64,000 nt of DNA from Actinokineospora pegani (lineage in GTDB: Bacteria; Actinomycetota; Actinomycetes; Mycobacteriales; Pseudonocardiaceae): the NCBI RefSeq assembly GCF_009745975.1, contig NZ_WHOL01000098.1, positions 1-64,000 of the forward strand, read 5' to 3'. The position numbers and the translations under genes are program-made. The notes beneath the pieces were generated by a model that saw only the letters and a list, made by a program, of their open reading frames with translations, was not told the origin of the DNA and searched no databases. Below, piece by piece: positions 1 through 64,000 of this stretch; position 1 is the stretch's first letter, and the number at the start of each line of letters is the position of its first letter.

Positions 1-755
1 ACCTCGACGAGGTTCATCGCGGGCGAGCCGATGAACCCCGCCACGAACGCGTTCGCAGGCCGGTCATACAACGCCCGCGGCGTGTCACACTGCTGCAACA
101 ACCCATCCTTGAGCACCGCCACCCGATGCCCCATCGTCATCGCCTCAACCTGATCATGCGTCACATAAATCGTCGTCGTACCCAACCGACGCTGCAACGC
201 AGCGATGTTCGCCCGCGTCTCCACCCGCAACTTCGCATCCAAATTCGACAACGGCTCATCCATCAAGAACACCGCCGGATCCCGCACGATCGCCCGCCCC
301 ATCGCCACCCGCTGCCGCTGCCCACCGGAAAGCGCCTTCGGCTTGCGCTCCAAGAACTTCTCCAGATCCAGCAGCCGCGCCGCCTCCAGCACCTTCGCCG
401 CGATCTCCACCTTCGGCAACCCCTGCAACTTCAACGCGAAACCCATGTTCTGAGCAACAGTCATGTGCGGATACAACGCATACGACTGGAACACCATCGC
501 GATATCCCGCCCCTTCGGCGGCACATTCGTCACATCCCGCTCACCAATACGGATCGTGCCCTCGTTGACATCCTCCAACCCAGCGAGCATCCGCAACGCG
601 GTCGACTTACCCGACCCGGACGGACCAACCAGCACGAGAAACTCCCCGTCGGCAACCTCAAGGTCGAGTCCATCCACCGCCCGCACCGGCGGCGCCCCCG
701 GATACACCCGCGACGCTGCTTCATACCGAACCCCGGCCACGCTGCCTCCCAACAT
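1..755 (-). CDS. Carbohydrate-type ABC transporter ATP-binding protein (UgpC/MsmK/SugC family), 3' end beyond window
   Basis: The frame is open from an ATG at 755 to the window edge, giving about 251 residues of a protein that is usually 360-400, so the C-terminal regulatory (MOI/OB) domain is missing here. The Walker A sequence GPSGSGKST, the Q-loop in [13 protein letters not shown], the signature [14 protein letters not shown] and the Walker B DEPLSNLD followed by the switch histidine VTHDQVEAM are all present. The [15 protein letters not shown] stretch is typical of ATPases that energise sugar or glycerol-3-phosphate importers, shared by several permease systems. The protein would hydrolyse ATP at the inner face of the membrane. 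No permease genes are in the window, so the substrate cannot be named. It belongs to the ancestral chromosome left of the integrated element. Confidence 0.9.
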
Positions 756-995
756 CCCCGCAGGCCACGACCGCCCACGCACCCCCACCATGCCGCACGT
801 CACACCGCCACACCAGGTCCCCACCCGCCCCCCGGGCACAAACGGACAGCCAACCCGGCCCACTCGGGCAACCCATCCGGGCAACCCCGCCCGATCTCCC
901 GAAACCCGGTCACCCGGAGGCCCGCTTCCGGGCACCCCCTCCCGCTCACAACCAGGTTGTCCCCATGCGCTAAGCTTCGTCCCGAACGAGCACGG

Positions 996-1067
996 GCCCC
1001 CGTAGCTCAGGGGATAGAGCACCGCCCTCCGGAGGCGGGAGCGCAGGTTCGAATCCTGCCGGGGGCA
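996..1067 (+). tRNA. tRNA-Arg (anticodon CCG)
   Basis: The 72-nt cloverleaf folds fully: acceptor GCCCCCG (996-1002) pairs with CGGGGGC (1060-1066) and the discriminator is A1067. The D stem is GCTC/GAGC. The anticodon stem CCGCC/GGCGG encloses the loop CTCCGGA, with anticodon CCG reading CGG. The T stem GCAGG/CCTGC encloses TTCGAAT. No CCA is encoded. The last residues of the gene are supplied by the integrated element, which restores a functional 3' end. There is no terminator directly downstream; the native one appears to have been displaced to 6373-6400. Confidence 0.97.
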
Positions 1068-2992
1068 CATACAGCATCCACACGAGCGCCGGTCACACTG
1101 TGACCTGGCGTTTCGTGTGGGTTGCCGGTCAGGTTGTTGATCGTTTCGGCCGTGCTGATGATGTCGGGCATGGTGTCGCCGGGTAGTCGTATGTTGATGA
1201 TCACGTGGTCGCCGTCGTCGGCTAGCCGGACGGTAAGGCTGACGGCCTCAAAGAGCTTGCGCAGCAACGGTTCCGGTGCGTCGGACAGGTTCCCGGTGAG
1301 GTACGGAAGCACGTCCAGCAGGTCCACGTCCGCCGTGTCGGGTCGGGCGGGTGCGGCGTCGTCGGCGGCGTCCAGCGCGGCGACGGCGGACAGGGCGGCG
1401 TGCCGTTCGGCTTCGAGATCGTTGTAGGTGCCGCGCAGGGCGCGGGTGAACGGGTCGTCGGGGTCACCGTCTTGCGCTTGGCGCATGATCGAATTCTGGC
1501 GGCGGGCGAGGTCGGCGAGCACCCGCCGCAGGCGGTCGCGTTCGGCGTCGCGTTCTCGCGCTTCCCGATCATCCACAGTGGACAGGTCGGCGGCGAGCGC
1601 CGCGCGCCGGTCGGGACCGAAAACCCGTTCGGCGAAAAACCGGGATACCGCGCCCATCACGGCGTCTTCCCGGATGTAGACGGCTTTCGGATGCCCGGCG
1701 TACTTGTCGGGGCGTCCCCGGTTGTTGTTCTTCGGCCAACACATGTAATAGGCGGCGTTGTGGCGGACGTTGCCGTTCATGCGCCGTCCGCACTGGCAGA
1801 ACAGCATTCCCCGATACACGTAGGTGCGGAGCGTTTCCGGGTGCGTGTTCGGGGCGTTGTCGTCGCGGGAACCGCGCCGTTGCTGGCGGTGGGCGTTCAG
1901 TTCGTCGTACAGCCATTTGGGGATTAGCGGCTCATGCGCGGGTTCGTTGGACCACACCCACAATGCGGAGTCGTTGACCTTTCCGCCACGTGAGCGGGAC
2001 GCGCGCCGGTTGAACACCTGGTATCCGGTGTACTTCGGGTTGCGCAGGATTTCATAGACGCTGGTCTTTCCCCACGCGCCGCGCGCCCGCTTCCCACCGG
2101 GCGGCACGGGTGGCGGGTATTTCAGCGGGTCGGCGTTCAACCGGTCGGCAATGGTGTCGTAGCCGATGCCGTCGTGATACCGCCACAGGGCGATTTGTGT
2201 CACGGTTTCGGCGTGCGCGCCGTCCGGGTCGAGGCGTGTTTTCGTCTGCCCCTTGTCCGCCTTGCTCGGGTTGGGGTGGCGGTAGATTTTCGCCTTGTAG
2301 CCGTACGGGGGTTTGCCGATGTTCCATCCCTCGCGCACGTGGGTACACAGTCCGCCCCATGATTGTTCGAGGGTGTTCAACACCTCGTATTCCGCCACGG
2401 ACTGATTGATTCGTCGTTGCAGGATACGTTGCGCGCGACTGCCGGTGAGCGTGATCGGCTCATTCGAGGCAAACAGCGGAACACCCGAATTCTCCAATTC
2501 CCGCTCGATCGACAATCCCTCAAACGTGCGACGGGCGACACGGGACACGCTTTCGCAGATCACCACGTCGAAACGCCGTCCGGGGTGCCCTGATTCCGCC
2601 AACAAGTCAGCGACCCCGCCGTCACGCGGAATCGGGATGTCGCACTTGGCGTAGTCGGTGCCCTGTCCGCGCTGGTCGAGTTCGAGCCGCCCGGACTCCA
2701 CATCGTAGAAATGTGCGACGATCACCCACGATTCTGGCAGCGCCGCGCGACTGTTGCCCAATTGCCGCATCGCTGATTGGCGCGGGTCCTGGTTGTCGTC
2801 GGTCGAGGTACGCCCCAACCACGCGACGCGGATTTCATCCCGCATGAGCGTCAACGGCGTACCCAACGGGGACACCGCGTAATCTGACAACCCCGAGGGT
2901 CCGGACACGGGAACCGACGCCGCAAGCGATACCGTCCGGCGGGTTATACCGGGGGCGGGCGGGTTGCCTGCCGGGTCATCCGGTGTGGTCAC
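1007..2992 (-). CDS. Large serine recombinase (integrase)
   Basis: This 661-residue protein would catalyse integration and excision between attP and the tRNA attB. The catalytic serine is probably Ser63 in [13 protein letters not shown]. The resolvase domain continues through [20 protein letters not shown] recombinase domain follows (PPYGYKAKI, then [13 protein letters not shown]), then a zinc ribbon ([10 protein letters not shown] with a later YYMCW), then a coiled-coil-rich C-terminus. The GTG start at 2992 overlaps the stop of the upstream gene (GTGA), so the two are probably coupled; Met50 is an alternative start close to the conserved domain. Oddly, the last 17 residues ([17 protein letters not shown]) are read antisense through the tRNA, so this tail exists only in the integrated form. 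Confidence 0.93.
1059..1085. other. attL of the serine-integrase element
   Basis: This holds the predicted crossover dinucleotide CC (1059-1060), seven element-derived bases (GGGGGCA) that rebuild the tRNA 3' end, and the element arm CATACAGCATCCACACGA at 1068-1085. The arm has a near-perfect inverted partner at 6334-6351. The exact crossover cannot be fixed by sequence alone because identity with attR spans 10 bp. Confidence 0.75.
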
Positions 2993-3711
2993 GCTGCCTT
3001 CCTTTCCTCGCGGGAACCCTGTTCATCCCATTCACTCGCCCAGGTCAGCAATTCGGCGAGCACGGCGGCGAGGTTCCCACGAATCCGTTCACCCTGAGTT
3101 CCGCCGACACGGGTCACCGTGCCGAAATAGAACCGATCCGGCTTGCCCCTGCGCTTTTCATCATACCGCCACCCCGTATCATCGGTCACGAATTCCGGCC
3201 GATCATCACCCGAAATACCAGCCTTTTTCCGCAACGGAATCACCACCGCGCCGTCGCCGTAGGCGATCGGGATCGATTTCCCGGCGGCGAGGTCGAACAC
3301 GGCGAGCTGCCCGGCGGACCGCCCCAGTTCCAGCGCTTCCGCCAATGTCGGCACGACCACCGACACATCCAGGTGGACACGGCCGGAATCCGGGTCGCGC
3401 CACCCGCCCAGAACGCGCCGGGGAAGCCGCAACGCCCGATGCGCGGTGACCAGGTAGGCGGCGAGATCCTCGGCGGTCACGGGCTGGTCAAAAATATGTT
3501 CGCAGTAGGGATCGACCGACACTGCGTAGCCGCCGGTCACGGCGGCCCCGGTGGCCGGATCGACGGTGAACCCGCCGTCCGGCACCGACAACGCGCCCGC
3601 CAGTGCGGCCAGTAGCGCGACGGGCAGCCGAAACGGCCACTCACAGCCGCTGTACGCCGTCAGATCGGGTCCGGCCGGGTCAGGGTGGCGGCGGACAGGT
3701 TCAGCAGGCAT
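2989..3711 (-). CDS. Unknown protein translationally coupled to the integrase
   Basis: A 240-residue protein with ATG at 3711; its TGA overlaps the GTG of the integrase by four bases. I recognise no enzyme motif. The central part, roughly residues 60-160, has a regular pattern including RVHLDVSVVVPTLAEALELG and GQLAVFDLAAGKSIPI. The C-terminus is charged ([14 protein letters not shown]) and it has no membrane segment. The open frame continues upstream to 3972, but that extension is low-complexity and Cys/Arg-rich, unlike coding sequence, so the ATG at 3711 is preferred. Its coupling to the integrase suggests a role in excision, integration or maintenance of the element, such as a directionality factor or accessory protein; this is inference only. 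Confidence 0.7.
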   Translation of the reverse strand: MPAEPVRRHPDPAGPDLTAYSGCEWPFRLPVALLAALAGALSVPDGGFTVDPATGAAVTGGYAVSVDPYCEHIFDQPVTAEDLAAYLVTAHRALRLPRRVLGGWRDPDSGRVHLDVSVVVPTLAEALELGRSAGQLAVFDLAAGKSIPIAYGDGAVVIPLRKKAGISGDDRPEFVTDDTGWRYDEKRRGKPDRFYFGTVTRVGGTQGERIRGNLAAVLAELLTWASEWDEQGSREERKAA

Positions 3712-3994
3712 GAGCGCGACTCCTGGCAGTCGTGCGGCGGATCGCGCGACCGCGACCCGATGACACTGCTGAACTCCAAAAGTAACGCCGTTTGGGGACA
3801 TGCAAGAACAAATAATCTTGGTCGGAACGTTTGCCGCGCCCACCACCGACCGACCACGGTCATCACCCCGCCGCGCCACCCGGCGCGAACGTGTGTCACA
3901 TGACGTTCCTGTACATGAGTCTGGGATACCAACTGAACCCCCTACACCCCACCCCAGCAGGGGAAACACCACTCAGCAGGAGTGGCGCTCTAAC

Positions 3995-4042
3995 GTGAAC
4001 CCCCAAGTGAACCCCCGTATGAACCCCCAGGTGAACCCCCAA
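3995..4042. repeat. Four tandem 12-bp repeats, iteron- or operator-like
   Basis: Four direct copies lie head to tail: GTGAACCCCCAA (3995-4006), GTGAACCCCCGT (4007-4018), ATGAACCCCCAG (4019-4030) and GTGAACCCCCAA (4031-4042). The core TGAACCCCC is invariant. They sit in the 544-bp gap between the divergent integrase operon (start 3711) and cutA (start 4256). No other convincing gene occupies the gap. Short open frames across it read as four-residue repeats (VNPQ or GGSx), which is what a 12-bp repeat produces by itself. They may be binding sites for the element's own regulator or an origin-like iteron set. Confidence 0.7.
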
Positions 4043-4255
4043 TGGCAACAACCGTTGAGTCTACATCGGATAGTGGTGCCACACCGCCCGCCAAGATCGT
4101 CCACATGGACGGTAGTAGGGGCCTGACCTGCGCGGTTAGTGCATCCTTCCACGCTGGCGCTGGTACTGTTGTAGATCTACTACTTGCGTACCGGTCGGCA
4201 TATCGCAATGTCGAGATCATCGGCCGTCAAGATCGGGTAGGCGATCACGGCGGCT

Positions 4256-4588
4256 ATGCTGCGCCACGTGTCGAACTTCCTCCAGGTTACGACGGTTGCC
4301 GACAGCCAGGAAGCCGCCGCGCGCCTTGCGCGCTCCGCCGTTGGGGCGCACCTCGCGGCCAGCGCCCAGGTGATCGGACCGGTCATGTCTGTCTTCTGGC
4401 ATCACGGCGAACTAGGCGACGGTCAGGAGTGGCAAGTTGTCCTGAAAAGCACGATGAGTCGCTATGCCGACTTGCGAGATCATTTGCTTTCCGAACATCC
4501 GTGGGATAATCCTGAAATTACGGCAGTCGAGATGATCGACGGCACCGAAGCCTATTTCTACTGGTTGCGCAATACGGTCGAATCGTAA
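4256..4588 (+). CDS. cutA: CutA-type divalent cation tolerance protein
   Basis: At 110 residues this matches the usual CutA1 length. The family pattern is clear: NFLQVTTVADSQEAAARLA at the N-terminus, a central SAQVIGPVMSVFWHHGELG where CutA proteins have the conserved Tyr/Trp-Trp-Lys-Gly turn, then EWQVVLKSTMSRYADL and HPWDNPEITAVEM. CutA proteins are small cytoplasmic trimers with a ferredoxin-like fold, linked to metal tolerance in E. coli; their general biochemical role remains unsettled. Start is ATG 4256, with GTG 4268 an alternative. The gene converges on the XRE regulator with only two bases between stop codons and lies inside the integrated element, which makes it cargo. Confidence 0.85.
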   Translation: MLRHVSNFLQVTTVADSQEAAARLARSAVGAHLAASAQVIGPVMSVFWHHGELGDGQEWQVVLKSTMSRYADLRDHLLSEHPWDNPEITAVEMIDGTEAYFYWLRNTVES

Positions 4589-4590
4589 AA

Positions 4591-6069
4591 CTAGTTCCGC
4601 GCTTGTTCCAGGACCCGGGTCACGGCGGCGGAGTTCTTGAAATCTTGAAGCCTGTGAACGACGCCCCGGATTCGCGCCGAAGGTCGGGCCGATCCGACCC
4701 CCTGAGCGAGACGCATTGCCTCCTGGGTCACCAGTGCTGCGCGTTCGATTTCTTTACCGTCGATCAGTGCGTGTGCGAGCGAAGTCATGTACAGGGCTTT
4801 GTCGCGTGCCTGGGTGTCGTCAAATCGCGCCAGAGCGGTATCCAGGACGGATACCGCGCGCAGAGGACGATGCAATTCGGCCCAGCATCGGCCAGCCATT
4901 ATTTCGATCTCGTTGTCGTCAACCCAGAATACCCAGTCCGGTTCGGGGCGGCTACTTTCCGAGTGTAGCGCCAGTTTGGCCTCCGTCAGCGCCTTTTCCG
5001 TTGCTTGACGATCTCCAGCAACGGCATATGTCCACGCTTTCCGTTCGAGCAATAGAGCGCGAACTCTTGGTGTGGCGTCTTTCTCGGCGGCCGCGAACGA
5101 GGCTTCGGCAAGACGGATGTTCGGTCCGGTTGTACTTACTTCCTGATAGGCAAGAAAAGCGAGTGCATTTCCAGTCAACGTGGCGTCTTCCGCCTCTTTT
5201 GCCGCCTTCAGACTGTCGCTGTAGTGTTTCTTGGCTTCAGCGTGCATTCCTGCGTCAAATGCAGCCCAACCGACGAGTTGAGCCTGTTCCGACACTACTC
5301 CGGTCAATGCTGTCCGGATCTTCGGCAAGCAACTGACGTTTCGCACATATTCGGCCGTCGAAGCCAATTCTGAGGCGTACAGACTGTAGGTGTCCCGGCC
5401 CCCCAAATAGTTGTCTAGACGCCGCAAACGCGCGGTGCGCTCCAACAAGTAACGCAGGTCGGTTTCACCCGCACGGGAGGATAGTGGCGGGCGGAACGTC
5501 GTCGATGCGCTCAGCGTGGTTCCTGCGGCGATCCCCATGAATTCGCGTCGGTTCACCCCGTCCTCCATTTGGCTGGATGTTTCAAGTAGATCGGCCAATT
5601 GATCGACCGTGACGTTCAGGAGTTTCGCAATCTTTGCGCGCATCCACGGATGCGGTTGGTGCGTCCCGCGTTCCCATCGCCCGACAGTCGAAAACTCCAC
5701 ACCGATTTCCTGAGCGAAACTCTCTTGCGAATAACCCCGCCGTTTCCGAACGACTGCCAACGCACTACTCCCGCGCGGCGACTTCTCCTTAGTCCGCTCA
5801 ACCGACGAAACAGACACCTCGGGCGGAGAAAGAAGCTCTTCCGCAGAACATTCGAGATATTTTTCCAACAATCGAATAGTGGCCGGTCGCAACTGATGCG
5901 GTGTCAACTTGCCCGCGCACAGCCTTTGTATGTGCCGCAAACCCAGCGTGCCCACTTCACCATTCTCACGGGCAAACACTTCCAATTGTTCGGCAAATTC
6001 TTCGAAACTCAATCGGCGTTGCCTGATGCGCAGTTCCAACACCGTGCGCGCCGCACCCCTAACAGCCAT
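4591..6069 (-). CDS. XRE-family regulator with two HTH regions and a TPR domain
   Basis: A 492-residue cytoplasmic regulator. Residues about 10-80 look like a divergent helix-turn-helix (EFAEQLEVFA...LGLRHIQRLCAGKLTPHQL). Residues about 99-155 are a clear XRE helix-turn-helix (LAVVRKRRGYSQESFAQEIGV, then VGRWERGTHQPHP). A short RREFMGIAAGTTLS segment near residue 173 resembles a twin-arginine motif; it is common in this actinobacterial regulator type and is not an export signal in this position. The remainder, about 195-490, is helical with TPR-like repeats. Start is ATG 6069. It is the only regulator in the element and probably controls the element's own promoters; the repeats at 3995-4042 are a candidate target. 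Confidence 0.85.
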   Translation of the reverse strand: MAVRGAARTVLELRIRQRRLSFEEFAEQLEVFARENGEVGTLGLRHIQRLCAGKLTPHQLRPATIRLLEKYLECSAEELLSPPEVSVSSVERTKEKSPRGSSALAVVRKRRGYSQESFAQEIGVEFSTVGRWERGTHQPHPWMRAKIAKLLNVTVDQLADLLETSSQMEDGVNRREFMGIAAGTTLSASTTFRPPLSSRAGETDLRYLLERTARLRRLDNYLGGRDTYSLYASELASTAEYVRNVSCLPKIRTALTGVVSEQAQLVGWAAFDAGMHAEAKKHYSDSLKAAKEAEDATLTGNALAFLAYQEVSTTGPNIRLAEASFAAAEKDATPRVRALLLERKAWTYAVAGDRQATEKALTEAKLALHSESSRPEPDWVFWVDDNEIEIMAGRCWAELHRPLRAVSVLDTALARFDDTQARDKALYMTSLAHALIDGKEIERAALVTQEAMRLAQGVGSARPSARIRGVVHRLQDFKNSAAVTRVLEQARN

Positions 6070-6191
6070 CTGATGCCTCCCGTTCGTACGCCCCGACTAC
6101 GTTAACGGACCAATCGGTAACCAAGTGTAGCTCCGCAGGTCAAAGGACAACCCGCCAACAACATGCACGCTCACACGCGGCCACAGCGGAA

Positions 6192-6236
6192 CGACGAACA
6201 CCCGACCTAGACATGACCTAGACCGGGCGTTCGTCG
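6192..6236 (-). terminator. 13-bp hairpin, predicted terminator of the integrase in the circular form
   Basis: CGACGAACACCCG (6192-6204) pairs with CGGGCGTTCGTCG (6224-6236) at 12 of 13 positions around a 19-nt loop holding two ACCTAGAC-type repeats. In the integrated state it is upstream of the XRE gene. In the excised circle it would lie 14 nt after the alternative integrase stop at 6250-6252, where a terminator is expected. There is no T-tract, so a regulator-binding palindrome is the other reading. Confidence 0.5.
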
Positions 6237-6333
6237 TCGCGTCTGCGGCCTAGCCAGAGGTCGACGGTCTACGGCGGCGGCGGCGCACAACAGCGACCAC
6301 CGCAGAAACCCGCAGTTCACGACGGGTACGTGT

Positions 6334-6368
6334 TCGTGTGGATGCTGTGTGGACCCGCCCGGGGGCAC
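6334..6368. other. attR of the serine-integrase element
   Basis: The element arm (6334-6351) is the inverted partner of 1068-1085 at 17 of 18 positions. Positions 6359-6368 repeat CCGGGGGCAC from the tRNA end. Sequence from 6361 onward would be the original chromosomal flank of the tRNA, starting with the last seven bases of the native gene. Confidence 0.78.
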
Positions 6369-6372
6369 CACC

Positions 6373-6400
6373 AAGCACCGACCCGCAGTCGGTGCTTTTT
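6373..6400 (+). terminator. Rho-independent terminator, displaced tRNA-Arg terminator
   Basis: AAGCACCGAC (6373-6382) and GTCGGTGCTT (6388-6397) form a perfect 10-bp stem with a five-base loop, followed by more T residues to 6400. It starts five bases after the tRNA-end repeat, the position expected for the terminator of the tRNA gene before integration. Confidence 0.85.
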
Positions 6401-6439
6401 GCCGTTCCACGAACCAGAGCGCCGCACTGCGCTCGTAGG

Positions 6440-7745
6440 TGAGGGCGCAGGAAAATCTTGCCGAGGGCACCACACAACAAGCACCATCACATCCCGGGCT
6501 TGCAGCGCACCTACCGGGAGACACCTCGTCCGATCGTCACCCGGGTATCACATCGCTAACGGGGAGGATGCCTCCAAGTTCCAGGAGCGGTACAAACGCC
6601 GAGCAGAACTGGCCGACAGCATCTACAGCCTCAACCCGCGGGTCTCGATGTATCTGGCGACGTCCATCAACGACATCCGCGAACTCCTCAGAGCCGAGAA
6701 CACCCACTTCGAACCCCGGGGCAAGCCGTGCTCGACTTGCTCGACGAGCCACGCCCGGGGGGGGAGTAATTAAATCAGAGTTAAACACGCAGGTCGAAGA
6801 ACTTCGCGCGCACATCAGCGAGACCTGCCGCTTGCACCCGACGAGTCATCCGAAACCGTCGCGCGACGGTGCTGGAGGAAGACCCGGATGCCGGGTTTCT
6901 CAGCTACGAGGTTCCCGGAGGCGAACGTCGTCCGTTCTCGACCTCGACTCCCCCGCGCACGACGCCGCCGCATCCACGGTTCTGAACTGGTACTACAAGG
7001 CAGTCGACGGGTACCCGGAACCGACTGCCGAGCAGGCAATGGAACTGAGCGCGACGATCAAGGTGCTGGTAACGCGCAGCGGGGTCAGTGTCGACGACCT
7101 CGCCGATGCTCTCCGGTGGCGGGTTCGATCAGAGAAGGCGGCCGCCGAGCAGGCGGGACTCCCTGAACACGAATGGCGCGCTCACCATCGCTCCGGTCAT
7201 GGCATTCGAAGCGGAACTGCTCTCAGACCTCGAAGCGGTCCACCTATGCGCACAGGGCAGACACTTGGCCTGGCCTCACTCACCTCGGCACTGGTTCCCG
7301 CACTGCGGAAGCATCAACGCTCGGTGGTCTTCTGTGGCCCCGAACAGTTGACACCGCTACTGGTCCAGTACCTCCGCGCATTGATGGGGGGAGAACACGA
7401 ACGAATGCAGTCGTGCAGGAGTGGGGCAAACCGGGGCCAGGTCGCCGTTTCCTGGTCATGGACGGGGCAGGCGAGGACGGCTTCAACCTGCAGGTAGCGG
7501 AAGCGGATTTCTACCTCCGGTTCCCCTGGAAGACACCATCGCCGCAGCAACCGAAAGTGCGTGGGCGCAGGCCGCGACAGCGGGTGCTGCGGGTACGCAA
7601 CCGAGAACAGCTGCCGTCAGGTCGGAACTCGTCGAGACACGAGAAGATGGACGTGCTCGATTCCATCCACAAGACCGTGCCCGAGCGAGGAACTTCGCTC
7701 CAGAATTGAACCGGTTCGAGAAGAGGTTGAAGAACTGCGCAGGTT
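6440..7745 (+). pseudogene. Degraded coding remnants, origin not recognised
   Basis: No single frame is coding throughout, but protein-like stretches appear in different plus-strand frames. They include KRRAELADSIYSLNPRVSM near 6590-6650, LEEDPDAGFLSYEVPGG near 6870-6920, LNWYYKAVDGYPEPTAEQAM with LVTRSGVSVDDLADALRWR near 6980-7130, and FLVMDGAGEDGFNLQVAEAD near 7450-7510. The switching frames suggest one or more genes broken by frameshifts. I cannot assign a family. Position between the integrated element and the DNA-modification genes makes them possible remains of an older island, including lost partner genes; that is inference. Confidence 0.45.
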
Positions 7746-7839
7746 AGGCGGTCGTAGCATGTGATCTTGGTGTTCGGCGGGGAAGGTTCCCTGTCGCGCG
7801 CAGGATGGTGACGTTGGTTGATCGGAGAAGATCTCCCGG

Positions 7840-8759
7840 GGCTTGGTGGAGTTGTGGGACTCCAGGAACATCGCGATGCGAATCGGTCGTGATCCGTCTG
7901 CGGTCTCGCGTGAGGTGGACCGTCACGGTGGCCGGGAGGGTTATCGGGCGGCCGACACCGCGGCGACGGTGACTCGTTCCCGGCCGAAGGCGATGGCGGT
8001 GGACCGATCGGTCTGGATGCGGTCGTGGGTGTGGTCGTTGTTGCGTTTGGGCTGGTCATCGGCCTCAAATGCGGACCGGTTGGCACGCTGTCATCGGCCC
8101 AGTGCCCGACGAGTCACGAAGCGATCTATCAGTGGGTGCACGCGCAACCGGTCGCGACCCTGCGCCGGGAGTTGATCGCGTTGCGCACTGGCCGCACTCG
8201 GCGCACCGATCCACAGCCGACTCCGGCCCCATGGATCCGGGAACCCCTCGACCTAGACGACCACCCCTGACGAGGTCGAGGGGCGTGTCGTGCTTGACCA
8301 TTCAAAGGGAGAAATGGTGATTGACAAGGGCGGCAGGACCGCAGTGGCGACCCTGGTCGAGCGCACCAGCAGGTCCCTAAACCTGGTCCCGTTGACGGGG
8401 CGGGACTCGTTGACGGTGCCCCAGGCGATCATCGTCGCCGCCAGCGATCTCCCGGCCACGGTCAGACGTTCGTTGATATGGGACTGCGGCTCGGAGATGG
8501 CTCTGCACGCCGATGTGACGGCGACGGGGTTACCGATGTTCTTCGCCCACCCGCACTCATCCTGGGAACGCGGCGACAATGAGGACCTCAACCGCATCGT
8601 GCGGAAGTACCTGCTCAAGGGTTGGAGATCACCGACGATCTCACCTAACTCGCCGCGGTCGCCGCAGAGATCAACGACCGACCCCGTAAACTCCACGATT
8701 GGAAGAAGCTCAGCGAGGCATTTACCGGATTCCTCGAGGCAAATGCTTCCACCGTTTGA
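7840..8759 (+). pseudogene. IS30-family transposase relic
   Basis: Three plus-strand frames carry consecutive parts of an IS30-type transposase. The HTH region reads IAMRIGRDPSAVSREVDRHG (near 7867-7926). A second frame gives SHEAIYQWVHAQP and LIALRTGRTRR (near 8110-8205). A third carries the integrase core KGGRTAVATLVERTSR through WDCGSEMALH to FAHPHSSWERGDNE (near 8325-8590). The tail EINDRPRKLHDWKKLSEAF (near 8670-8725) is in yet another frame after an in-frame stop. The N-terminus is missing and several frameshifts make it non-functional. No terminal inverted repeats were found. The 289 bp from 8760 to 9048 hold nothing I can assign. Confidence 0.85.
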
Positions 8760-9048
8760 ATCTGCCGTGCTGACTGTGGTGGCGGGCGAGTTGACGAGGC
8801 AGGCCAAGAACCTCAAGGTGAGCCTGTCACACGACAAGGTGGGGACAGACTCGCTGAGCAAAAGTCGCGCAATGCCGATGACGTCGTCCTGGCCACCCGA
8901 TGCACCGAGCACGCCGCGACGGGCTTCATCATCCAGAACAATGCCGCTCGGCAAGCGTGGAACACGCGGATGGGAGCGAGTCGGCCTCCCTGCTCCGCCC
9001 GGCGGTGCGAGGCTTAGGGAAACCTTCCGATGAGCAGGACTGGGCAAC

Positions 9049-10155
9049 CTACCGCTTCTTGAGCACACGCAGCAGGTGAGCAGTCAACTGTCGCACATCG
9101 TTGGGCGTGTTCTGGAGGTTGTTCCAGCGCCGCTCTTCTCCATCTGGAAACTTCCACGTGCCCGAGGTCCACGCGACATGCGGCTTCAAATCTTCAATCG
9201 CGCGATCGAGTGAGGAACTTTTGACGGCCTCAGCGGGTTGGTCGTCAGTCACCGTGTCCATGACGAAGCCCAGGGACTGGATTCCGACGCCGTGGGTGAG
9301 GCGGGAGTAGCGAGGTGCCTTAGACCACTCATCGGGCCAAGTGTCCCGCACCACGGTCCAGAACTCGATGAGGTGCAACAGCATTCGCTTGACGTCGCCG
9401 GAGCCGTCCACGGGGTTGCGGTATTGGTATAGGGCCCCCTCGAACAAGCTGTGCTCCACCATCTTCAGGATGCTGTTGTCCTTGATGTAGCCGTCAGGGG
9501 CAGTTGGAGTCGCGATGATCCGGAAGAACGGGCTCCGCTTGTCACCGTTCAGCCGGGTCATCAGTTGGGCGGGAAGCTTCCGCTTCAAGTAGGCGCGTGG
9601 CAAGTGGCCGGTGGTGTCCGGCAGCAGTTCGTGGACCAATCCTTTGGGCAGAGCCTTGGTCGAGTTGACCAGGATGAACTGAGAACGCTGTTCCTCTTCG
9701 GTGTCCGCGATGAACCCAACGACCGCAACGGGGAACTCTGCCAGGTCTGCGTCGCGGATCGCCGCGCTTCGCTGCTGGCCGTCCACCAGCCACGCGACCT
9801 TGTCCGCGTCGGCGAGTGCTTCGTCGACCGGGATGACGATCTCCCCGGCGACCGAGTAGTCGACCAGTTCGCCCTGCATGATGGCGGGGATGAACTCGAC
9901 CCGGTTGTCGAAGGCGACGACGATGGCGTTGGGCAGCATCGCCCCATCGGACTCGAGATATCGCTGGATGCCTCGGATGTGGCTGAGCACCTCGGGCCGC
10001 TGGTAGCCGGACAACTGCTCATCGTCACCTCGACGGATCCGGGAGACCGCGGCGAAGCTGTGCAGCTTCTTCCCGTCGATGGCGAAGCAGTAGATCCGTC
10101 GACGGCCCTGGCGCACCTCCAGAGCAGGTAGGCGCAGGGTGTAGCGGTCGGCCAC
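9049..10155 (-). CDS. dpdB: DGQHR-family protein, DpdB-like (copy 1)
   Basis: A 368-residue protein of the DGQHR (DndB/DpdB-like, ParB-related) family, with the signature as DGQQR at residues 125-129 (AWLVDGQQRSAAI). Other family landmarks are LSGYQRPEVLSHIRGIQRYL, LPNAIVVAFDN and FILVNSTKALPKGLVHELLP. In Salmonella, DpdB is required with DpdA to make dPreQ0 in DNA; its biochemical role is not fully settled. The GTG start at 10155 has an AGGAG ribosome-binding site and follows the dpdA stop by 75 bp, so this is the last gene of the four-gene minus-strand operon. It is clearly a paralogue of the protein at 11457-12581, an unusual duplication for this pathway. Confidence 0.85.
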   Translation of the reverse strand: MADRYTLRLPALEVRQGRRRIYCFAIDGKKLHSFAAVSRIRRGDDEQLSGYQRPEVLSHIRGIQRYLESDGAMLPNAIVVAFDNRVEFIPAIMQGELVDYSVAGEIVIPVDEALADADKVAWLVDGQQRSAAIRDADLAEFPVAVVGFIADTEEEQRSQFILVNSTKALPKGLVHELLPDTTGHLPRAYLKRKLPAQLMTRLNGDKRSPFFRIIATPTAPDGYIKDNSILKMVEHSLFEGALYQYRNPVDGSGDVKRMLLHLIEFWTVVRDTWPDEWSKAPRYSRLTHGVGIQSLGFVMDTVTDDQPAEAVKSSSLDRAIEDLKPHVAWTSGTWKFPDGEERRWNNLQNTPNDVRQLTAHLLRVLKKR

Positions 10156-10230
10156 GGGACACTCCTAGGTCGGGAGCGCACATCATAGCCAGCGTCGGAC
10201 GGCCACCGAGGAGCGCAGCCAAGTCGGCGC

Positions 10231-11460
10231 TCAGCGCAGCACCAACGTCCTCATCTTCATTTCGAGAACGCTCAGATTGTGGAATCCACGCCGCTTGTTA
10301 CGCTCGGTGCCCCGGAATATGATGATTTCGATTCCGTGCAACTTGCAGAGTTCACAAGGACACTCCTTCCACGGACGCTCCACCAATATTCGCCGGTAGT
10401 GATCCATGTACGATTTCTTCTTCGAGTCCGACCCCAAGACGAGTTTCTCATAATTCCCAAGCGCCTCCAAGACCTCTTCTATCCCGACGCCACCATGGTC
10501 ATACGCTCGCAGCAGCGACAGACTAGCGCGTTCTGCGGCAATGGCTTCGGACTGCGCCACCACACCCGAAAGCACGCGACGCTTGAGCGCAGGATTCCCA
10601 TCGACCTGGGGGACTCGGATGGCCGCGTAAGAAGCACCGCTTGTGTGATAATTGTTTCGGTCATCCATGAAAGCTTGTCGAAAAACTGAGGTGCTGTCGA
10701 AACTCGTCACACCATGTACGGCAAATTCCTCCATACTGTCCAACCGGTTGATCCCCAGTAAGTGCAACTCGGTCCCGCCGGTCAAGCGCGGCGAGATCTC
10801 TCGCAAGCATTGCAGGATCTCGGGCGTCTTCAGGGGCACCATCCCACCGAGGGCGATGCGCCGGTATCCCATCTGCTGCAGGCGTTCGACACTGTCGGCA
10901 TAGCTCGCCGGACTCCACCCCTGCGCGGCGCCAACCGGTTCAAGGTCAATTCGCCGGTCGCGAACCTCGGCGATGTACTTCTCAGCGAGATCGAGAGAAA
11001 TGTGCCTCCGCTTGACCCAAGCCGGGTCGACGTCCGCATCCCCGGCCAGGGGCAGGAATCCGAAGATGACGTGGTCGATGCTGACACCGGCGTTGAACTG
11101 GCACTCTTCGTAGAAGTCCAGCACCTCGTTGACGGTGTAAGGAGGGTACTCCTCGTCAATGTAGTTGAACGCCCCGCAATCCCCCAGGCTCGTCATCTCG
11201 GCTGGCAGCCTGAAATACTTGCGCACTCCCAAGCGATACAATCGCGCGCGCTGGGGGGCAGCGTACTTCCCCGCTCCCCTGCCGGTCGACGGGTCGACTA
11301 TGGCCTTGCTGACGAGTATGCCGTCATACGGCGCGGGGACTACTACCTCATGGGCGTAAACGTCGTCGCGCTGCCGCACCCGGGTGGCGAGGTATTCATC
11401 ATGGATGAAATCGTAGGTTGGACTGACAAGATCTTGACTATCTGGAAAAAAAAACTTCAC
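10231..11460 (-). CDS. dpdA: DpdA-type DNA-guanine transglycosylase
   Basis: This 409-residue protein belongs to the tRNA-guanine transglycosylase superfamily, DpdA branch, which exchanges guanine in DNA for preQ0. Landmarks: Asp94 in SLGDCGAFNY, at the place of the general-base Asp of the TGT DSGGFQ motif; GAAQGW near 178; Asp255 in VTSFDSTSVF, at the place of the nucleophilic Asp of TGT; and a zinc site CPCELC (Cys367, 369, 372) with His394. The GTG start at 11460 overlaps the stop of the upstream DGQHR gene (GTGA). The N-terminal FFF is encoded by nine consecutive T residues, a possible slippage site. Its placement with queC-queE-queD-folE2 supports DNA, not tRNA, modification. Confidence 0.9.
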   Translation of the reverse strand: MKFFFPDSQDLVSPTYDFIHDEYLATRVRQRDDVYAHEVVVPAPYDGILVSKAIVDPSTGRGAGKYAAPQRARLYRLGVRKYFRLPAEMTSLGDCGAFNYIDEEYPPYTVNEVLDFYEECQFNAGVSIDHVIFGFLPLAGDADVDPAWVKRRHISLDLAEKYIAEVRDRRIDLEPVGAAQGWSPASYADSVERLQQMGYRRIALGGMVPLKTPEILQCLREISPRLTGGTELHLLGINRLDSMEEFAVHGVTSFDSTSVFRQAFMDDRNNYHTSGASYAAIRVPQVDGNPALKRRVLSGVVAQSEAIAAERASLSLLRAYDHGGVGIEEVLEALGNYEKLVLGSDSKKKSYMDHYRRILVERPWKECPCELCKLHGIEIIIFRGTERNKRRGFHNLSVLEMKMRTLVLR

Positions 11461-12581
11461 GACTTATTCGACCTCGAACTCACGTATTCGCGAACGATGA
11501 AGTTGGACAGCGTGCTGATATGCCGAGGAGTGTTCTGCAACTCGTTCCACGGGGTGTTGAGTTCGTCCCATCTTCCACTCGTCCAGCAGCACTTGGGCGC
11601 GAGCGGCGCCAACTCGGCCCGGATTTGTCCGGCCAAGTCGTCGGCGTTGATATCCACGTGCGCCATCACTCGGTCCATGAGCCTGCCCATGGCGCGAATC
11701 CCCACCCCGTGCATCAACCTGCTCCTGGCGGGCGTAAGTCCCCAAGCAGCGGGAAATGTGTCGCGAACCGCGGACCAGTAGGAGATGAGGATTCGGCGGA
11801 TCGCACCGGTGTCCGTCGTGCCGGTGGAGAGGTTTCGGTGGAGGAACAGGCTCCCGGACGAGGAGTTCAGCGACTCCTCGATGGCAGTGATGAGGCTGTT
11901 GTCCACCACCACGGCGCCGCTGCGCTTGTCCGCCGCCGTCGACGCACGCTTGACCAAACCCTCGAACGGCGACTGAGGGTCCTGGTTCAACATGTCAACG
12001 AGCGCGGAGGGCAACTTTCGCGCGGACAGCTTCGCCGGGAGTGGTGTCCACACCTCCGGCAGCAACTCGGCCACCAGGTTCGTCGGCAGCGGTGACACGG
12101 TATTGACCCGGAGGAACTGGTCGCGTTGCGTAGCGAGGTCCTCTGCCTCGAAGCCTGCGACGATGACCGGCAGGCCGGAGTTCCGGGTGCGCGCCAGCGC
12201 GGCGCTGCGCTGTTGACCGTCGACGATCCACGCGGGTCGCGGCTCGTCGTCGGAAGCGACGACGGGAATCTCGATCGTCCCACTCTCAGTGAGCCCGTCA
12301 TCGAACCCCGCTGGACCGCGTTTCGACCGGAACCGTACGGAGTTGGGCAGGGCGAGGATCAGCCCATTCGGGAAGAGCACATCTTCACCGTCCAGGTATT
12401 CCAGGATCTGTCTGACGTGCTGGCGCTTTTCCGGCCGCTGGTAGCCCAGCAACTTGCCCGCCGCGTCCCGCGAGATGCGGGCGACGTCGGCGACCTTGGC
12501 CACCTCCTCCGCAGTCAGCGCGAACACGTAGAGCGGGATCGTGGGGTGCTGCTTGATCCGCAGCGCACGACGCTTGATCAC
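11457..12581 (-). CDS. dpdB: DGQHR-family protein, DpdB-like (copy 2)
   Basis: A 374-residue paralogue of the protein at 9049-10155: LLGYQRPEKRQHVRQILEYL, FPNGLILALPN, AWIVDGQQRSAAL (DGQQR at 121-125) and FLRVNTVSPLPTNLVAELLP align segment by segment. The GTG start at 12581 overlaps the upstream stop as GTGA; the longer frame to 12632 would overlap the preceding gene by 55 bp and is less likely. Its stop overlaps the dpdA start in the same way, so the two are probably made in fixed proportion. Two divergent copies around one dpdA suggest a heteromeric accessory complex or recognition of two substrates or sites; this is inference. Confidence 0.84.
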   Translation of the reverse strand: MIKRRALRIKQHPTIPLYVFALTAEEVAKVADVARISRDAAGKLLGYQRPEKRQHVRQILEYLDGEDVLFPNGLILALPNSVRFRSKRGPAGFDDGLTESGTIEIPVVASDDEPRPAWIVDGQQRSAALARTRNSGLPVIVAGFEAEDLATQRDQFLRVNTVSPLPTNLVAELLPEVWTPLPAKLSARKLPSALVDMLNQDPQSPFEGLVKRASTAADKRSGAVVVDNSLITAIEESLNSSSGSLFLHRNLSTGTTDTGAIRRILISYWSAVRDTFPAAWGLTPARSRLMHGVGIRAMGRLMDRVMAHVDINADDLAGQIRAELAPLAPKCCWTSGRWDELNTPWNELQNTPRHISTLSNFIVREYVSSRSNKS

Positions 12582-13492
12582 GGTGTTCCCATCGTCTCGG
12601 CGAAGAGTTGAGCGAAGCGCTTTTGCTCGCACGCTCGACCGCTCTCCCGCAGCATGCGGTGCAACCTGGTCCTAGACAGGCCAGGGTCACCGACCATCGC
12701 ATCGCGGATGAAGAGCCTGACCTGGTCGTCGGTCATCGCCGACCGTTCGTACTTGACCTCGATGCGCACCTTGTTCACCCACCTCGACCACGTTCCTCTC
12801 GTGATCGGTGAGATCAGGGAGCCGTGGCCGCACTTGCTCAGCCACGCTCCAGCCATCCGCGCGTTGAGGCCGGTCATCGTTCCCCCTAGTTCGGTGCGCA
12901 GGGCACCGTCGGCAGGGACGCGGAAGGCACCAGGGAGGTCTTCAGCACCGCCAATCAGGACAACCTCGTCAGCGGAACCCACGAGATCGAGAATCTCCCG
13001 CTTGAGCACGGTGGCGTACCCCTCGGACAGCACGAGCAGGACCGCTCGGCGACCACCGAGGTCTGCCAGCGCGGGTGTGCCTATGCGCTTGCGCAGTCCC
13101 TTCCACCACAGCCTGCGGTCGACCCAGGTCGGCGCCACGGTGTCCAGGTGTCGCGGGCTGAAGGTCGCGGCGTAGGGCGGAAAGGCGGCGGAGACAGGCT
13201 GCAGACCGAGACCAGCCGAGGCCACCCACAGGCGGGGAGCGAAGCCCGCCACCTCGGCCAAGTCCAGCAACGTGCGAGCGCTGGTCCAGTGCTCGCCCTG
13301 GTAGAGGCGCAGTAGCTCGACAGGCGCGTCCGCAGTCATCAGCCTCCGATGCCACTCATCCAACCGCCCTTCGACGCCTCCCGCCGGGAGAGTCCGCACC
13401 TGAAGGTGGGAGGAGGCCGCAGCGACCTTGCGCTCCGTACAGGTCACCACCACAGATAGTTCCCTCAATGCCCCTAAGCCTCTCGTGTCCAA
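12578..13492 (-). CDS. YaaA/DUF6884-like protein, candidate DpdC-type factor
   Basis: A protein of up to 304 residues, first in the minus-strand modification operon and overlapping the next gene by GTGA. The N-terminal half has the pattern of the YaaA/DUF6884 group: VVVTCTERKVAAAS, LYQGEHWTSARTLL, WVASAGLGLQ and FPPYAATFSPRH. The C-terminal third (TRGTWSRWVNKVRIEV, then SRTRLHRMLRESG) looks like a winged-helix DNA-binding extension. The TTG at 13492 opens the longest frame. GTG at 13453 is better spaced from a GAGGG Shine-Dalgarno and starts exactly at the conserved VVVTC block, so the true start is probably there. In the Salmonella system DpdC converts dPreQ0 to the amide dADG; whether this protein does so cannot be shown from sequence. 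Confidence 0.7.
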   Translation of the reverse strand: MDTRGLGALRELSVVVTCTERKVAAASSHLQVRTLPAGGVEGRLDEWHRRLMTADAPVELLRLYQGEHWTSARTLLDLAEVAGFAPRLWVASAGLGLQPVSAAFPPYAATFSPRHLDTVAPTWVDRRLWWKGLRKRIGTPALADLGGRRAVLLVLSEGYATVLKREILDLVGSADEVVLIGGAEDLPGAFRVPADGALRTELGGTMTGLNARMAGAWLSKCGHGSLISPITRGTWSRWVNKVRIEVKYERSAMTDDQVRLFIRDAMVGDPGLSRTRLHRMLRESGRACEQKRFAQLFAETMGTP

Positions 13493-13576
13493 CTAGCCGC
13501 GAGCGCATCCGACTCTACTGCCAGATAGCAAGCTAGGATGCACCGGACTGATCATGCCAATAAGGGGGTGACGTCG

Positions 13577-14278
13577 GTGGAACGACCGGCGATCGTACTA
13601 CTCAGCGGTGGACTAGACTCCTCCACCGTCCTCGCTATCGCCCGTGCTCAAGGGTTCTCGCCATACGCCCTAAGCTTCCGGTACGGCCAACGGCACAGCG
13701 TCGAACTCCAGGCCGCCGAGCGCGTTGTTCGAACTCAGGGTGCGGCTCGCCACGTTGTTGCCGAGATCGACCTGCGAGTGTTCGGCGGTTCGGCGCTCAC
13801 ATCGCATGTCGCGGTACCCAAGCGCGACAGCGTCGACGAGATCGACTCGGACACGATCCCGGTCACCTACGTCCCCGCCCGCAACACGATCTTCCTTTCG
13901 TACGCGCTGGCATACGCGGAGGTCGTCGGGGCGACCGACATCTTCACCGGCGTCACGGCCGTCGACTACAGCGGTTACCCGGACTGCAGGCCCGAGTACA
14001 TGCGAGCGTTCGAGGAGATGGCCAACCTCGCCACCAAGGCAGGGGTCGAGGGCACGACCCGCCTCACGCTGCACTCGCCGCTGATCGAGATGTCCAAGGC
14101 CGACATCATCCGCACCGGACTCGATCTGGGCGTCGACTACTCCATCACCTCGAGTTGCTACGACCCCGACGAGCAGGGGCGCGCGTGCGCCAAGTGCGAC
14201 ACATGCTTGTTGCGCCTGAAGGGTTTCGCCGAACTCGGGCAGTCCGACCCCGCGCCCTACCAGAATGTGATCGCATGA
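13577..14278 (+). CDS. queC: 7-cyano-7-deazaguanine (preQ0) synthase QueC
   Basis: QueC converts 7-carboxy-7-deazaguanine to preQ0 using ATP and ammonia. The ATP-pyrophosphatase P-loop SGGLDSST is at residues 10-17 and the zinc cysteines are in [18 protein letters not shown] near the C-terminus. [17 protein letters not shown] is typical of the family. At 233 residues it has normal length. I chose GTG 13577 because AAGGGGG lies eight bases upstream; ATG 13538 is possible but has no such site. It starts the plus-strand operon diverging from the dpd genes, with the promoters of both presumably in 13493-13576. Its stop overlaps the queE start (ATGA). Confidence 0.95.
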
Positions 14279-14910
14279 CCTACTTGATCAAAGAGATCTT
14301 CTACACCCTGCAGGGTGAAGGGAGTCATGCGGGCAGACCCGCGGTGTTCTGCAGATTCTCCAGGTGCAACCTGTGGACGGGCAGGGAGGAGGACCGCGGG
14401 CGCGCCATCTGCCAGTTCTGTGACACCGACTTTGTCGGCACCGATGGGGTGGGGGGCGGCCGGTTCAGCACCGCCGATGACTTGGCCGAGGCAGTGGCGG
14501 CGAACTGGCCGTCGGAAAGTCCGGAGAAGCGTTTCGTGGTGTGCACCGGCGGAGAACCCCTGCTGCAGCTCGACGAAGCCGCTGTGGGCGCCTTGCACGA
14601 CCGCGGCTTCGAAATCGCTGTGGAGACTAATGGGACACGCGCCGCCCCCGAGGGGTTGGACTGGATCTGCGTCAGCCCAAAGATCGGAGCTGACCTGGTC
14701 CTCACCAGCGGCGACGAACTCAAGTTGGTCTATCCGCAGGCCGGTGGTGACCCCGCGCAGTTCGAGCACCTCGACTTTAACCACTTCAGGCTTCAACCGA
14801 TGGACAGCGTTGAGCGGGACAGCAACACCCGCGCCACGGTCGAGTACTGCCTGAAGAACCCCAAGTGGTCGCTGTCCCTACAAACGCACAAGTACCTGGG
14901 AATTCAGTGA
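14275..14910 (+). CDS. queE: 7-carboxy-7-deazaguanine synthase QueE
   Basis: QueE is the radical-SAM enzyme that rearranges 6-carboxy-tetrahydropterin to 7-carboxy-7-deazaguanine. The 211-residue protein shows the cluster motif in its C-x14-C-x2-C form (RCNLWTG ... [10 protein letters not shown]), also seen in proteobacterial QueE, instead of the common CxxxCxx[18 protein letters not shown] precedes it, and [11 protein letters not shown] and ISVSP-like CVSPK follow. The ATG at 14275 overlaps the queC stop, and the stop overlaps the queD start as TGATG, indicating a tightly coupled operon. Confidence 0.94.
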
Positions 14911-15275
14911 TGGAGATCTACCGCGAGTTCACCTTCGAGGCGGCGCACCGTCTCCCGAACGTCCCCGAGGGCCACAAGTGCTCACGGCTGCACGGTCACT
15001 CCTACCGGGTTGTCGTGCACGTAGAAGGCCCCGTGGACCCCCATGCGGGATGGGTGATGGATTTCGGGGACGTGAAGACGGCTTTCAAGCCGATCGAGGC
15101 CCAACTGGACCACTACTACCTCAACGACATCACAGGCTTGGAGAACCCCACCAGCGAGAACCTCGCGGTGTGGATCTGGGACCGTCTGGCACCAGGCCTC
15201 CCCCACCTCAACGCCGTAGCGGTGCGCGAAACTTGCACGTCCGGTTGCGTTTACAGGGGTACAACCGGTGCATGA
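14910..15275 (+). CDS. queD: 6-carboxytetrahydropterin synthase QueD
   Basis: QueD makes 6-carboxy-5,6,7,8-tetrahydropterin from dihydroneopterin triphosphate. The 121-residue protein has zinc ligands His13 (FEAAHRL) and His28/His30 (RLHGHSY), with catalytic Cys24 in HKCSRLHGH, the standard arrangement for QueD as opposed to eukaryotic PTPS. The C-terminal [15 protein letters not shown] and [11 protein letters not shown] are also family-typical. ATG 14910 shares bases with the queE stop. The longer frame from 14865 adds 15 residues inside queE and is unlikely. Confidence 0.95.
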
Positions 15276-16065
15276 CGTCCAAAGTGAGATCGATCTCCGT
15301 GGCATCGCAGTGGACCAGGTCGGGATCGCTGGCTTGCGCTACCCGGTCGCATTCGACGACGGTTCGCTTCGCCAGAGCACGATCGCGGACTTCGCTGTCA
15401 CCGTACGACTGCAGGAAGAGCGCCGCGGCACGCACATGAGCCGCATGGTCGCGCTCGTGCACGACCATGTAGGGACGCTCGACCCCCGCCGCTTGCCTCA
15501 GATATTGAAACTCGGCGCTGACCTCCTCGACGCGCCCGGGATCACGATCTCTGCCCGTCTCAGCATCGCCCGTCCAGTCACCGCCCCAGCGTCCGGCCTG
15601 GAATCGATGGTAGTCCACGACTTGGAGTTGACCGGCACATTGGACGACAGCGGTAGTTCCGTTGTCACGACCACCCACACCGAGGTCACCAGTCTGTGTC
15701 CCTGTTCGAAGACGATCTCCGACTACGGGGCCCACAACCAGCGAAGCCAGGTGTCCCTGTCCATCGAGGGGACTGGCGACCTGCCCTACCCCTTGCCTGT
15801 GACGGACGCCCTCTCGATGCTTGAGCACACCGGCTCGGCACCTGTCGTGCCATTGGTAAAACGACCGGACGAGCGGGTTCTGACGATGCTCGCATACGAC
15901 CACCCCGCCTTCGTGGAAGATATGGCCCGCGACGTCGCCGCGCAGTGCAGGAAGCGTGGTTTGCAGCACGAAGTGCGGGTGCGGAACCTTGAAAGCATCC
16001 ACAGCCACGACGCGGTAGCCGTAATTCGAGGTGGAGCGCGGACGGGCAGGGAACTTGCCGGGTGA
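15268..16065 (+). CDS. folE2: GTP cyclohydrolase IB (FolE2)
   Basis: FolE2 opens GTP to dihydroneopterin triphosphate, the first step to preQ0. This 265-residue protein has the type IB pattern: [13 protein letters not shown], then [20 protein letters not shown] with the active-site cysteine, and a C-terminal [17 protein letters not shown]. It overlaps queD by eight bases, starting at GTG 15268. With queD, queE and queC it completes a self-contained GTP-to-preQ0 route, so the locus does not depend on host genes. No queF is present, so preQ0 itself, not preQ1, is the expected product. After its stop, 217 bp without a gene separate it from GC-rich chromosomal genes. Confidence 0.93.
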
Positions 16066-16282
16066 GTCATGAGGCAATCTACTAGCACGTCTACACGAAC
16101 CGGCCTGAAAGCTGAGACAACTGTCAGACAGAGTTATAGCCGGATTAATCAAGTAATTCCTTCAAAGCGCCGCAGTTTGAGAGAACTGAGAATTGGTCTC
16201 ATGTGGTGAGTTTGCAGAAGCAGGTTCGGGGGCTGTGGACGATGTATGCTCGTTTGGCCGCACCGGAGGAGAGCCGACGACG

Positions 16283-17026
16283 ATGGAACCCTGGGCGCGG
16301 TTGCGCGCACGGACGCTGGTGGTCGAGGACGAGTCGGTCTTGGCGCTGAACAAGCCCGCGGGGGTGTCGGTGACCGGTGAGCGCCACGACACCGACCTGG
16401 TGCGGATGGCGGCCGAGGACGGCGAGGAGCTGTTCCCCGTCCACCGCATCGACAAGGTCACCTCCGGTCTCATCCTGTTCGCCAGGACCCTTCCCGCGCA
16501 CGGTGGGCTGACCAGGCAGTTCGCCAAGCGCACCGCGGACAAGGCCTACCTGGCCATCACCGCCACCACCGGGCTGCCCGCGCGCGGCACCATCGACCTC
16601 CCGCTCAGCGTCGGCCGCAAGAACCGCGTCCGCATCGCCGCCCCCCGCGAGTCCATCCACCGCGAGGGCGACACCTGGACGGTCGACCCCGCCGACGTCC
16701 TCGACACCCGCACCTACCCGTCGACCACCGAGTTCACCACCCTCTGGTCCAACGACACCCACACCCTCCTCGCCGCCCGCCCCCGCACCGGCCGCCGCCA
16801 CCAGATCCGGGTCCACCTCGCCTGGACCGGCCACCCCCTCCACGGCGACCCCCTCTTCGACCGCGGCGGCGAGCACCCGCGGACGGCCCTGCACTCCTGG
16901 CGGTTGGGGCTGGACGGCGAGTCGGGCAGGTTGGACCTGTCGGCCACGCCCGGGGAGGACTTCTGGGCCCCGGTGGCGGACTCCCTGGGCGCGCAGGAGC
17001 GCGGGGACCTGCTCGCTCGGTCCTAG
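16283..17026 (+). CDS. RluA-family RNA pseudouridine synthase
   Basis: A 247-residue pseudouridine synthase. The catalytic Asp57 is in FPVHRIDKVTSGLILFA (RluA motif HRLDxxTSG, with Ile in place of Leu). ALNKPAGVSVTGE upstream and RTGRRHQIRVHLAWTGHPLHGDPLF downstream are the other conserved blocks. There is no S4 domain. ATG 16283 has GGAGGAGAG ten bases upstream; the longer frame from 16193 lacks support. Probably isomerises uridine in rRNA or tRNA, but the site cannot be predicted. It marks the return to GC-rich core chromosome after the modification island. Confidence 0.9.
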   Translation: MEPWARLRARTLVVEDESVLALNKPAGVSVTGERHDTDLVRMAAEDGEELFPVHRIDKVTSGLILFARTLPAHGGLTRQFAKRTADKAYLAITATTGLPARGTIDLPLSVGRKNRVRIAAPRESIHREGDTWTVDPADVLDTRTYPSTTEFTTLWSNDTHTLLAARPRTGRRHQIRVHLAWTGHPLHGDPLFDRGGEHPRTALHSWRLGLDGESGRLDLSATPGEDFWAPVADSLGAQERGDLLARS

Positions 17027-17077
17027 GCCTTCGTCGGATGGGCGCTGACTTCGCGGCGGCCCATCGGTGATGATGCG

Positions 17078-18094
17078 GTGGTGAACCAGGAAGAGCAGGG
17101 CAGCGCCGCCGCGGCGTGGCCGCGCGGCAGGATGCTCGTGGTCGTCGCGCTGGCCCGGCGCCACCGCGTGCCGGAGGCGGTGCTGCTGGTCGGGTCGGAG
17201 TACACCGTCTCCGACCTGTCCGACCCGCGGTTGACCCCGACCCGCGCCGACGAGTTCGTGCTGGTCGCGAACCTCGCCGCCGCGCTGGGCGGGGCGCTCG
17301 GGCCCGCGGTGGAGGCCGGGCTGGACTTCCACGTCGGGGCGGTGTCGGCCTGGGGGCAGGCGATGCGCACGGCGCCCACGCTGGGGGCCGCGCTGGCGCT
17401 GTCGCTCGATCTGACCGCCACCGCCGACACCCTGGTGCGCATCCGGGCGCTGCCCGAGCCCGGGGTGACGCACCTGGCCTTCGACGGCAGCCACCTGCCG
17501 CCCCCGGTCCGCCCGTTCGTCCTGACCTGGATGATGGTCACCACGGCGATCATCAACCGCGAGCTGCTCGGCCGCCCCACCCCCGTCGACTCGGTCCGCA
17601 TGGCCTGCGCCAAGCCCCCCGACGCCACCCAGGTCGACGCCTTCTGGGGTGTCGAAGTCCAGTGGGACCAGGACATCACCGCCATCGGCATCCCCCGCGC
17701 GGTCCTGGAGACCCCCCTCCCCTCCGCCGACCCGGCGGCGCACGCCCACGCCCTGCGCGAGTGCGCCCTGATGTTCAGCAACGACACCACCGCCCGCACC
17801 CGCGCCGCCCTGGCCCGCGACCCCACCGCCAGCGCCGCGGAGATCGCCACCACCCTCGGCCTGTCCGAACGCACCCTCCGCCGACAACTCACCAACGACG
17901 GCACCCGCTACCGCGACCTGGCCACAAACGCCCGTCTGGCCAAGGCACGCGACCTGCTGGGCATGGGCCTACCCCACACCGAAGTGGCCGCCCGCCTCGG
18001 CTTCACCGACCCCACGGCCTTCAGCCACGCCTTCAAGCGCTGGACAGGCATGACCCCCACAGCATGGCGAGCACGAAACGACCCGTGGCAGTAA
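17078..18094 (+). CDS. AraC-family transcriptional regulator with arabinose-binding-type N-terminal domain
   Basis: A 338-residue regulator. The C-terminal AraC DNA-binding domain covers about 245-335: AEIATTLGLSERTLRRQLTN for the first helix-turn-helix, then LGFTDPTAFSHAFKRWTGMT for the second. The N-terminal 200 residues resemble the Arabinose_bd domain found in OruR/ArgR-type AraC proteins (GSEYTVSDLSDPRLTP; SLDLTATADTLV). The start is a GTG-GTG pair at 17078. The likely target is the metallo-hydrolase gene 234 bp downstream or itself; the intervening palindrome may be relevant. Confidence 0.88.
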   Translation: MVNQEEQGSAAAAWPRGRMLVVVALARRHRVPEAVLLVGSEYTVSDLSDPRLTPTRADEFVLVANLAAALGGALGPAVEAGLDFHVGAVSAWGQAMRTAPTLGAALALSLDLTATADTLVRIRALPEPGVTHLAFDGSHLPPPVRPFVLTWMMVTTAIINRELLGRPTPVDSVRMACAKPPDATQVDAFWGVEVQWDQDITAIGIPRAVLETPLPSADPAAHAHALRECALMFSNDTTARTRAALARDPTASAAEIATTLGLSERTLRRQLTNDGTRYRDLATNARLAKARDLLGMGLPHTEVAARLGFTDPTAFSHAFKRWTGMTPTAWRARNDPWQ

Positions 18095-18150
18095 CCCCAC
18101 ACCGCCCCAGCCCCCCACTCCAGGTCTCCCAGCACCCAGCAACGCGAAGG

Positions 18151-18294
18151 CTGGATCGGGTGGATCAGTTTGTTCGGGGGAGGCGATCATGTGCAAGCCT
18201 CGGAAGGCGGTGAGGGTGCCCTTCCCCTCACTTTTGACCCTCACGCACATGATCGTCGTAGGGGTCCCCGATCAAACAGATTCACCCGATCCAG
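18151..18294. repeat. 144-bp imperfect long inverted repeat
   Basis: The arm 18151-18194 begins CTGGATCGGGTG and ends CGATCATGTGC. The reverse complement of 18245-18294 begins and ends the same way: the first 29 bases match at 26 positions and the last 11 match perfectly, with an extra 6 bases between in the right arm. The ~50-bp centre holds further GTGAGGG/CCCTCAC complementarity. It fills most of the gap between the AraC gene and the metallo-hydrolase. No open frame uses it. It may be a MITE-like relic or a structured terminator. Confidence 0.7.
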
Positions 18295-18327
18295 CACCCC
18301 CCACGATGTCCGACACCGGAGCCCCCC

Positions 18328-19074
18328 ATGCGCGAACCCAGAATCACCCAGGTCGCCGACGGCGTCCACTTCGCCGAATCCGGCAGCGTCAACTGGGCCC
18401 TGCTCACCGACGGCACCGCCGTCACCCTCGTCGACGCGGGCTACCCAGCCGACTTCCCCGCCCTCCGCCACAGCGTCGAAACCATCGGCCACCGCCTGCG
18501 GGACATCACCGCCGTCCTCCTCACCCACGCCCACATCGACCACATCGGCGGCCTCCCCGCCCTCCTCGACGAGGTGGACGCCCCCATCCACGCCACCGCG
18601 CCAGAGGCCGCGCACGCCCGCCGAGAGTTCCTGGAGCAGGCGACCCCGCTGGACGTCGCCCGCAACCTCTGGCGCCCGGGCGTGCTCCCCTGGGCGGTGC
18701 ACATCATCCGCGCAGGGGCGCTCAAGCCGGTGAAGATCCCCACGGCCACCCCGTTCCCCGCCGGGGGCCGCCTCGACCTGCCCGGGAACCCGGTGCCGGT
18801 GGCGACGCCGGGGCACACGACCGGGCACGCGGTGTACCACCTGCCCGAGGCGGGGGTGGTGATCACGGGGGACACGCTGGTCTCGGGCCACCCGACCTCG
18901 ATCAAGCGGGGCCCGCAGTTGCTGCACCCGTTCTTCTCGAAGGACCAGGGGCAGGTGATCACCGCGCTGGACACCCTGGCCGCGTTGGACGCCGATGTCG
19001 TGCTGCCAGGGCATGGGGGCGTGCACCGGGGCCCGATCGGTGAGGCGGTCGCCCAGGCCAAACTCGGGCTCTAG
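18328..19074 (+). CDS. Metallo-beta-lactamase-fold hydrolase
   Basis: A 248-residue protein with the metal-binding motif THAHIDH (His67, His69, Asp71, His72), PGHTTGHAV for the third histidine, ITGDTLVSG for the bridging Asp and VLPGHGG near the C-terminus. These are the ligands of the glyoxalase II/lactonase-like group. The substrate is unknown. ATG 18328 starts just after the inverted repeat, and the stop overlaps the convergent methyltransferase stop by four bases. Confidence 0.88.
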   Translation: MREPRITQVADGVHFAESGSVNWALLTDGTAVTLVDAGYPADFPALRHSVETIGHRLRDITAVLLTHAHIDHIGGLPALLDEVDAPIHATAPEAAHARREFLEQATPLDVARNLWRPGVLPWAVHIIRAGALKPVKIPTATPFPAGGRLDLPGNPVPVATPGHTTGHAVYHLPEAGVVITGDTLVSGHPTSIKRGPQLLHPFFSKDQGQVITALDTLAALDADVVLPGHGGVHRGPIGEAVAQAKLGL

Positions 19075-19622
19075 CCCGCCCGGTGCACCGACACCGCGTA
19101 ATCACCGTCGTCGAACGGGTCCCGCGACCACGTGGCGAAGCGGGAGTCCAGCGCCAGCCCCGCCGCCGCGCAGTGGTCGTCGTAGTCCGCCGCCGAGTAG
19201 CCCCGGTCCAACGAGAACCCCGCGACCAGCAGTCCCCCGGGCGCGACGTGCCGGGCCACCCCCGCCACCAACGCCGCCTCGGTGCCCTCCGCGGTGAACA
19301 GCGGCACGTTCCCCGCCATCACCACCACGTCGAACACCCGCCCCAGCGCCAACTCGGCCAAGTCCGACCGGACCCACCGCGACGACGGGGCCAGCCGGGT
19401 GGCGGTGGCGAGCATGTCCGCGTCGACGTCCACGCCCACCACCTCGATCCCCCGCCGCGCCAGCTCGATGGCGACCCGACCGGTCCCGCAGCCCGCGTCG
19501 AGGACCGACCCGGGCCGCAGGGCCTCGACGAAGTCCGCCTCGCCGTGCACGTCGGCGCCGCGGGCCGCCAAGGCGTCGAACCGGCGTTGGTAGTCGTCGC
19601 CGTGCCAGGTGTGCTGGGCCAT
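19071..19622 (-). CDS. Class I SAM-dependent methyltransferase
   Basis: A 183-residue protein. Motif I is VLDAGCGTGRVAIELARRG, motif II VVGVDVDADML, and DVVVMAGNVPLF follows. The N-terminal WHGDDYQRRFDALAARG is shared by many small actinobacterial methyltransferases of unknown substrate. The ATG overlaps the stop of the SRPBCC gene upstream (TGATG), so it is the last gene of a three-gene minus-strand unit with that gene and the ArsR-like regulator. Confidence 0.87.
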   Translation of the reverse strand: MAQHTWHGDDYQRRFDALAARGADVHGEADFVEALRPGSVLDAGCGTGRVAIELARRGIEVVGVDVDADMLATATRLAPSSRWVRSDLAELALGRVFDVVVMAGNVPLFTAEGTEAALVAGVARHVAPGGLLVAGFSLDRGYSAADYDDHCAAAGLALDSRFATWSRDPFDDGDYAVSVHRAG

Positions 19623-20344
19623 CAGGCGTAGATCCCGTTCAGCCAGGCGTTCCAGGAGCGGGTGGCGGTCTCCTCGTCGGCGTCAGCGGCGAAGAGGTGG
19701 TGGGCGGCGGCGACCGGCATGCCCCAGGGCTCCCTGGCGTAGAAGCGCAGCAGCGAGTCGGCGGTGCGGATGCCGGTGAACTGGCCCAGGAGGTAGTCGA
19801 CCTGGCCGGTGACGGCGCCCAGCCCGGGGACCTCGAAGGCGACCTCGTCACCGACCTCGCTGGTGGCGGTCAGGCCCAGGGCGGCGCGGAGCTTGTCGAC
19901 CGAGCCGGGGTACTGGGAGGCCTCGGTGCCGGGGGCGTCGACGTAGGTGATGGGGCGGCCGTGGAAGTGCTCGACGTACTGGCCGAAGGAGTGCAGGTAG
20001 AAGTCGGTGTGCTTGTCGGCCCCGTCGAACTGGGTGTCCCAGTCGTCAGTGAAAATTCCACTGTGGACGTAGCGGACGGTGGTGGTGCCGCCGTCGTCGG
20101 CGGTGATGATGTGCTCAAGGGAGTTGAACCAGCCGTCGTCCGGCGAGCCCATCATCGAGTGCAGGTGCTTGCCGGGCTCGTAGGCCAGGTAACGGGCGCC
20201 GGACTCGTCGGGTGTGCCGTCGACGGGGAGCCCGCCCCCTGGGAACAGCCAGCCAGCCTGGCCGTCGGTGATGGCGCTGAACACCTGCTCCGGGGTGGCG
20301 TTGACGACGATCTCGCGCTCGATGGTGAAGTTCTTGCCGGTCAT
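19622..20344 (-). CDS. SRPBCC (AHSA1/START-like) family protein
   Basis: A 240-residue protein opening with the AHSA1-type strand FTIEREIVVNATPEQVFSAITDG, then GGTTTVRYVHSGIF in the typical C-terminal sheet of the lipid- or ligand-binding SRPBCC fold, and an extra C-terminal helical region. ATG 20344 follows the regulator stop by one base with GGAG upstream. Genes of this type are often paired with an ArsR-family repressor, as here. The ligand is unknown. Confidence 0.82.
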   Translation of the reverse strand: MTGKNFTIEREIVVNATPEQVFSAITDGQAGWLFPGGGLPVDGTPDESGARYLAYEPGKHLHSMMGSPDDGWFNSLEHIITADDGGTTTVRYVHSGIFTDDWDTQFDGADKHTDFYLHSFGQYVEHFHGRPITYVDAPGTEASQYPGSVDKLRAALGLTATSEVGDEVAFEVPGLGAVTGQVDYLLGQFTGIRTADSLLRFYAREPWGMPVAAAHHLFAADADEETATRSWNAWLNGIYA

Positions 20345-20345
20345 G

Positions 20346-20948
20346 TCAGTTCTCCTCGGTTGGGAATTCCCGGGTGATCGCCGGGTGCAGGCCGACGATG
20401 AAGCGGTGCTTGCGCCCGCGGGGGGCGTTCTCGGTGTGGTAGCGGCGGACCAGGTCGGCCACGGCGGTCTGCAGCTCGCCCGCGAAAGCGGCCCGGTCGG
20501 CCGCCGAGGCGAAGGTGACCTCCGCGTCGGCGGCGTAGGTGGCCAGCGGCCGCTTCGCCGCGTTGGCCCCCGCGATCAGCCTGCCCAGCTCCGCGACGGT
20601 GCGCGAGGCCAGCGCGACCAGCCACCGGGCGGAGAGCTGGTCGCGCTCCCTGCCCGGGTCGGGGGCGACCGCGGCCAGGGCGTTGGGCGAGATGACGAAC
20701 TCGGCGGCGGTGGCGCGCATGACCCGCTCGGTCACATTGCCCTTGCGGCGTTCCTCGACCAGCTCGACGAGGCCGTGCCGCTCCAGGGCGCGCAGGTGGT
20801 AGTTGACCTTCTGCCGGGGCAGGCCGACCACCGCGGCCAGCGAGCTGGCCGAGCCGGGCAGCACCAGCGCCGCCAGCAGGCTGGCCCGCACCGGGTCCAG
20901 CGAGGCCTCGGCCGCGGCCGGGTCCTCGATCACCACCACCTCGTTCAT
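20346..20948 (-). CDS. ArsR-like winged-helix transcriptional regulator
   Basis: A 200-residue protein. Residues about 15-80 form a winged helix: LDPVRASLLAALVLPGSASSL, then VGLPRQKVNYHLRALERHG and the wing RKGNVTERVMRAT. The rest is an alpha-helical C-terminal domain. The frame extends to a TTG at 20984, but that TTG is inside a TTGACA promoter element, so ATG 20948 is the start and the mRNA may be leaderless or nearly so. It probably represses its own operon with the SRPBCC and methyltransferase genes. Confidence 0.83.
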   Translation of the reverse strand: MNEVVVIEDPAAAEASLDPVRASLLAALVLPGSASSLAAVVGLPRQKVNYHLRALERHGLVELVEERRKGNVTERVMRATAAEFVISPNALAAVAPDPGRERDQLSARWLVALASRTVAELGRLIAGANAAKRPLATYAADAEVTFASAADRAAFAGELQTAVADLVRRYHTENAPRGRKHRFIVGLHPAITREFPTEEN

Positions 20949-20951
20949 GGG

Positions 20952-20984
20952 GAGAACTCTGACACCGACAATTTTATTTGTCAA
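20952..20984 (-). promoter_or_regulatory. Sigma-70-type promoter of the ArsR-SRPBCC-methyltransferase operon
   Basis: Reading the minus strand, TTGACA (20984-20979) is followed after about 17 bases by CAGAGT as a weak -10. The start codon comes only a few bases later at 20948, which suggests a leaderless transcript. The surrounding AT-rich stretch stands out from the local GC content. Confidence 0.55.
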
Positions 20985-21031
20985 GACAGTTTTTTTGTTC
21001 GGTGCGCGCCCTCCTCTAGACTCCTCCCGCC

Positions 21032-22072
21032 ATGACTGAGTACGCCCTGCTCGTGCAGCCCGCCGTGAACCGCGTCTACGCCGAGGCGTCGATCGCCCTG
21101 ACCACCGCCGAGCTGGAGGTCGCCAACCGCCGCGCGCTCGGCGGCAGGCTCTCGGAGATCGCCGAGACCTCCATCGCGGGCGTGCCCTACGTCGGCTTCC
21201 GCGCCGACGCCCTGTCCGAGGACGACGCCGCCCTGCTGGCCAACCTGTCCTCGGCCTTCGCGCTGTTCGCCCGGCGCGAGGGCCTGCTGGAACCGGTGCC
21301 GCTGCGCCCGCTCGACCGCTTCGACGACGACCTGCTGACCATCCAGAAGTACTCGGGCAAGACCAACGAGCACTTCACCAAGCTCCTGCTCAACGTCACC
21401 GCCCTGTCCTCGGACTTCGCGGGCGACTTCCGCGACCGGCGCCTGCGCGTCCTGGACCCGGTGTGCGGCAGGGGGACCACGCTCAACCAGGCCCTGATGT
21501 ACGGCTGGGACGCCAGCGGACTCGACCTGGACGAGAAGGACTTCGACGCCTACGCCGCGTTCATCCAGACCTGGCTCAAGCGCAAGCACGTCAAGCACAA
21601 GGCCGAGACCACCCGCATCCGCCGGGAGAAGCAGAACCTGGGGCGTCAGTTGAGGGCGTCCATCGGCGTGGACAAGGAGAGCTACAAGGCGGGGGACGCC
21701 TTGGACCTCACCTACGTCAACGCGGACACGTTGCGGGCTGATGAGTTCTTCCGCGCGGGGTCGTTCGACGTGATCGTGGGGGATGCGCCTTACGGGGTGC
21801 GGCACGGGGCGCGGGCGGGCGGGCAGCGGGGGCTTGACCGGAGCCCGCTGGAGCTGGTTGCCGCGTCGGCGCCGGGGTGGGCGCGGTTGTTGAAGCCGGG
21901 TGGCGCCATGGGGATCTCGTGGAACACCGTGGTGACGCCGCGCGAGAAGATGGTGGACGCGTTGGCGGCGGCGGGGTTGGAGCCGGTGGTGGGCGGTCCG
22001 TATGACGCGTTCGAGCACCGGGTGGACCAGGCGATCACGCGTGATCTGGTGGTGGCCCGCAAGCCCGCCTGA
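21032..22072 (+). CDS. TRM11/UPF0020-like RNA methyltransferase
   Basis: A 346-residue SAM-dependent methyltransferase. Motif I is RVLDPVCGRGTTLNQALMYGWD and the catalytic motif is VGDAPYGVRHG, a D-x-PY variant of N/DPPY found in RNA and DNA amino-methyltransferases such as Trm11 and TrmG10. The N-terminal 140 residues do not show an obvious THUMP motif. Residues about 185-215 are strongly basic (KRKHVKHKAETTRIRREKQN), which fits nucleic-acid binding. It diverges from the ArsR operon and converges on the siderophore gene with a strong hairpin between. Confidence 0.75.
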   Translation: MTEYALLVQPAVNRVYAEASIALTTAELEVANRRALGGRLSEIAETSIAGVPYVGFRADALSEDDAALLANLSSAFALFARREGLLEPVPLRPLDRFDDDLLTIQKYSGKTNEHFTKLLLNVTALSSDFAGDFRDRRLRVLDPVCGRGTTLNQALMYGWDASGLDLDEKDFDAYAAFIQTWLKRKHVKHKAETTRIRREKQNLGRQLRASIGVDKESYKAGDALDLTYVNADTLRADEFFRAGSFDVIVGDAPYGVRHGARAGGQRGLDRSPLELVAASAPGWARLLKPGGAMGISWNTVVTPREKMVDALAAAGLEPVVGGPYDAFEHRVDQAITRDLVVARKPA

Positions 22073-22083
22073 CCCAGGACGCA

Positions 22084-22118
22084 CGATGCCCCCGACGCCT
22101 GCGGCGCCGGGGGCATCG
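22084..22118. terminator. Bidirectional hairpin between convergent genes
   Basis: CGATGCCCCCGACGCC (22084-22099) pairs with GGCGCCGGGGGCATCG (22103-22118) at 15 of 16 positions with a 3-base loop. It lies between the stops of the methyltransferase and the siderophore-binding protein. No T-tract, as usual for this GC content. Confidence 0.75.
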
Positions 22119-22128
22119 CCTTCCGACC

Positions 22129-23193
22129 TCAGCCGCCGAGGGCGGTCTTGAACATCGGGACGGTCTTCTCGATGGCGTACTCGGTGCCCAGGGGCGAGCC
22201 GCTGGAGAAGGCGTTGGTGATGTTGAGGTCGTCGAGGATCAGGAGGTGTCCTGCCTTGGCGGACGGGATCTGGTTCAGGATGGCGTCCTCGCGCAGGGCG
22301 GTGCCGTCGGAGCCGATCGGGAAGAGCACGGTCAGGTCGGCGCTGAGGAGTTCGATCTGCTCGCGGGAGAGGTCGGCCGAGAAGCTGCCGTTGGCCAGGG
22401 CCTGGACCTCGGGCTTGTTCTCGAAGCCCAGGCTCTCCATGAAGTCGACCCGGGAGTCGCCGCGCAGGTAGGCGCTGTACTTGTCGGAGTAGTGGGCGCC
22501 GACGGCGACGGACTTGCCCTCGAAGGCGGGGTCCTTGGCGGCGGCGAAGGCCGCGTCGACCTCGGCGATGAGCTTGTCGCCCTCGTCGACCTTGCCCAGG
22601 GCCTGGGCGACCAGCTCGGTCTGCTGGCGCCACGAGGTGCCGTAGGCGACGACGTCCTTCGGGGCGGAGACGGTCGGGGCGATCTTGGACAGCTCCTTGA
22701 ACTTCTCCTCGGAGTTGTCCGACCGGGTGTTGAGGATCAGGTCCGGGCCGAGGTTGGAGATGGCGGCGTAGTCCAGCTCGAGCGTCGGCAGGATCCGCGG
22801 CGCGGTGGTGTACCTGCCCGCCGCCCAGGGGCCGACGCCCTCGCCGCCGAAGGCCAGCCAGTCCGACGCGGCGATCGGCTGCACGCCCAGCGCCAGCGCG
22901 GTCTCGGCGTCGGACCAGCCGAGCGCGACCACCTTGGTGGGGGTGGCCGGGACCTCGACCGGGCCGAACATCGTCTCGACGGTCCTGGGCTCGGCGCCGG
23001 GGGCCGCGGGCGCCGAGTTGTCCTCGACCTGGCCGCAGGCGGCGAGGGCGAGCGCCGCGGCGGCGACCACGGCGGCTAGGCCGTGTTTCGGGAGTCCGTT
23101 CGATGAGAGTCGTGATCGGGGTGGTTCCTGGGCCGCTCCGGCGCGGCTATCGCGGACAGCGGCTTCCGAAACACGGCCTAGGGCTGACTTCAC
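22129..23193 (-). CDS. Iron-siderophore ABC transporter substrate-binding lipoprotein, signal peptide interrupted by a MITE
   Basis: A 354-residue FecB/FepB-type periplasmic-binding-fold lipoprotein. VVALGWSDAETALALGV, PDLILNTRS and the C-terminal helix are family-typical. The lipobox is LAAC at Cys53, preceded by a normal hydrophobic core. The n-region is abnormal: residues 5-38 are encoded by a 102-bp palindromic insertion. Removing one CTAG plus the insertion restores MKSALAAVVAAAALALAAC, a standard lipoprotein signal. The insertion is a multiple of three and free of stops on this strand, so translation continues, but with a 38-residue charged n-region. Export may be weakened or unaffected. 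It is the last gene of the iron-uptake operon. Confidence 0.9.
   Translation of the reverse strand: MKSALGRVSEAAVRDSRAGAAQEPPRSRLSSNGLPKHGLAAVVAAAALALAACGQVEDNSAPAAPGAEPRTVETMFGPVEVPATPTKVVALGWSDAETALALGVQPIAASDWLAFGGEGVGPWAAGRYTTAPRILPTLELDYAAISNLGPDLILNTRSDNSEEKFKELSKIAPTVSAPKDVVAYGTSWRQQTELVAQALGKVDEGDKLIAEVDAAFAAAKDPAFEGKSVAVGAHYSDKYSAYLRGDSRVDFMESLGFENKPEVQALANGSFSADLSREQIELLSADLTVLFPIGSDGTALREDAILNQIPSAKAGHLLILDDLNITNAFSSGSPLGTEYAIEKTVPMFKTALGG
23076..23181. mobile_element. MITE-like element, copy 1, inside the siderophore-binding protein signal peptide
   Basis: Perfect 16-bp terminal inverted repeats, CTAGGCCGTGTTTCGG at 23076-23091 and its complement at 23166-23181, enclose a core also found at 29741-29805. 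CTAG is present at both ends and could be a 4-bp target duplication or part of the repeat. It encodes no protein of its own. IS5-type elements favour CTAG-like targets, so a non-autonomous IS5 derivative is a reasonable guess. Confidence 0.85.
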
Positions 23194-23206
23194 TGGCTTC
23201 TCCTTG

Positions 23207-24007
23207 TTAGCAGTGGTGGCGGCCGATGGGAACGATCATGGGGGTGGCCGACACCGGGTCGGGCACGATCCGGCAGCTCATGCCGAACACGCGCTCGATG
23301 ACGTCCGCGGTCACGACCCGCCTCGGGTCCCCCTCCACGACGATCTCCCCCGCGCGCATGGCGATGAGGTGGTCGGCGTAGCGGCAGGCCAGGTTCAGGT
23401 CGTGCAGGACGACCACGACGGTGGTGCCCTGGGTGCGGTTGAGATCGGTGAGCAGGTCGAGGACCTCGACCTGGTGGGTGACGTCGAGGTAGGTGGTCGG
23501 CTCGTCGAGCAGCAGCAGGTCGGTGCGCTGGGCCAGGGCCATCGCGATCCACACCCGCTGGCGCTGGCCGCCGGAGAGCTCCTCGACCGGGCGCGCGGCG
23601 ACCTCGAGGGTGTCGGTGGCGGCCAGCGCCTCGGCCACCGCGGCGTCGTCCTCGGCCGTCCACCGGCGGAACCAGCCCTGGTGCGGGTACCGGCCGCGGC
23701 CGACCAGGTCGGCGACGGTGATGCCCTCGGGGGCGACCGGGGTCTGCGGCAGGATGCCCAGCACCTTCGCCAGCTCCCGGTTCGGGTAGTCGGCGATGAC
23801 CTTCTCGTCGAGGTAGACCGCGCCGCCGACCGGGTTGAGCAGGCGGGCCATGCCGCGCAGCAGGGTGGACTTCCCGCACGCGTTCGGCCCGACGATCATC
23901 GTGATGCTCCCGGGCGGGATCCGCGCGGTCAGGCCCCTGACGACCTCGCGGCCGTCGTAGGCCAGGCGCACCGCGTCCGCGCGCAGGCTGTGCTCGGCTG
24001 TCATCAT
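23207..24007 (-). CDS. Siderophore ABC transporter ATP-binding protein (FepC type)
   Basis: A 266-residue ATPase with Walker A GPNACGKST, signature [17 protein letters not shown], Walker B LLLLDEPTTYLD and switch VVVLHDLNLACRYAD. These fit the FecE/FepC group that powers uptake of iron-siderophore complexes. ATG 24007 overlaps the permease stop (ATGA). Long plus- and minus-frame reading frames across this region are shadows. Confidence 0.93.
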   Translation of the reverse strand: MMTAEHSLRADAVRLAYDGREVVRGLTARIPPGSITMIVGPNACGKSTLLRGMARLLNPVGGAVYLDEKVIADYPNRELAKVLGILPQTPVAPEGITVADLVGRGRYPHQGWFRRWTAEDDAAVAEALAATDTLEVAARPVEELSGGQRQRVWIAMALAQRTDLLLLDEPTTYLDVTHQVEVLDLLTDLNRTQGTTVVVVLHDLNLACRYADHLIAMRAGEIVVEGDPRRVVTADVIERVFGMSCRIVPDPVSATPMIVPIGRHHC

Positions 24008-25044
24008 CCGCCTTTCCCGGCGCGGTTCGCCCGCGCCAGCAACCACAGCAGGTAGGGGGCGCCGACCGAGCCGGTCAGCACCCCGACGGGGTACTGCGGC
24101 AGGCCGGGCAGGTTCTGCGCGGCGAAGTCGGCGAGCAGCACCACGGCCGCGCCGACCAGGCCGGAGACCAGCAGCGCCGGGGTGCCGTCGCGGGCGAGCC
24201 GCCGCCCGATGGGCGCGGCGAGCAGCGCGACGAAGGCCACCGGGCCCGCCGCCGCGGTGGCCGCGCCCGCCAGCGCGACCGCGCAGACCAGCAGGCCGAG
24301 CCGGGACGGCTCGACGGAGACGCCGAGGCCCTTGGCCGAGTCGTCGCCCATGCGCAGGACGTTGAGCACGCGCGAGAGCGCGGCGACGGCGGGCAGCAGC
24401 AGCGCCAGCAGCACCGCCAGCGGCCACACGTCGTCCCAGCCGCGGCCGTTGAGGCTGCCGGTCAGCCAGACCAGCGCGTCCTGCGCGGTGGCGACCTGGG
24501 CGCGGGTCATCAGGTAGGACACGACGCCGAGCAGGATGGCGGCCACGCCGATGCCGACCAGCACCAGCCGCGAGCCGGTGACCCCGCCGCGCCAGGTCAG
24601 CAGGTACATGACCGCGGCGGTGGCCAGCGCGCCCGCCAGCGCCACGACCGAGACCACCGTGCCGCTGAGGCCGAAGGCGACGATGCACAGCACGGCGGCG
24701 GCGCTGGCCCCGGTGCTGATGCCGATGACGTCCGGGCTGGCCAGCGGGTTGCCCAGCAGCGTCTGGAAGATCGCGCCGGACACGCCGAACGCCAGCCCGA
24801 CCAGGACCGCGGCCAGCACCCTGGGCAGCTTGAGCTCCAGGATGACGTAGTTCGTGCTCCTGGAGCCCTGGCCTGCCAGAGTGGACAGCACGTCGTCGAG
24901 CGGCACGAAGCCGCGGCCCAGGCTCAGCGCGACCGCCGCGCCCGCCACCAGGACCGCGGCGAGCACCAGGGCGACCAGGTTCGACCGGCGCCGCGCCCGG
25001 GCCCGGCCGCGGGCGACCACCTCCGGTGCGCTGGTGTCGATCAC
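24004..25044 (-). CDS. Siderophore ABC transporter permease (FepG/FecD type)
   Basis: A 346-residue BtuC-family permease with about nine to ten membrane segments. Conserved stretches are LPRVLAAVLVGLAFGVSGAIFQTLLGNPLASPDVIG near residues 75-110 (the start of the family signature) and GPVAFVALLAAPIGRRL at the coupling helix. The GTG start at 25044 overlaps the stop of the other permease. Forms a heterodimeric channel with the product of 25041-26081. Confidence 0.92.
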   Translation of the reverse strand: MIDTSAPEVVARGRARARRRSNLVALVLAAVLVAGAAVALSLGRGFVPLDDVLSTLAGQGSRSTNYVILELKLPRVLAAVLVGLAFGVSGAIFQTLLGNPLASPDVIGISTGASAAAVLCIVAFGLSGTVVSVVALAGALATAAVMYLLTWRGGVTGSRLVLVGIGVAAILLGVVSYLMTRAQVATAQDALVWLTGSLNGRGWDDVWPLAVLLALLLPAVAALSRVLNVLRMGDDSAKGLGVSVEPSRLGLLVCAVALAGAATAAAGPVAFVALLAAPIGRRLARDGTPALLVSGLVGAAVVLLADFAAQNLPGLPQYPVGVLTGSVGAPYLLWLLARANRAGKGG

Positions 25045-26081
25045 GGGGCGGCCACCTTCCGGCCGCGCACCATCGCGATGAACACGGGCGCGCCGATGAG
25101 CGCGGTGAGGATGCCGACCTGGAGTTCGCCCGGCCGGGCGATGACCCGGCCGACGACGTCCGCGCCGAGCACCAGGGACGGGGCCAGCACCATCGACAGC
25201 GGCAGCAGCCAGCGGTGGTCCGGGCCGGTGATGGACCGGGCCAGCAGCGGCACGGCCAGGCCGACGAACGCGATCGGCCCGACGCTGGCGGTGGCGGTGC
25301 CGCACAGCAGGACCACGGCGACGCCCGCGGCGATCCGGGTGCGGGTGACGTCCTGGCCCAGCGAGCGGGCGATGTCGTCGCCCATGGACAGCGTGTTGAG
25401 CGAGCGGGCGGCGGCGAGGGCGACCAGCAGGCCCAGCGCGATGAAGCCCGACGACTGCCAGAACACCGCCATCGACCGCCCGGACAGGGCGCCGACCTGC
25501 CAGAAGCGGAACTGGTCGAAGGTGTCGGTGTCGGTGAGCAGCACCGCGGTGGTCAGCGAGACGAACGCGGCGTTGGTGGCCGCGCCGGACAGCGCCAGCT
25601 TGATCGGCGTCGCCCCCTCGCGCCCCATCGAGCCGACGCCGTAGACCAGCAGCGAGGCGACCAGCGCCCCGGCGAAGCCGAACCAGACGTAGCCGGTGAG
25701 CGCGGTGACGCCGAAGGCGTTGATGCCGGTGACGATGAACAGCGCCGCGCCCGCGTTGATCCCGAGCACGCCGGGGTCGGCCAGCGGGTTGCGCGCCACC
25801 GCCTGCATGACCGCGCCCGCCACGCCGAGGGCCGCGCCGACCGCGATCCCGACCAGGGTCCTGGGCACCCGCTCCGCGCGGACGAACAGGTGGTCGGTGT
25901 TGGCCGGGTCGAAGCGCAGCAGCGCGTCGAGCACGGTGGGCGCCGGGATCGGCTTGCTGCCGACGAACACGCTCGCCAGGGCGAGGCCGACCAGCAGCAC
26001 GCCCGCGAGGACGAGGCCGAGGACCAGGGTGCCGGAACCGCGTCGAGCGGTGGGTCGCTCGACCGCCGCGGTCACTGCCAC
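25041..26081 (-). CDS. Siderophore ABC transporter permease (FepD/FecC type)
   Basis: A 346-residue partner permease. RVPRTLVGIAVGAALGVAGA with NPLADPGVLGINAG and GPIAFVGLAVPLLARS are the family landmarks. It is the first gene of the uptake operon fepD-fepG-fepC-binding protein. An iron box lies 39-57 bp upstream of the start, so the operon should be repressed by an IdeR/DmdR regulator when iron is sufficient. Confidence 0.92.
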   Translation of the reverse strand: MAVTAAVERPTARRGSGTLVLGLVLAGVLLVGLALASVFVGSKPIPAPTVLDALLRFDPANTDHLFVRAERVPRTLVGIAVGAALGVAGAVMQAVARNPLADPGVLGINAGAALFIVTGINAFGVTALTGYVWFGFAGALVASLLVYGVGSMGREGATPIKLALSGAATNAAFVSLTTAVLLTDTDTFDQFRFWQVGALSGRSMAVFWQSSGFIALGLLVALAAARSLNTLSMGDDIARSLGQDVTRTRIAAGVAVVLLCGTATASVGPIAFVGLAVPLLARSITGPDHRWLLPLSMVLAPSLVLGADVVGRVIARPGELQVGILTALIGAPVFIAMVRGRKVAAP

Positions 26082-26119
26082 GCGCCGCCTCCTCGTCGTC
26101 CGCCGGCTGAAAGCAGCGC

Positions 26120-26138
26120 TTAGGTTAGGCTAAGGAGA
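26120..26138 (-). promoter_or_regulatory. Iron box (IdeR/DmdR operator)
   Basis: TTAGGTTAGGCTAAGGAGA agrees with the actinobacterial iron-box consensus TTAGGTTAGGCTAACCTAA in its first 14 bases; the 3' half diverges. It is in the leader of the siderophore-uptake operon, at the position expected for DtxR-family repression. Confidence 0.88.
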
Positions 26139-26171
26139 CTTCGGAGGGTAGTTGAACCTTGGAGTTCGCTG

Positions 26172-27914
26172 TCACAATTCGGTGTCGCCATCACGCAGGG
26201 TGATCGAGGGCTGACTGGGCCTGCCCAACGCCCACGCCGCCCACAGCCGCGCGTAAGCGCCATCCGCGGCGAGCAGTTCCTCGTGCGTCCCGCTCTCGGC
26301 CACCGCCCCGTCGGCGAGCACCACCACCCGGTCCGCGGCGGCGGCCTGGGTGAGCCGGTGCGCCACCACCAGCGCGGTCCGGCCCGCCAGCGCGGCGTCG
26401 GCGGCGCGCTCCAGCAGCCGGGCGCCCGCGCTGCCCGCGTCGGCGGTGGCCTCGTCGAGCAGCACCACCGGCGGGTCGGCCAGCACGACCCTGGCCAGCG
26501 CGAGCTGCTGACCTTCGGCGGCCGAGAGCCGGTGCCCGCCCGCGCCGACGACCGTGTCGAGCCCGTCGGGCAGGCGCAGCGCCCAGCCCAGCGCGCCGAC
26601 CCGGTCCAGCGCCGCCCGCAGCTCGTCGTCGGTGGCCCCCGGGCGCGCCAGCCGCAGGTCCTCGGCGACGGTGCCCGCGAAGACGTGCACCTCCTGGCTG
26701 ACCATCGCCACCCCGGCGCCGACGGCCACCGAACCCCGGTCGGGGACCTCGATGCCCGCGATCAGCCTGGCCAGCGTGGTCTTGCCCGCGCCGTTGGCGC
26801 CGACCAGCGCCACCCGCTCCCCGGCAGCGAGCTCGAGGTCGACCCCGCGCAGCACCGGGACGCCGTCGTAGCCGAAGTGGACGCCCTCGACCCGCACCGC
26901 GGCCGAGCGCGCTGTGTCCGGTGTGGACTCGGGGGCCGGTTCGTCGAGGACGCCGACCAGGCGCGACAGCGACACCGCGGCGGACTGCAGCTCGTCGGCC
27001 AGGCCCAGGACGGCGTTGACCGGGTTGAAGATCCCGTGGAAGTACAGGGCGGCGGCGGTGGCCTGCCCGACGGTGACCGCGTCGGCGTCGACCAGCCAGA
27101 ACCCGGTGGCCAGCACGGCGACCAGGCCGACGAGCTCGGCGAGGTTGAGGCGGCTGAAGAAGCGGGTGAGCAACCCGACGCCGCGCATGCCCAGCTCGAC
27201 GGCGGTCAGCGAGCGGGCCGACACGGCGGCGGCGTGCGGGTCGCGCAGGCGCAGCGCGCGGATGGTGCGCGCGCCCTCGACCGAGCTCAGGAGCTGTTGC
27301 TGCTGCTCGGCGACGGCGACGCGGTGCGCGGTGTAGACCACCCGGGCCGACCGCGCGTACCAGCGCACGGTGTGCGCCTGGATGGGCGCGGCGACCAGGG
27401 CGGCGAGCAGGAAGCGCCAGTCCAGCACGGCCATCCCGGCCAGGCTGAGCACGATCGTCACCGCGGAGCGGGCCAGCGTCGGCAGCGCGCCGCGCACCAC
27501 CTCCGCGACGATCCCGACATCGCGGCTGGCCCGGGAGGTCAGGTCGCCCGCGCCCGCGGCCTCGACCCGCCGCTGCGGCAGGGCGAGCACCGCCTCGACG
27601 AACCGCTCCCGCAGCGCGGCCAGCACCGACTCGCCCAGCTTGGCCACCTGCGCCGCGCCGATCGCGGCCCCGATCCCGGACCCCAGCGTCACCAGGGCGA
27701 TGAGCACCACCGGCGTGGTGAGCGCGGCGGCGTCCTCCCGGCCCACGACGACGTCCACGACCCGGCCCAGCAGCGGGGCGGTCAGCAGTCCCAGCCCGGT
27801 CCCCACGACCAGCACCAGCCCGGCGACGACGGCCAGCCCGGTGCGCTCGCGGACCAGCGAGCCGATCACCGACCAGGTCCGGCGCGGCGCGGCGGTGGGC
27901 AGCGGCGTGCTCAC
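26172..27914 (-). CDS. ABC exporter half-transporter, catalytic subunit with degenerate signature
   Basis: A 580-residue protein: an N-terminal six-helix membrane domain, then an ATPase domain. Walker A is normal (GANGAGKTT near 372) and Walker B with the catalytic Glu is normal (VVLLDEATAD), with switch His in VVAHRLTQ. The signature is altered to LSAAEGQQ (near 463) where LSGGQ is expected. Its partner at 28188-29717 has the opposite defects, so together they would form one working ATP site. GTG 27914 is the start that fits the domain. The two genes lie just upstream of the iron-box operon on the same strand, so siderophore export or import is possible but unproven. Confidence 0.88.
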   Translation of the reverse strand: MSTPLPTAAPRRTWSVIGSLVRERTGLAVVAGLVLVVGTGLGLLTAPLLGRVVDVVVGREDAAALTTPVVLIALVTLGSGIGAAIGAAQVAKLGESVLAALRERFVEAVLALPQRRVEAAGAGDLTSRASRDVGIVAEVVRGALPTLARSAVTIVLSLAGMAVLDWRFLLAALVAAPIQAHTVRWYARSARVVYTAHRVAVAEQQQQLLSSVEGARTIRALRLRDPHAAAVSARSLTAVELGMRGVGLLTRFFSRLNLAELVGLVAVLATGFWLVDADAVTVGQATAAALYFHGIFNPVNAVLGLADELQSAAVSLSRLVGVLDEPAPESTPDTARSAAVRVEGVHFGYDGVPVLRGVDLELAAGERVALVGANGAGKTTLARLIAGIEVPDRGSVAVGAGVAMVSQEVHVFAGTVAEDLRLARPGATDDELRAALDRVGALGWALRLPDGLDTVVGAGGHRLSAAEGQQLALARVVLADPPVVLLDEATADAGSAGARLLERAADAALAGRTALVVAHRLTQAAAADRVVVLADGAVAESGTHEELLAADGAYARLWAAWALGRPSQPSITLRDGDTEL

Positions 27915-28202
27915 GCGAACACCACCCGCCTCCACGCCAGACCAGGCGCGACAACAACCACCAGCACGCTCACACGACCACCCCCGGCAACCCACCAAAC
28001 CGACACCGCTGCCCGGCACCTCGCCGAACACCCGACAACGGCAGGACCGACCGCACCCCGCGCGGCAGCGGCGTGCCCGCGCGAACACCACCGCCCGGCA
28101 GTCGGCGCGATCGCCGGCCAGAACGGCGCAGGCCAACACCCACCCACATCACCGACAAGACCGGCGCGGCGGTGGGCAGCGGTGTGCTCACGCGAACACC
28201 AC
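27899..28202. repeat. Three-copy degenerate array of the ABC-exporter gene junction
   Basis: The core GCAGCGGTGTGCTCACGCG plus ...AACACCAC, which holds the stop of the upstream gene and the start of the downstream one, occurs at 27899-27925, 28065-28091 (one mutation removes the stop/start) and 28176-28202. The copies extend further: sequence at about 28009-28040 resembles 28241-28272, which encodes GELSGTHADL of the upstream ABC protein. Hence the space between the two genes is built of decayed tandem duplications of about the last 30 codons of one gene and the first 10 of the next. A 73-codon frame at 27970-28191 starting with the same STPLPTAAP peptide is a product of this. Confidence 0.75.
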
Positions 28203-29717
28203 CGCCCGGTACTCGGTGCTGTCGCGGGCGAGGTCGGCATGGGTGCCCGACAGCTCGCCGAACACCACCCGGTCCATCGCCGCGAGCAGGGTCGGGCTGG
28301 TGGTGACGACGATCGTCGTGCGGCCCTGGCGCAGCGCCGCGAGCGCGGCGGCGATCCCGGCCTCGGTGAACGGGTCGACGGCGGTCGTCGGGTCGTGCAG
28401 CACCAGCACCGGGGCGTCGGTGGCCAGGGCGCGGGCCAGGGCGACGCGCTGGCGCTGCCCGCCGGAGAGCTCGGCGACATCGCGGTCGGGCAGGGCGCCG
28501 ACGGCGTCGAGGGCCGGGTGGACGCCGACGGTCGTGCGCGGTGTCCCGGCGAACAGGTCGACCTCGTGCGGGGAGACGACGACGGCGGCGCGCGCCTCGT
28601 CCAGCGGCACGGCGTGCAGCGAGTGCCCGTCCAGGGCCAGCGTCGGGTCCGGCACCTCCAGCGCGAGCCGGTCGACCAGCCCGGCCCCGTCCTGGGCGAC
28701 CACGCCGACGTGCTCACCCGCGGCGACCCGCAGGCCCGCCAGCGAGACCTCGCCGCGCAGGTCGGCGGGCAGCGCCCCGGTCCCCCCGGTGACGGCGGGC
28801 GCGGCCGAGGTCAGCGCCAGCACCCGCCGCTTGGACGCGCGCGACAGGGCGACCTCGCCCGCCACCCAGGACAGCGACGTCAGCGGCCACACCGCGAACT
28901 GGGCCAGGCCCACGGCCGCGACGAGGTCGCCGACGGTGATCTCCCCCGCCAGCGCCAGCCTGCCGCCGACCAGGGCGACGGCGGCGAGGAACACCCCGGT
29001 CATGGCGGTGACCGCGCCGTCGAGCACGCCCCTGGTGCGGGCGGCGGCGACGGCGGCGGTCAGCGAGTCGCGGCTGACCGCCCGGTAGCGGCGGGCGGCG
29101 GCGGGCTCGGCGTGGATGCCCTTGAGCGCGCGCAGACCGGCCACCAGGTCGGCGGCCACCCCGGCGGCGCGCGCGGCCCGCTCCTGCTCGACCTCGCCGC
29201 GGCGCTCCAGCGGCCGCGCCAGGCGCCGGGTGGCGGCGACGATCAGCGCGGCCGACACCAGCACCAGCGCGCCCAGCGGCGCCGACATGCCGAACAGGGC
29301 GATGGCGGCCACGACCAGCCCGCCCAGGCCGGACACCGCGGCGGGCACGGCCACGGCCAGCAACCCGACCCGGCGCGCGTCGCCGGTCGCGACGTGCACC
29401 AGCTCCCCCGGCTGCCCGCCGACCCCGCCCTCCGGGGCGAGCACCCTGGCGACGACGCGCTCGCGCACCCGGTGCTCGGTCAGCATCGAGGCGCGCTCGG
29501 CGGCCCGGTGGCCCCAGCGGAAGCTGAACGACAGCAGCGCGAACACGGCGGCGAGCACGACCAGCCAGCGCACCAGCGCGGGCAGGTCGCCCGTGGCCAC
29601 GGCCGTGTCGATGGTGAGCCCGATGACCACCGGGACCAGCGCCTCGCCCGCCTGGTGGCACCCGGCGAGGACCGACGCGACGACGACCCGGCGACGCTGC
29701 TCTCTGAGGACCCGCAC
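28188..29717 (-). CDS. ABC exporter half-transporter, non-catalytic subunit with lost Walker A
   Basis: A 509-residue protein with an N-terminal exporter membrane domain (two-helix hairpins up to about 290). In the ATPase domain the signature [16 protein letters not shown] (417) is intact. The Walker A position reads VVAQDGAGLVDRLA (about 339-352), with no lysine, and Walker B ends in HDPTTAVD, lacking the catalytic Glu. The switch region has VVTTSP in place of a histidine. Such complementary decay with the partner at 26172-27914 is known for asymmetric heterodimeric exporters, but complete loss of Walker A is an extreme case. GTG 29717 is the start, ten bases from the second MITE copy. Confidence 0.86.
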   Translation of the reverse strand: MRVLREQRRRVVVASVLAGCHQAGEALVPVVIGLTIDTAVATGDLPALVRWLVVLAAVFALLSFSFRWGHRAAERASMLTEHRVRERVVARVLAPEGGVGGQPGELVHVATGDARRVGLLAVAVPAAVSGLGGLVVAAIALFGMSAPLGALVLVSAALIVAATRRLARPLERRGEVEQERAARAAGVAADLVAGLRALKGIHAEPAAARRYRAVSRDSLTAAVAAARTRGVLDGAVTAMTGVFLAAVALVGGRLALAGEITVGDLVAAVGLAQFAVWPLTSLSWVAGEVALSRASKRRVLALTSAAPAVTGGTGALPADLRGEVSLAGLRVAAGEHVGVVAQDGAGLVDRLALEVPDPTLALDGHSLHAVPLDEARAAVVVSPHEVDLFAGTPRTTVGVHPALDAVGALPDRDVAELSGGQRQRVALARALATDAPVLVLHDPTTAVDPFTEAGIAAALAALRQGRTTIVVTTSPTLLAAMDRVVFGELSGTHADLARDSTEYRAVVFA

Positions 29718-29726
29718 CCGGCGAGG

Positions 29727-29820
29727 CTAGGCCGTGTCCCGGAGTCCGTTCGATGAGAGTCGTGATCGGGGTGGTCCCTGGCGCGGCTGTCGCGGTCAGC
29801 GGCTTCCGGGACACGGCCTC
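29727..29820. mobile_element. MITE-like element, copy 2
   Basis: AGGCCGTGTCCCGG (29729-29742) and its exact complement (29806-29819) bound a core nearly identical to copy 1, including GAGTCCGTTCGATGAGAGTC and GTGATCGGGGTGGT. It lacks about 11-13 bp of the copy 1 core, and the right-hand CTAG has become CTCA. It lies in the promoter region of the ABC exporter operon, so it may affect its expression. Confidence 0.85.
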
Positions 29821-29831
29821 ATCGCGCGTGC

Positions 29832-30278
29832 TCAGACCGCGCAGACGTGGACCCGCAACTCGTCCGCCTGGACCTCCAGGGTCAGGAAGCAGCGCTCGAG
29901 GACGATGTCCAGCGCCGTGACCCGGTCCCCGGCGCCGGTCTGGTGGACGGCGACGACGGGGTTGCCGATCAGGTGGGCGTAGCCCGCCGCGCCCGAGCGG
30001 TCGAACACCGACCACTTGCCGTGGCGGCGGACGAACTCCCGGTTCTCCGCCGACAGCGGCTCGCGGAACGGGTCGACCCACTCGCGGGCCTCCACGCGGA
30101 TGGACTCCCCGTCGGCCCCGGAGTCGAACAGCACGACGAACCCGTCGTCGGCGGAGAGCTCCATGAACCCGGACGTGGTGTCCGGTTCGCCGCCGGGGTC
30201 GACGTAGTGCACGCGTCGCACCCGGCGGATCGTCTTGCCCACCAGCACGTCCAGCCGCAGTCCCACCGGCGCCACCAC
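29832..30278 (-). CDS. Hypothetical protein
   Basis: A 148-residue protein with GTG-GTG start at 30278. It begins RLDVLVGKTIRRVRRVHYVDPGG and has regular alternating hydrophobic strands (GFVVLFDSGADGES, then VTALDIVLERCFLTLEV), consistent with a small beta-rich cytoplasmic protein. No signal peptide, membrane segment or catalytic motif is visible. It lies between the ABC exporter and spo0M on the same strand, separated from spo0M by a perfect hairpin, so it is probably transcribed separately. No function can be assigned. Confidence 0.7.
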   Translation of the reverse strand: MVAPVGLRLDVLVGKTIRRVRRVHYVDPGGEPDTTSGFMELSADDGFVVLFDSGADGESIRVEAREWVDPFREPLSAENREFVRRHGKWSVFDRSGAAGYAHLIGNPVVAVHQTGAGDRVTALDIVLERCFLTLEVQADELRVHVCAV

Positions 30279-30341
30279 CCCGGGAAGTGATCGACCCTCG
30301 CTCCCAGACTACGGCGCGAACGCAGGCGCACGGCCGGATGT

Positions 30342-30374
30342 CACCCACTGGTCGCAGTGGGCGACCAGTGGGTG
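30342..30374 (-). terminator. Perfect 14-bp hairpin after spo0M
   Basis: CACCCACTGGTCGC (30342-30355) and GCGACCAGTGGGTG (30361-30374) are exact complements with a 5-base loop. It sits seven bases beyond the spo0M stop on the minus strand. No T-tract; terminator is the simplest reading, operator for the next gene the alternative. Confidence 0.7.
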
Positions 30375-30380
30375 TGCCGG

Positions 30381-31352
30381 TCAGTCGTCCTCGAAGATCT
30401 CCTCGACGACCTCGCCGAGGACCATGCCGCCGACGACGCCCGCCGCCACGCCGCCGACGACCGCGCCCATGCCGGGGCCGCGGCGCTGCTGCTCGTGGTG
30501 GCCGTAACCCTGGTCGTGGCCCTGGTTGTAGTGGCCCTGGTCGCCGTAGCCGCCGTGGCCTGCGAAGCCCTGGTGGCCGCCGCGCTGGTCGGCCGCCTGG
30601 GCGAGCCAGTCGCCGATGATCGGCGTCCAGTCAGTCGCCTCGGCCTCCTGGTGCGACATGTGGAAGCGGCCGAAGGCGTCGCCGCCCTGGCGGAACAGGC
30701 CGCCGCGCTTGTCCGCCTCCAGCACCACGAACAGGTCGTGCGGGGTCGCGACGAAGGTCAGCTCCACCTGGTTGAGCCTGCCCGTGAACTGCCCCGGCGG
30801 GAAGAACTCGACCTCCTGGAAGAAGCCGAGCTGCTGCGGCACGCCGTGCAGGCGGCCCGCCTCGACGTCGGCGGAGCGGAAGGTCGCGCCCAGCGCGCCG
30901 AAGGCGTCGAGCACCCGCTCCTGCGAGGGCAGCGGGTGCACGATGACCGGGTCCAGGTCGCCGGGGTCGCGCGCGCCGGACACCTCGACCTCGGTCTGCA
31001 GGCCGACGGCCATCCCGGGCAGTTCCTGGCCGCCCACGGCGGTGATCGGCGCCTCCCAGGGCACCTCGATCTCGAACGGGATGTCGTGGCGCTGGCCCGC
31101 GCGCACCGCGAACCGCTCGGCGACCACGACGTGCAGGAAACCGGCGTTCTCGGCGAACTCGCCGTCGCCGTGCTCGACCTCGACCCGGGTCACCAGGTGC
31201 AGCGTGACCCGGTCGATGGCCGCGTCCGAGCTGCCGCCCTGGATGCGGACCTGGCCGGTGAGCCGCTGGCCGGGCCGGGTGTGCGGGGAGTCGAGAACCG
31301 TGTCGACCGTCGGACCGCCGACCCCGAAGGCCGAGAGCATCCGCTTGAACAT
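30381..31352 (-). CDS. spo0M: Spo0M-family (sporulation-control, arrestin-like) protein
   Basis: A 323-residue protein. Residues 1-240 match the Spo0M/SpoOM family: MFKRMLSAFGVGGPTVDTVL at the N-terminus, then paired beta-sandwich domains (FEIEVPWEAPITAVGGQELPGM; LGFFQEVEFFPPGQFTG; QVELTFVATPHDLFVVLEAD). The family has an arrestin-like fold and in Bacillus affects sporulation and cell division. The C-terminal 80 residues are unusual: a Gly/His/Gln-rich linker (GYGDQGHYNQGHDQGYGHHE) then a glycine-zipper-like hydrophobic stretch (GAVVGGVAAGVVGGMVLG) and an acidic end, which may associate with membrane. Confidence 0.88.
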   Translation of the reverse strand: MFKRMLSAFGVGGPTVDTVLDSPHTRPGQRLTGQVRIQGGSSDAAIDRVTLHLVTRVEVEHGDGEFAENAGFLHVVVAERFAVRAGQRHDIPFEIEVPWEAPITAVGGQELPGMAVGLQTEVEVSGARDPGDLDPVIVHPLPSQERVLDAFGALGATFRSADVEAGRLHGVPQQLGFFQEVEFFPPGQFTGRLNQVELTFVATPHDLFVVLEADKRGGLFRQGGDAFGRFHMSHQEAEATDWTPIIGDWLAQAADQRGGHQGFAGHGGYGDQGHYNQGHDQGYGHHEQQRRGPGMGAVVGGVAAGVVGGMVLGEVVEEIFEDD

Positions 31353-31463
31353 TCGTGGGTCCTCCAGCGCGCCCCGGTGGCCCCTACGACCGGGACCGCG
31401 ACACCGAAACGCTCAAACCGGACAGTACCGGATCGTGCGCCGAGCGTGACCGGACCCGGTGGA

Positions 31464-32045
31464 TCAGCGCAGCGAGCGCACGACCTGCCCGGCCGAGGCG
31501 ACCGCCGTGTCGCACTGGCCGGAGGTGTCGTTGGCGCCGCTGGCCCCGGCCGCGACGATGACCCCGCCGCCCTTGCCCGCGCCCACGACCACCTCGCACA
31601 GCACGGTGCCGTCCACCCGGTGCGAGCGGACCACGGCGGGCTGCCCCTCGATGGAGTTGACCTCGAACAGCTTCCAGCGCAGCCCGCTGCCGCCTGGCGC
31701 GACCCGGTCGGAGTCGCGGTAGGCCGCGGCGAGCGGGTCGTTGCCGCTGAACCCGACGCTGATCCTGGGCCACTCCACCCGGTCGGCCCACACGCAGTAC
31801 AGCGAGCCGGGGTCGGTCCCGGCGTGCGGCTGCCCGTCGCCGTAGACGCCGAGGCCCAGCGGCAGGCTCTTGGGCACCACGGCGCACGGGTCGGTGGCCT
31901 TGGACAGGTCCAGGACCTTCGGCACCGCGGGCGCCTCCGTGGGCCGCACGGGCTGCGAGCGCACCGGCAGCGGGGCCGCCCCCGCGCCGCACCCGCTCAC
32001 CAGCACCGCGGCGGCGATCACCCCGATCGTCAGACGTCCCGTCAT
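31464..32045 (-). CDS. DUF3558-type lipoprotein
   Basis: A 193-residue secreted lipoprotein. The signal peptide MTGRLTIGVIAAAVLVSGCG ends in lipobox VSGC with Cys at about 19. The mature part begins with a Pro-rich linker, then DLSKATDPCAVVPKSLPLGLG and LYCVW, the conserved cysteine pattern of DUF3558, common in Pseudonocardiales and mycobacteria; function is unknown. ATG 32045 is chosen because it places the signal peptide at the N-terminus; the frame to 32132 would bury it. Confidence 0.85.
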   Translation of the reverse strand: MTGRLTIGVIAAAVLVSGCGAGAAPLPVRSQPVRPTEAPAVPKVLDLSKATDPCAVVPKSLPLGLGVYGDGQPHAGTDPGSLYCVWADRVEWPRISVGFSGNDPLAAAYRDSDRVAPGGSGLRWKLFEVNSIEGQPAVVRSHRVDGTVLCEVVVGAGKGGGVIVAAGASGANDTSGQCDTAVASAGQVVRSLR

Positions 32046-32348
32046 CCCCGGCACCCCCTCGGCGCTAGTGCGTGCCCCCATCATCCCTGGGAAATGGCGC
32101 ACAACGAGGGCCGAAGAGCCTAATTCCCCCACGTTGTTCGCTGACGCAAAGACGAATGCCGAGCGTGATTGGACGAATACCGGCTTTTTGTTTTCCGGAC
32201 ACCAAAAAGCCGGGTGGAACGCTTCCCTGGTGATTGTTTCGCCGAACGGCCCACGCTGCCCCTAGCGCACCCCGTAGGGGGTTGAGCGCCCCGTCGCCAG
32301 GGTGGCACGTTGGGTCGAGCGCCGGAACGCGAGGGGGAGCACCATCCG

Positions 32349-33029
32349 ATGAGTGCACAGGGTGCACAGGGTGCACGGGGCGCACAGAGCGACCCCTGGC
32401 TGCGCCGCCTGCGCGCCGCCCCCCGCCCCGTGGCCCGCCTGGTCTGCTTCCCCCCGGCGGGCGCGGACGCGCTGTTCTACCTGTCCTTCGCCCAGGCGCT
32501 GCCGCACGCGGTGCAGGTCGAGGGCGTGCAGTACCCCGGCCGCCGCGACCGGCGCGCCGAGGCCCCCGCCCGGTCGGTCGGCGAACTGGCCGAGGGCGCC
32601 GCCCAGGCCGTGGCCCCGGACCTGCCGGTCGCCCTGTTCGGCCACGGCATGGGCGCCGTCGTCGCCTTCGAGACCGCGCTGCGGCTGCCCCGCCCGCCGC
32701 TGGCCCTGTTCGTCTCCGGCGCCCCCGGCCCGCCCCGGCACCGCGTCGCCGAGCGCGCGCAGGTCAGCGGGACCGCCCAGGCCGACCTGGCCGCGGCCGC
32801 GACCTACCGCTGGGGCACGACGCGGCTGGCGGCCCCGGTGGTCGGGATGCTCGGCGACGCGGACCCGGTCGCCAAGGCCGAGGAGGTCGCGACGTGGGCC
32901 GAGGTCACCACCGAGCCGTTCGAACTGCAACTGTTCGGCGGCGGCCACCAGTACCTGACGTCCTTCGTGTCCACAGTGGCCACCGCGGTGGGTGAGCGGG
33001 TGGTCGCCCTGCTGCGGGAGCGGGCCTGA
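32349..33029 (+). CDS. Type II thioesterase-like protein lacking the serine nucleophile
   Basis: A 226-residue alpha/beta-hydrolase of the TEII family that normally removes aberrant acyl groups from polyketide or peptide synthase carrier proteins. LVCFPPAGADALFYLSFAQAL and QYPGRRDRR fit the family. The nucleophile motif is LFGHGMGA: Gly100 replaces the serine of GHSMG, one base change (AGC to GGC). The lid region between the nucleophile and AAATYRWGTT is also about 30 residues shorter than in the paralogue at 37126-37881. The histidine motif GGGHQYL remains. Hydrolysis by the usual mechanism is not expected; a binding or decoy role, or decay, is possible. It converges on the LAL regulator gene. 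Confidence 0.85.
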   Translation: MSAQGAQGARGAQSDPWLRRLRAAPRPVARLVCFPPAGADALFYLSFAQALPHAVQVEGVQYPGRRDRRAEAPARSVGELAEGAAQAVAPDLPVALFGHGMGAVVAFETALRLPRPPLALFVSGAPGPPRHRVAERAQVSGTAQADLAAAATYRWGTTRLAAPVVGMLGDADPVAKAEEVATWAEVTTEPFELQLFGGGHQYLTSFVSTVATAVGERVVALLRERA

Positions 33030-33032
33030 GCC

Positions 33033-35432
33033 TCACTCGGCGAGGCCGGTGGGCAGGTCGCCGCGCCTGCGCACCCCCAGTTTCCGGTAGACCCGGGTCA
33101 GGTGCTGCTCCACGGTGCTCACGGTGACGTGCAGCGAGTCGGCGATGTCGCGGTTGCTGTGGCCCATCGCGGCCAGACCGGCGACCTTCTGCTCGGCGTC
33201 GCTGAGCTCGCCGCGCACGGGTGCGGGGGCGGGTGCCCCGGTGCGGTCGCGCAGCACCCGGTCGACCAACTCCACCGCGCCCAGCGACCGCGCCTCGTCG
33301 ACGGCCGCCCTGGCCAGCCGCCGCGCCTGCGCCGCGTCGCCCGCGCCCGCCCGCGCCCGGCTCAGCTCGGCCAGGGCCAGCGCCGAGGACAGCCGGTCGC
33401 CCGCGGCCCGGAACTCCGCGGACGCCTGCTGCAACAGGGTCGCTCCCCGGCTCTTCGACAGCGCGCGCAGCGCCACTCCCCGCGCGTAGCGGGAGGCCGA
33501 TGCGGGCAGGGCGAGTTGCTGGTCGGCCAGGACGGCGGCCATCCGGTGCTGGCCGTTGCGCCGGTACGCGGTGGCCAGGCCGGTCCGCCACGGCGACAGC
33601 GAGGGGATGTCCACGCCGAGGTCGACCGCGACCCGCCCGCTCTCGGCGAAGTCGGCCACCGCGGCCAGGGCCCGGCCGGTGGCCAGGTGCCGCCCGCCGC
33701 GGGCGTGCAGGTAGCGGGCCCCGAACACGGTGCGCTCGGCGCCGTCGGGCAGGACCGGCTGGGGCGCCTCGGCGATCCCCATGGCCGTCTCCGCGGCGAC
33801 CAGCACCCCGAGCGGCAGCGCCAGCAGCATCCCCCACGCCCGGTCCGGCAGCAGCGCCCGGCTCTCCTCGGCCAGCGCCCGCGCGGCGGCGGGCCACCCC
33901 TGCCGCAGCGCCACCTCCGCGCGCGCCGCGCCCAGCACCGCCCGCCATGTCGTCGCCCCTTGCGCCACCGCCCGGTCCAGCAGCGCGTCGCAGTGCCGCG
34001 CGGCCTGGTCCGGCCGGTCGGCGTGCATCAGCGCCAGCACCGCGCCCGCCAGCAGGTCAACGGTGTCATCGTCCAGCTCCCGCGACCGCAGCACCGCCTC
34101 CGCGTCCCGCGCGACATCCGCGACGGCCCCCGCCGCCAAGCCGGACAGCAGCCGCCCCGCCGGGTCATCGCACGGACGCGGCCCGTGGAACCACTGCCCG
34201 GCGACCTCCAACGCGCCCGACGCGAAACCCTTGTGCCACAACGAGTACCGCGCCTGGACCGCCGGGTCGGCCAGCACGTGGTCCGGCCGCGCCGCCGCGG
34301 TGAAGCGCCACTGCGCGCCTGCCAGCGCGTCGGCGAGGGCCGCCCGCTCCGGCCCGGCCGCCGCCGTCAGCGCCAGCTCCAGGCAGCGCACGGCGAACGC
34401 GCCCCCGGCCACCGCCGCCGCCCGCAGCACCTCGACCGCCCACGCCCCGGCCCGCCCGCTGGCGACCAGGTGCCGGGCCACGTCGACGGCGTCCGCGCCG
34501 TGGCCGTGCAGCACGCGCGCGGCACGGTGGTGCACGTCCGCGCGCTCGGCCAGGCCCAGCGCGCCCAGCACCGCCGCGCGCACCAGCTCGTGCGCGAACC
34601 GCCCGGCCGTCACCAGCCCCGCCGAGGTCAGCGCGCTCGTCGCCGACACGACCGCCGACCGGGGCAGCCCGGACAGCTCGGCCACCAGCCCCGGCAGGGC
34701 CTGTCCACCCAGGACGGCCACCGCGGTCGCGACGGCGGGCAGCCGTTCGTCCCCCCGGTGCAGGCAGGACAGGACCGCGTGGCCGAACGCCATCCCCCGA
34801 CCCGGGTCGTCGAGCCCGTCTGCCAGCAGTCCCCGCACCAGCACCGGGTTCCCGCCGGTGACCCGCAGGCACAGCGACAGCAGCGCGTCGTCGGGGACGA
34901 CCCCCGTCAGCGCGATCAGCTCGCCGATGCCCGCCGCGGTCAACGGGGCGAGCCGCACGCGGCGGTCCGCCGTCAGGGTCAGGTCGGTCGCGGGCAGCGG
35001 TTCCCACTCGGTGATGACCAGCAGCACCGGCGCCGCGCCGGACCTGGCGCGCAGGGCGGTGAGCGCGCGCAGCGACTCCGCGTCGGCGTGCTGCACGTCG
35101 TCCACCGCCACCACGACCAGACCGCGATCGGCGACGGCCAGGACCGATTCGACGAACCGCTGCGGCGTCGCGTCGTCCAGCGCCGAGCAGAGCTGGCGGA
35201 CCACGCCCAGGCCCAGCTCGCGCTCGTGCCGGGAGCCCACGGCGGTGAGCAGCCGGGCGCCGGACTCCAGCGCCAGGTCGGTCAGCCTGGCCAGCACCTC
35301 GGTCTTGCCGCAGCCCAGCGGCGCGGTGACGGCCACGACCCGCCCGGCGCCCGCCGCGGCGGCGGCCAGCTCGGCCGACAGCCCGGCCAGCGCGCGACCG
35401 CGCTCGACCAGGCGCCCATCGACCTGGGTCAT
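33033..35432 (-). CDS. LuxR-family LAL-type ATPase regulator
   Basis: A 799-residue large ATP-binding LuxR regulator. The Walker A is APLGCGKT (37-44), the Walker B region LVVVAVDDVQHAD. The middle is helical TPR-like sequence, and the C-terminus has the LuxR helix-turn-helix (ELSDAEQKVAGLAAMGHSN, VTVSTVEQHLTRVYRKL). LAL regulators commonly activate antibiotic clusters. ATG 35432 has GGAGGG upstream; the frame runs on to 37157 antisense to the carboxyltransferase, which is not real. It diverges from the carboxyltransferase gene across a 258-bp gap, its likeliest target. A homologous regulator is at 46962-49757. Confidence 0.92.
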   Translation of the reverse strand: MTQVDGRLVERGRALAGLSAELAAAAAGAGRVVAVTAPLGCGKTEVLARLTDLALESGARLLTAVGSRHERELGLGVVRQLCSALDDATPQRFVESVLAVADRGLVVVAVDDVQHADAESLRALTALRARSGAAPVLLVITEWEPLPATDLTLTADRRVRLAPLTAAGIGELIALTGVVPDDALLSLCLRVTGGNPVLVRGLLADGLDDPGRGMAFGHAVLSCLHRGDERLPAVATAVAVLGGQALPGLVAELSGLPRSAVVSATSALTSAGLVTAGRFAHELVRAAVLGALGLAERADVHHRAARVLHGHGADAVDVARHLVASGRAGAWAVEVLRAAAVAGGAFAVRCLELALTAAAGPERAALADALAGAQWRFTAAARPDHVLADPAVQARYSLWHKGFASGALEVAGQWFHGPRPCDDPAGRLLSGLAAGAVADVARDAEAVLRSRELDDDTVDLLAGAVLALMHADRPDQAARHCDALLDRAVAQGATTWRAVLGAARAEVALRQGWPAAARALAEESRALLPDRAWGMLLALPLGVLVAAETAMGIAEAPQPVLPDGAERTVFGARYLHARGGRHLATGRALAAVADFAESGRVAVDLGVDIPSLSPWRTGLATAYRRNGQHRMAAVLADQQLALPASASRYARGVALRALSKSRGATLLQQASAEFRAAGDRLSSALALAELSRARAGAGDAAQARRLARAAVDEARSLGAVELVDRVLRDRTGAPAPAPVRGELSDAEQKVAGLAAMGHSNRDIADSLHVTVSTVEQHLTRVYRKLGVRRRGDLPTGLAE

Positions 35433-35690
35433 CGGGACTTCCCTCCACCCGGCTCTCGGCGCACGGCGTCGAGACTGTACTCCCGGCGGACGGCGCTGGA
35501 GAAGCACTCGGGGATAGGGGTTCCGGGCCTGGGCGCGATGTCGCTGGTAGCGGCTGGATGCGTTGCGGTGGAAGGACCTCACGGCAGGGGGCGGGTAGGG
35601 GGTCGCGGGGGGTTGTAGGCCCCCTGTCCCGCTGGGAGAGTCGGTGGACGACCTGACCGAGAGCCCGTTCTCCTGCTGGGGGAAGACGCC

Positions 35691-37100
35691 ATGACCGCTG
35701 TCGCCGACTCGACCGTCGGCGCCGACCCGCGCGATCCCGCGCTGCGGTTGGCCAAGCTGCTCGACGGCGGCTCGATCGAGCCGCTGCACGGCCCCGACGG
35801 CTGCGCGGTCACCGCCGTGCGCGGTCGGGTCGGCGGCGCCCCCGCCATCGCCTACTGCTCCGACGCCACCCGCATGGGCGGGGCGATGGGGGCCGAGGAG
35901 GCCGACCGGGTCATCCACGCCATCGAGACCGCCGTGCGCCTGCGCGTGCCGGTGATCGGCCTGTGGCACTCCGGCGGGGCCAAGCTCGCCGACGGCGTCG
36001 AGTCGATGGACGGCGTGGGGCGGATGTTCGCCGCGATGACGCGCGCCTCCGGTGTGGTGCCGCAGCTCTCGGTCGTGCTCGGGCCCGCGGCGGGCGCGGC
36101 GGCCTACGGCCCGGCGCTGACCGACCTGGTGGTCATGTCGACCGCGGGGCGGGTGTTCGTCACCGGCCCGGACGTGGTGCGCAGCGTGACCGGCGAGGAG
36201 ATCGACCAGGAGGGCCTCGGCGGCGTCGAGGCGCACGGGCGGCGCTCCGGGGTCGTGCACGTGACCGTGGGGACCGAGGACGAGGCGTGCGCGCGGGCCC
36301 GCGCGATCACCCTGCTGCTGAGCCGCCCCGGGCTGCTCGACGTGCACGGGCTCCCCGGCGGCGACCGCCCGCGCGAACTGCTGCCGGAGTCGCCGCGCCG
36401 GGCCTACGACGTCAAGCCGCTGGTGCGCTCGCTGCTCGACGGCGGGCTGTTCGAGGAGTTGCAGGCCAGGTGGGCGGCCAACGTCGTCATCGGCCTCGGC
36501 AGGCTGGCCGGGCGCACCGTCGGCGTCATCGCCAACAACCCGATCCGCAAGGGCGGCTGCCTGGACTCGCTGTCGGCCGAGAAGGCGTCGCGGTTCGTCC
36601 GGATGTGCGACAGCTTCGGCGTCCCGCTGGTCGTGCTGGTCGACGTCCCGGGCTACCTGCCCGGCGTGGGCCAGGAGTGGGGCGGCGTCGTGCGGCGCGG
36701 CGCGAAGCTGCTGCACGCCTTCGCCGAGGCCACCGTGCCGCGCGTGACACTGATCACCCGCAAGTCCTACGGCGGCGCGTACATCGCGATGAACTCCCGC
36801 TCGCTGGGCGCCACGCGCGTGTTCGCGTGGCCCGGGGCGGAGGTCGCGGTGATGGGCGCGGAGGCCGCCGTCGGCGTGCTCCACCGCAAGAAACTCGCCG
36901 CCGCAACGGATTCCGAGCGCGAGCCGCTGCGCGAGCGGCTCGTCGAGGAGCAGCGGCGCACCGCGGGCGGCGTCGGCCGGGCGCTCGCGCTCGGCGTCGT
37001 CGACGAGGTGATCGCCCCGGAGCAGACCCGGCGCAAGATCGCGGAAGCTCTCGCGAGCGCTCCCCCGGGACGCGGACACCATGGCAACATCCCCCTGTAA
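35691..37100 (+). CDS. Acyl-CoA carboxylase, carboxyltransferase (beta) subunit
   Basis: A 469-residue crotonase-superfamily carboxyltransferase of the PccB/AccD type. It transfers carboxyl from biotin to acetyl- or propionyl-CoA. RMGGAMGAEEADRV, VLGPAAGAAAYGPALTD, the oxyanion-hole region DVPGYLPGVGQEW and LITRKSYGGAYIAMNSR are conserved. No alpha (biotin) subunit is nearby, so it presumably uses one encoded elsewhere. Slightly shorter than typical 510-530-residue enzymes. Placed between a LAL regulator and a thioesterase, it may supply extender units for a polyketide-like pathway, though no synthase is in the window. Confidence 0.9.
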   Translation: MTAVADSTVGADPRDPALRLAKLLDGGSIEPLHGPDGCAVTAVRGRVGGAPAIAYCSDATRMGGAMGAEEADRVIHAIETAVRLRVPVIGLWHSGGAKLADGVESMDGVGRMFAAMTRASGVVPQLSVVLGPAAGAAAYGPALTDLVVMSTAGRVFVTGPDVVRSVTGEEIDQEGLGGVEAHGRRSGVVHVTVGTEDEACARARAITLLLSRPGLLDVHGLPGGDRPRELLPESPRRAYDVKPLVRSLLDGGLFEELQARWAANVVIGLGRLAGRTVGVIANNPIRKGGCLDSLSAEKASRFVRMCDSFGVPLVVLVDVPGYLPGVGQEWGGVVRRGAKLLHAFAEATVPRVTLITRKSYGGAYIAMNSRSLGATRVFAWPGAEVAVMGAEAAVGVLHRKKLAAATDSEREPLRERLVEEQRRTAGGVGRALALGVVDEVIAPEQTRRKIAEALASAPPGRGHHGNIPL

Positions 37101-37125
37101 CGGGCAGCGATCGGCGGAGGACCGC

Positions 37126-37881
37126 ATGGACAACACGACCGACCTCTGGGTGCGCAAGTTCCACCCGTCCCCCGACGCGGCGGCCAGGCTGCTGTGCCTG
37201 CCGCACGCCGGCGGCTCGGCCAGCTACTTCTTCCCGGTGTCGCGCAGCCTCGCCCCCCGGGTCGAGGTGCTCGCGGTGCAGTACCCCGGCCGCCAGGACC
37301 GCAGGCAGGAGCCGTGCCTGGACAGCGTCCCGGCCATCGCCGACGCGCTGGTGGACGTGGTGGCCCCGCACGCGGACAAGCCGCTGACCCTGTTCGGCCA
37401 CAGCATGGGCGCCTCCATCGCCTACGAACTCGCGGTCCGCCTGGAGAAGCGCGGCATCACCCCCGCGGGCGTGTTCGTCTCCGGCCGCCGCGCCCCCAAC
37501 GCCTCGCGCGACGAGCGCGTCCACGAGCGCGACGACGCGGGCCTGCTCGCCGAGATCAAGCGCCTCAACGGCACCGAGTCCCAGCTCCTCGACGACGACG
37601 AGGTGCTGCGCATGGTCCTGCCCGCCATCCGCGCGGACTACAAGGCCGCCGAGACCTACCGCCCCACCCCCGGCGACTCCATCACCGCCCCCGTGCACGC
37701 CCTCATCGGCGACGCCGACCCCAAGGCCACTGTGGACGAGGCGAGCCGCTGGGCCGAGCACACCACCGGCCCGTTCAAGCTCGAGGTCTTCCCCGGCGGC
37801 CACTTCTACCTCAACCAGGTCGTGCCCCAGGTGCTCGACCGCATCTCCACCCACATCGAAGGCGCCCTCGCCGCGAGCTGA
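37126..37881 (+). CDS. Type II thioesterase
   Basis: A 251-residue complete TEII: LLCLPHAGGSASYFFPVSRSL, VQYPGRQDRR, nucleophile Ser93 in LFGHSMGASIAYE, Asp in GDADPKATVDEA and His in GGHFYLNQV. These enzymes clear stalled carrier proteins of polyketide or non-ribosomal peptide synthases. I use ATG 37126, preceded by GGCGGAGGA; the frame opens at 37081 inside the carboxyltransferase. It is probably cotranscribed with the carboxyltransferase. Comparison with the protein at 32349 shows how much that one has lost. Confidence 0.92.
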   Translation: MDNTTDLWVRKFHPSPDAAARLLCLPHAGGSASYFFPVSRSLAPRVEVLAVQYPGRQDRRQEPCLDSVPAIADALVDVVAPHADKPLTLFGHSMGASIAYELAVRLEKRGITPAGVFVSGRRAPNASRDERVHERDDAGLLAEIKRLNGTESQLLDDDEVLRMVLPAIRADYKAAETYRPTPGDSITAPVHALIGDADPKATVDEASRWAEHTTGPFKLEVFPGGHFYLNQVVPQVLDRISTHIEGALAAS

Positions 37882-38030
37882 CCCACCGCCCGCCCCATCC
37901 TGGACCACCCGGCCCGGGGTGGGGCGGTGGCTTCGACGACCAAGCGCCGGGTGAGCCAAAACCAACGCTCCGGCCGCACGCCTTGGCCAATTCTTGTCAG
38001 CCGGAACGGCAAAGGAAAACCAAACTCCAC

Positions 38031-38044
38031 ATTCACGCGTGAAT
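38031..38044. promoter_or_regulatory. 14-bp perfect palindrome upstream of the esterase gene
   Basis: ATTCACGCGTGAAT is self-complementary and stands out as AT-containing sequence 17 bp before the start of the secreted esterase. Position and symmetry suggest an operator for a dimeric repressor. No regulator gene is adjacent. Confidence 0.45.
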
Positions 38045-38060
38045 CATTTACGGTCGGGGC

Positions 38061-38912
38061 ATGAACCGCATCCGAAAATGGGCAGCGGGGGCCGTCGCCG
38101 CCACCCTCGTCGCCAGCGGGGCGATCGCGACGGCCGAGGCCGCCGAGAACCCGTACCAGCGTGGGCCGGAGCCGACCGTCGAGGTGTTGGAGGCAGAGGC
38201 GGGGCCTTACCCGGTCGAGACGGTCGACGCGCCGGGTGACGGCGGGTTCGCCAAGGGGACCGTCTACTACCCGGCCGACACCAGCGAGGGCACGTTCGGG
38301 GCGCTGGCCGTCTCGCCCGGGTTCCTGTCGGCGCAGACCGCCATCGCGTGGCTGGGGCCGCGGTTGGCCTCGCACGGGTTCGTCGTGGTCACCATCGACA
38401 CGAAGACGCCGCAGGACTCGCCGGACCAGCGGGCCGACCAGTTGTTGGCGGCGCTGGACTGGGTCGTCGGCGCGGACAGCCCGGTGGCCGACCGGGTCGA
38501 CCCGGCGCGGCTGGGTGTGCTGGGGCACTCGATGGGCGGCGGCGCGTCGCTCGTGGCCGCGCAGAAGCGGCCCGAGCTGCTGGCGACCGTGCCGCTGACG
38601 CCGTGGAACATGACCAAGGACTGGTCGCGGCAGCGGGTGCCGACACTGATCGTGGGCGGGGAGAACGACGCGATCGCCGGGGTGGCCGAGCACGCCGAGC
38701 CGTTCTACGAGTCGCACGGCGGCGAGAAGGCGTACCTGGAGATGCGCGGCGAGGACCACTTCGTCGTCAACTCGCCGACCCCCACCGTGGGCAAGTACGC
38801 GGTGTCCTGGCTCAAGCGGTGGGTCGACTCCGACACCCGCTACGAGCAGTTCCTCTGCCCGGGCCCGCAGGCCGACGCGGTGATCTCCGAGTACCGCGAC
38901 ACCTGCGACTGA
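38061..38912 (+). CDS. Secreted cutinase/polyester-hydrolase-like alpha/beta hydrolase
   Basis: A 283-residue exported esterase with signal peptide (cleavage near AEAAEN, residue 28). The mature enzyme closely follows the actinobacterial cutinase pattern known for PET and aliphatic polyester hydrolysis: NPYQRGPEPTVEVLE, WLGPRLASHGFVVVTIDT, nucleophile Ser157 in GHSMGGGAS, Trp182 in LTPWNM (substrate-binding Trp of PETases), Asp203 in GGENDAIAG, His233 in GEDHFV, and a C-terminal disulfide pair Cys266/Cys282. The oxyanion position follows PGF at residue 87. No second active-site disulfide as in the Ideonella enzyme. Its place in this region is not obviously tied to the neighbouring biosynthetic genes. 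Confidence 0.9.
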   Translation: MNRIRKWAAGAVAATLVASGAIATAEAAENPYQRGPEPTVEVLEAEAGPYPVETVDAPGDGGFAKGTVYYPADTSEGTFGALAVSPGFLSAQTAIAWLGPRLASHGFVVVTIDTKTPQDSPDQRADQLLAALDWVVGADSPVADRVDPARLGVLGHSMGGGASLVAAQKRPELLATVPLTPWNMTKDWSRQRVPTLIVGGENDAIAGVAEHAEPFYESHGGEKAYLEMRGEDHFVVNSPTPTVGKYAVSWLKRWVDSDTRYEQFLCPGPQADAVISEYRDTCD

Positions 38913-38937
38913 CCCACGGGGCCTGGTGCGCGGCGGC

Positions 38938-40110
38938 TCAGCGGCGCACCGGGCTGGGCAGCGTGAACTGGATGGTCTCCCGCGCGACCTCGTGCTCCGC
39001 GGCGTTCACCGGTCCCAGGCCGCCCAGCGCCGCCAGCACCTCCTCGACCAGGCGCGGCGGCGCCGAGGCGCCCGCGGTGAGGCCGATGACGCCGACGCCG
39101 ACGAGCCAGCCGGGGCGCAGGGCGCCGACGTCGTCGATCAGGTGCGCTTGGCGTCCGGCGCGCCTGGCCAGCTCCACCAGCCGCTGCGAGTTAGACGAGT
39201 TCTCCGACCCGACCACCAGCACCAAGTCCGCGCGGTCGGCGATGGCGCGCAGGGCGTTCTGGCGGTTGGTCGTGGCGTAGCAGATGTCGTCGGAGCCCGG
39301 GCCGCGCAGCGCCGGGAAGCGGGCCTTGAGCACGTCGACGATCTCCCCCGCCTCCTCCACCGAGAGCGTGGTCTGCATCAGGTAGGACAACCGGGTCGGG
39401 TCCTCGACCTCGACCAGCGCCGCCTCCGCCGCGGACTGCACCAGGATGGTCTGGTCCGGCGCCTCGCCGAGGGTCCCCTCGACCTCCTCGTGGTCGGCGT
39501 GCCCGATGAGCAGCACCGTGTCACCGCGCCCGGCGAACCGGCGGGCCTCGGTGTGCACCTTGGCCACCAGCGGGCAGGTGGCGTCGATGACGTCGAGCTC
39601 GCGCTCGGCGGCCACCCCGCGCACCGCTGGCGAGACCCCGTGCGCGGAGAAGACCACCGTCGCGTCGTCCGGGACGCCGTCGAGCTCGTCGACGAACACC
39701 GCGCCGCGCGCCTCCAGGTCGGCCACGACGTGGGTGTTGTGCACGATCTGCTTGCGCACGTAGACCGGCTGGGACGTGCGGGAAAGCGCTTTCTCCACCA
39801 CCTCCACCGCGCGCTCCACGCCCGCGCAGAACGAGCGCGGCGCGGCCAGCTCCACCCGCCGCGGACCGGTGACCGCCAGCCACGCGCCGAGCGCAGACCT
39901 GGCCGCCCGCTCGTGCTCGCCGTCCGCGCGCAGGCCCAGGCCCACACCGCCGAAGACGGTGTGGGCCGTGGTCTCACCGGTGCTCAGCGCCCGCTGCTCG
40001 ACGTCGAGGCCGTGCCGCCGCAGCTCGGCGGCCAGCAGCGGCGCGGCCGGGCACGGCACCGGGGGCCCGGCCGGCCGGACCAGGGTGGTAGCGACCAGGA
40101 CGGGGGTCAT
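38938..40110 (-). CDS. ispH: IspH (HMBPP reductase) with an N-terminal extension
   Basis: IspH makes IPP and DMAPP from HMBPP in the MEP pathway with a 4Fe-4S cluster. Cluster cysteines are Cys95 ([10 protein letters not shown]), Cys179 ([11 protein letters not shown]) and Cys277 ([12 protein letters not shown]); HNTHVV and SSNSQRLVE also match. At 390 residues it is about 80 longer than usual: residues 1-85 form an extension with no iron-sulfur role that I do not recognise. Last gene of the encapsulin operon, 52 bp after the prenyl synthase. A dedicated copy here suggests local supply of C5 units. Confidence 0.92.
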
Positions 40111-40162
40111 GCTGTCCTCCGGTGCGTTGCGCGGTTCTGCTGTCCCGACTGTGTGCGTCGAC

Positions 40163-41212
40163 TCAGTGGTCCCGGCGCGCGGCGAGGCAGGCCAGGGCGG
40201 CCAGCTCCGCCGACGGCCGGGGGCGCGGGCTCGCCGCGTCGAGGTGGTCGAGCGCCTGCGACAGCAGGGTGTCGGCCTTGGTGCGGGCCCAGTGCCGCCC
40301 GCCCGCCCGGTCGATCAGCTCGGCGGTGTGCGCGAGCTGCTCGGGGCTGAGCTGGGCCGGGTCGCGGTAGATGCCGTCCAGCTCGGCGGCCGCGGGGCAC
40401 CCGGCCGCCAGGGCGGCCACGACCGGGAGCGACTTCTTGCGGTTGTCGATGTCGGAGTGCGCGGGTTTGCCGGTGGCCGCCGGGTCGCCCCAGATGCCGA
40501 GCAGGTCGTCGGCGAGCTGGAAGCACACGCCCATGTGCTCGCCGAACGCGCGCAGGTCGTCGACCTGGTCACGGGTGCCGCCGCCGTAGAGCGCGCCGAG
40601 GGCCGTCGAGCAGCCCAGCAGCGCGCCGGTCTTGCCCAGGGCCATGGCCAGGCACTCGTCGACGCCGACGTCCTGGCGGCGCTCGAAGGACAGGTCGGCG
40701 GCCTGGCCGTCCTGCACCGCGAGCACCCCGGCCGACAGCTCCCGCGCCCCGTGCGCGGCGAGCGGGTCGCCCGCCGTGGCGATGACGTCGTAGGCCAGCG
40801 TCAGCAGCGCGTCGCCCGCCAGGATGGCCGGGCCGACGCCGAACACCGACCAGGCCGTCGGCCGGTGCCGCCGGGTGCGGTCGCCGTCCATGACGTCGTC
40901 GTGCAGCAGGGTGAAGTTGTGCACCAGCTCCACCGCCACGGCGGCGGGCAGGGCGGCGTCCACGTCGCCGCCCACCGCCTCCGCGGCCAGCAGCACCAGC
41001 GCGGGCCGCACCGCCTTGCCCGCCTTGACCTCGGCGGGGTCGGCGGCGCGGCCGTGCTCGTCCCACCACCCGAAGTGGTACCCGGCGATCCGGCGCATGG
41101 ACTCCGGCAGGCCCTCCACCGCCGCCCGCAGCGCGGGGTCGAGGAGGGTGCGGCTGTGCGCCAGCACCTCGCGCGCGGATCGGTTTCCAGGGCGCACGTC
41201 GAGAGTGGACAT
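40163..41212 (-). CDS. Short-chain polyprenyl diphosphate synthase, probable encapsulin cargo
   Basis: A 349-residue trans-prenyltransferase that condenses IPP onto allylic diphosphates. The first Asp-rich motif is DDVMD (105-109), the second DDLLG (235-239), with GKAVRP for diphosphate binding. Phe100, five residues before the first motif, predicts a short product (C15-C20). The ATG at 41212 is preceded by AGGAAAGGA. It directly follows the encapsulin shell gene. Polyprenyl synthases are a recognised cargo class of family 2B encapsulins. Such cargo usually carries a long disordered N-terminal loading region, but this protein has only about 25 residues before its folded domain. Confidence 0.9.
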
Positions 41213-41232
41213 GGGGTCCTTTCCTGGGTCGC

Positions 41233-42627
41233 TCAGAGTCCGATTTGGACGTTCTCCAGCACGCCCAGCGCGTCCGGCACCAGCACCGCCGCGCTGTAGT
41301 ACGTGCTGACCAGGTAGGACAGCAGCGCACGGTTGTCCACGCCCATGAAGCGCACGGACAGGCCGGGCTGGTACTCGTCGGGGATGCCGGTCTGGTGCAG
41401 GCCGATGACGCCCTGGTCGGCCTCGCCGGTGCGCATGGCGATGATCGAGGTGGTGTTGTGCTCGCTGATCGGGATCTTGTCCGAGGGCAGGACCGGCACG
41501 CCGCGCCAGGACACCTGCTGCCTGCCGTGCACGTCGACGGTCGGCGGGTAGAGGCCGCGCTTGTTGCACTCGCGGCCGAACGCGGCGATCGCGCGCGGGT
41601 GGGCGAGGAAGAAGTCGGTGCGGCGGCGGCGCGAGAGCAGGTCGTCCATGTCGTCCGGCGTGGGCGCGCCGTCGCTGGTGTGCAGGCGCTGCTTGAGGTC
41701 GGCGTTGTTGAGGAACCCGAAGTCCGGGTTGTTGATCAGCTCGTGCTCCTGGCGCTCGCGCAGCGCCTCGATGGTCAGCCGGAGCTGCTGCTCGACCTGG
41801 TTCATCGGCTGGTTGTAGAGGTCGGCGACGCGGGTGTGCACGCGCAGGACGGTCTGGGCGACGCTGAGCTCGTACTCGCGCGGCGCCATGTCGTAGTCGA
41901 CGAACGTCCCGGGCAGGTCGACCTCGCCGCTGTGCCCGGAGGCCAGGGCGATCTCCTTCTCGCCCCAGCGGTTGCTGGCCTCGCGCCGGGCCGAGCGGAT
42001 GGCCTCGACGTGCGCGGCGAGCTCGCTGGACTGCTCCTGCACCGCGAGGAACTCGCTGCGCGAGAGGAACATCAGGATCGCGGGCGTGTTCGCCTTGACC
42101 GTGTGCTCCCAGGTGGCGTCGCTGCTGATCAGCGCCTTCTCGCCCCAGAACTCGCCGTCGGCGAGCCGGTCGACGACGGCCTCGTCGCCGTAGCCGCCCC
42201 GAGTGGTGCGGGTGACCTTGCCGTGCGCGATGAGGTAGATGCCGTCGGCCGGGCGCCCGCCTGCCACGATGACCTCGCCCGCGGCCACCTGGCGCTGCTG
42301 GAAGCGGCCCGCGAGCGCGGCGAGCACCCCCTCGTCGGCGACGCCGCGCAGGATGCCGACCTCGCGCAGCTCCGGCGGCACGACGGCGACGTCGGCGCCG
42401 GTGTTGGTGAAGGACACGCGGCCGTCGCCCACGGTGTAGGTGAGGCGGCGGTTGACCCGGTAGGCCGCGCCCGGGGTCTCGACCCAGGGCAGCAGCCGCA
42501 GCAGCCACCGGGGCGAGATCTCCTGCATCTGCGGCACGGACTTGGTCGTCGTCGCCAGCTTGCGGGCGGCGGCGGTGCCGAGGGACTGCGGGCTGGTCTG
42601 GTCAACGGGCTCGAGGAGGCCGGTCAC
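41233..42627 (-). CDS. Family 2B encapsulin shell protein with cNMP-binding-like domain (shell A)
   Basis: A 464-residue protein of the family 2 encapsulins, virus-derived HK97-fold nanocompartment shells. [20 protein letters not shown] at the N-terminus and the C-terminal [20 protein letters not shown] and NVQIGL are typical. Residues about 85-215 form an inserted cyclic-nucleotide-binding-like domain ([40 protein letters not shown]), which defines type 2B. Start is GTG 42627, overlapping the stop of the 101-residue protein upstream. A second shell gene is in the same operon, so the shell may be two-component. Confidence 0.92.
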
Positions 42628-42929
42628 GCGTCATACCGCCAATCTGCTGTGTTCTGGTGGGGAGCGGGGACGTCGGTCGAGGTCTTGCGCTGGGTGCTGG
42701 CCGGGGGCGGTGTGGGCTTGGGCCGCGCGGTCGGGCGCACCGCGGCGGCCTCGGGGTCGGTGGCCGGGACCGCGGCGCCCGTGCCGGAGGTGGCGGGCGG
42801 GCGCGGGAACAGCAGCGAGTTGGCCGGGACGTGGTCGAGCCGCACCCCGGGCGGGGGCGGTGTGGTCGGTCGGCCCGCGGGGGTCACGATGTGCGGGCCT
42901 GCCGGGTGGGCTTGTTCTGACGCGGGCAT
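42624..42929 (-). CDS. Small Pro/Ala/Thr-rich disordered protein between the two shell genes
   Basis: A 101-residue protein starting at ATG 42929 ([20 protein letters not shown]) and ending NTADWRYDA, with its TGA overlapping the shell A start. Composition is dominated by Pro, Ala and Thr, with no predicted secondary structure, signal peptide or cysteine. The most hydrophobic segment is [18 protein letters not shown] (about 29-46). Disordered Pro-rich regions of this kind load cargo in family 2B encapsulins, but as N-terminal parts of the cargo enzyme. Here it is a separate gene and the prenyl synthase has no such region. I infer a trans-acting loading or linker protein; no family is recognised. 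Confidence 0.72.
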
Positions 42930-42982
42930 GGCGCTCCTGCTGACAGCGGCGCGGACGGCCTCGGCCGCCCGCGCCGGGCGGG

Positions 42983-44371
42983 TCAGAGACCGATCTGGAC
43001 GTTCTCCATGACCGCGAGCGCGTCCGGGACCAGGACGGCGGCGGAGTAGTAGGCGCTGACCAGGTAGGAGATGACAGCCTTCTCGTTGACGCCCATGAAC
43101 CGCACCGACAGCGACGGCTGGTACTCGTCGGGGATGCCGGTCTGGTGCAGGCCGATGACACCCTGCTGGGCCTCGCCGGTGCGCATGAGCATGATCGAGG
43201 TGGAGCGGGTGTCGCTCACCGGGATCTTCGAGCACGGCAGCAGCGGGATGCCGCGCCAGCTCGGCACCTGGTGCCCGGCGACGTCCACGTTGGCCGGGTA
43301 GATGCCGCGCTTGCTGCACTCGCGGCCGAACGCGGCGATCGCGCGCGGGTGGGCCAGGATGACGCTGGGGTCCTTCCACACCTTGGCCAGCAGCTCGTCC
43401 ATGTCGTCCGGGGTGGGCGCGCCGTTGCGGGTGTGGATGCGCTGGCGGGCGTCGCAGTTGCGCAGCAGCCCGAAGTCCTTGTTGTTGACCAGCTCGTGCT
43501 CCTGGCGCTCGCGCAGCGCCTCGATGGTCAGCCGGAGCTGCTGCTCGACCTGGTCCATCGGCTGGTTGTAGAGGTCGGCGACGCGGCTGTGCACGCGCAG
43601 CACGGTCTGGGCGACGCTGAGCTCGTACTCGCGCGGGTTGTCCTGGTAGTCGACGAACGTGCCCGGCAGGTCCACCTCGCCCTCGTGGCCGGCCGACAGC
43701 TCGATCGGGTGCTCGCCGTCGCGGTTGCCCGCGCCGGACTCGACGAACGCGCGCAGGTGCTCGGCGAGCGGCTCGGAGCGCTCGAGGAGGTTCTGGAAGT
43801 CCGCGCGGCGCAGCGTCAGCACCGTGGTCGGGGTGGCGGCGCGGGCGGTGAAGTCCCAGATCTTCTCCTCCAGCAGACCCCACTGGTCGAAGTAGTCGCC
43901 GTCGGCCACCACCCCGACCACGGCCTCCTCGCCGTACTGGCCCGCGGCGTGCTGCTCGACGCGGCCGTGGGCGATCACCAGGAACTTGTCCTCGGCGTGC
44001 CCCCACTCCACGAGCGTGTCGCCCGCCTCGAAGGTCTCCTCGGCGAACAGGTTCGCCAGGGCGGCCAGCGTCTCCTCGTCGTCGAACTCGCGCAGGAAGG
44101 CCAGCTCGCGCAGGTCGCCCGCGATGACCCGGGACTGCGAGCCGCTGCGGTCGACATCGATGCGGCCGTCACCGACGGTGTAGCTGCGGCGCTGGTTCAC
44201 CCGGTAGGTGCCGCCGCTGACCTGGGTCCACGGCAGCACGCGCAGCAGCCAACGGGAGGTGATCTCCTGCATCTGCGGCACGGACTTCGTCGTGGTCGCG
44301 AGGTTTCTCGCCGCCGCGGTCCCCAGCGACTGCTGCGCAGCGGCGTCGAGGGGGTGCAGGGTCTCGGTCAC
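42983..44371 (-). CDS. Family 2B encapsulin shell protein with cNMP-binding-like domain (shell B)
   Basis: A 462-residue paralogue of shell A with the same ends: [20 protein letters not shown] and NVQIGL. The HK97-fold part is highly similar ([56 protein letters not shown]). The inserted domain is more diverged ([20 protein letters not shown]), so the two shells may sense different ligands or pack differently. GTG 44371 aligns its start with shell A; the frame continues to 44506. First gene of the operon shell B, small protein, shell A, prenyl synthase, IspH. Confidence 0.92.
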
Positions 44372-44690
44372 AGCGGTACCGCCATTCCTGTTCCGGATGC
44401 CTGAAACGAGTCGATCGGTCGGGGACGCGTGCGCCATCGCACCGACGCGGCGCTGGACTCCCTTGTGCGCCAACGGGGTCGCGTCGACCGTCGTCGAAGC
44501 TAGCAACAGCGCGGACGCACCGTCAGTCCCTGAATGGGATGGTTGTTTCGCACCCCGGACAGCCCCAGGTCACTCTGAGATCAACATTTGGCGACCGCGC
44601 CACCCGTCTTTCACTCGATGATCTCCGATCTCGCGGCAATCGGGGGCACCTGCCGCGTCGCACTGGCGGCCGGGGCGGCAAACTGGTCCA

Positions 44691-45434
44691 ATGACCGGTT
44701 CGGTGATCATCCTGGGCGGGCGCAGCGAGATCGGCGCCGCGCTGGGTCGCGAGCTCGTGCTGGCCGGGGCGCGCGAGGTGGTGCTGGCCGCGCGTGACCC
44801 GGCGTCGGTCGGCGGGGTGGAGCGCGACCTGCGGGCCGCGGGCGCGACGGCGGTCACCGCCGTGCGCTTCGACGCCGACGACCTGGGGTCGCACGCCGGG
44901 CTGGTGCGGCGGCTGGCGGCCGAGCACGCGCCGGTGGCCGCGGTCGTGGTGGCCTTCGGCGTGCTGGGGGACCAGGCGCGCGCCGAACGCGACGTCGACC
45001 ACGCGGTGTCGGTCGTGCACACCGACTACGTCGCCCAGGTGAGCGTGCTCTCGCACTGGGCGAACGCGCTGCGCGCACAGGGCGGCGGCGACCTGGTGGC
45101 GTTCTCGTCGGTGGCGGGGGTGCGCGTGCGGCGGGCCAACTACGTCTACGGGTCGGCCAAGGCCGGGTTGGACGGTTTCGCCTCCGGCCTGTCCGACGCC
45201 CTGGTCGGCAGCGGGGTCCGGCTGCTGGTGGTGCGGCCGGGGTTCGTGGTCGGCCGGATGACCGAGGGCATGTCGCCCGCCCCGCTGTCCAGCACGCCCG
45301 CCCAGGTCGCCCGCGCGGCGCGGAAGGCGCTGGCCGCGGGCAGGCGCGACGTGTGGGTCCCCTTCGGCCTGCGCCCGCTGTTCTTCGTCCTGCGGCTGCT
45401 GCCCCGGTGGCTGTGGCGGCGCATGCCGCGCTGA
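44691..45434 (+). CDS. SDR-family oxidoreductase, DprE2-like
   Basis: A 247-residue short-chain dehydrogenase. The NAD(P) motif is VIILGGRSEIGAALGREL, the catalytic Ser/Tyr/Lys are in AFSSVAGVRVRRANYVYGSAKAG, and the C-terminus is basic and hydrophobic (LFFVLRLLPRWLWRRMPR), suggesting membrane association. This layout matches DprE2, which completes decaprenylphosphoryl-arabinose formation for the arabinogalactan wall. DprE1 is not in the window, so another SDR role is possible. ATG 44691 is used; it diverges from the encapsulin operon. Confidence 0.75.
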   Translation: MTGSVIILGGRSEIGAALGRELVLAGAREVVLAARDPASVGGVERDLRAAGATAVTAVRFDADDLGSHAGLVRRLAAEHAPVAAVVVAFGVLGDQARAERDVDHAVSVVHTDYVAQVSVLSHWANALRAQGGGDLVAFSSVAGVRVRRANYVYGSAKAGLDGFASGLSDALVGSGVRLLVVRPGFVVGRMTEGMSPAPLSSTPAQVARAARKALAAGRRDVWVPFGLRPLFFVLRLLPRWLWRRMPR

Positions 45435-45538
45435 GCGGCCCGTCCGCGGTGGACGCCCAAACCCCGCTGGCGGGTGCGTCCGCCATGCGTGCGACGCTCT
45501 TCGGTACACGCAGGTCATGGCGAGAATGGGGGCCCGCA

Positions 45539-45925
45539 GTGGTCGACGGTCTGACCACCACGCTGAACTGGTTCGCGCTCGGGATGGCCCTGTGGTCGGT
45601 CGTCCTCGTCATCCTGCTCCGGCCCCCGCTGCCGGGCAGGCCGGACGGGTGGGCCTTCCTCGGGGTGCTGGCCCTGCTGGAGCTGGGGCTGCTGGTCCAG
45701 GCCGTGGTCGGGCTCGCGCGGCTGGCCGGGACCGACCGCGAGGTCGAGGGGCTGACCTTCGCCGGGTACCTGGTCGGCGTGCTGCTGGTGCTGCCGATCG
45801 CGGTGTTCTGGTCGTTGACCGAGCGGACGCGGTGGGGTGTGGCGGTGCTGGTCGTCGGCTGCCTGACCGTCGCGGTGCTGAACGTGCGGTTGGCCCAGGT
45901 GTGGACGGGGGCGGCGGGTGTCTGA
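45539..45925 (+). CDS. Small membrane protein (four predicted helices)
   Basis: A 128-residue protein with hydrophobic segments at about 8-27, 40-60, 75-92 and 98-118. I use GTG 45539 because GGGGG lies five bases upstream and the first helix then starts near the N-terminus; ATG 45485 is the alternative. It overlaps the next membrane protein gene by eight bases, and the two probably form a pair. No family recognised. Confidence 0.6.
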   Translation: MVDGLTTTLNWFALGMALWSVVLVILLRPPLPGRPDGWAFLGVLALLELGLLVQAVVGLARLAGTDREVEGLTFAGYLVGVLLVLPIAVFWSLTERTRWGVAVLVVGCLTVAVLNVRLAQVWTGAAGV

Positions 45926-46343
45926 GCCGACCCTGCGCGAGGCGACCCGCAGCGGGCCGGGCAGGCTGCTGATCGCGGTGTACGCCCTGTTCGCGCTCGC
46001 CGCGTGCGCGCGCTCGGCGGTGCAGATCGGGACGCACTTCGAGCGGGCGCCCACGGCCTACCTGCTGTCCGCGCTGGCCGCCGTCGTCTACGTCGTGGCC
46101 ACCGTGGGCCTGGTGCGCGGGTCCCGGGCGTCGCGGCGGGTGGCGGTGGTGTCGTGCGCGGTGGAACTGGTCGGGGTGGTGGCGGTGGGCGCGTTCAGCC
46201 TGCTGCACCCGGCGGCCTTCCCGGACGCGACCGTCTGGTCGCTGTTCGGCCGCGGTTACGGATTCGTTCCCCTGGTGCTGCCCGTACTCGGACTGCTGTG
46301 GATACGCCGGACGGCGCCGGGAGCCACTCGGACGGCCCAGTGA
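45918..46343 (+). CDS. Small membrane protein (four predicted helices)
   Basis: A 141-residue protein with segments at about 17-34, 47-65, 76-95 and 110-129. The pattern VGVVAVGAFSLLHPAAFPDATVWSLFG resembles an actinobacterial family of unknown function that often follows another small membrane protein, as here. GTG 45918 lies in the end of the preceding gene. Confidence 0.68.
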   Translation: MSEPTLREATRSGPGRLLIAVYALFALAACARSAVQIGTHFERAPTAYLLSALAAVVYVVATVGLVRGSRASRRVAVVSCAVELVGVVAVGAFSLLHPAAFPDATVWSLFGRGYGFVPLVLPVLGLLWIRRTAPGATRTAQ

Positions 46344-46961
46344 GGCCCGTTCTCGGGGCGCACTCGATCTGCGCAGCGTGAACGCCGGGATCGAACCACT
46401 GGATCAATACCTATTCACCGAGAAAAACGGAACGCTCAATTCCGTGACAACCACGGCAGCCACCCGAGTGGTTAATCCGAGGTGTCGCGAACGTGTCCGC
46501 GATGGCTCCGACGAGAGTCGCCAAGGCAGACGGGCGCGGCCCGACCGACTGTTCCAGGTCTCATCTTCGAGCCGCCAACAGCAGTTGCTTAAGGTAGTCT
46601 TGAGGTTTCGGTTGGTGATTAACTCACGCAGTAAAACCCAGCCAATCGTTACCCTCTGTTTCCAGGATTAATCATGGGATTGCAAGAGTTCGTTGAACCG
46701 GAAAGCACCGGGAGCGCACCCGGTTTCGGCGGGTAGGCCCGCCGCCGCATGTCGATGGTCCGAACGGTCTAGGCCCGGCGACTGGACCGGGCCCCGATTC
46801 CCATTGTTAACGGCATCAATTGCCAAAGCTTCCACTCTCGTGGGCCAACCCGTTAGATTCAATCTGAAGAGTGGGAACGGTGGGGAAATACCGTCACACT
46901 GCGTGACGCCGATGCTGGTGCGGGGGGTCGGCGGAGCGCGGAGGAAGCGGAGGGTCAGACC
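46344..46961. other. 618-bp stretch without a convincing gene
   Basis: The DNA is more AT-rich than its surroundings. Short open frames here lack coding features. I see no tRNA, repeat or strong terminator. The last part is presumably the promoter and leader of the LAL regulator gene starting at 46962, which has GGAGGAAGCGGAGG just upstream. Confidence 0.6.
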
Positions 46962-49757
46962 ATGTCGCTGGTTGAACGCCACGACGAGTTCAGCGCGCTC
47001 ACCCGGCTCTACGCCGAGGCCGCCCGCGGCCGGGGCCAGGTCGCCCTGATCAGCGGCGGCGTGGCCAGCGGCAAGACCGAGCTGCTGCACACCTTCGCCG
47101 AGCACGTCGCCGGGGCGGGCGCCGTGCTGCTGGCCGCCACCGGTTCACGGGCCGAGCGGACGCTGCGCTTCGGCGTGGTCCGCCAGCTCGCGCAGAGCCC
47201 GGACATCCCCGGCACCCTCGGCGAGCAGGCCACCAGGATGCTGCGCGTGCGCGAGGCGGCCGACGCCGAGGGCGGCGGCGACCCGTCGGCCCTGGGCCGC
47301 GAGAGCGCCCGCATGCTCGACACCCTGTGCGCCACCCTGCTCGACGTCGCCAAGCAGGCCCCGGTCGTGATCGCCGTCGACGACGTGCAGTTCGCCGACC
47401 CCGCCTCGCTGCAGTCGCTGCTCTACCTGCAGCGGCGCATCCGCTTCGGCCGGGTGCTGGTGGTGCTGACCGAGTGGGCGCTGCCCCGGCCCACCCAGGC
47501 GGTGTTCCGCGCCGAGGTCACCCGCCAGCCCAACACCTGCCACCTGCGCCTGGCCCCGCTGTCCCCGGCGGGCGTCGCCGAGCTGCTGGCCCAGCGCTTC
47601 GACCAGGCCACCGCCGCCGCCCTGGCCCCGGTGCACCACGCCGTCAGCGGCGGCAACCCGCTGCTGGTGACCGCGCTGGCCGAGGACCACCGGGCCGCGG
47701 GCAGGCGGGCGGGCGAGTCCGACGTCGTCGTCGGCCCCGAGTTCGCCGCGGGGGTGCTGGCCTGCCTGCACCGCTGGGAGCCGGGCATGCTCGACGTGGC
47801 CAGGGGCCTGGCCCTGCTCGGCGGCACGGGCACCCCGGTCGTGCTGGCGTCCCTGCTGGAGATGACCTCCGACTGCGCCGCCCAGGCGCTGGACGTGCTG
47901 GAGATGGCCGGGCTGCTCGACGCGGGGCGGTTCCGGCACCCGGTGGCCAAGGCCGCGGTCCTGGACAGCATGGCCCCGGCCGAGCGCGGCGAGCTGCACC
48001 TGCGCGCCGCCCGCCTGTGCTTCCGCGACGGCGCCCAGGCCGTCGAGGTCGCCGCGCACCTCACCGCGGCGGCCGACCTGGACACCCGGGTCAGCGGGCA
48101 GTGGGCGGTGGCGGTGCTGCGCAACGCGGCCCAGGAGGACATCGTCGCCGACCGGGTCGACCTGGCCGTCCACCGCCTGGAGCTCGCCGCCGCGATCACC
48201 GACGAGCCCGACGAGCACGCCGACCTGACCACCGAGCTGCTGCGCGTGGAGTGGCGGCGCAACCCCTCGGCCGCCGCCCGGCACCTGACTCCGCTGCGGG
48301 CGGCGATGGCCGAGGGCGGCCTGTCCCCGCGCAACCGGCTGCACCTGGCGAAGTTCCTGCTCTGGTACGGCCACACCGACGAGCTGGCCGAGGCGCTGTC
48401 GGCGTTATCGGGCGCACCGGACTCCCCCGCCACCGGCCAGGCCGGGCTCGCCCTGCACTGGCTCGAGTTCCTGCACCCCCCGGTCGTCACCGCCGTGCCC
48501 GCCCCGCGCCAGTCCGGGGTGATCACCGACCCCTGGACCCGGGTCGCGGCGATGCTGGACCGGGTCCGCTCCGGCGCGCCCCGCTCGGAGACGATCACCG
48601 CCGCCGAACAGGTGCTGCAGAGCTGCCGACTGGGCGAGCAGACCCTCGGCTCCCAGCTCTCCGCGCTGGTCACCCTGATCCTCGCCGACCGCACCGACCG
48701 CGCCGCGCACTGGTGCGACGCGCTGCTGGTCGACGCCACCGAGCGCGGCGCCGACACCTGGCTGGCCGTCCTCGGCGCGCTGCGCGCCGAGGTGTCGCTG
48801 CGCCAGGGCGACCTCGCCGCCGCCGCCGAGGGCGCGCGCGGCGCCGTCGAGCGCCTCTCCCCCCAGGGCTGGGGCGTCGCCATCGGGGTGCCGCTGGCCG
48901 TGCACGTGGCCGCCGCCACCGCCATGGGCGCGCACGACCGGGCGGCGGGCCTGCTGCGCACCCCCGTGCCCGAGGCGATGTTCCAGACCCAGTTCGGCCT
49001 GCGCTACCTCGCCGCCCGCGCCGAGCACTACCTGGCCACCGGCCGCGCGCACGCCGCGCTGGCCGACCACCAGCGCTGCGGCGCCCTGATGGCCCGCTGG
49101 GACCTGGACCTGCCCGCCCTGGTCCCCTGGCGCTCCGGCGCCGCCGCCGCCCACCTGGCCCTGGGCAACCGCGACGCCGCCCGCGTCCTGATGGCCGAGC
49201 AGATGTCCCGCCCCGGCGCCGACGGCCCCCGCACCCGCGGCATCTCCCTGCGCGTCCTCGCCGCGGCGGCCACCACCGAACGCCGCATCCCCCTCCTCGA
49301 TGAGTCCGTCGAGTCCCTGCACACCGGCGGCGACCGCTACGAACTCGCCCGCTCCCTCCTGGCCCTGAGCCACGCCCACAACACCACCGGCGACACCGAA
49401 CGGGCCCGCACGGTGGCCCGCCGCGCCGCCCAACTGGCCAAGGGCTGCCAGGCAGACCCCCTGACCCGCGAGCTCATCCCCGGACGGGAGGCCGAAGTGC
49501 CGGAACAAACCACCGAGCGACGCCCAGACACCACCGCCGCCCTGGACATCCTCAGCGACGCCGAACGCCGCGTGGCGGTGCTGGCCGCACTGGGACACAC
49601 GAACCGGGAGATCGGCGGCAAGCTCTACATCACGGTGAGCACCGTGGAACAACACCTGACCCGCGTCTACCGCAAACTCAACGTCAGCAGGCGCACCGAC
49701 CTCCCCGCGGGCCTGCCCCAACAACTCCTGGCGGCAGCCGCCGCCGAGGACAACTGA
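46962..49757 (+). CDS. LuxR-family LAL-type ATPase regulator
   Basis: A 931-residue large ATP-binding LuxR regulator. Walker A is GGVASGKT (32-39), Walker B VVIAVDDVQFAD. A long TPR-like helical region follows, and the LuxR helix-turn-helix is at the C-terminus (DILSDAERRVAVLAALGHTN; VSTVEQHLTRVYRKLNV). It resembles the LAL at 33033-35432 throughout, so they are probably paralogues. It lies between the encapsulin/membrane genes and the AMP-ligase operon, either of which it could activate. Confidence 0.92.
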   Translation: MSLVERHDEFSALTRLYAEAARGRGQVALISGGVASGKTELLHTFAEHVAGAGAVLLAATGSRAERTLRFGVVRQLAQSPDIPGTLGEQATRMLRVREAADAEGGGDPSALGRESARMLDTLCATLLDVAKQAPVVIAVDDVQFADPASLQSLLYLQRRIRFGRVLVVLTEWALPRPTQAVFRAEVTRQPNTCHLRLAPLSPAGVAELLAQRFDQATAAALAPVHHAVSGGNPLLVTALAEDHRAAGRRAGESDVVVGPEFAAGVLACLHRWEPGMLDVARGLALLGGTGTPVVLASLLEMTSDCAAQALDVLEMAGLLDAGRFRHPVAKAAVLDSMAPAERGELHLRAARLCFRDGAQAVEVAAHLTAAADLDTRVSGQWAVAVLRNAAQEDIVADRVDLAVHRLELAAAITDEPDEHADLTTELLRVEWRRNPSAAARHLTPLRAAMAEGGLSPRNRLHLAKFLLWYGHTDELAEALSALSGAPDSPATGQAGLALHWLEFLHPPVVTAVPAPRQSGVITDPWTRVAAMLDRVRSGAPRSETITAAEQVLQSCRLGEQTLGSQLSALVTLILADRTDRAAHWCDALLVDATERGADTWLAVLGALRAEVSLRQGDLAAAAEGARGAVERLSPQGWGVAIGVPLAVHVAAATAMGAHDRAAGLLRTPVPEAMFQTQFGLRYLAARAEHYLATGRAHAALADHQRCGALMARWDLDLPALVPWRSGAAAAHLALGNRDAARVLMAEQMSRPGADGPRTRGISLRVLAAAATTERRIPLLDESVESLHTGGDRYELARSLLALSHAHNTTGDTERARTVARRAAQLAKGCQADPLTRELIPGREAEVPEQTTERRPDTTAALDILSDAERRVAVLAALGHTNREIGGKLYITVSTVEQHLTRVYRKLNVSRRTDLPAGLPQQLLAAAAAEDN

Positions 49758-50166
49758 CCCCCAGCGATCCCCAACGGCAGCGGACCGACCGGATGCCGCC
49801 CGCAGCCACCTACGGGCGCACGCGCCAGACCGCCCGCCGTCCACCCTGCCCCTCGCGCGCCACCCACCCCCACATCACAAACCCCAGGCCCGATCCCCGC
49901 GCACAACCACCCCGTCCGTTCAAACCCCACCACCCCGCGCGACACCAAACCCCGCCACACCACTGGGGGCGTCCCGATGCCCATTCTACCGGCTTAGCCC
50001 GAAAGTGACCCCGAAGTCGATCATGCCTGTGGACAACTCCACCGACCAGGCAGCGGACAGCGACCCACGGACATCACTCGTCCACTGAGGACACTCAATC
50101 CCAGGTGACACCCTCGAACGACCCCACCGAGGCGGACAGCGACAAACTCAGCAGGCCGTCACCGGT
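49758..50166. other. 409-bp stretch without a convincing gene
   Basis: It lies between the convergent LAL and AMP-ligase genes. The first 200 bp are C-rich and read as low-complexity in all frames. I see no hairpin with a T-tract and no repeat of other window sequences. Confidence 0.6.
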
Positions 50167-51750
50167 TCAGGTCCACAGCCCCGACCCGTAGGTCATGTCG
50201 TCGCGGTGGAGGGTGCGGCGGAGGGCGGAGCGGCGGACCTTGCCGGTGGCGGTGCGGGGGATCTGCGACCAGGTCAGCACCACCGGGTCGGCCAGGGGTG
50301 GCAGGTCCTGCTGGGCGGCGGCCCAGGCGAAGGGGGCCAGGGTGCCCGACTCGGTCACCACGACCGGGGTGGGCAGTTGGCCGGGGACGCCGAGGACTAT
50401 GCACTCGACGGCTTCGGGGAGGCGGTCCTCCAGGATGTCCTCCAGCTCCACGCAGCTCTGGCCGGGGATCAGGTCGACCTCGCGGTCCAGCAGCCGGAAC
50501 GCGCCGGTGGGGGTGCGCAGGCCGAGGTCGCCGGTGTTCCACCAGCCCTCGTTCCACTTGGCGTGCCAGCGGGCCTGTTCGGCGACGTAGCCGACGCAGG
50601 TGACCGGGGTGCGGACCAGGACCAGGCCGGGGGTGCCCGGTGGGACTTCGGCGAAGGTGCGGCGGTCGACGATGCGCAGGTGGGCGCGGCCGGGGGCGGG
50701 GCGGCCGAGGCCGCGGGTGGTCGGGTTCCGGCCCGCCCTGGCCGCCAGCGAGCGGCGGGTGAGCAGGCGGAAGGTCAGCGGGCCGGTCTCGGTTTGGCCC
50801 CACACCTGCAACCAGACCGGGCACCGCTTGCCGGAGGCTTCGAGGAAGGCGCGGATGGTCGGCGGGTGCATGGCGTCGAAGGTGCTGACGAACAGGCGGA
50901 CCCCGGCGAACAGGTCGCTCGCGACGGCCAGCCGGGTCCAGCGGACGAAGGTGGACGGGAGCGCCTCGAGCGTGGTGGGCGGGTGCTCGCGCAGCACCGG
51001 CTCGACGTCGTCCGGGTCAGCGATGATCACCAGTTCGCGGGGGGCGAGCGACAGCACCGCCGCCGTCCACGGGACCGAGCGGCCGTGGCAGAAGGCGATG
51101 GCCGAGCACACCACGTCGGAGCGGCGGGCCGAGAGCACCGGGACGCGGGTGCCCTCGGCGGCGGCGATGCCGTGCAGCATGGTGCGGGTGGTGTGCACGA
51201 CGAGCTTGGGCAGCCCGGTGGTGCCCGAGGTGTGGTTGACCACGAGCGGGGCGTCCGGTCCCCGCTCGACCACCGGTGGGGGCGGTTCGCCCTTGAACCC
51301 GGCCAGCGCGGTCGCCGCCCCGAAGTCCCCGTCGAGGCTGACCGTGCGGCCGACCACCGAGGTCAGGTCGACCCCCTCCGCCCGCGCCTTCGCCAGCACC
51401 GACCGACAGGTGATCAAGGTGGTTGGTTCGAGCCGCTTGACCAGCACCTGCAACGACTCCGCGGACAGGTGGTCCGACAGCAGCGCGGGCACCGCGCCCA
51501 ACCGGGCCACGGCGGCGGCCAGCAGCACGTAGTCCCAGTGGTTGCGCTTGACGATGGCGACCGTGTCCCCCTCGGCCACCCCCGCCGCGTGCAGCGCCCC
51601 CGAGGTCTCCCGGACCAGGGCGGCCAACCCGGCCATGTCGTGCCGGACACCGCGCAGCGGAGCCAGGTCGAACGGCCTGCTCAGGTGCACGACGGTGGCC
51701 GCGGACCGCGCGGCGTCGTCGAACAAGGTGGCCAACGAGCGAATCTTCAC
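50167..51750 (-). CDS. AMP-dependent acyl/aryl-CoA synthetase or ligase
   Basis: A 527-residue ANL-superfamily adenylating enzyme. The P-loop is VVNHTSGTTGLPKLVVHT, then QVWGQTETGPL, GWWNTGDLGL and the catalytic lysine in RTATGKVRRSALR. It would activate a carboxylic acid as the adenylate and then transfer it to CoA or a carrier. GTG 51750 overlaps the methyltransferase stop. Last gene of a six-gene minus-strand operon (DegT, DegT, UbiA, FAD oxidoreductase, methyltransferase, ligase). The substrate cannot be read from sequence; a pathway acid is inferred. Confidence 0.9.
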   Translation of the reverse strand: MKIRSLATLFDDAARSAATVVHLSRPFDLAPLRGVRHDMAGLAALVRETSGALHAAGVAEGDTVAIVKRNHWDYVLLAAAVARLGAVPALLSDHLSAESLQVLVKRLEPTTLITCRSVLAKARAEGVDLTSVVGRTVSLDGDFGAATALAGFKGEPPPPVVERGPDAPLVVNHTSGTTGLPKLVVHTTRTMLHGIAAAEGTRVPVLSARRSDVVCSAIAFCHGRSVPWTAAVLSLAPRELVIIADPDDVEPVLREHPPTTLEALPSTFVRWTRLAVASDLFAGVRLFVSTFDAMHPPTIRAFLEASGKRCPVWLQVWGQTETGPLTFRLLTRRSLAARAGRNPTTRGLGRPAPGRAHLRIVDRRTFAEVPPGTPGLVLVRTPVTCVGYVAEQARWHAKWNEGWWNTGDLGLRTPTGAFRLLDREVDLIPGQSCVELEDILEDRLPEAVECIVLGVPGQLPTPVVVTESGTLAPFAWAAAQQDLPPLADPVVLTWSQIPRTATGKVRRSALRRTLHRDDMTYGSGLWT

Positions 51751-52502
51751 GGGGTGTCCTTCCGCCCGACAACGGTGACCATGACCTGCGTCAGCCAGGT
51801 GTGCGCGGGGTCGGCGAAGGCGAGCACGGCCGCGTCGACCGCGGCCTCGGGGACCCGCCCGGCCAGCCGGGGCCGCAGGTGCTCGAGCCAGAGCGCGAAC
51901 CAGCGGGCCTGCGGGGTGCCGCCGCGCACCACCTCGGCCCGGCCCTCGGCGCGCACGGACAGCCCGGCGTCCACCGCGAGGTCGACGTCGAGCAGGCCGC
52001 AGCGCGGGTGGTAGCCGGACTCGACCATCACCGCGTAGGCGGCGGCCTTGACCTCGGCGTGGAAGGCGCCGTCGGCGTGGCTGAACAGCGACGTCGTGTC
52101 GGTGTCCTCCAGGACCAGGAGCCCGCCGGGGGCCAGCGCGGCGGCCATCTCGCGCACCGCGGCACGGCGGTCGGCGAGGTGCTGGACGACCAGGCGGGCG
52201 TGCACCAGGTCGTAGTCCCCGCCGGGCAGCGGGTCGCGGCACACGTCGACCCGGTGCACCGGCACCCCGGCCGCGGCGAACCGGTCGGTGTCCAGGTCGA
52301 CGGCCGTGACCTCGGCCCCTTGCGCGGCCAGCCACCCGGCCACCGAGCCGCGGCCCGCGCCGACCTCCAGGCACCGCCACCCCGGCCCCACGCCCAGCGC
52401 GCGCAGCCGGTCGCGGGTGCCCGGGTCCCACAACGCCTCGCCGAGGGCCAGCCGCTCGTCCTCGCGGGCGAACGCCGTGTCGAACACGTACACCCCGGTC
52501 AC
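51747..52502 (-). CDS. SAM-dependent methyltransferase
   Basis: A 251-residue class I methyltransferase with motif I CLEVGAGRGSVAGWLAAQG, VTAVDLDTDRF, DLVHARLVVQHLADR and GGLLVLEDTDTTS. This is close to the group in antibiotic clusters that methylates oxygen or nitrogen of small molecules. GTG 52502 is chosen, with GGGAG eight to ten bases upstream. The longer frame to 52559 runs into the repeated junction DNA. Confidence 0.88.
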   Translation of the reverse strand: MTGVYVFDTAFAREDERLALGEALWDPGTRDRLRALGVGPGWRCLEVGAGRGSVAGWLAAQGAEVTAVDLDTDRFAAAGVPVHRVDVCRDPLPGGDYDLVHARLVVQHLADRRAAVREMAAALAPGGLLVLEDTDTTSLFSHADGAFHAEVKAAAYAVMVESGYHPRCGLLDVDLAVDAGLSVRAEGRAEVVRGGTPQARWFALWLEHLRPRLAGRVPEAAVDAAVLAFADPAHTWLTQVMVTVVGRKDTP

Positions 52503-52810
52503 GTCCCGCTCCCGACCAACGCGGGCACGCGACCCGAGACCTTCTCCGCACGCGGCCACGTCGGCCCCGCATCAACCGCGGCAGCCACACCCCCACCGCC
52601 AAAGGCCGGACGCAGCGCCTCGCCCAGACCAGGCACGAAACTCGCCGCCCCGGTCACGTCCCGCCCCCGGCTCGCGTAATCCACAGTAGACACACCTTGG
52701 CCGACAGAGGCCGGGCGCAGCGCCGCCGCGATCAACGCCCCGTCAACAAACCAGGCCCCAGCCAGCCCGGTCACGTCCCACTCCCGACCAACACAGGCAC
52801 GCGACCCAAG
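52499..52810. repeat. Three-copy degenerate array of the oxidoreductase-methyltransferase junction
   Basis: The sequence around the stop of the FAD oxidoreductase and the start of the methyltransferase (GTCACGTCCCACTCCCGACC) occurs at 52769-52788 (true stop), about 52653-52672 (CGCCCCCGG variant) and 52500-52519 (true start). The copies include upstream codons: the 91-codon frame at 52499-52774 contains ALRPASVGQGVSTVDYA and SFVPGLGEALRPAFGGGG and ends RVPALVGSGT. These mirror ALRPAFVGRAACTVDYA, RFVPGLTEAV and RVPVLVGSGT of the oxidoreductase. The frame is therefore decayed duplications of the oxidoreductase 3' end, not an independent gene, although it could still be translated. Confidence 0.8.
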
Positions 52811-54039
52811 ATCCTGGCCGCGACCTTCTCCGCCGACCGGACCGCCCCCTCCGCACAGGGCCGCGCCGACTCCCAGTCACCCGCGTAGTCCACAGTGCAC
52901 GCGGCGCGCCCGACGAAGGCCGGGCGCAGCGCCATGGCGGCCGGGGTCGGCATCGGCAGCCCGTCGGCGAACCGGGCGACGACGGTCGCCCGCACCGCCT
53001 CGGTCAGACCGGGCACGAAGCGCGCCGCCCCCCTGACCAGCGCCGCCGCCACCGCCTCGTCCGGCGCCTCGAGCCAGTCGGCGGGCCGGGCGGCGACAAT
53101 GCCGATCATGCCCATGCCCTGGGGCGCGCGGTCGGCGCAGCGCCGGTCGTCGAACGACAGGCCCGCCACCACCTGGTCCTCGACCCGGGGCACGGCCAGG
53201 GCGAATGACGGCGTCTCCGGGCCGAGCGGCCGGTCCAGCAGGCAGACGACCTTGACCATCGGCCGGTACTCGCAGGCGTGCACGTAGGCCGGGGCGCCCG
53301 GGTGCAGCCGGGCGGCGACGGGCGCGGGCACGGCGAGCACGATCTGCCGGGCGGTCAGCGCCGCCGCGTCGGTGACCAGGCGGGCCCCGGCGCTGGTCGT
53401 GGTGACCGCGCGGACGGGCACCCCGGTGCTGACGTCGAGGTGCTCGGCCAGCGCCAGCGACAGGGCGTCCATGCCGCCGCGGTAGGCGCGGTAGGTGCTC
53501 GGGGAGCCGACGGCGCGCAGGTGCGCCAGCATCGGCCCGGCGCAGGCGCGCTCGACGTCCCAGCCGAAGAACCCGGCGGCCAGCGGTTCGAGCAGGTAGT
53601 CGCGCAGCTCCCGGTTGCGGACGCGGGCCAGCGGCCGGTCGCCGTGCGCCTCCGGGGTCTCCACGTCGCGGCGGCGGGCCAGCGCCACCGCCAGCGCGGC
53701 GCGCGCGAACGGGCCCAGCGCCCGCCCGCCCCGCTCGCCCAGGCCGGGGACCACCCGGCCGCGGCGCCAGACGGCGATGTCGCGGCCGATCGGCGGGGCG
53801 CAGTCGTCGTCGAGGCCGAGCGCGCGCACCAGGCGCCAGGTGGCGGGGTAGCCTGCCACGCCGAGCATCTCCGCGCCGGTGTCGAACACCGCCCCGTGCC
53901 GCCGCACCGCGCGGGTGCGCCCGCCCACGGCGTCGTGGGCCTCGAACACGTGCACTGTCCGGCCTGCCGCGTGCAGCGCGTAGGCGGCGGCCAGTCCGGC
54001 CGGGCCCGCGCCCACCACGGCGACATCGAGGTCGGTCAC
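52771..54039 (-). CDS. FAD-dependent amine-oxidase/desaturase-like oxidoreductase
   Basis: A 422-residue flavoprotein with N-terminal FAD motif VAVVGAGPAGLAAAYALHAAG and VHVFEAHDAVGGRTR, the arrangement of protoporphyrinogen oxidase, phytoene desaturase and amine oxidases. The C-terminus has TVDYAGDWESARPCAEGAVRSAE, equivalent to the second FAD-binding block. GTG 54039 overlaps the UbiA stop. A role in oxidising a prenylated or amino intermediate is likely from context, but the substrate is unknown. Confidence 0.86.
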   Translation of the reverse strand: MTDLDVAVVGAGPAGLAAAYALHAAGRTVHVFEAHDAVGGRTRAVRRHGAVFDTGAEMLGVAGYPATWRLVRALGLDDDCAPPIGRDIAVWRRGRVVPGLGERGGRALGPFARAALAVALARRRDVETPEAHGDRPLARVRNRELRDYLLEPLAAGFFGWDVERACAGPMLAHLRAVGSPSTYRAYRGGMDALSLALAEHLDVSTGVPVRAVTTTSAGARLVTDAAALTARQIVLAVPAPVAARLHPGAPAYVHACEYRPMVKVVCLLDRPLGPETPSFALAVPRVEDQVVAGLSFDDRRCADRAPQGMGMIGIVAARPADWLEAPDEAVAAALVRGAARFVPGLTEAVRATVVARFADGLPMPTPAAMALRPAFVGRAACTVDYAGDWESARPCAEGAVRSAEKVAARILGRVPVLVGSGT

Positions 54040-54935
54040 CAGAACTCCACGAGGTTGACCACGAACAGGGACACCACCATGACCCGGTGCGCCAGCAGGC
54101 CGAGCTTGCGCGCGCCGAGCACGTCACCGAGGCCGACGCCGCGCCGGAGCTGCGCGACCCGCACCGCCAGCACGGGCAGCAGGGCCGGGGCGAACCACCA
54201 CGGGGTCGCCCCGAGCCCGGCGGCCGAGACGACCAGGGCGGCCTCGGCCAGGCTCAGCGCGGCGATGAACGCGCGGTTGCCCGCGGCCCCGGCCAGCACC
54301 GCCACCGTCCGCCGCCCCACCTCGGCGTCGCCGCGGACGTCGGCGGTGTTGGAGTAGACGCCGACCAGCAGCGGGCCGAGGCCGAACAGCGCCGCCTGCA
54401 CCGCGGCCATCGCCGAGACGGTCCCGCTGACGAGACCGACCCCGCAGAGCACGAGCCCCGCGCCGAAGCCCGCCAGGAAGACCTCCTGCGCGCCCCGGTA
54501 GCTGATCTTGAGGCCGTAGGAGTACTGGATGGCCGTGCCGAAGCACACGGCCAGCAGCACAAGTGTCCACAATGGAGCTTCGAGGCCGAGCGCCAGCCAC
54601 AGCAGCCCGCCCAGCGCCGCGCACGTCCAGCCGAACCCGGTGGCCTGGCGCACGGTCAGCTCGCCGGTGAGCAGCGGCTTGCGGGCCAGCCTGCGCGCCG
54701 GGGCGTCCGGGCCGTAGTTGCGCGCGTCGCTGCCGTCGCGGAAGCCGGTGACGTCGTCGAACGCGACCGCGGCGGCGACCACCAGCACGGTGCCGACGCC
54801 GAAGGCCAGCAGGGTGCCCAGGCCCGTCAGCCCGCACAGCGACCAGGCCAGCGGCAGCGCGAGGTAGTAGTCCCAGACGTCGAGCTTGGCCAGCCGGGCG
54901 TAGGCGCTCAGCCGCCCCGGCGCCAGCGTGGTCAC
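54036..54935 (-). CDS. UbiA-family prenyltransferase
   Basis: A 299-residue integral membrane protein with about eight or nine helices. The first Asp-rich motif is FDDVTGFRDGSDARNYGPD and the second YSNTADVRGDAEVGRRTVAV, as in UbiA enzymes that move a prenyl group from a diphosphate to an aromatic or similar acceptor. Some UbiA relatives are terpene cyclases, so transfer is likely but not certain. GTG 54935 overlaps the DegT stop. The prenyl donor could come from the synthase at 40163-41212. Confidence 0.9.
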   Translation of the reverse strand: MTTLAPGRLSAYARLAKLDVWDYYLALPLAWSLCGLTGLGTLLAFGVGTVLVVAAAVAFDDVTGFRDGSDARNYGPDAPARRLARKPLLTGELTVRQATGFGWTCAALGGLLWLALGLEAPLWTLVLLAVCFGTAIQYSYGLKISYRGAQEVFLAGFGAGLVLCGVGLVSGTVSAMAAVQAALFGLGPLLVGVYSNTADVRGDAEVGRRTVAVLAGAAGNRAFIAALSLAEAALVVSAAGLGATPWWFAPALLPVLAVRVAQLRRGVGLGDVLGARKLGLLAHRVMVVSLFVVNLVEFW

Positions 54936-56053
54936 CGCGGCCCCCCGGGGAACGAGCAGACCGCGTCGGCGACGGCCTCGACCTCGGCGTCGGTCAGGTG
55001 CGGGTAGATCGGCAGCGCCAGGGTGCGCGCGCAGGCCAGCTCGGCGTGCGGCCAGTGCCGCCCCGGTCGGGTGTAGGGGGCGAACGCCTCCTGCGCGGGC
55101 AGCGGCCTCGGGTAGTAGACGTGGCTGCCCACGCCCCGGTCGGCCAGGTGCCGCCGGAGGTCGTCGCGCTGGTCGACCAGCAGCGAGTAGACGTAGAAGC
55201 AGCGCCCGTCGCGGCCCGGCGGCGGGGGCTGCACGCCGCGCTTGACCAGCCGCTCGAACCGGTCGGTGTAGTAGTCGGCGATGGCCGCCCTGCGCTCGAG
55301 CCTGGCCTGGAGGCCGGGCAGCCTGCGCAACTGCACCTCGGCGAGGATCTCGTCGAAGCGGCTGTTCGTCCCGACCACCCGGTGCTCGAACCGGCGCCCC
55401 GGCGGCTGGCCGTGGTTGCGCAGCATCCGCACCGCGCGGGCCAGGTCCACGTCGTCGGTGACCACCGCGCCGCCCTCGCCGACCGTGCCGAACGTCTTGA
55501 CCTGGACGAAGGAGAACACGCCCGCGTCGCCCCAGCACCCGGCCGGGACGCCCTCGAGCACCCCGCCCTGGGCCACCGCCGAGTCCTCGACCAGCCACAC
55601 GCCGTGCCGGGTGGCCAGCTCGCGCAGCGCGGGCATGTCGGCCATCACCGAGAACATGTGCGCGGGCATCAGCGCGGCGGTGCGCGGGGTGATGGCCTCC
55701 TCGACCTCGTAGGGCTCGACGGTCATCGTCCACGGGTGCACGTCGGCGAACACCGGCGTGGCCCCGACGGAGATCACCGAGGAGGCCAGCGGGGCGCAGC
55801 CGAACGCGGGCACCACCACCTCGTCGCCCGCGCCGACGCCCATGGCGCGCAGCACCAGGCTCAGCGCGCTGGTGCCCGACGAGCAGGCGACGACCTCCGC
55901 GGCGCCGACCTCGGCGCGCAGCGCGGCCTCGAACGCGGCGGTGCGCTCGCCGAGGATGAACCGCTGGTCGGCGCCGGTCCCGATGTCGTGCACGATCTCG
56001 AGGAGCTGGTCGCGCTCGTCGTCGAACAGGTCGGGGGGGAAGAACGGCAGCAT
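54932..56053 (-). CDS. DegT/DnrJ/EryC1/StrS-family PLP enzyme (first)
   Basis: A 373-residue aminotransferase-fold protein. SSGTSALSLVLRAMGVGAGD, EDSAVAQGG and the PLP lysine Lys186 in FSFVQVKTFGTVGEGGAV are present. The family includes sugar and cyclitol aminotransferases and AHBA synthase, which aromatises 5-amino-5-deoxy-3-dehydroshikimate. ATG 56053 shares a base with the stop of its paralogue (TGATG). The specific substrate is unclear; the sequence differs enough from its neighbour that two different steps are likely. Confidence 0.9.
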   Translation of the reverse strand: MLPFFPPDLFDDERDQLLEIVHDIGTGADQRFILGERTAAFEAALRAEVGAAEVVACSSGTSALSLVLRAMGVGAGDEVVVPAFGCAPLASSVISVGATPVFADVHPWTMTVEPYEVEEAITPRTAALMPAHMFSVMADMPALRELATRHGVWLVEDSAVAQGGVLEGVPAGCWGDAGVFSFVQVKTFGTVGEGGAVVTDDVDLARAVRMLRNHGQPPGRRFEHRVVGTNSRFDEILAEVQLRRLPGLQARLERRAAIADYYTDRFERLVKRGVQPPPPGRDGRCFYVYSLLVDQRDDLRRHLADRGVGSHVYYPRPLPAQEAFAPYTRPGRHWPHAELACARTLALPIYPHLTDAEVEAVADAVCSFPGGPR

Positions 56054-57261
56054 CACGCGCCACCCCCGCCGTAGAAGGTGCGCACCAGCGCGCACACCCG
56101 GTCCAGGTCGGCGTCGGCCAGGTCCGGGTACAGCGGCAGCGCCACCGCCGTCGCGCACGCCCGCTCGGCCACCGGGAACTGCCCGCGCCGGTGGCCGAGG
56201 TCGGCGAAGCAGGGCTGCAGGTGCAGCGGGGTCGGGTAGTAGACCTCGGTCTCCACGCCGTGCGCGGCCAGGTACCGCACCAGCGCGTCGCGGTGGTCGA
56301 CCTCGACGAGGTAGACGTAGAACACCGGCGTGGTCTCCACGTCCCGGCGGACCAGGGTGGGCAGCCTGCGCACGCCGGGGCAGCCCGCGAGCTGCTCGGT
56401 GTAGCGCAGGGCCAGCTCGCCGCGGCGGCGGATGTCGGCGTCGAGGGTGCTCAGCTTGGCCAGCAGGATCGCGGCCTGGAAGTCGTCCATCTTGCTGTTG
56501 CAGCCGGGCAGGGCGGTCCCGGTGTTGATGGCGGGGAAGTTGTCCACCGTCCGGCCGAACCGGCCGTGGTGGCGCAGGGCGGCGGCGGTCTCGGCCACGC
56601 GGTCGTCGTTGGTGATCACCGCGCCCGCGTCGCCGAGCGCGCCCAGGGTCTTGGAGGGGAAGAACGACAGCACGCCGCCCGCGCCGACCAGCCCGGCGTG
56701 CACGCCGTCCCAGCGCATCCCGATGGCCTCGGCGCTGTCCTCGACGAGGGTCAGCGCGTAGCGCTCGGCGACCTCGGTCAGCGCGCCGAGGTCGGCGGTC
56801 TGGCAGAACAGGTGCGCGGGCATGACCGCCCGGCTGCGGCGGGTCACCGCCGCCGCGGCGGCGTCCGGGTCGAGCGCGTAGCTGTCCGGCTCGATGTCGG
56901 CGAAGACCGGGCGCCCGCCCGCGAGCACCACCGACGAGGCGGTGGCGACGAAGCTGAACGCGGGCACGACCACCTCGGAGCCGGGGGTGAGCCCGGTGGC
57001 CCGCAGCAGCAGGACCAGCGCGTCGGTGCCGGAGTTGACGCCGACGACGTGCCGGGCGCCGATCCGCTCGGCCAGCGCCGCCTCGAACGCGGCGACCAGC
57101 GGGCCGTGCGAGTACTTGCCCCTGGCGATCACCTCGTCGAGCAGCGGCTCGACCCTGGGCCACAGCGCCGCGAACCCCGCGGCCTGGGTGAAGAACGGGA
57201 CCCGCGGGGCGGCGTACCCGGGGACACCGGGCCCCCCGGAGACCGCTGCGGCCTGCTCCAT
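56053..57261 (-). CDS. DegT/DnrJ/EryC1/StrS-family PLP enzyme (second)
   Basis: A 402-residue member of the same family with GVNSGTDALVLLLRATGLTPG, EDSAEAIGM and Lys204 in LSFFPSKTLGALGDAGAV. The FFPSK form is typical of sugar-3- or 4-aminotransferases such as DegT and EryC1. ATG 57261 follows GGAGAGGACA. First gene of the minus-strand operon, diverging from the Gfo/Idh/MocA gene over 182 bp, which holds the promoters of both operons (a TTGACA lies at 57384-57389 for the plus strand). Confidence 0.9.
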   Translation of the reverse strand: MEQAAAVSGGPGVPGYAAPRVPFFTQAAGFAALWPRVEPLLDEVIARGKYSHGPLVAAFEAALAERIGARHVVGVNSGTDALVLLLRATGLTPGSEVVVPAFSFVATASSVVLAGGRPVFADIEPDSYALDPDAAAAAVTRRSRAVMPAHLFCQTADLGALTEVAERYALTLVEDSAEAIGMRWDGVHAGLVGAGGVLSFFPSKTLGALGDAGAVITNDDRVAETAAALRHHGRFGRTVDNFPAINTGTALPGCNSKMDDFQAAILLAKLSTLDADIRRRGELALRYTEQLAGCPGVRRLPTLVRRDVETTPVFYVYLVEVDHRDALVRYLAAHGVETEVYYPTPLHLQPCFADLGHRRGQFPVAERACATAVALPLYPDLADADLDRVCALVRTFYGGGGA

Positions 57262-57443
57262 CGTTGTCCTCTCCGGACTCGGCGCCGATCGGGCGAGTCC
57301 CAAAGGTATGCCTGGCGGAACCGTTGGGCCGCAATGGAAACAAAAGATCACACGGTTGGGTGGCAAACCCGGTTTCGCTTTGACACAGCGGCGGCACCCC
57401 GTCGAATCTGGACGCTCGGACTCCCCTATCCCCTGGAGGCTCC

Positions 57444-58457
57444 ATGCTGGGCGCGCTCGTGGTGGGCCTCGGCCGTTCCGGCGCCGGGCTGCACCTCCCC
57501 GTCCTGCGCGCGCTCGGCCACGGGCAGGGCCGCGCCCTGGGCAGGCCGCCGATCGTCGTCGTCGACCCCGCCGCCACCGTGCCTGCCGCGCCGGACGTGC
57601 TGCCCGCGCTGTCGCTGGCGCACGCGGCCCGGCTGATCAACCCGGCCAGGACCGTCGTGCACCTGTGCACGCCGCCCACCGCCCGGCTGCGACCGCTCAC
57701 CGAGCTGGCCGGGCTGGGCTTCACCCGGGTGCTGGTCGAGAAGCCGCTGGCCGCCGACGAGGTCGAGCTGGCCGGGGTGCTGCGGCTGCGCGCGGAGGCG
57801 GGACTGGACCTGCTGCCGGTGGCGCAGTGGCGGTGCAGCGAGCTGACCAGGAGGATCGCGGCCGTGGTCGCGGGCGGCGAGCTGGGCGCGCTGCGGTCGC
57901 TGTCGTTCACCCAGACCAAGCCGCGCTTCACCAGGACCGCGCAGGGCGACAGCCACACCACGGCGCTGGACGTCGAGGCCCCGCACTCGGTGGCGGTGGC
58001 GCTGCACGTGGCGGGCACGGCGGAGGTCGCGCGCGCGGAGCTGGCGGACATGGTGGTCGGCGACCGCTCGCACCGGCACATGGGCGGGGCGCGGCTGTCG
58101 CTGCGGCACGCGGGCGGGGTCCACACGGAGATCCGCACCGACCTGACCTCACCGGTCCGCGAGCGCCGGGTCGTCGTGGAGCTCGAGGGCGGCACGCTCA
58201 TCGGCCACTACCCCGCGACCGACGCCGACGACCACTCCCAGCTCGTGGTGCGCACCGCCTCGACGCACTCGCACTCGGTCTTCCGGGACGACTCGCTGCG
58301 CGCCCTCATCGCCCGCGCCCACGAGCACTTCGAGGGCGGCGACCCGCTGTTCGACGAGCCCGCCAACGGCGCTTCCGTGGTCACCCTGCTCGCCCGGGCC
58401 AAGAAGCTGGCGACCGCCCAGCCGGAACCGTCGCGCCCCCTGGCGGCCGCGCTGTGA
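57444..58457 (+). CDS. Gfo/Idh/MocA-family oxidoreductase
   Basis: A 337-residue NAD(P)-dependent oxidoreductase. The Rossmann motif is VVGLGRSGAGLHLPVLRAL; the family motif EKP is in VLVEKPLAADEVEL, and DVEAPHSVAVAL holds the likely catalytic Asp/His. Family members oxidise or reduce sugar and cyclitol hydroxyl groups; RifL in the rifamycin AHBA pathway is one. Pairing with two DegT enzymes fits production of an amino sugar, aminocyclitol or AHBA-like unit. Its stop overlaps the next gene (GTGA). Confidence 0.87.
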   Translation: MLGALVVGLGRSGAGLHLPVLRALGHGQGRALGRPPIVVVDPAATVPAAPDVLPALSLAHAARLINPARTVVHLCTPPTARLRPLTELAGLGFTRVLVEKPLAADEVELAGVLRLRAEAGLDLLPVAQWRCSELTRRIAAVVAGGELGALRSLSFTQTKPRFTRTAQGDSHTTALDVEAPHSVAVALHVAGTAEVARAELADMVVGDRSHRHMGGARLSLRHAGGVHTEIRTDLTSPVRERRVVVELEGGTLIGHYPATDADDHSQLVVRTASTHSHSVFRDDSLRALIARAHEHFEGGDPLFDEPANGASVVTLLARAKKLATAQPEPSRPLAAAL

Positions 58458-59485
58458 GCAGCACACCCGCGGCCCTGACGGCGTTCACCACCGAGGTCTT
58501 CACCACCCTGGGCCTGCCGGACGAGGACGCGGCCGTCAGCGCGCGGGCCCTCGTGCACGCCGACACCCGGGGCATCGCCTCGCACGGCGTCGCCAACCTG
58601 TCCCGGGTCTACCTGCCGCTGCTGCGCTCCGGCCGCGCCCGCCCGGAGGCCAAGCCCGAACGCCTGGTCGACCGGGGGCCCGCGCTGCTGGTCGACGGCG
58701 ACCGCGCGCTGGGCCTGTGGCTGGCCGCCGCCGCGGTCGACCTCGCCGCCCTGCGCGCGGCCGACTACGGCGTCGGCGTGGTGTCGGTGCGCAACGGCAC
58801 GCACTTCGGCGCGGCCGGGTTCCACGCGCTGCGCGCCGCCGAGCAGGGCATGGTCGGCGTGGTGCTGGCCAACTGCGGCCACCAGGCCCTGGCCCCCGGC
58901 CCGTCCGGCGGCCGGAAGCTGTTGGGCACCAACCCGATCGGCATCGCCTGCCCGGCGGGCGGCCACCCGCCGTTCCTGCTGGACATGAGCACCACCACGG
59001 CCCCCACGGGCAAGGTCCGCCAAGCCGCCCGCGCGGGCGTCGCCGCCCCCACCGGCTGGCTCACCGACGGGGCCGGACCCGTCCACGACCCCGCCGCCCT
59101 CGACAGCGGCGCGGGCTGGCTCACCTGGCTGGGCGCCCCGGGCCCGGCCGAGTACAAGGGCTTCGGCCTGGGTCTGGCCGTGGAGGTCCTCGCCGCCCTG
59201 GTCCCCGGTGCGGGCCTGGGGCCCACCGCCGACGCCGCCGCGGACGACGACATCGGCTTCCTTGCCCTGGCCCTGGCCCCCGAGACCCTCCGCCCGGGCT
59301 TCGCCGCCGACGCCGACCGGCTCTTCGGCGCGGTCCTCGACGCGGGCGAGACCTACCCGGGCGTCCCCGAGTCCCGCCTGCACGCGGACGCCCACGCCCA
59401 CGGCGTGCCGCTGGCCGACGACATCCGCGCCGAACTGGACGCGATCGCCGAGGACCTCGGCATCACCCCCCTGGACCGGCGATGA
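58454..59485 (+). CDS. Ldh-family (malate/L-lactate dehydrogenase type 2) oxidoreductase
   Basis: A 343-residue protein of the Ldh2 family, not related to classical Rossmann LDH. Conserved blocks are ADTRGIASHGVANL, VRNGTHFGAAGFHALRA, LLGTNPIGIACP, LDMSTTTAPTGKV and AEYKGFGLGLAVE. Members reduce 2-oxo acids or imines with NAD(P)H. GTG 58454 and the ATGA overlap at the end show coupling on both sides. It would act on a keto-acid or cyclic imine of the pathway. Confidence 0.9.
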   Translation: MSSTPAALTAFTTEVFTTLGLPDEDAAVSARALVHADTRGIASHGVANLSRVYLPLLRSGRARPEAKPERLVDRGPALLVDGDRALGLWLAAAAVDLAALRAADYGVGVVSVRNGTHFGAAGFHALRAAEQGMVGVVLANCGHQALAPGPSGGRKLLGTNPIGIACPAGGHPPFLLDMSTTTAPTGKVRQAARAGVAAPTGWLTDGAGPVHDPAALDSGAGWLTWLGAPGPAEYKGFGLGLAVEVLAALVPGAGLGPTADAAADDDIGFLALALAPETLRPGFAADADRLFGAVLDAGETYPGVPESRLHADAHAHGVPLADDIRAELDAIAEDLGITPLDRR

Positions 59486-60786
59486 GCCGTGCGGTGGTCG
59501 CGGGCGTCAGCGTCGCCGGGCTCGCCGCCGGGCGGGTGCTGTCCCGGCACTTCGACGAGGTCCTGCTCATCGAGCCCGACGTGCTGCCCAAGGGCACCGG
59601 GGCGCGCGGCGGGGTGCCGCACAGCGAGCAGATGCACGTCCTGCTCGGCCTCGCCCAGTCGTTGCTCGACCACTGGTTCCCCGGCCTGACCAGTCTCGTG
59701 CGCACCGACGGCGCGGTCCTGTGCGACTCCCGGGCCACCCGGATGTGCACCGACGGCGTCCCCCGGCCGCTGGTCGCGGGCTTCCCGCTGCTGCCCGTGC
59801 GCCGCACGGTGCTGGAGTCCCGGCTGCGCGACGCGGTGCTGCCGCTGCCGCCGGTGCGGCTGTTCCGCGACCGGGTGGTGGGCCTGCGCCAGCGCGGTGG
59901 CCGGGTCGACGGCGTCGTCCTGGCCAGCGGCCGGTCCCTGGGCGAGGTCGACCTCGTCGTCGACGCCACCGGTCGCGGGTCGCGCGGGGGCGAGTGGCTG
60001 CGCCACCTCGGGTACGCCCCGCCGCCGCGGCGGCGGCTCAAGCTCGACCTCGGCTACGCAACCGCGCTGTTCCACCGCTCCGCCGAGCACCCGACCCTCG
60101 ACGGCCTGCTCAGCTCGCACTCCACCCGCACCGGCCTGCACGGCGCGCCCGGCGTCGCCACGGTCGCCCCCGTCACCGACAGCCGCTGGTCCTGCCTGAT
60201 CTCCGGCTACGGCGACGACCGCCCCACGGCCTCCCCTGGCGAGTTCCGCCGCCGCTGCCTGGCCGAGCCCGCCGCGGGCTTCGCCGACCTGGTCCGCCGC
60301 TGCGCCCCCGCGGGCCCCGTCCGCGTGCACCGCTTCCCCCACGCCCAACGCCGCGACCACCACCTCGCCGAGACCCACCCCGAGGCCTTCATCGCGGTCG
60401 GCGACGCCGTGGTCTCCTGCAACCCCGTCTACGGGCAGGGCATCCCCTCGGCCCTCCTGCACGCGAGCGCCCTGGACGCCTGGCTGACCGAGTCCGCCCC
60501 CACCGCGGCCTTCTTCGACCGCACCCGTGCCCTCGCCGACGCCGTCTGGCAGACCTCGGCCCCCCTCGACTCCCGCCTCCCGCACGTGACCGGCGATCGC
60601 CCGCCCTCCACCAGGCTCACCCGGGCCCTCGCCGACCTCATCAACACCTCGGCCCACAGCGACGAGGTCCTGGCCCGCCGCTTCGCGGCCGTGGTCCACA
60701 TGCGGGAGCACCCGTCCACCCTGGCCACACCCTCCACGGTGGCCAGAGCGGTGATCACCGCGGCCAAGGCCCGGATCTCCCGCTGA
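59482..60786 (+). CDS. FAD-dependent monooxygenase/epoxidase-like protein
   Basis: A 434-residue flavoprotein with FAD motif VVAGVSVAGLAAGRVLSRHF (a variant GxSxAG), EQMHVLLGLAQSLLDHW, ATGRGSRGGEWL and the C-terminal VGDAVVSCNPVYGQGIPSAL. The GD-x-NPVYGQG form is shared with polyether epoxidases and related oxygenases that act on alkenes, including terpenoids. Last gene of the plus-strand three-gene operon; a hairpin follows. Epoxidation or hydroxylation of a prenyl chain is a reasonable guess. Confidence 0.87.
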   Translation: MSRAVVAGVSVAGLAAGRVLSRHFDEVLLIEPDVLPKGTGARGGVPHSEQMHVLLGLAQSLLDHWFPGLTSLVRTDGAVLCDSRATRMCTDGVPRPLVAGFPLLPVRRTVLESRLRDAVLPLPPVRLFRDRVVGLRQRGGRVDGVVLASGRSLGEVDLVVDATGRGSRGGEWLRHLGYAPPPRRRLKLDLGYATALFHRSAEHPTLDGLLSSHSTRTGLHGAPGVATVAPVTDSRWSCLISGYGDDRPTASPGEFRRRCLAEPAAGFADLVRRCAPAGPVRVHRFPHAQRRDHHLAETHPEAFIAVGDAVVSCNPVYGQGIPSALLHASALDAWLTESAPTAAFFDRTRALADAVWQTSAPLDSRLPHVTGDRPPSTRLTRALADLINTSAHSDEVLARRFAAVVHMREHPSTLATPSTVARAVITAAKARISR

Positions 60787-60814
60787 TCCCTTTCTGGAAA
60801 AGGGCACAGGAATA

Positions 60815-60839
60815 GCCGCCTCCCCCGGGGAGAGGCGGC
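60815..60839. terminator. Bidirectional hairpin between monooxygenase and calerythrin genes
   Basis: GCCGCCTC (60815-60822) pairs with GAGGCGGC (60832-60839), with additional CCCC/GGGG pairing inside. It lies between two convergent stops (60786 and 60853). Confidence 0.72.
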
Positions 60840-60852
60840 CACCCCGCCGAAC

Positions 60853-61389
60853 TCAGCGACCCAGCAGCGCCACGTCGTGCTTGCCCTGGTGGTAATCGCG
60901 AACGGCCACGACCAGCTCTTCCACCGTCAGCGCCCCGCTGCCGTCGGTGTCGATCCGCGCGAACGCCTTGTCCGCCTCCCGCGGGTCGACGCCCGTCGCG
61001 CGCAGCCAACTCTGGAACTCGGTCGGGTTGACCTCGCCGTCGCCGTCGGTGTCGGCGATGTTGACGATGGCCTCGATGGTCGGGCGCAGGGTGCGGTCGA
61101 AACCGGCGTTGCCGCCGTCGACGACCTCGCGGGTGGCGGCGTCGAGGAACTGGTCCATGGTGACTGAGCCGTTCGGGCCGACACCGGTCATGTCGGCGAG
61201 GGCGTCCCACATGGACAGGTAGGCGGAGACGAGGTTGCGGCCCTTGGGGGAGGTCTCGTGCTCGCCGAAGCTGCGCAGGATGCGACGCGCCTCGATCTCG
61301 TAGTCACTGCGGTCGATGGACCCGTCCCCATTGGCGTCCCAGAGCTCGAACCGGCGCTGCAACCTGCTGTCGGAAACGCTTGCGGTCAC
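60853..61389 (-). CDS. Calerythrin-like EF-hand calcium-binding protein
   Basis: A 178-residue cytoplasmic protein, the length of Saccharopolyspora calerythrin (177). EF-hand loops are DANGDGSIDRSD, DTDGDGEVNPTE and DTDGSGALTVEE; a further loop near residue 70 (GVGPNGSVTMDQ) is degenerate. This three-working-plus-one pattern is that of calerythrin, related to eukaryotic sarcoplasmic calcium-binding proteins. GTG 61389 is chosen because it aligns with the family N-terminus; the frame to 61488 adds unrelated sequence. Confidence 0.92.
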   Translation of the reverse strand: MTASVSDSRLQRRFELWDANGDGSIDRSDYEIEARRILRSFGEHETSPKGRNLVSAYLSMWDALADMTGVGPNGSVTMDQFLDAATREVVDGGNAGFDRTLRPTIEAIVNIADTDGDGEVNPTEFQSWLRATGVDPREADKAFARIDTDGSGALTVEELVVAVRDYHQGKHDVALLGR

Positions 61390-61668
61390 GACATGCTCCT
61401 TATGCACTGAGGGAAACAGGCGCGGAATGGCGCCCGTCAGCGACCGTAGCAACGAATCCGGGCCACGGACCTGTTCTTTCGGGTGCATTTCCGCGATCCG
61501 CGAATACTTGCAGCCGCAGTGTCGATTACGGGAATGGTTGCACTTTATGCACTAACGCACGGTCACCGGAACCCTATCTATGGTGTTAGACGAATACCCG
61601 TCTCGGCGATCGCGCGGCGGGTGGGACCAGGCCACGATGGGCGGCGTCCACTGTGGAAGGAGTTCTCG

Positions 61669-61974
61669 ATGAAGCACGCAGGCGCGGTGCTGCTCGCCCT
61701 CACCCTCGCCACCGCCGTCCCCGCCACCGCGGCGGCGGCCGAGGAGCCGGACCAGGTCGTGGTCTTCCAACACGAGTTCACCGAGCTCTCGGTCTACCCC
61801 GAGCCCGAGGGCTGCGTGCGGCTCCCGCTGGCCTCGCACGTCATCTTCAACCAGACCGACGAGCCGATCACCATCTACGCCGACCCGCTGTGCCTGGTGC
61901 CGATCGAGCCGGTCGCGCGGATCAAGCCGGGCCACGGGTCGCACGTGTCCTCCGTCGGCAGCTTCCGGGCCTGA
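61669..61974 (+). CDS. Small secreted protein
   Basis: A 101-residue protein with signal peptide MKHAGAVLLALTLATAVPAT and probable cleavage after AAAA. The mature part of about 77 residues has two cysteines (GCVRL and DPLCLVP) likely to form one disulfide. GGAAGGAG precedes ATG 61669. The 279 bp upstream, back to the calerythrin start, have no other recognisable feature. Family not recognised. Confidence 0.72.
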   Translation: MKHAGAVLLALTLATAVPATAAAAEEPDQVVVFQHEFTELSVYPEPEGCVRLPLASHVIFNQTDEPITIYADPLCLVPIEPVARIKPGHGSHVSSVGSFRA

Positions 61975-61983
61975 GAGGCCGGG

Positions 61984-63213
61984 GTGGACCTGGTCGTCGT
62001 CGGGCTCGGGTACGTGGGGTTGCCGCTGGCCGCGCACGCCTGCGCGGCCGGGTTGACCGTGGTGGGGGTCGACACCGACCCCCGGGTGGTGGACGCGCTG
62101 CGCGCGGGCCGCTCCCCGGTGCCCGGCCTGGACACCACCGCGCTGACCCCCGACCAGTTCGTCGCCACCACCGGGTTCGGCGCGGTCGCCGCGGCCGAGG
62201 CCGTGGTCATCTGCGTGCCGACCGGGCTGGTCGACGGCGAGCCGGACCTGCGGGCGGTGATCGCCGCGGGTCGCGCGGTCAGCGAGCACCTGCGGCCCGG
62301 CACGCTGGTCGTGCTCGAGTCCACCAGCTACCCCGGCACCACCGAGGACGTGCTGCTGCCGCTGTTGCAGGCGCGCGGGCTCATCGGCGGCGTCGACTTC
62401 CACCTGGCGTTCTCCCCGGAGCGCATCGACCCGGGCAACGCGGAGTTCGGCCTGCGCAACACCCCCAAGGTCGTCAGCGGGCTGACACCGTTGTGCGCCA
62501 AGCGGTGCGCGGCGTTCTACGAGCAGTTCGTCGACACCGTCGTGCCCGCCGCCGGGCTGCGCGAGGCGGAGACGGCCAAGCTGCTGGAGAACACCTACCG
62601 CCTGGTCAACATCGCCCTGGTCAACGAGCTGGCGGTGTTCTGCGAGCGGCTCGGGATCGATGTGGCCGACGTGCTGCGCTGCGCGGCCACCAAGCCGTTC
62701 GGGTTCCAGGCGTTCCGGCCGGGGCCGGGCGTCGGCGGGCACTGCATCCCGGTCGACCCGCGCTACCTGGCCGACCGGGCGCGGTCCGAGGGCCTGCCGT
62801 GCTCGCTGGTCGACGCCGCCCACCAGGTCAACGCGGGCATGCCGGGCCACGTCGCGCGCCGCGCCCGCGACGTGCTCGCCGCCGCGGGCAGCTCCGTGGC
62901 CGGGGCGAGGGTCCTGCTCGTCGGGGTCACGTACAAGCCCGACGTGGCCGACCTGCGCCAGACCCCGGCCGTCAGCGTGGCGCGGCGGCTGCGGGCGCTG
63001 GGGGCCGAGGTGTCCTACCACGACCCGCACGCGCCCGCGTTCGTCGTCGACGGCGAGCCGGTGCGGGCCGAGCCGGACCCGGGCGCCCCGGCGGACCTGG
63101 TGGTCCTGCTCCAGGACCACGCCGCGCTCGACCTGCCCGCGCTGGCCCGCGGCCCCCGACCGGTGCTGGACACCAGGGGTGCCCTGGCCGGGGACCACGT
63201 GCACCGCCTCTGA
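61984..63213 (+). CDS. UDP-glucose/UDP-ManNAc dehydrogenase-family nucleotide-sugar dehydrogenase
   Basis: A 409-residue NAD-dependent dehydrogenase that oxidises the C6 alcohol of a nucleotide sugar to the acid in two steps. The NAD motif is VVVGLGYVGLPLAAHAC, catalytic Cys254 is in GPGVGGHCIPVDPRYLA, and AFSPERIDPGN, KLLENTYRLVNIALVNE and LLVGVTYKPDVADLRQTPA are conserved. The latter is more like WecC/TviB/CapL (GlcNAc or ManNAc types) than UDP-glucose dehydrogenase. GTG 61984 starts nine bases after the small secreted protein gene. Confidence 0.93.
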   Translation: MDLVVVGLGYVGLPLAAHACAAGLTVVGVDTDPRVVDALRAGRSPVPGLDTTALTPDQFVATTGFGAVAAAEAVVICVPTGLVDGEPDLRAVIAAGRAVSEHLRPGTLVVLESTSYPGTTEDVLLPLLQARGLIGGVDFHLAFSPERIDPGNAEFGLRNTPKVVSGLTPLCAKRCAAFYEQFVDTVVPAAGLREAETAKLLENTYRLVNIALVNELAVFCERLGIDVADVLRCAATKPFGFQAFRPGPGVGGHCIPVDPRYLADRARSEGLPCSLVDAAHQVNAGMPGHVARRARDVLAAAGSSVAGARVLLVGVTYKPDVADLRQTPAVSVARRLRALGAEVSYHDPHAPAFVVDGEPVRAEPDPGAPADLVVLLQDHAALDLPALARGPRPVLDTRGALAGDHVHRL

Positions 63214-63239
63214 CCCGCCTCGCGGGGCCAGGCCCCGGG

Positions 63240-64000
63240 TCAGGCGGGCTGCGGGCTCGCCTGGAGGTCGTGGACGGCCCAGAGGTACTGCACGGCGTAG
63301 GCGCGCCACGGCCGCCACGCCGCGGCGTGCGCGGCCAGCGACGCCGGGGTGAACGGCAGCCCCAGCGACCGGGCCGCCGCCCGCACGCCGATGTCGCAGG
63401 CCATGAACGCGTCCGGGTCGCCGAGCGCGCGCATCGCGATCGTCTCCACCGTCCAGCGGCCGAACCCGGGCAGCACCTCCAGCCGGGCCCTGGCCCGCTC
63501 CCGGTCCGCGCCGACCCCGAGGTCGATCGCGCCGCCCGCCAGCCCGGTGACCAGGCTGACCATCGAGTCCTTGCGCGCCTTGGGCAGGCCGAAGCGGTCG
63601 GGGTCGACCGCGGCCAGGGTGGCGGGGAGCGGGAACAGGTGGGTCAGCCCGCCGGCCGGGTCATCGATCGGGTCGCCGTGCTCGGCCACCAGCCGCCCGA
63701 TCTGGGTGCGCGCGGCGGCGGGGGACATCTGCTGGCCGATGACGGTCCGGATGGCCAGCTCCGCGCCGTCGACGGTGCGCGGCACGCGCCTGCCCGGGTC
63801 GCGCCGGACGTGCGGGGCCAGCGCCGGGTCGGCGCAGAGCAGGTCGTCGACGGCCACCGGGTCGGCGTCGAGGTCGAGCAGCCTGCGGCAGCGGCTGATG
63901 GCCCGGGACAGGTCGCGCAGGTCGGTCAGGGCCAACTGGCAGGCGATGTGGTCGGTGGTGGGGCGCAGCGTGGCGATGCCGCTGCCGTGCGGCAGCCGCA
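63240..64000 (-). CDS. AlkA-type DNA-3-methyladenine glycosylase, 5' end beyond window
   Basis: The frame is open from the window edge to 63240, giving about 253 residues of the C-terminal part. The helix-hairpin-helix GLPKARKDSM then VLPGFGRWTVETIAMRALGD and the catalytic Asp in FMACDIGVRAAARSL define the HhH-GPD glycosylase fold. The upstream ALTDLRDLSRAISRCRRLLDLDADPVAV is typical of AlkA, either alone or fused behind an Ada methyltransferase domain in actinobacteria. It removes alkylated bases from DNA. The frame starting at 63935 is not the true start because the homologous sequence continues past it. Confidence 0.9.
   Translation of the reverse strand, partial: RLPHGSGIATLRPTTDHIACQLALTDLRDLSRAISRCRRLLDLDADPVAVDDLLCADPALAPHVRRDPGRRVPRTVDGAELAIRTVIGQQMSPAAARTQIGRLVAEHGDPIDDPAGGLTHLFPLPATLAAVDPDRFGLPKARKDSMVSLVTGLAGGAIDLGVGADRERARARLEVLPGFGRWTVETIAMRALGDPDAFMACDIGVRAAARSLGLPFTPASLAAHAAAWRPWRAYAVQYLWAVHDLQASPQPA

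Follow-up and report, generated by a model that had tools for sequence, protein, structure and literature searches.

We propose that the window, the whole 64,000-nucleotide stretch of Actinokineospora pegani DNA that was analysed, very probably carries one half, the modifying one, of a Dpd restriction-modification system that is split and whose exchangeable restriction half acts in trans. According to a published survey, in Salmonella Montevideo DpdA, DpdB and DpdC make the mark and dpdD-K restrict (PMC11888242). By analogy with that system we infer both the chemistry at this locus and restriction by an operon on a second contig, C121, of the same assembly. FolE2, QueD, QueE and QueC would produce preQ0, DpdA together with DpdB1 and DpdB2 would insert it into DNA to give dPreQ0, and DpdC would convert dPreQ0 to dADG, which is the role expected from the S. 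Montevideo work in the same survey (PMC11888242). The distant dpdE-F-G-H-x-J-K-D operon, whose predicted parts are an SNF2 helicase, DEAD helicases, an AAA ATPase, a PLD-type nuclease and DpdD, would then act in trans on DNA without the mark, presumably reading the mark made by the window locus. The window locus itself would formerly have been linked to a restriction operon from another clade, which deletion and decay have since broken up.

Profile searches and residue checks confirm that the locus is of the Dpd type, predicted to modify DNA, and that it brings a preQ0 route of its own (Table 1). The frames of dpdA, both dpdB genes, dpdC and the divergent queC-queE-queD-folE2 are all open. A sequence-only reading of this DNA had recognised a DpdA-type transglycosylase with a zinc site, flanked by two DGQQR proteins, and this holds up well. 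The key residues Asp94, Asp255, Cys367/369/372 and His394 are all there, the protein aligns over its full length with the DNA-guanine transglycosylase of PDB 7ui4 (E 6.7e-123), and each of the flanking proteins is a DpdB by model NF041060. An identity of this 409-residue protein as a tRNA-acting TGT was rejected, since it scores 14.8 bits with the general Tgt model TIGR00449, whose cut-off is 47.6, and has no Pfam match. The local preQ0 route is supported by Pfam and NCBIfam matches across 13538-16065 (+), where FolE2 scores 195.7 bits against NCBIfam NF010200, under the 215-bit cut-off. A gene described as YaaA/DUF6884-like does exist, but it is dpdC itself, and its product has no Pfam or NCBIfam matches. 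Membership of the Dnd system was also considered for the two DGQHR proteins and rejected (52.1 and 47.9 bits with TIGR04172, which has a cut-off of 450); both match Pfam DndB (PF14072) above its cut-off, as members of a wider superfamily. Sequence searches found no solved structure for DpdB1 or DpdC. The AlphaFold models of DpdB1 and DpdB2 are mediocre (mean pLDDT 74.3 and 77.7), and a Foldseek comparison of the DpdB1 model with the PDB returned nothing at E <= 0.001; neither model is used here.

Table 1. Features of the modification locus and its surroundings in the window.
Feature	Position	Strand	Evidence
tRNA-Arg (CCG)	996..1068	+	ARAGORN
Large serine recombinase (integrase), abuts tRNA gene	1007..2992	-	Pfam Recombinase/Resolvase/Zn ribbon
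dpdE ruin (SNF2-type helicase)	6564..7583	+	tblastn E 3e-50 with G064 DpdE; PDLC02843 matches
IS30-like transposase remnant, between dpdE and dpdD ruins	8082..8723	+	tblastn with L018 ORF
dpdD C-terminus ruin	8743..9016	+	tblastn; PDLC02839 match at 8838-8948
dpdB1	9049..10155	-	DGQQR protein; NF041060 E 2.6e-155, above cut-off
dpdA, predicted DNA-guanine transglycosylase	10231..11460	-	NCBIfam NF041059 E 2.2e-179, above cut-off; PDB 7ui4; residues
dpdB2, second DpdB, old paralog	11457..12632	-	NF041060 E 6.3e-120, above cut-off; tree
dpdC	12578..13492	-	PADLOC PDLC02817 E 3.3e-110
queC	13538..14278	+	TIGR00364, PF06508
queE, Cx14CxxC type	14275..14910	+	TIGR04508 E 1.9e-104
queD	14865..15275	+	TIGR03367, PF01242
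folE2, GTP cyclohydrolase	15268..16065	+	PF02649 E 1.1e-62

The duplicated dpdB had been presented as a distinctive feature of this locus. The duplication is real, but it is not an unusual state, as 42 of 43 related loci have the pair, in the gene order dpdC-dpdB2-dpdA-dpdB1. Both paralogs are present in all 54 loci examined without an assembly gap. One locus (L002/G009) was left out of the DpdB table and of the concatenated trees because of an assembly gap, and G064, G070 and G013 are counted once in that table, as L003-L005. The DGQQR motif is kept by both copies and is included among the 66 columns that hold the same residue, of 73 with a conservation of at least 95% within each copy. In the tree dpdB1 groups on the side of the single DpdB of Enterobacter. 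Judged from alignment and tree, DpdB1 and DpdB2 are old paralogs whose pairing is usual in this lineage. Why the dpd systems here carry two DpdB proteins is a testable question, because both paralogs occur in every gap-free locus.

The sequence-only reading saw no restriction genes in the window. This is correct for intact genes, as a tblastn search of the 64-kb window with 131 restriction proteins of the family (E 1e-4) found no intact restriction-type dpd gene, but ruined ones are visible. The search gave 31 matches from 12 of the 131 queries, every one with its start in the interval 6500-9049; the same queries gave none on the reversed window. The dpdE ruin consists of three pieces in two frames, with its N- and C-terminal parts gone, and is matched by type-1 restriction proteins only. 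The ruin of the dpdD C-terminus spans three frames and is convergent with dpdB1. On the strength of these matches, the fragments are what is left of an older restriction operon that was linked to the locus and came from a different clade to the operon on C121.

That operon (dpdE-F-G-H-x-J-K-D, about 166257-183761 of C121) is intact, and the contig ends put no less than 41 kb between it and the window locus. PADLOC recognises each of its DpdE, DpdF, DpdH, DpdJ, DpdK and DpdD proteins (E 2.5e-37 to 0), Pfam finds helicase, AAA and PLD domains, and every frame is open. DpdG was placed by similarity only (25% to the DpdG of Streptomyces locus L007), and no PADLOC model matches the gene that lies between dpdH and dpdJ, where dpdI would be expected. 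The idea that this variant has lost its restriction half is therefore right for the linked half, of which the dpdE and dpdD fragments are left, but wrong for the genome as a whole.

It could be argued that the C121 operon and the window locus are not partners, the operon being silent, decaying or meant for a different mark and found in this genome by coincidence or shared ancestry. The operon does differ in clade from the ruined one in the window, and its DpdJ is only 33% identical to the DpdJ of the sister genome G013. However, this genome has one DpdA only, the operon's domains and frames are intact, and six of its genes give dN/dS values of 0.22-0.34 against G070, with dS above 1 in all six. 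Furthermore, a relative of its clade adjoins dpdA in Nonomuraea (L042, DpdJ 63%), and a strong DpdH is found in none of the 374 family genomes without DpdA. We consider this alternative unlikely. The window's eight modification genes give dN/dS values of 0.06-0.21 against G013, which are rough for five of the eight genes because dS exceeds 1.

The sequence-only reading had instead suggested a modification-only, self-protecting or epigenetic variant. The window, with just its dpdE and dpdD fragments, is consistent with this, and islands without linked restriction genes are in print (PMC11888242). Since an intact restriction operon is present in the same genome, none of these is the best reading, and the distribution of the two halves makes them very unlikely. 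A strong DpdH was found in all 55 DpdA genomes examined (16 in the family and 39 outside it), none of which is modification-only. In the family, DpdA scores above the NF041059 cut-off in 16 of 390 genomes, with 4 more weak matches (E 1e-5 or worse). With two candidates scored per genome, a strong DpdH (E 2.2e-63 or better) is found in the same 16; elsewhere in the family the best value is 2.3e-7, and 10 genomes have weak matches. This co-occurrence has a Fisher p of 1e-28, uncorrected for kinship. Within the genus, DpdA, DpdD and strong DpdH, DpdJ and DpdE all occur in the same 3 of 16 genomes, and outside the family DpdH is found at E 4.7e-67 or better in each of the 39 further DpdA genomes.

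Returning to the split system, we have shown from contig coordinates that the two predicted halves are separate. They are unlinked in 8 of the 16 DpdA genomes of the family, lying 4.17 Mb apart in G078 and 3.24 Mb apart in G188, both single-contig genomes, with minimum separations of 17 to 144 kb in G000 (the window's genome), G009, G066, G070 and G187. Given these distances an assembly break was rejected as a general cause, and it is scarcely credible that the halves are neighbours parted by broken contigs, even though G000 is a draft of 128 contigs and the contigs of G013 end about 2 and 1 kb from its two loci, where the halves may be close. In all eight unlinked genomes DpdE, DpdF, DpdH, DpdJ, DpdK and DpdD have open frames of the expected lengths. 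The search recovered no DpdG from the G009, G013 and G188 restriction operons, the last of which has an unlabelled 306-aa frame at the DpdG place. The modification locus of G009 is incomplete in the assembly, with a gap inside dpdB1 and no dpdB2, queE or queD turning up, while the restriction operon of this genome is intact. Outside the family, judged by coordinates, the restriction operon is near dpdA in 37 of 39 loci, in either orientation. L012 and L041, in which the contig carrying dpdA stops within about 3 kb, were for this reason left out when linkage was counted.

The best examples of exchange are G064, G070 and G071. Their modification proteins are 86-99% identical and their restriction operons belong to three deeply diverged clades (DpdJ 33-36%), for which an AU test rejects a single clade (p 3.6e-7). 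A further genome, G230, has two restriction operons and one DpdA. Plasmids searched with 48 residues of a DpdG that is cut off at a locus end gave no match. The loci of G064, G070 and G071 show that the putative restriction half has been swapped in evolution against a conserved modification half. We lean slightly towards a broader view, that Dpd restriction is a plug-in, with at least three deeply diverged operons, linked or distant, single or stacked, reading the mark of one conserved modification cassette. If so, self-recognition would be by the modified base and not by contact with the proteins that make it, and some islands now classed as modification-only would be one part of a split system. 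Modification loci that are nearly identical, yet are paired with three unlike restriction operons, are natural swap experiments that may help to establish what Dpd restriction complexes recognise.

Among known systems, the Enterobacter plasmid pPOL9A carries dpdA-dpdB followed by a convergent dpdD-K-J-x-H-G-F. It has one DpdB next to dpdA where the window locus has two, and its restriction operon is linked, whereas the window's genome has this operon on another contig and a ruin at the old place. The linked actinobacterial islands (Streptomyces L007 and L009; G056 and G115) share the dpdC-B2-A-B1 order and the que/fol genes, but keep a restriction operon near dpdA, where that of the window is broken and another is found elsewhere in the genome. 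The Ssp phosphorothioate defence (SspBCD with SspE or SspFGH) is described as a single modification module recognised by different restriction modules that are compatible and additive (PMC8092258). It would work like a split Dpd system without being a member, as its mark is a backbone sulfur, which is a different chemistry. The islands collected with GATOR-GC include some that, like the window, have dpdA-C and no linked dpdD-K, as well as extra dpdB copies (n=801); that survey is island-based and its available sections say nothing of restriction genes at other genomic sites, which the window's genome has (PMC11888242). A literature search over titles and abstract openings listed none that dealt with dpd systems as split or unlinked. 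The state 'modification-only' is not readable from an island alone, and a simple genome-wide test is available.

Regarding the insertion context, the IS30-like remnant in the window is 43% identical to a transposase with HTH_38 and rve domains next to the C121 operon. The element was considered as a joiner of the two loci, but with an identity of only 43% no link between them is claimed. The window yielded no further copy of the 3′ end of tRNA-Arg (<=3 mismatches), so that the far boundary of the integrated element was not located. The island was probably inserted at the tRNA-Arg (CCG) gene. The same tRNA-Arg type also adjoins the modification loci of the split genomes G013 and G188, and the whole linked island of G115.

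The sequence-only reading suggested a modification-only locus, or one that has lost its restriction half; the first of these views does not survive a search of the whole genome. In the 6.44-Mb draft of Actinokineospora pegani (G000, 128 contigs), in which the window occupies positions 1-64000 of contig C98, profiles of DpdD, DpdH, DpdJ and DpdE each have their best match on another contig, C121, where a restriction operon lies in open frames (see the table). PADLOC names E, F, H, J, K and D in it, each at E 2.5e-37 or better, and its Pfam domains are SNF2, DEAD, AAA and PLD. No dpdA, dpdB or dpdC was found in the 34 kb surrounding this operon; the genome has one DpdA, and under any contig order 41 kb or more must separate the operon from the window locus.

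Restriction operon on contig C121, and remnants and island-end features in the window
Feature	Location	Length (codons)	Remarks
Restriction operon	C121, about 166257-183761		order E-F-G-H-unnamed-J-K-D, open frames
dpdE	C121	1052	open
dpdF	C121	922	open
dpdG	C121	331	open; placed by similarity only
dpdH	C121	1062	open
unnamed gene	C121, between dpdH and dpdJ	251	open; no model matched
dpdJ	C121	1502	open
dpdK	C121		open
dpdD	C121	736	open
DpdE pieces	window, 6564-7583		more than one frame
IS30-like transposase remnant	window, between DpdE and DpdD pieces
DpdD C-terminus pieces	window, 8743-9016		more than one frame
tRNA-Arg(CCG)	window, outer end of low-GC region
Large serine recombinase	window, outer end of low-GC region		with tRNA-Arg(CCG)

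It had also been said that no restriction genes are visible in the window, which holds for intact genes; however, broken pieces of DpdE and DpdD are recognisable. When the window was searched with 131 restriction proteins from the family's operons, matches came only from proteins of type 1, one restriction-operon clade (G056, G064, G078, G177, G230 and G307), with the best from G064 and G078; the reversed window, our control, gave 0 matches. Since the pieces match one clade only, we infer that the locus formerly had a linked type-1 restriction operon, now mostly deleted. The idea that the restriction half was lost is therefore right for this operon, but another is intact on C121. Among 43 stretches fetched around related loci, 38 have restriction genes; in 35 of these they lie downstream of dpdB1, in three (L029, L032 and L043) on the opposite side. 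The operon can face either way.

Separated halves are not peculiar to this genome. DpdA is present in 3 of 16 genomes of the genus, and the restriction operon is in the same three, always on another contig. Across the family (390 genomes of Pseudonocardiaceae) DpdA exceeds the cut-off in 16, with weak matches in 4 more, and a scan that scored two candidates per genome finds DpdH at E 2.2e-63 or better in the same 16 (10 other genomes have weak matches, the best 2.3e-7). Outside the family, in genomes picked by likeness to the window DpdA, DpdH accompanies DpdA in 39 of 39; none of these 55 genomes has DpdA without DpdH. The halves are linked in 8 of the 16 family genomes, with starts 9-14 kb apart, and not linked in the other 8. 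In two single-contig genomes they lie 4.17 Mb (G078) and 3.24 Mb (G188) apart; the least separations elsewhere are 41 kb (G000), 55 kb (G009), 33 kb (G066), 17 kb (G070) and 144 kb (G187), while in G013 the two loci sit about 2 and 1 kb from the ends of their contigs and may be close together. By coordinates, 37 of the 39 outside genomes are linked and 2 are too near a contig end to judge. Splitting is thus common in the family (8/16) and was not seen in 37 outside loci (Fisher p 1.5e-5, uncorrected for kinship).

Each of the 8 unlinked genomes has E, F, H, J, K and D as open frames. Two observations count against reading the halves as one split system: of the eight distant operons, those of G009, G013 and G188 yielded no DpdG in a search, and in the G009 assembly the modification locus is incomplete while the restriction operon is intact. 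The latter is probably an assembly matter. A scaffold gap of Ns lies within dpdB1 on its contig C14 (L002), where dpdB2, queD and queE were not found, and three more dpdB1-like stretches occur at the ends of contigs C47, C48 and C79, one of them only 68% identical to the window dpdB1.

The two halves have not always travelled together. Concatenated trees of DpdA-B1-B2-C and DpdJ-H-E-F conflict for 15 genomes. The modification proteins of G064, G070 and G071, 86-99% identical, group as a single fully supported clade, whereas the restriction operons of these genomes belong to three different clades (DpdJ 33-36%); forcing the three genomes together in the restriction tree is rejected (p-AU 3.6e-7), in tests whose groups were chosen after the identities were seen and whose program flags long branches in deep forks. 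In their modification genes the window and G013 are sister loci (DpdA 82%, DpdB1 89%), but DpdJ is 33% identical between the two genomes and the restriction tree rejects them as a pair (p 1.2e-5). The reverse holds for G000, G066 and G070, which group by restriction operon and not by modification genes (p 2.5e-4). G230 has one DpdA but two complete restriction operons (contigs C29 and C6), which belong to different clades; one is linked to the modification locus and the other is distant.

Judging by these sequences, not every split is a swap. The restriction operons of G013, G187 and G188 belong to the clade of the linked operon of G115, so relocation without exchange would be enough there. 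The entire linked island of G115 ends at a tRNA-Arg(CCG). In G188, in G013 and in the window, too, the modification locus lies at a tRNA-Arg(CCG), with no intact restriction operon there. A Vut-type transporter gene, presumably for preQ0 or queuine, stands beside folE2 in 7 of 9 places seen (3 of the 9 tested by Pfam). In G066 this gene adjoins the distant dpdD (L148:4473-5012), elsewhere folE2 or dpdB1; this is possibly a trace of an earlier joint island.

The modification genes named from sequence alone do exist in open frames: profiles identify DpdA and two DpdB, and queC, queE, queD and folE2 lie on the strand opposite to the dpd genes. The gene at 12578-13492, described as YaaA/DUF6884-like, is real and by profile is DpdC. 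All DpdA residues singled out earlier are present, as is His394, and the DNA-guanine transglycosylase of PDB 7ui4 aligns along its length (E 6.7e-123). A tRNA-type transglycosylase was rejected, as the tRNA-type model scores far below cut-off; DpdA is not placed among tRNA-acting TGTs. GC per kilobase is 0.56-0.68 over the window's first 17 kb against a higher 0.65-0.79 in the remainder, which, with the tRNA and recombinase at the outer end, fits an integrated island. An open frame of 327 aa (2989-3972), without Pfam, NCBIfam or PADLOC match, adjoins the integrase, and an NsdA-family HTH/TPR regulator (NF053720, 4591-6069) lies between the integrase and the restriction ruins.

The duplicated DpdB, noted from the sequence alone, is the normal state and no local peculiarity. 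Of 43 loci from one scan of GTDB contigs with the window DpdA, 42 have the paired DGQHR genes with dpdA, as dpdC-dpdB2-dpdA-dpdB1 with que genes nearby; the sole exception is the gapped L002, which lacks dpdB2 at the locus. The copies part with full support (100/100) in a tree of 41 rows, and at 66 of the 73 columns conserved to at least 95% in each copy (54 loci) the residue is identical, including the DGQQR motif. This argues for an old, conserved paralog that is probably active. Extra dpdB copies are already reported (n=801) in PMC11888242. An Enterobacter plasmid has only one DpdB, which groups on the dpdB1 side, and the B-A-B arrangement of a Sinorhizobium plasmid has one DpdB on each side, on very long branches. 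That locus, on Sinorhizobium americanum plasmid B (L172, 10065-16660), reads dpdB-dpdA-dpdB-queE-queD-queC-VUT, with no restriction-type dpd gene annotated within about 12 kb.

By an NG86 script, dN/dS between the window and G013 is 0.06-0.21 over eight modification and preQ0 genes, five of them with dS above 1; between G000 and G070 it is 0.22-0.34 over six restriction genes, all of them with dS above 1. As dS exceeds 1 in most comparisons only the direction is used, and it points to purifying selection on both sets.

By analogy with the roles established in S. Montevideo, as given in PMC11888242, PMC6884629 and PMC12839542, the most likely working is local marking with restriction in trans from C121. 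PreQ0 would be made by the window genes, DpdA and the DpdB proteins would insert it into DNA, and DpdC would convert it there; the C121 proteins would attack unmarked DNA. In its working, the Ssp phosphorothioate defence comes closest: according to PMC8092258, two restriction modules recognise one modification module with additive effect. Separately, Nostoc sp. C057 plasmid p057_I (L174, 5380-26695) carries a dpdE-F-G-H-x-J-...-K-D restriction operon; its record is not one of the 25 that match DpdA, which makes it a candidate case of a Dpd system split across replicons.
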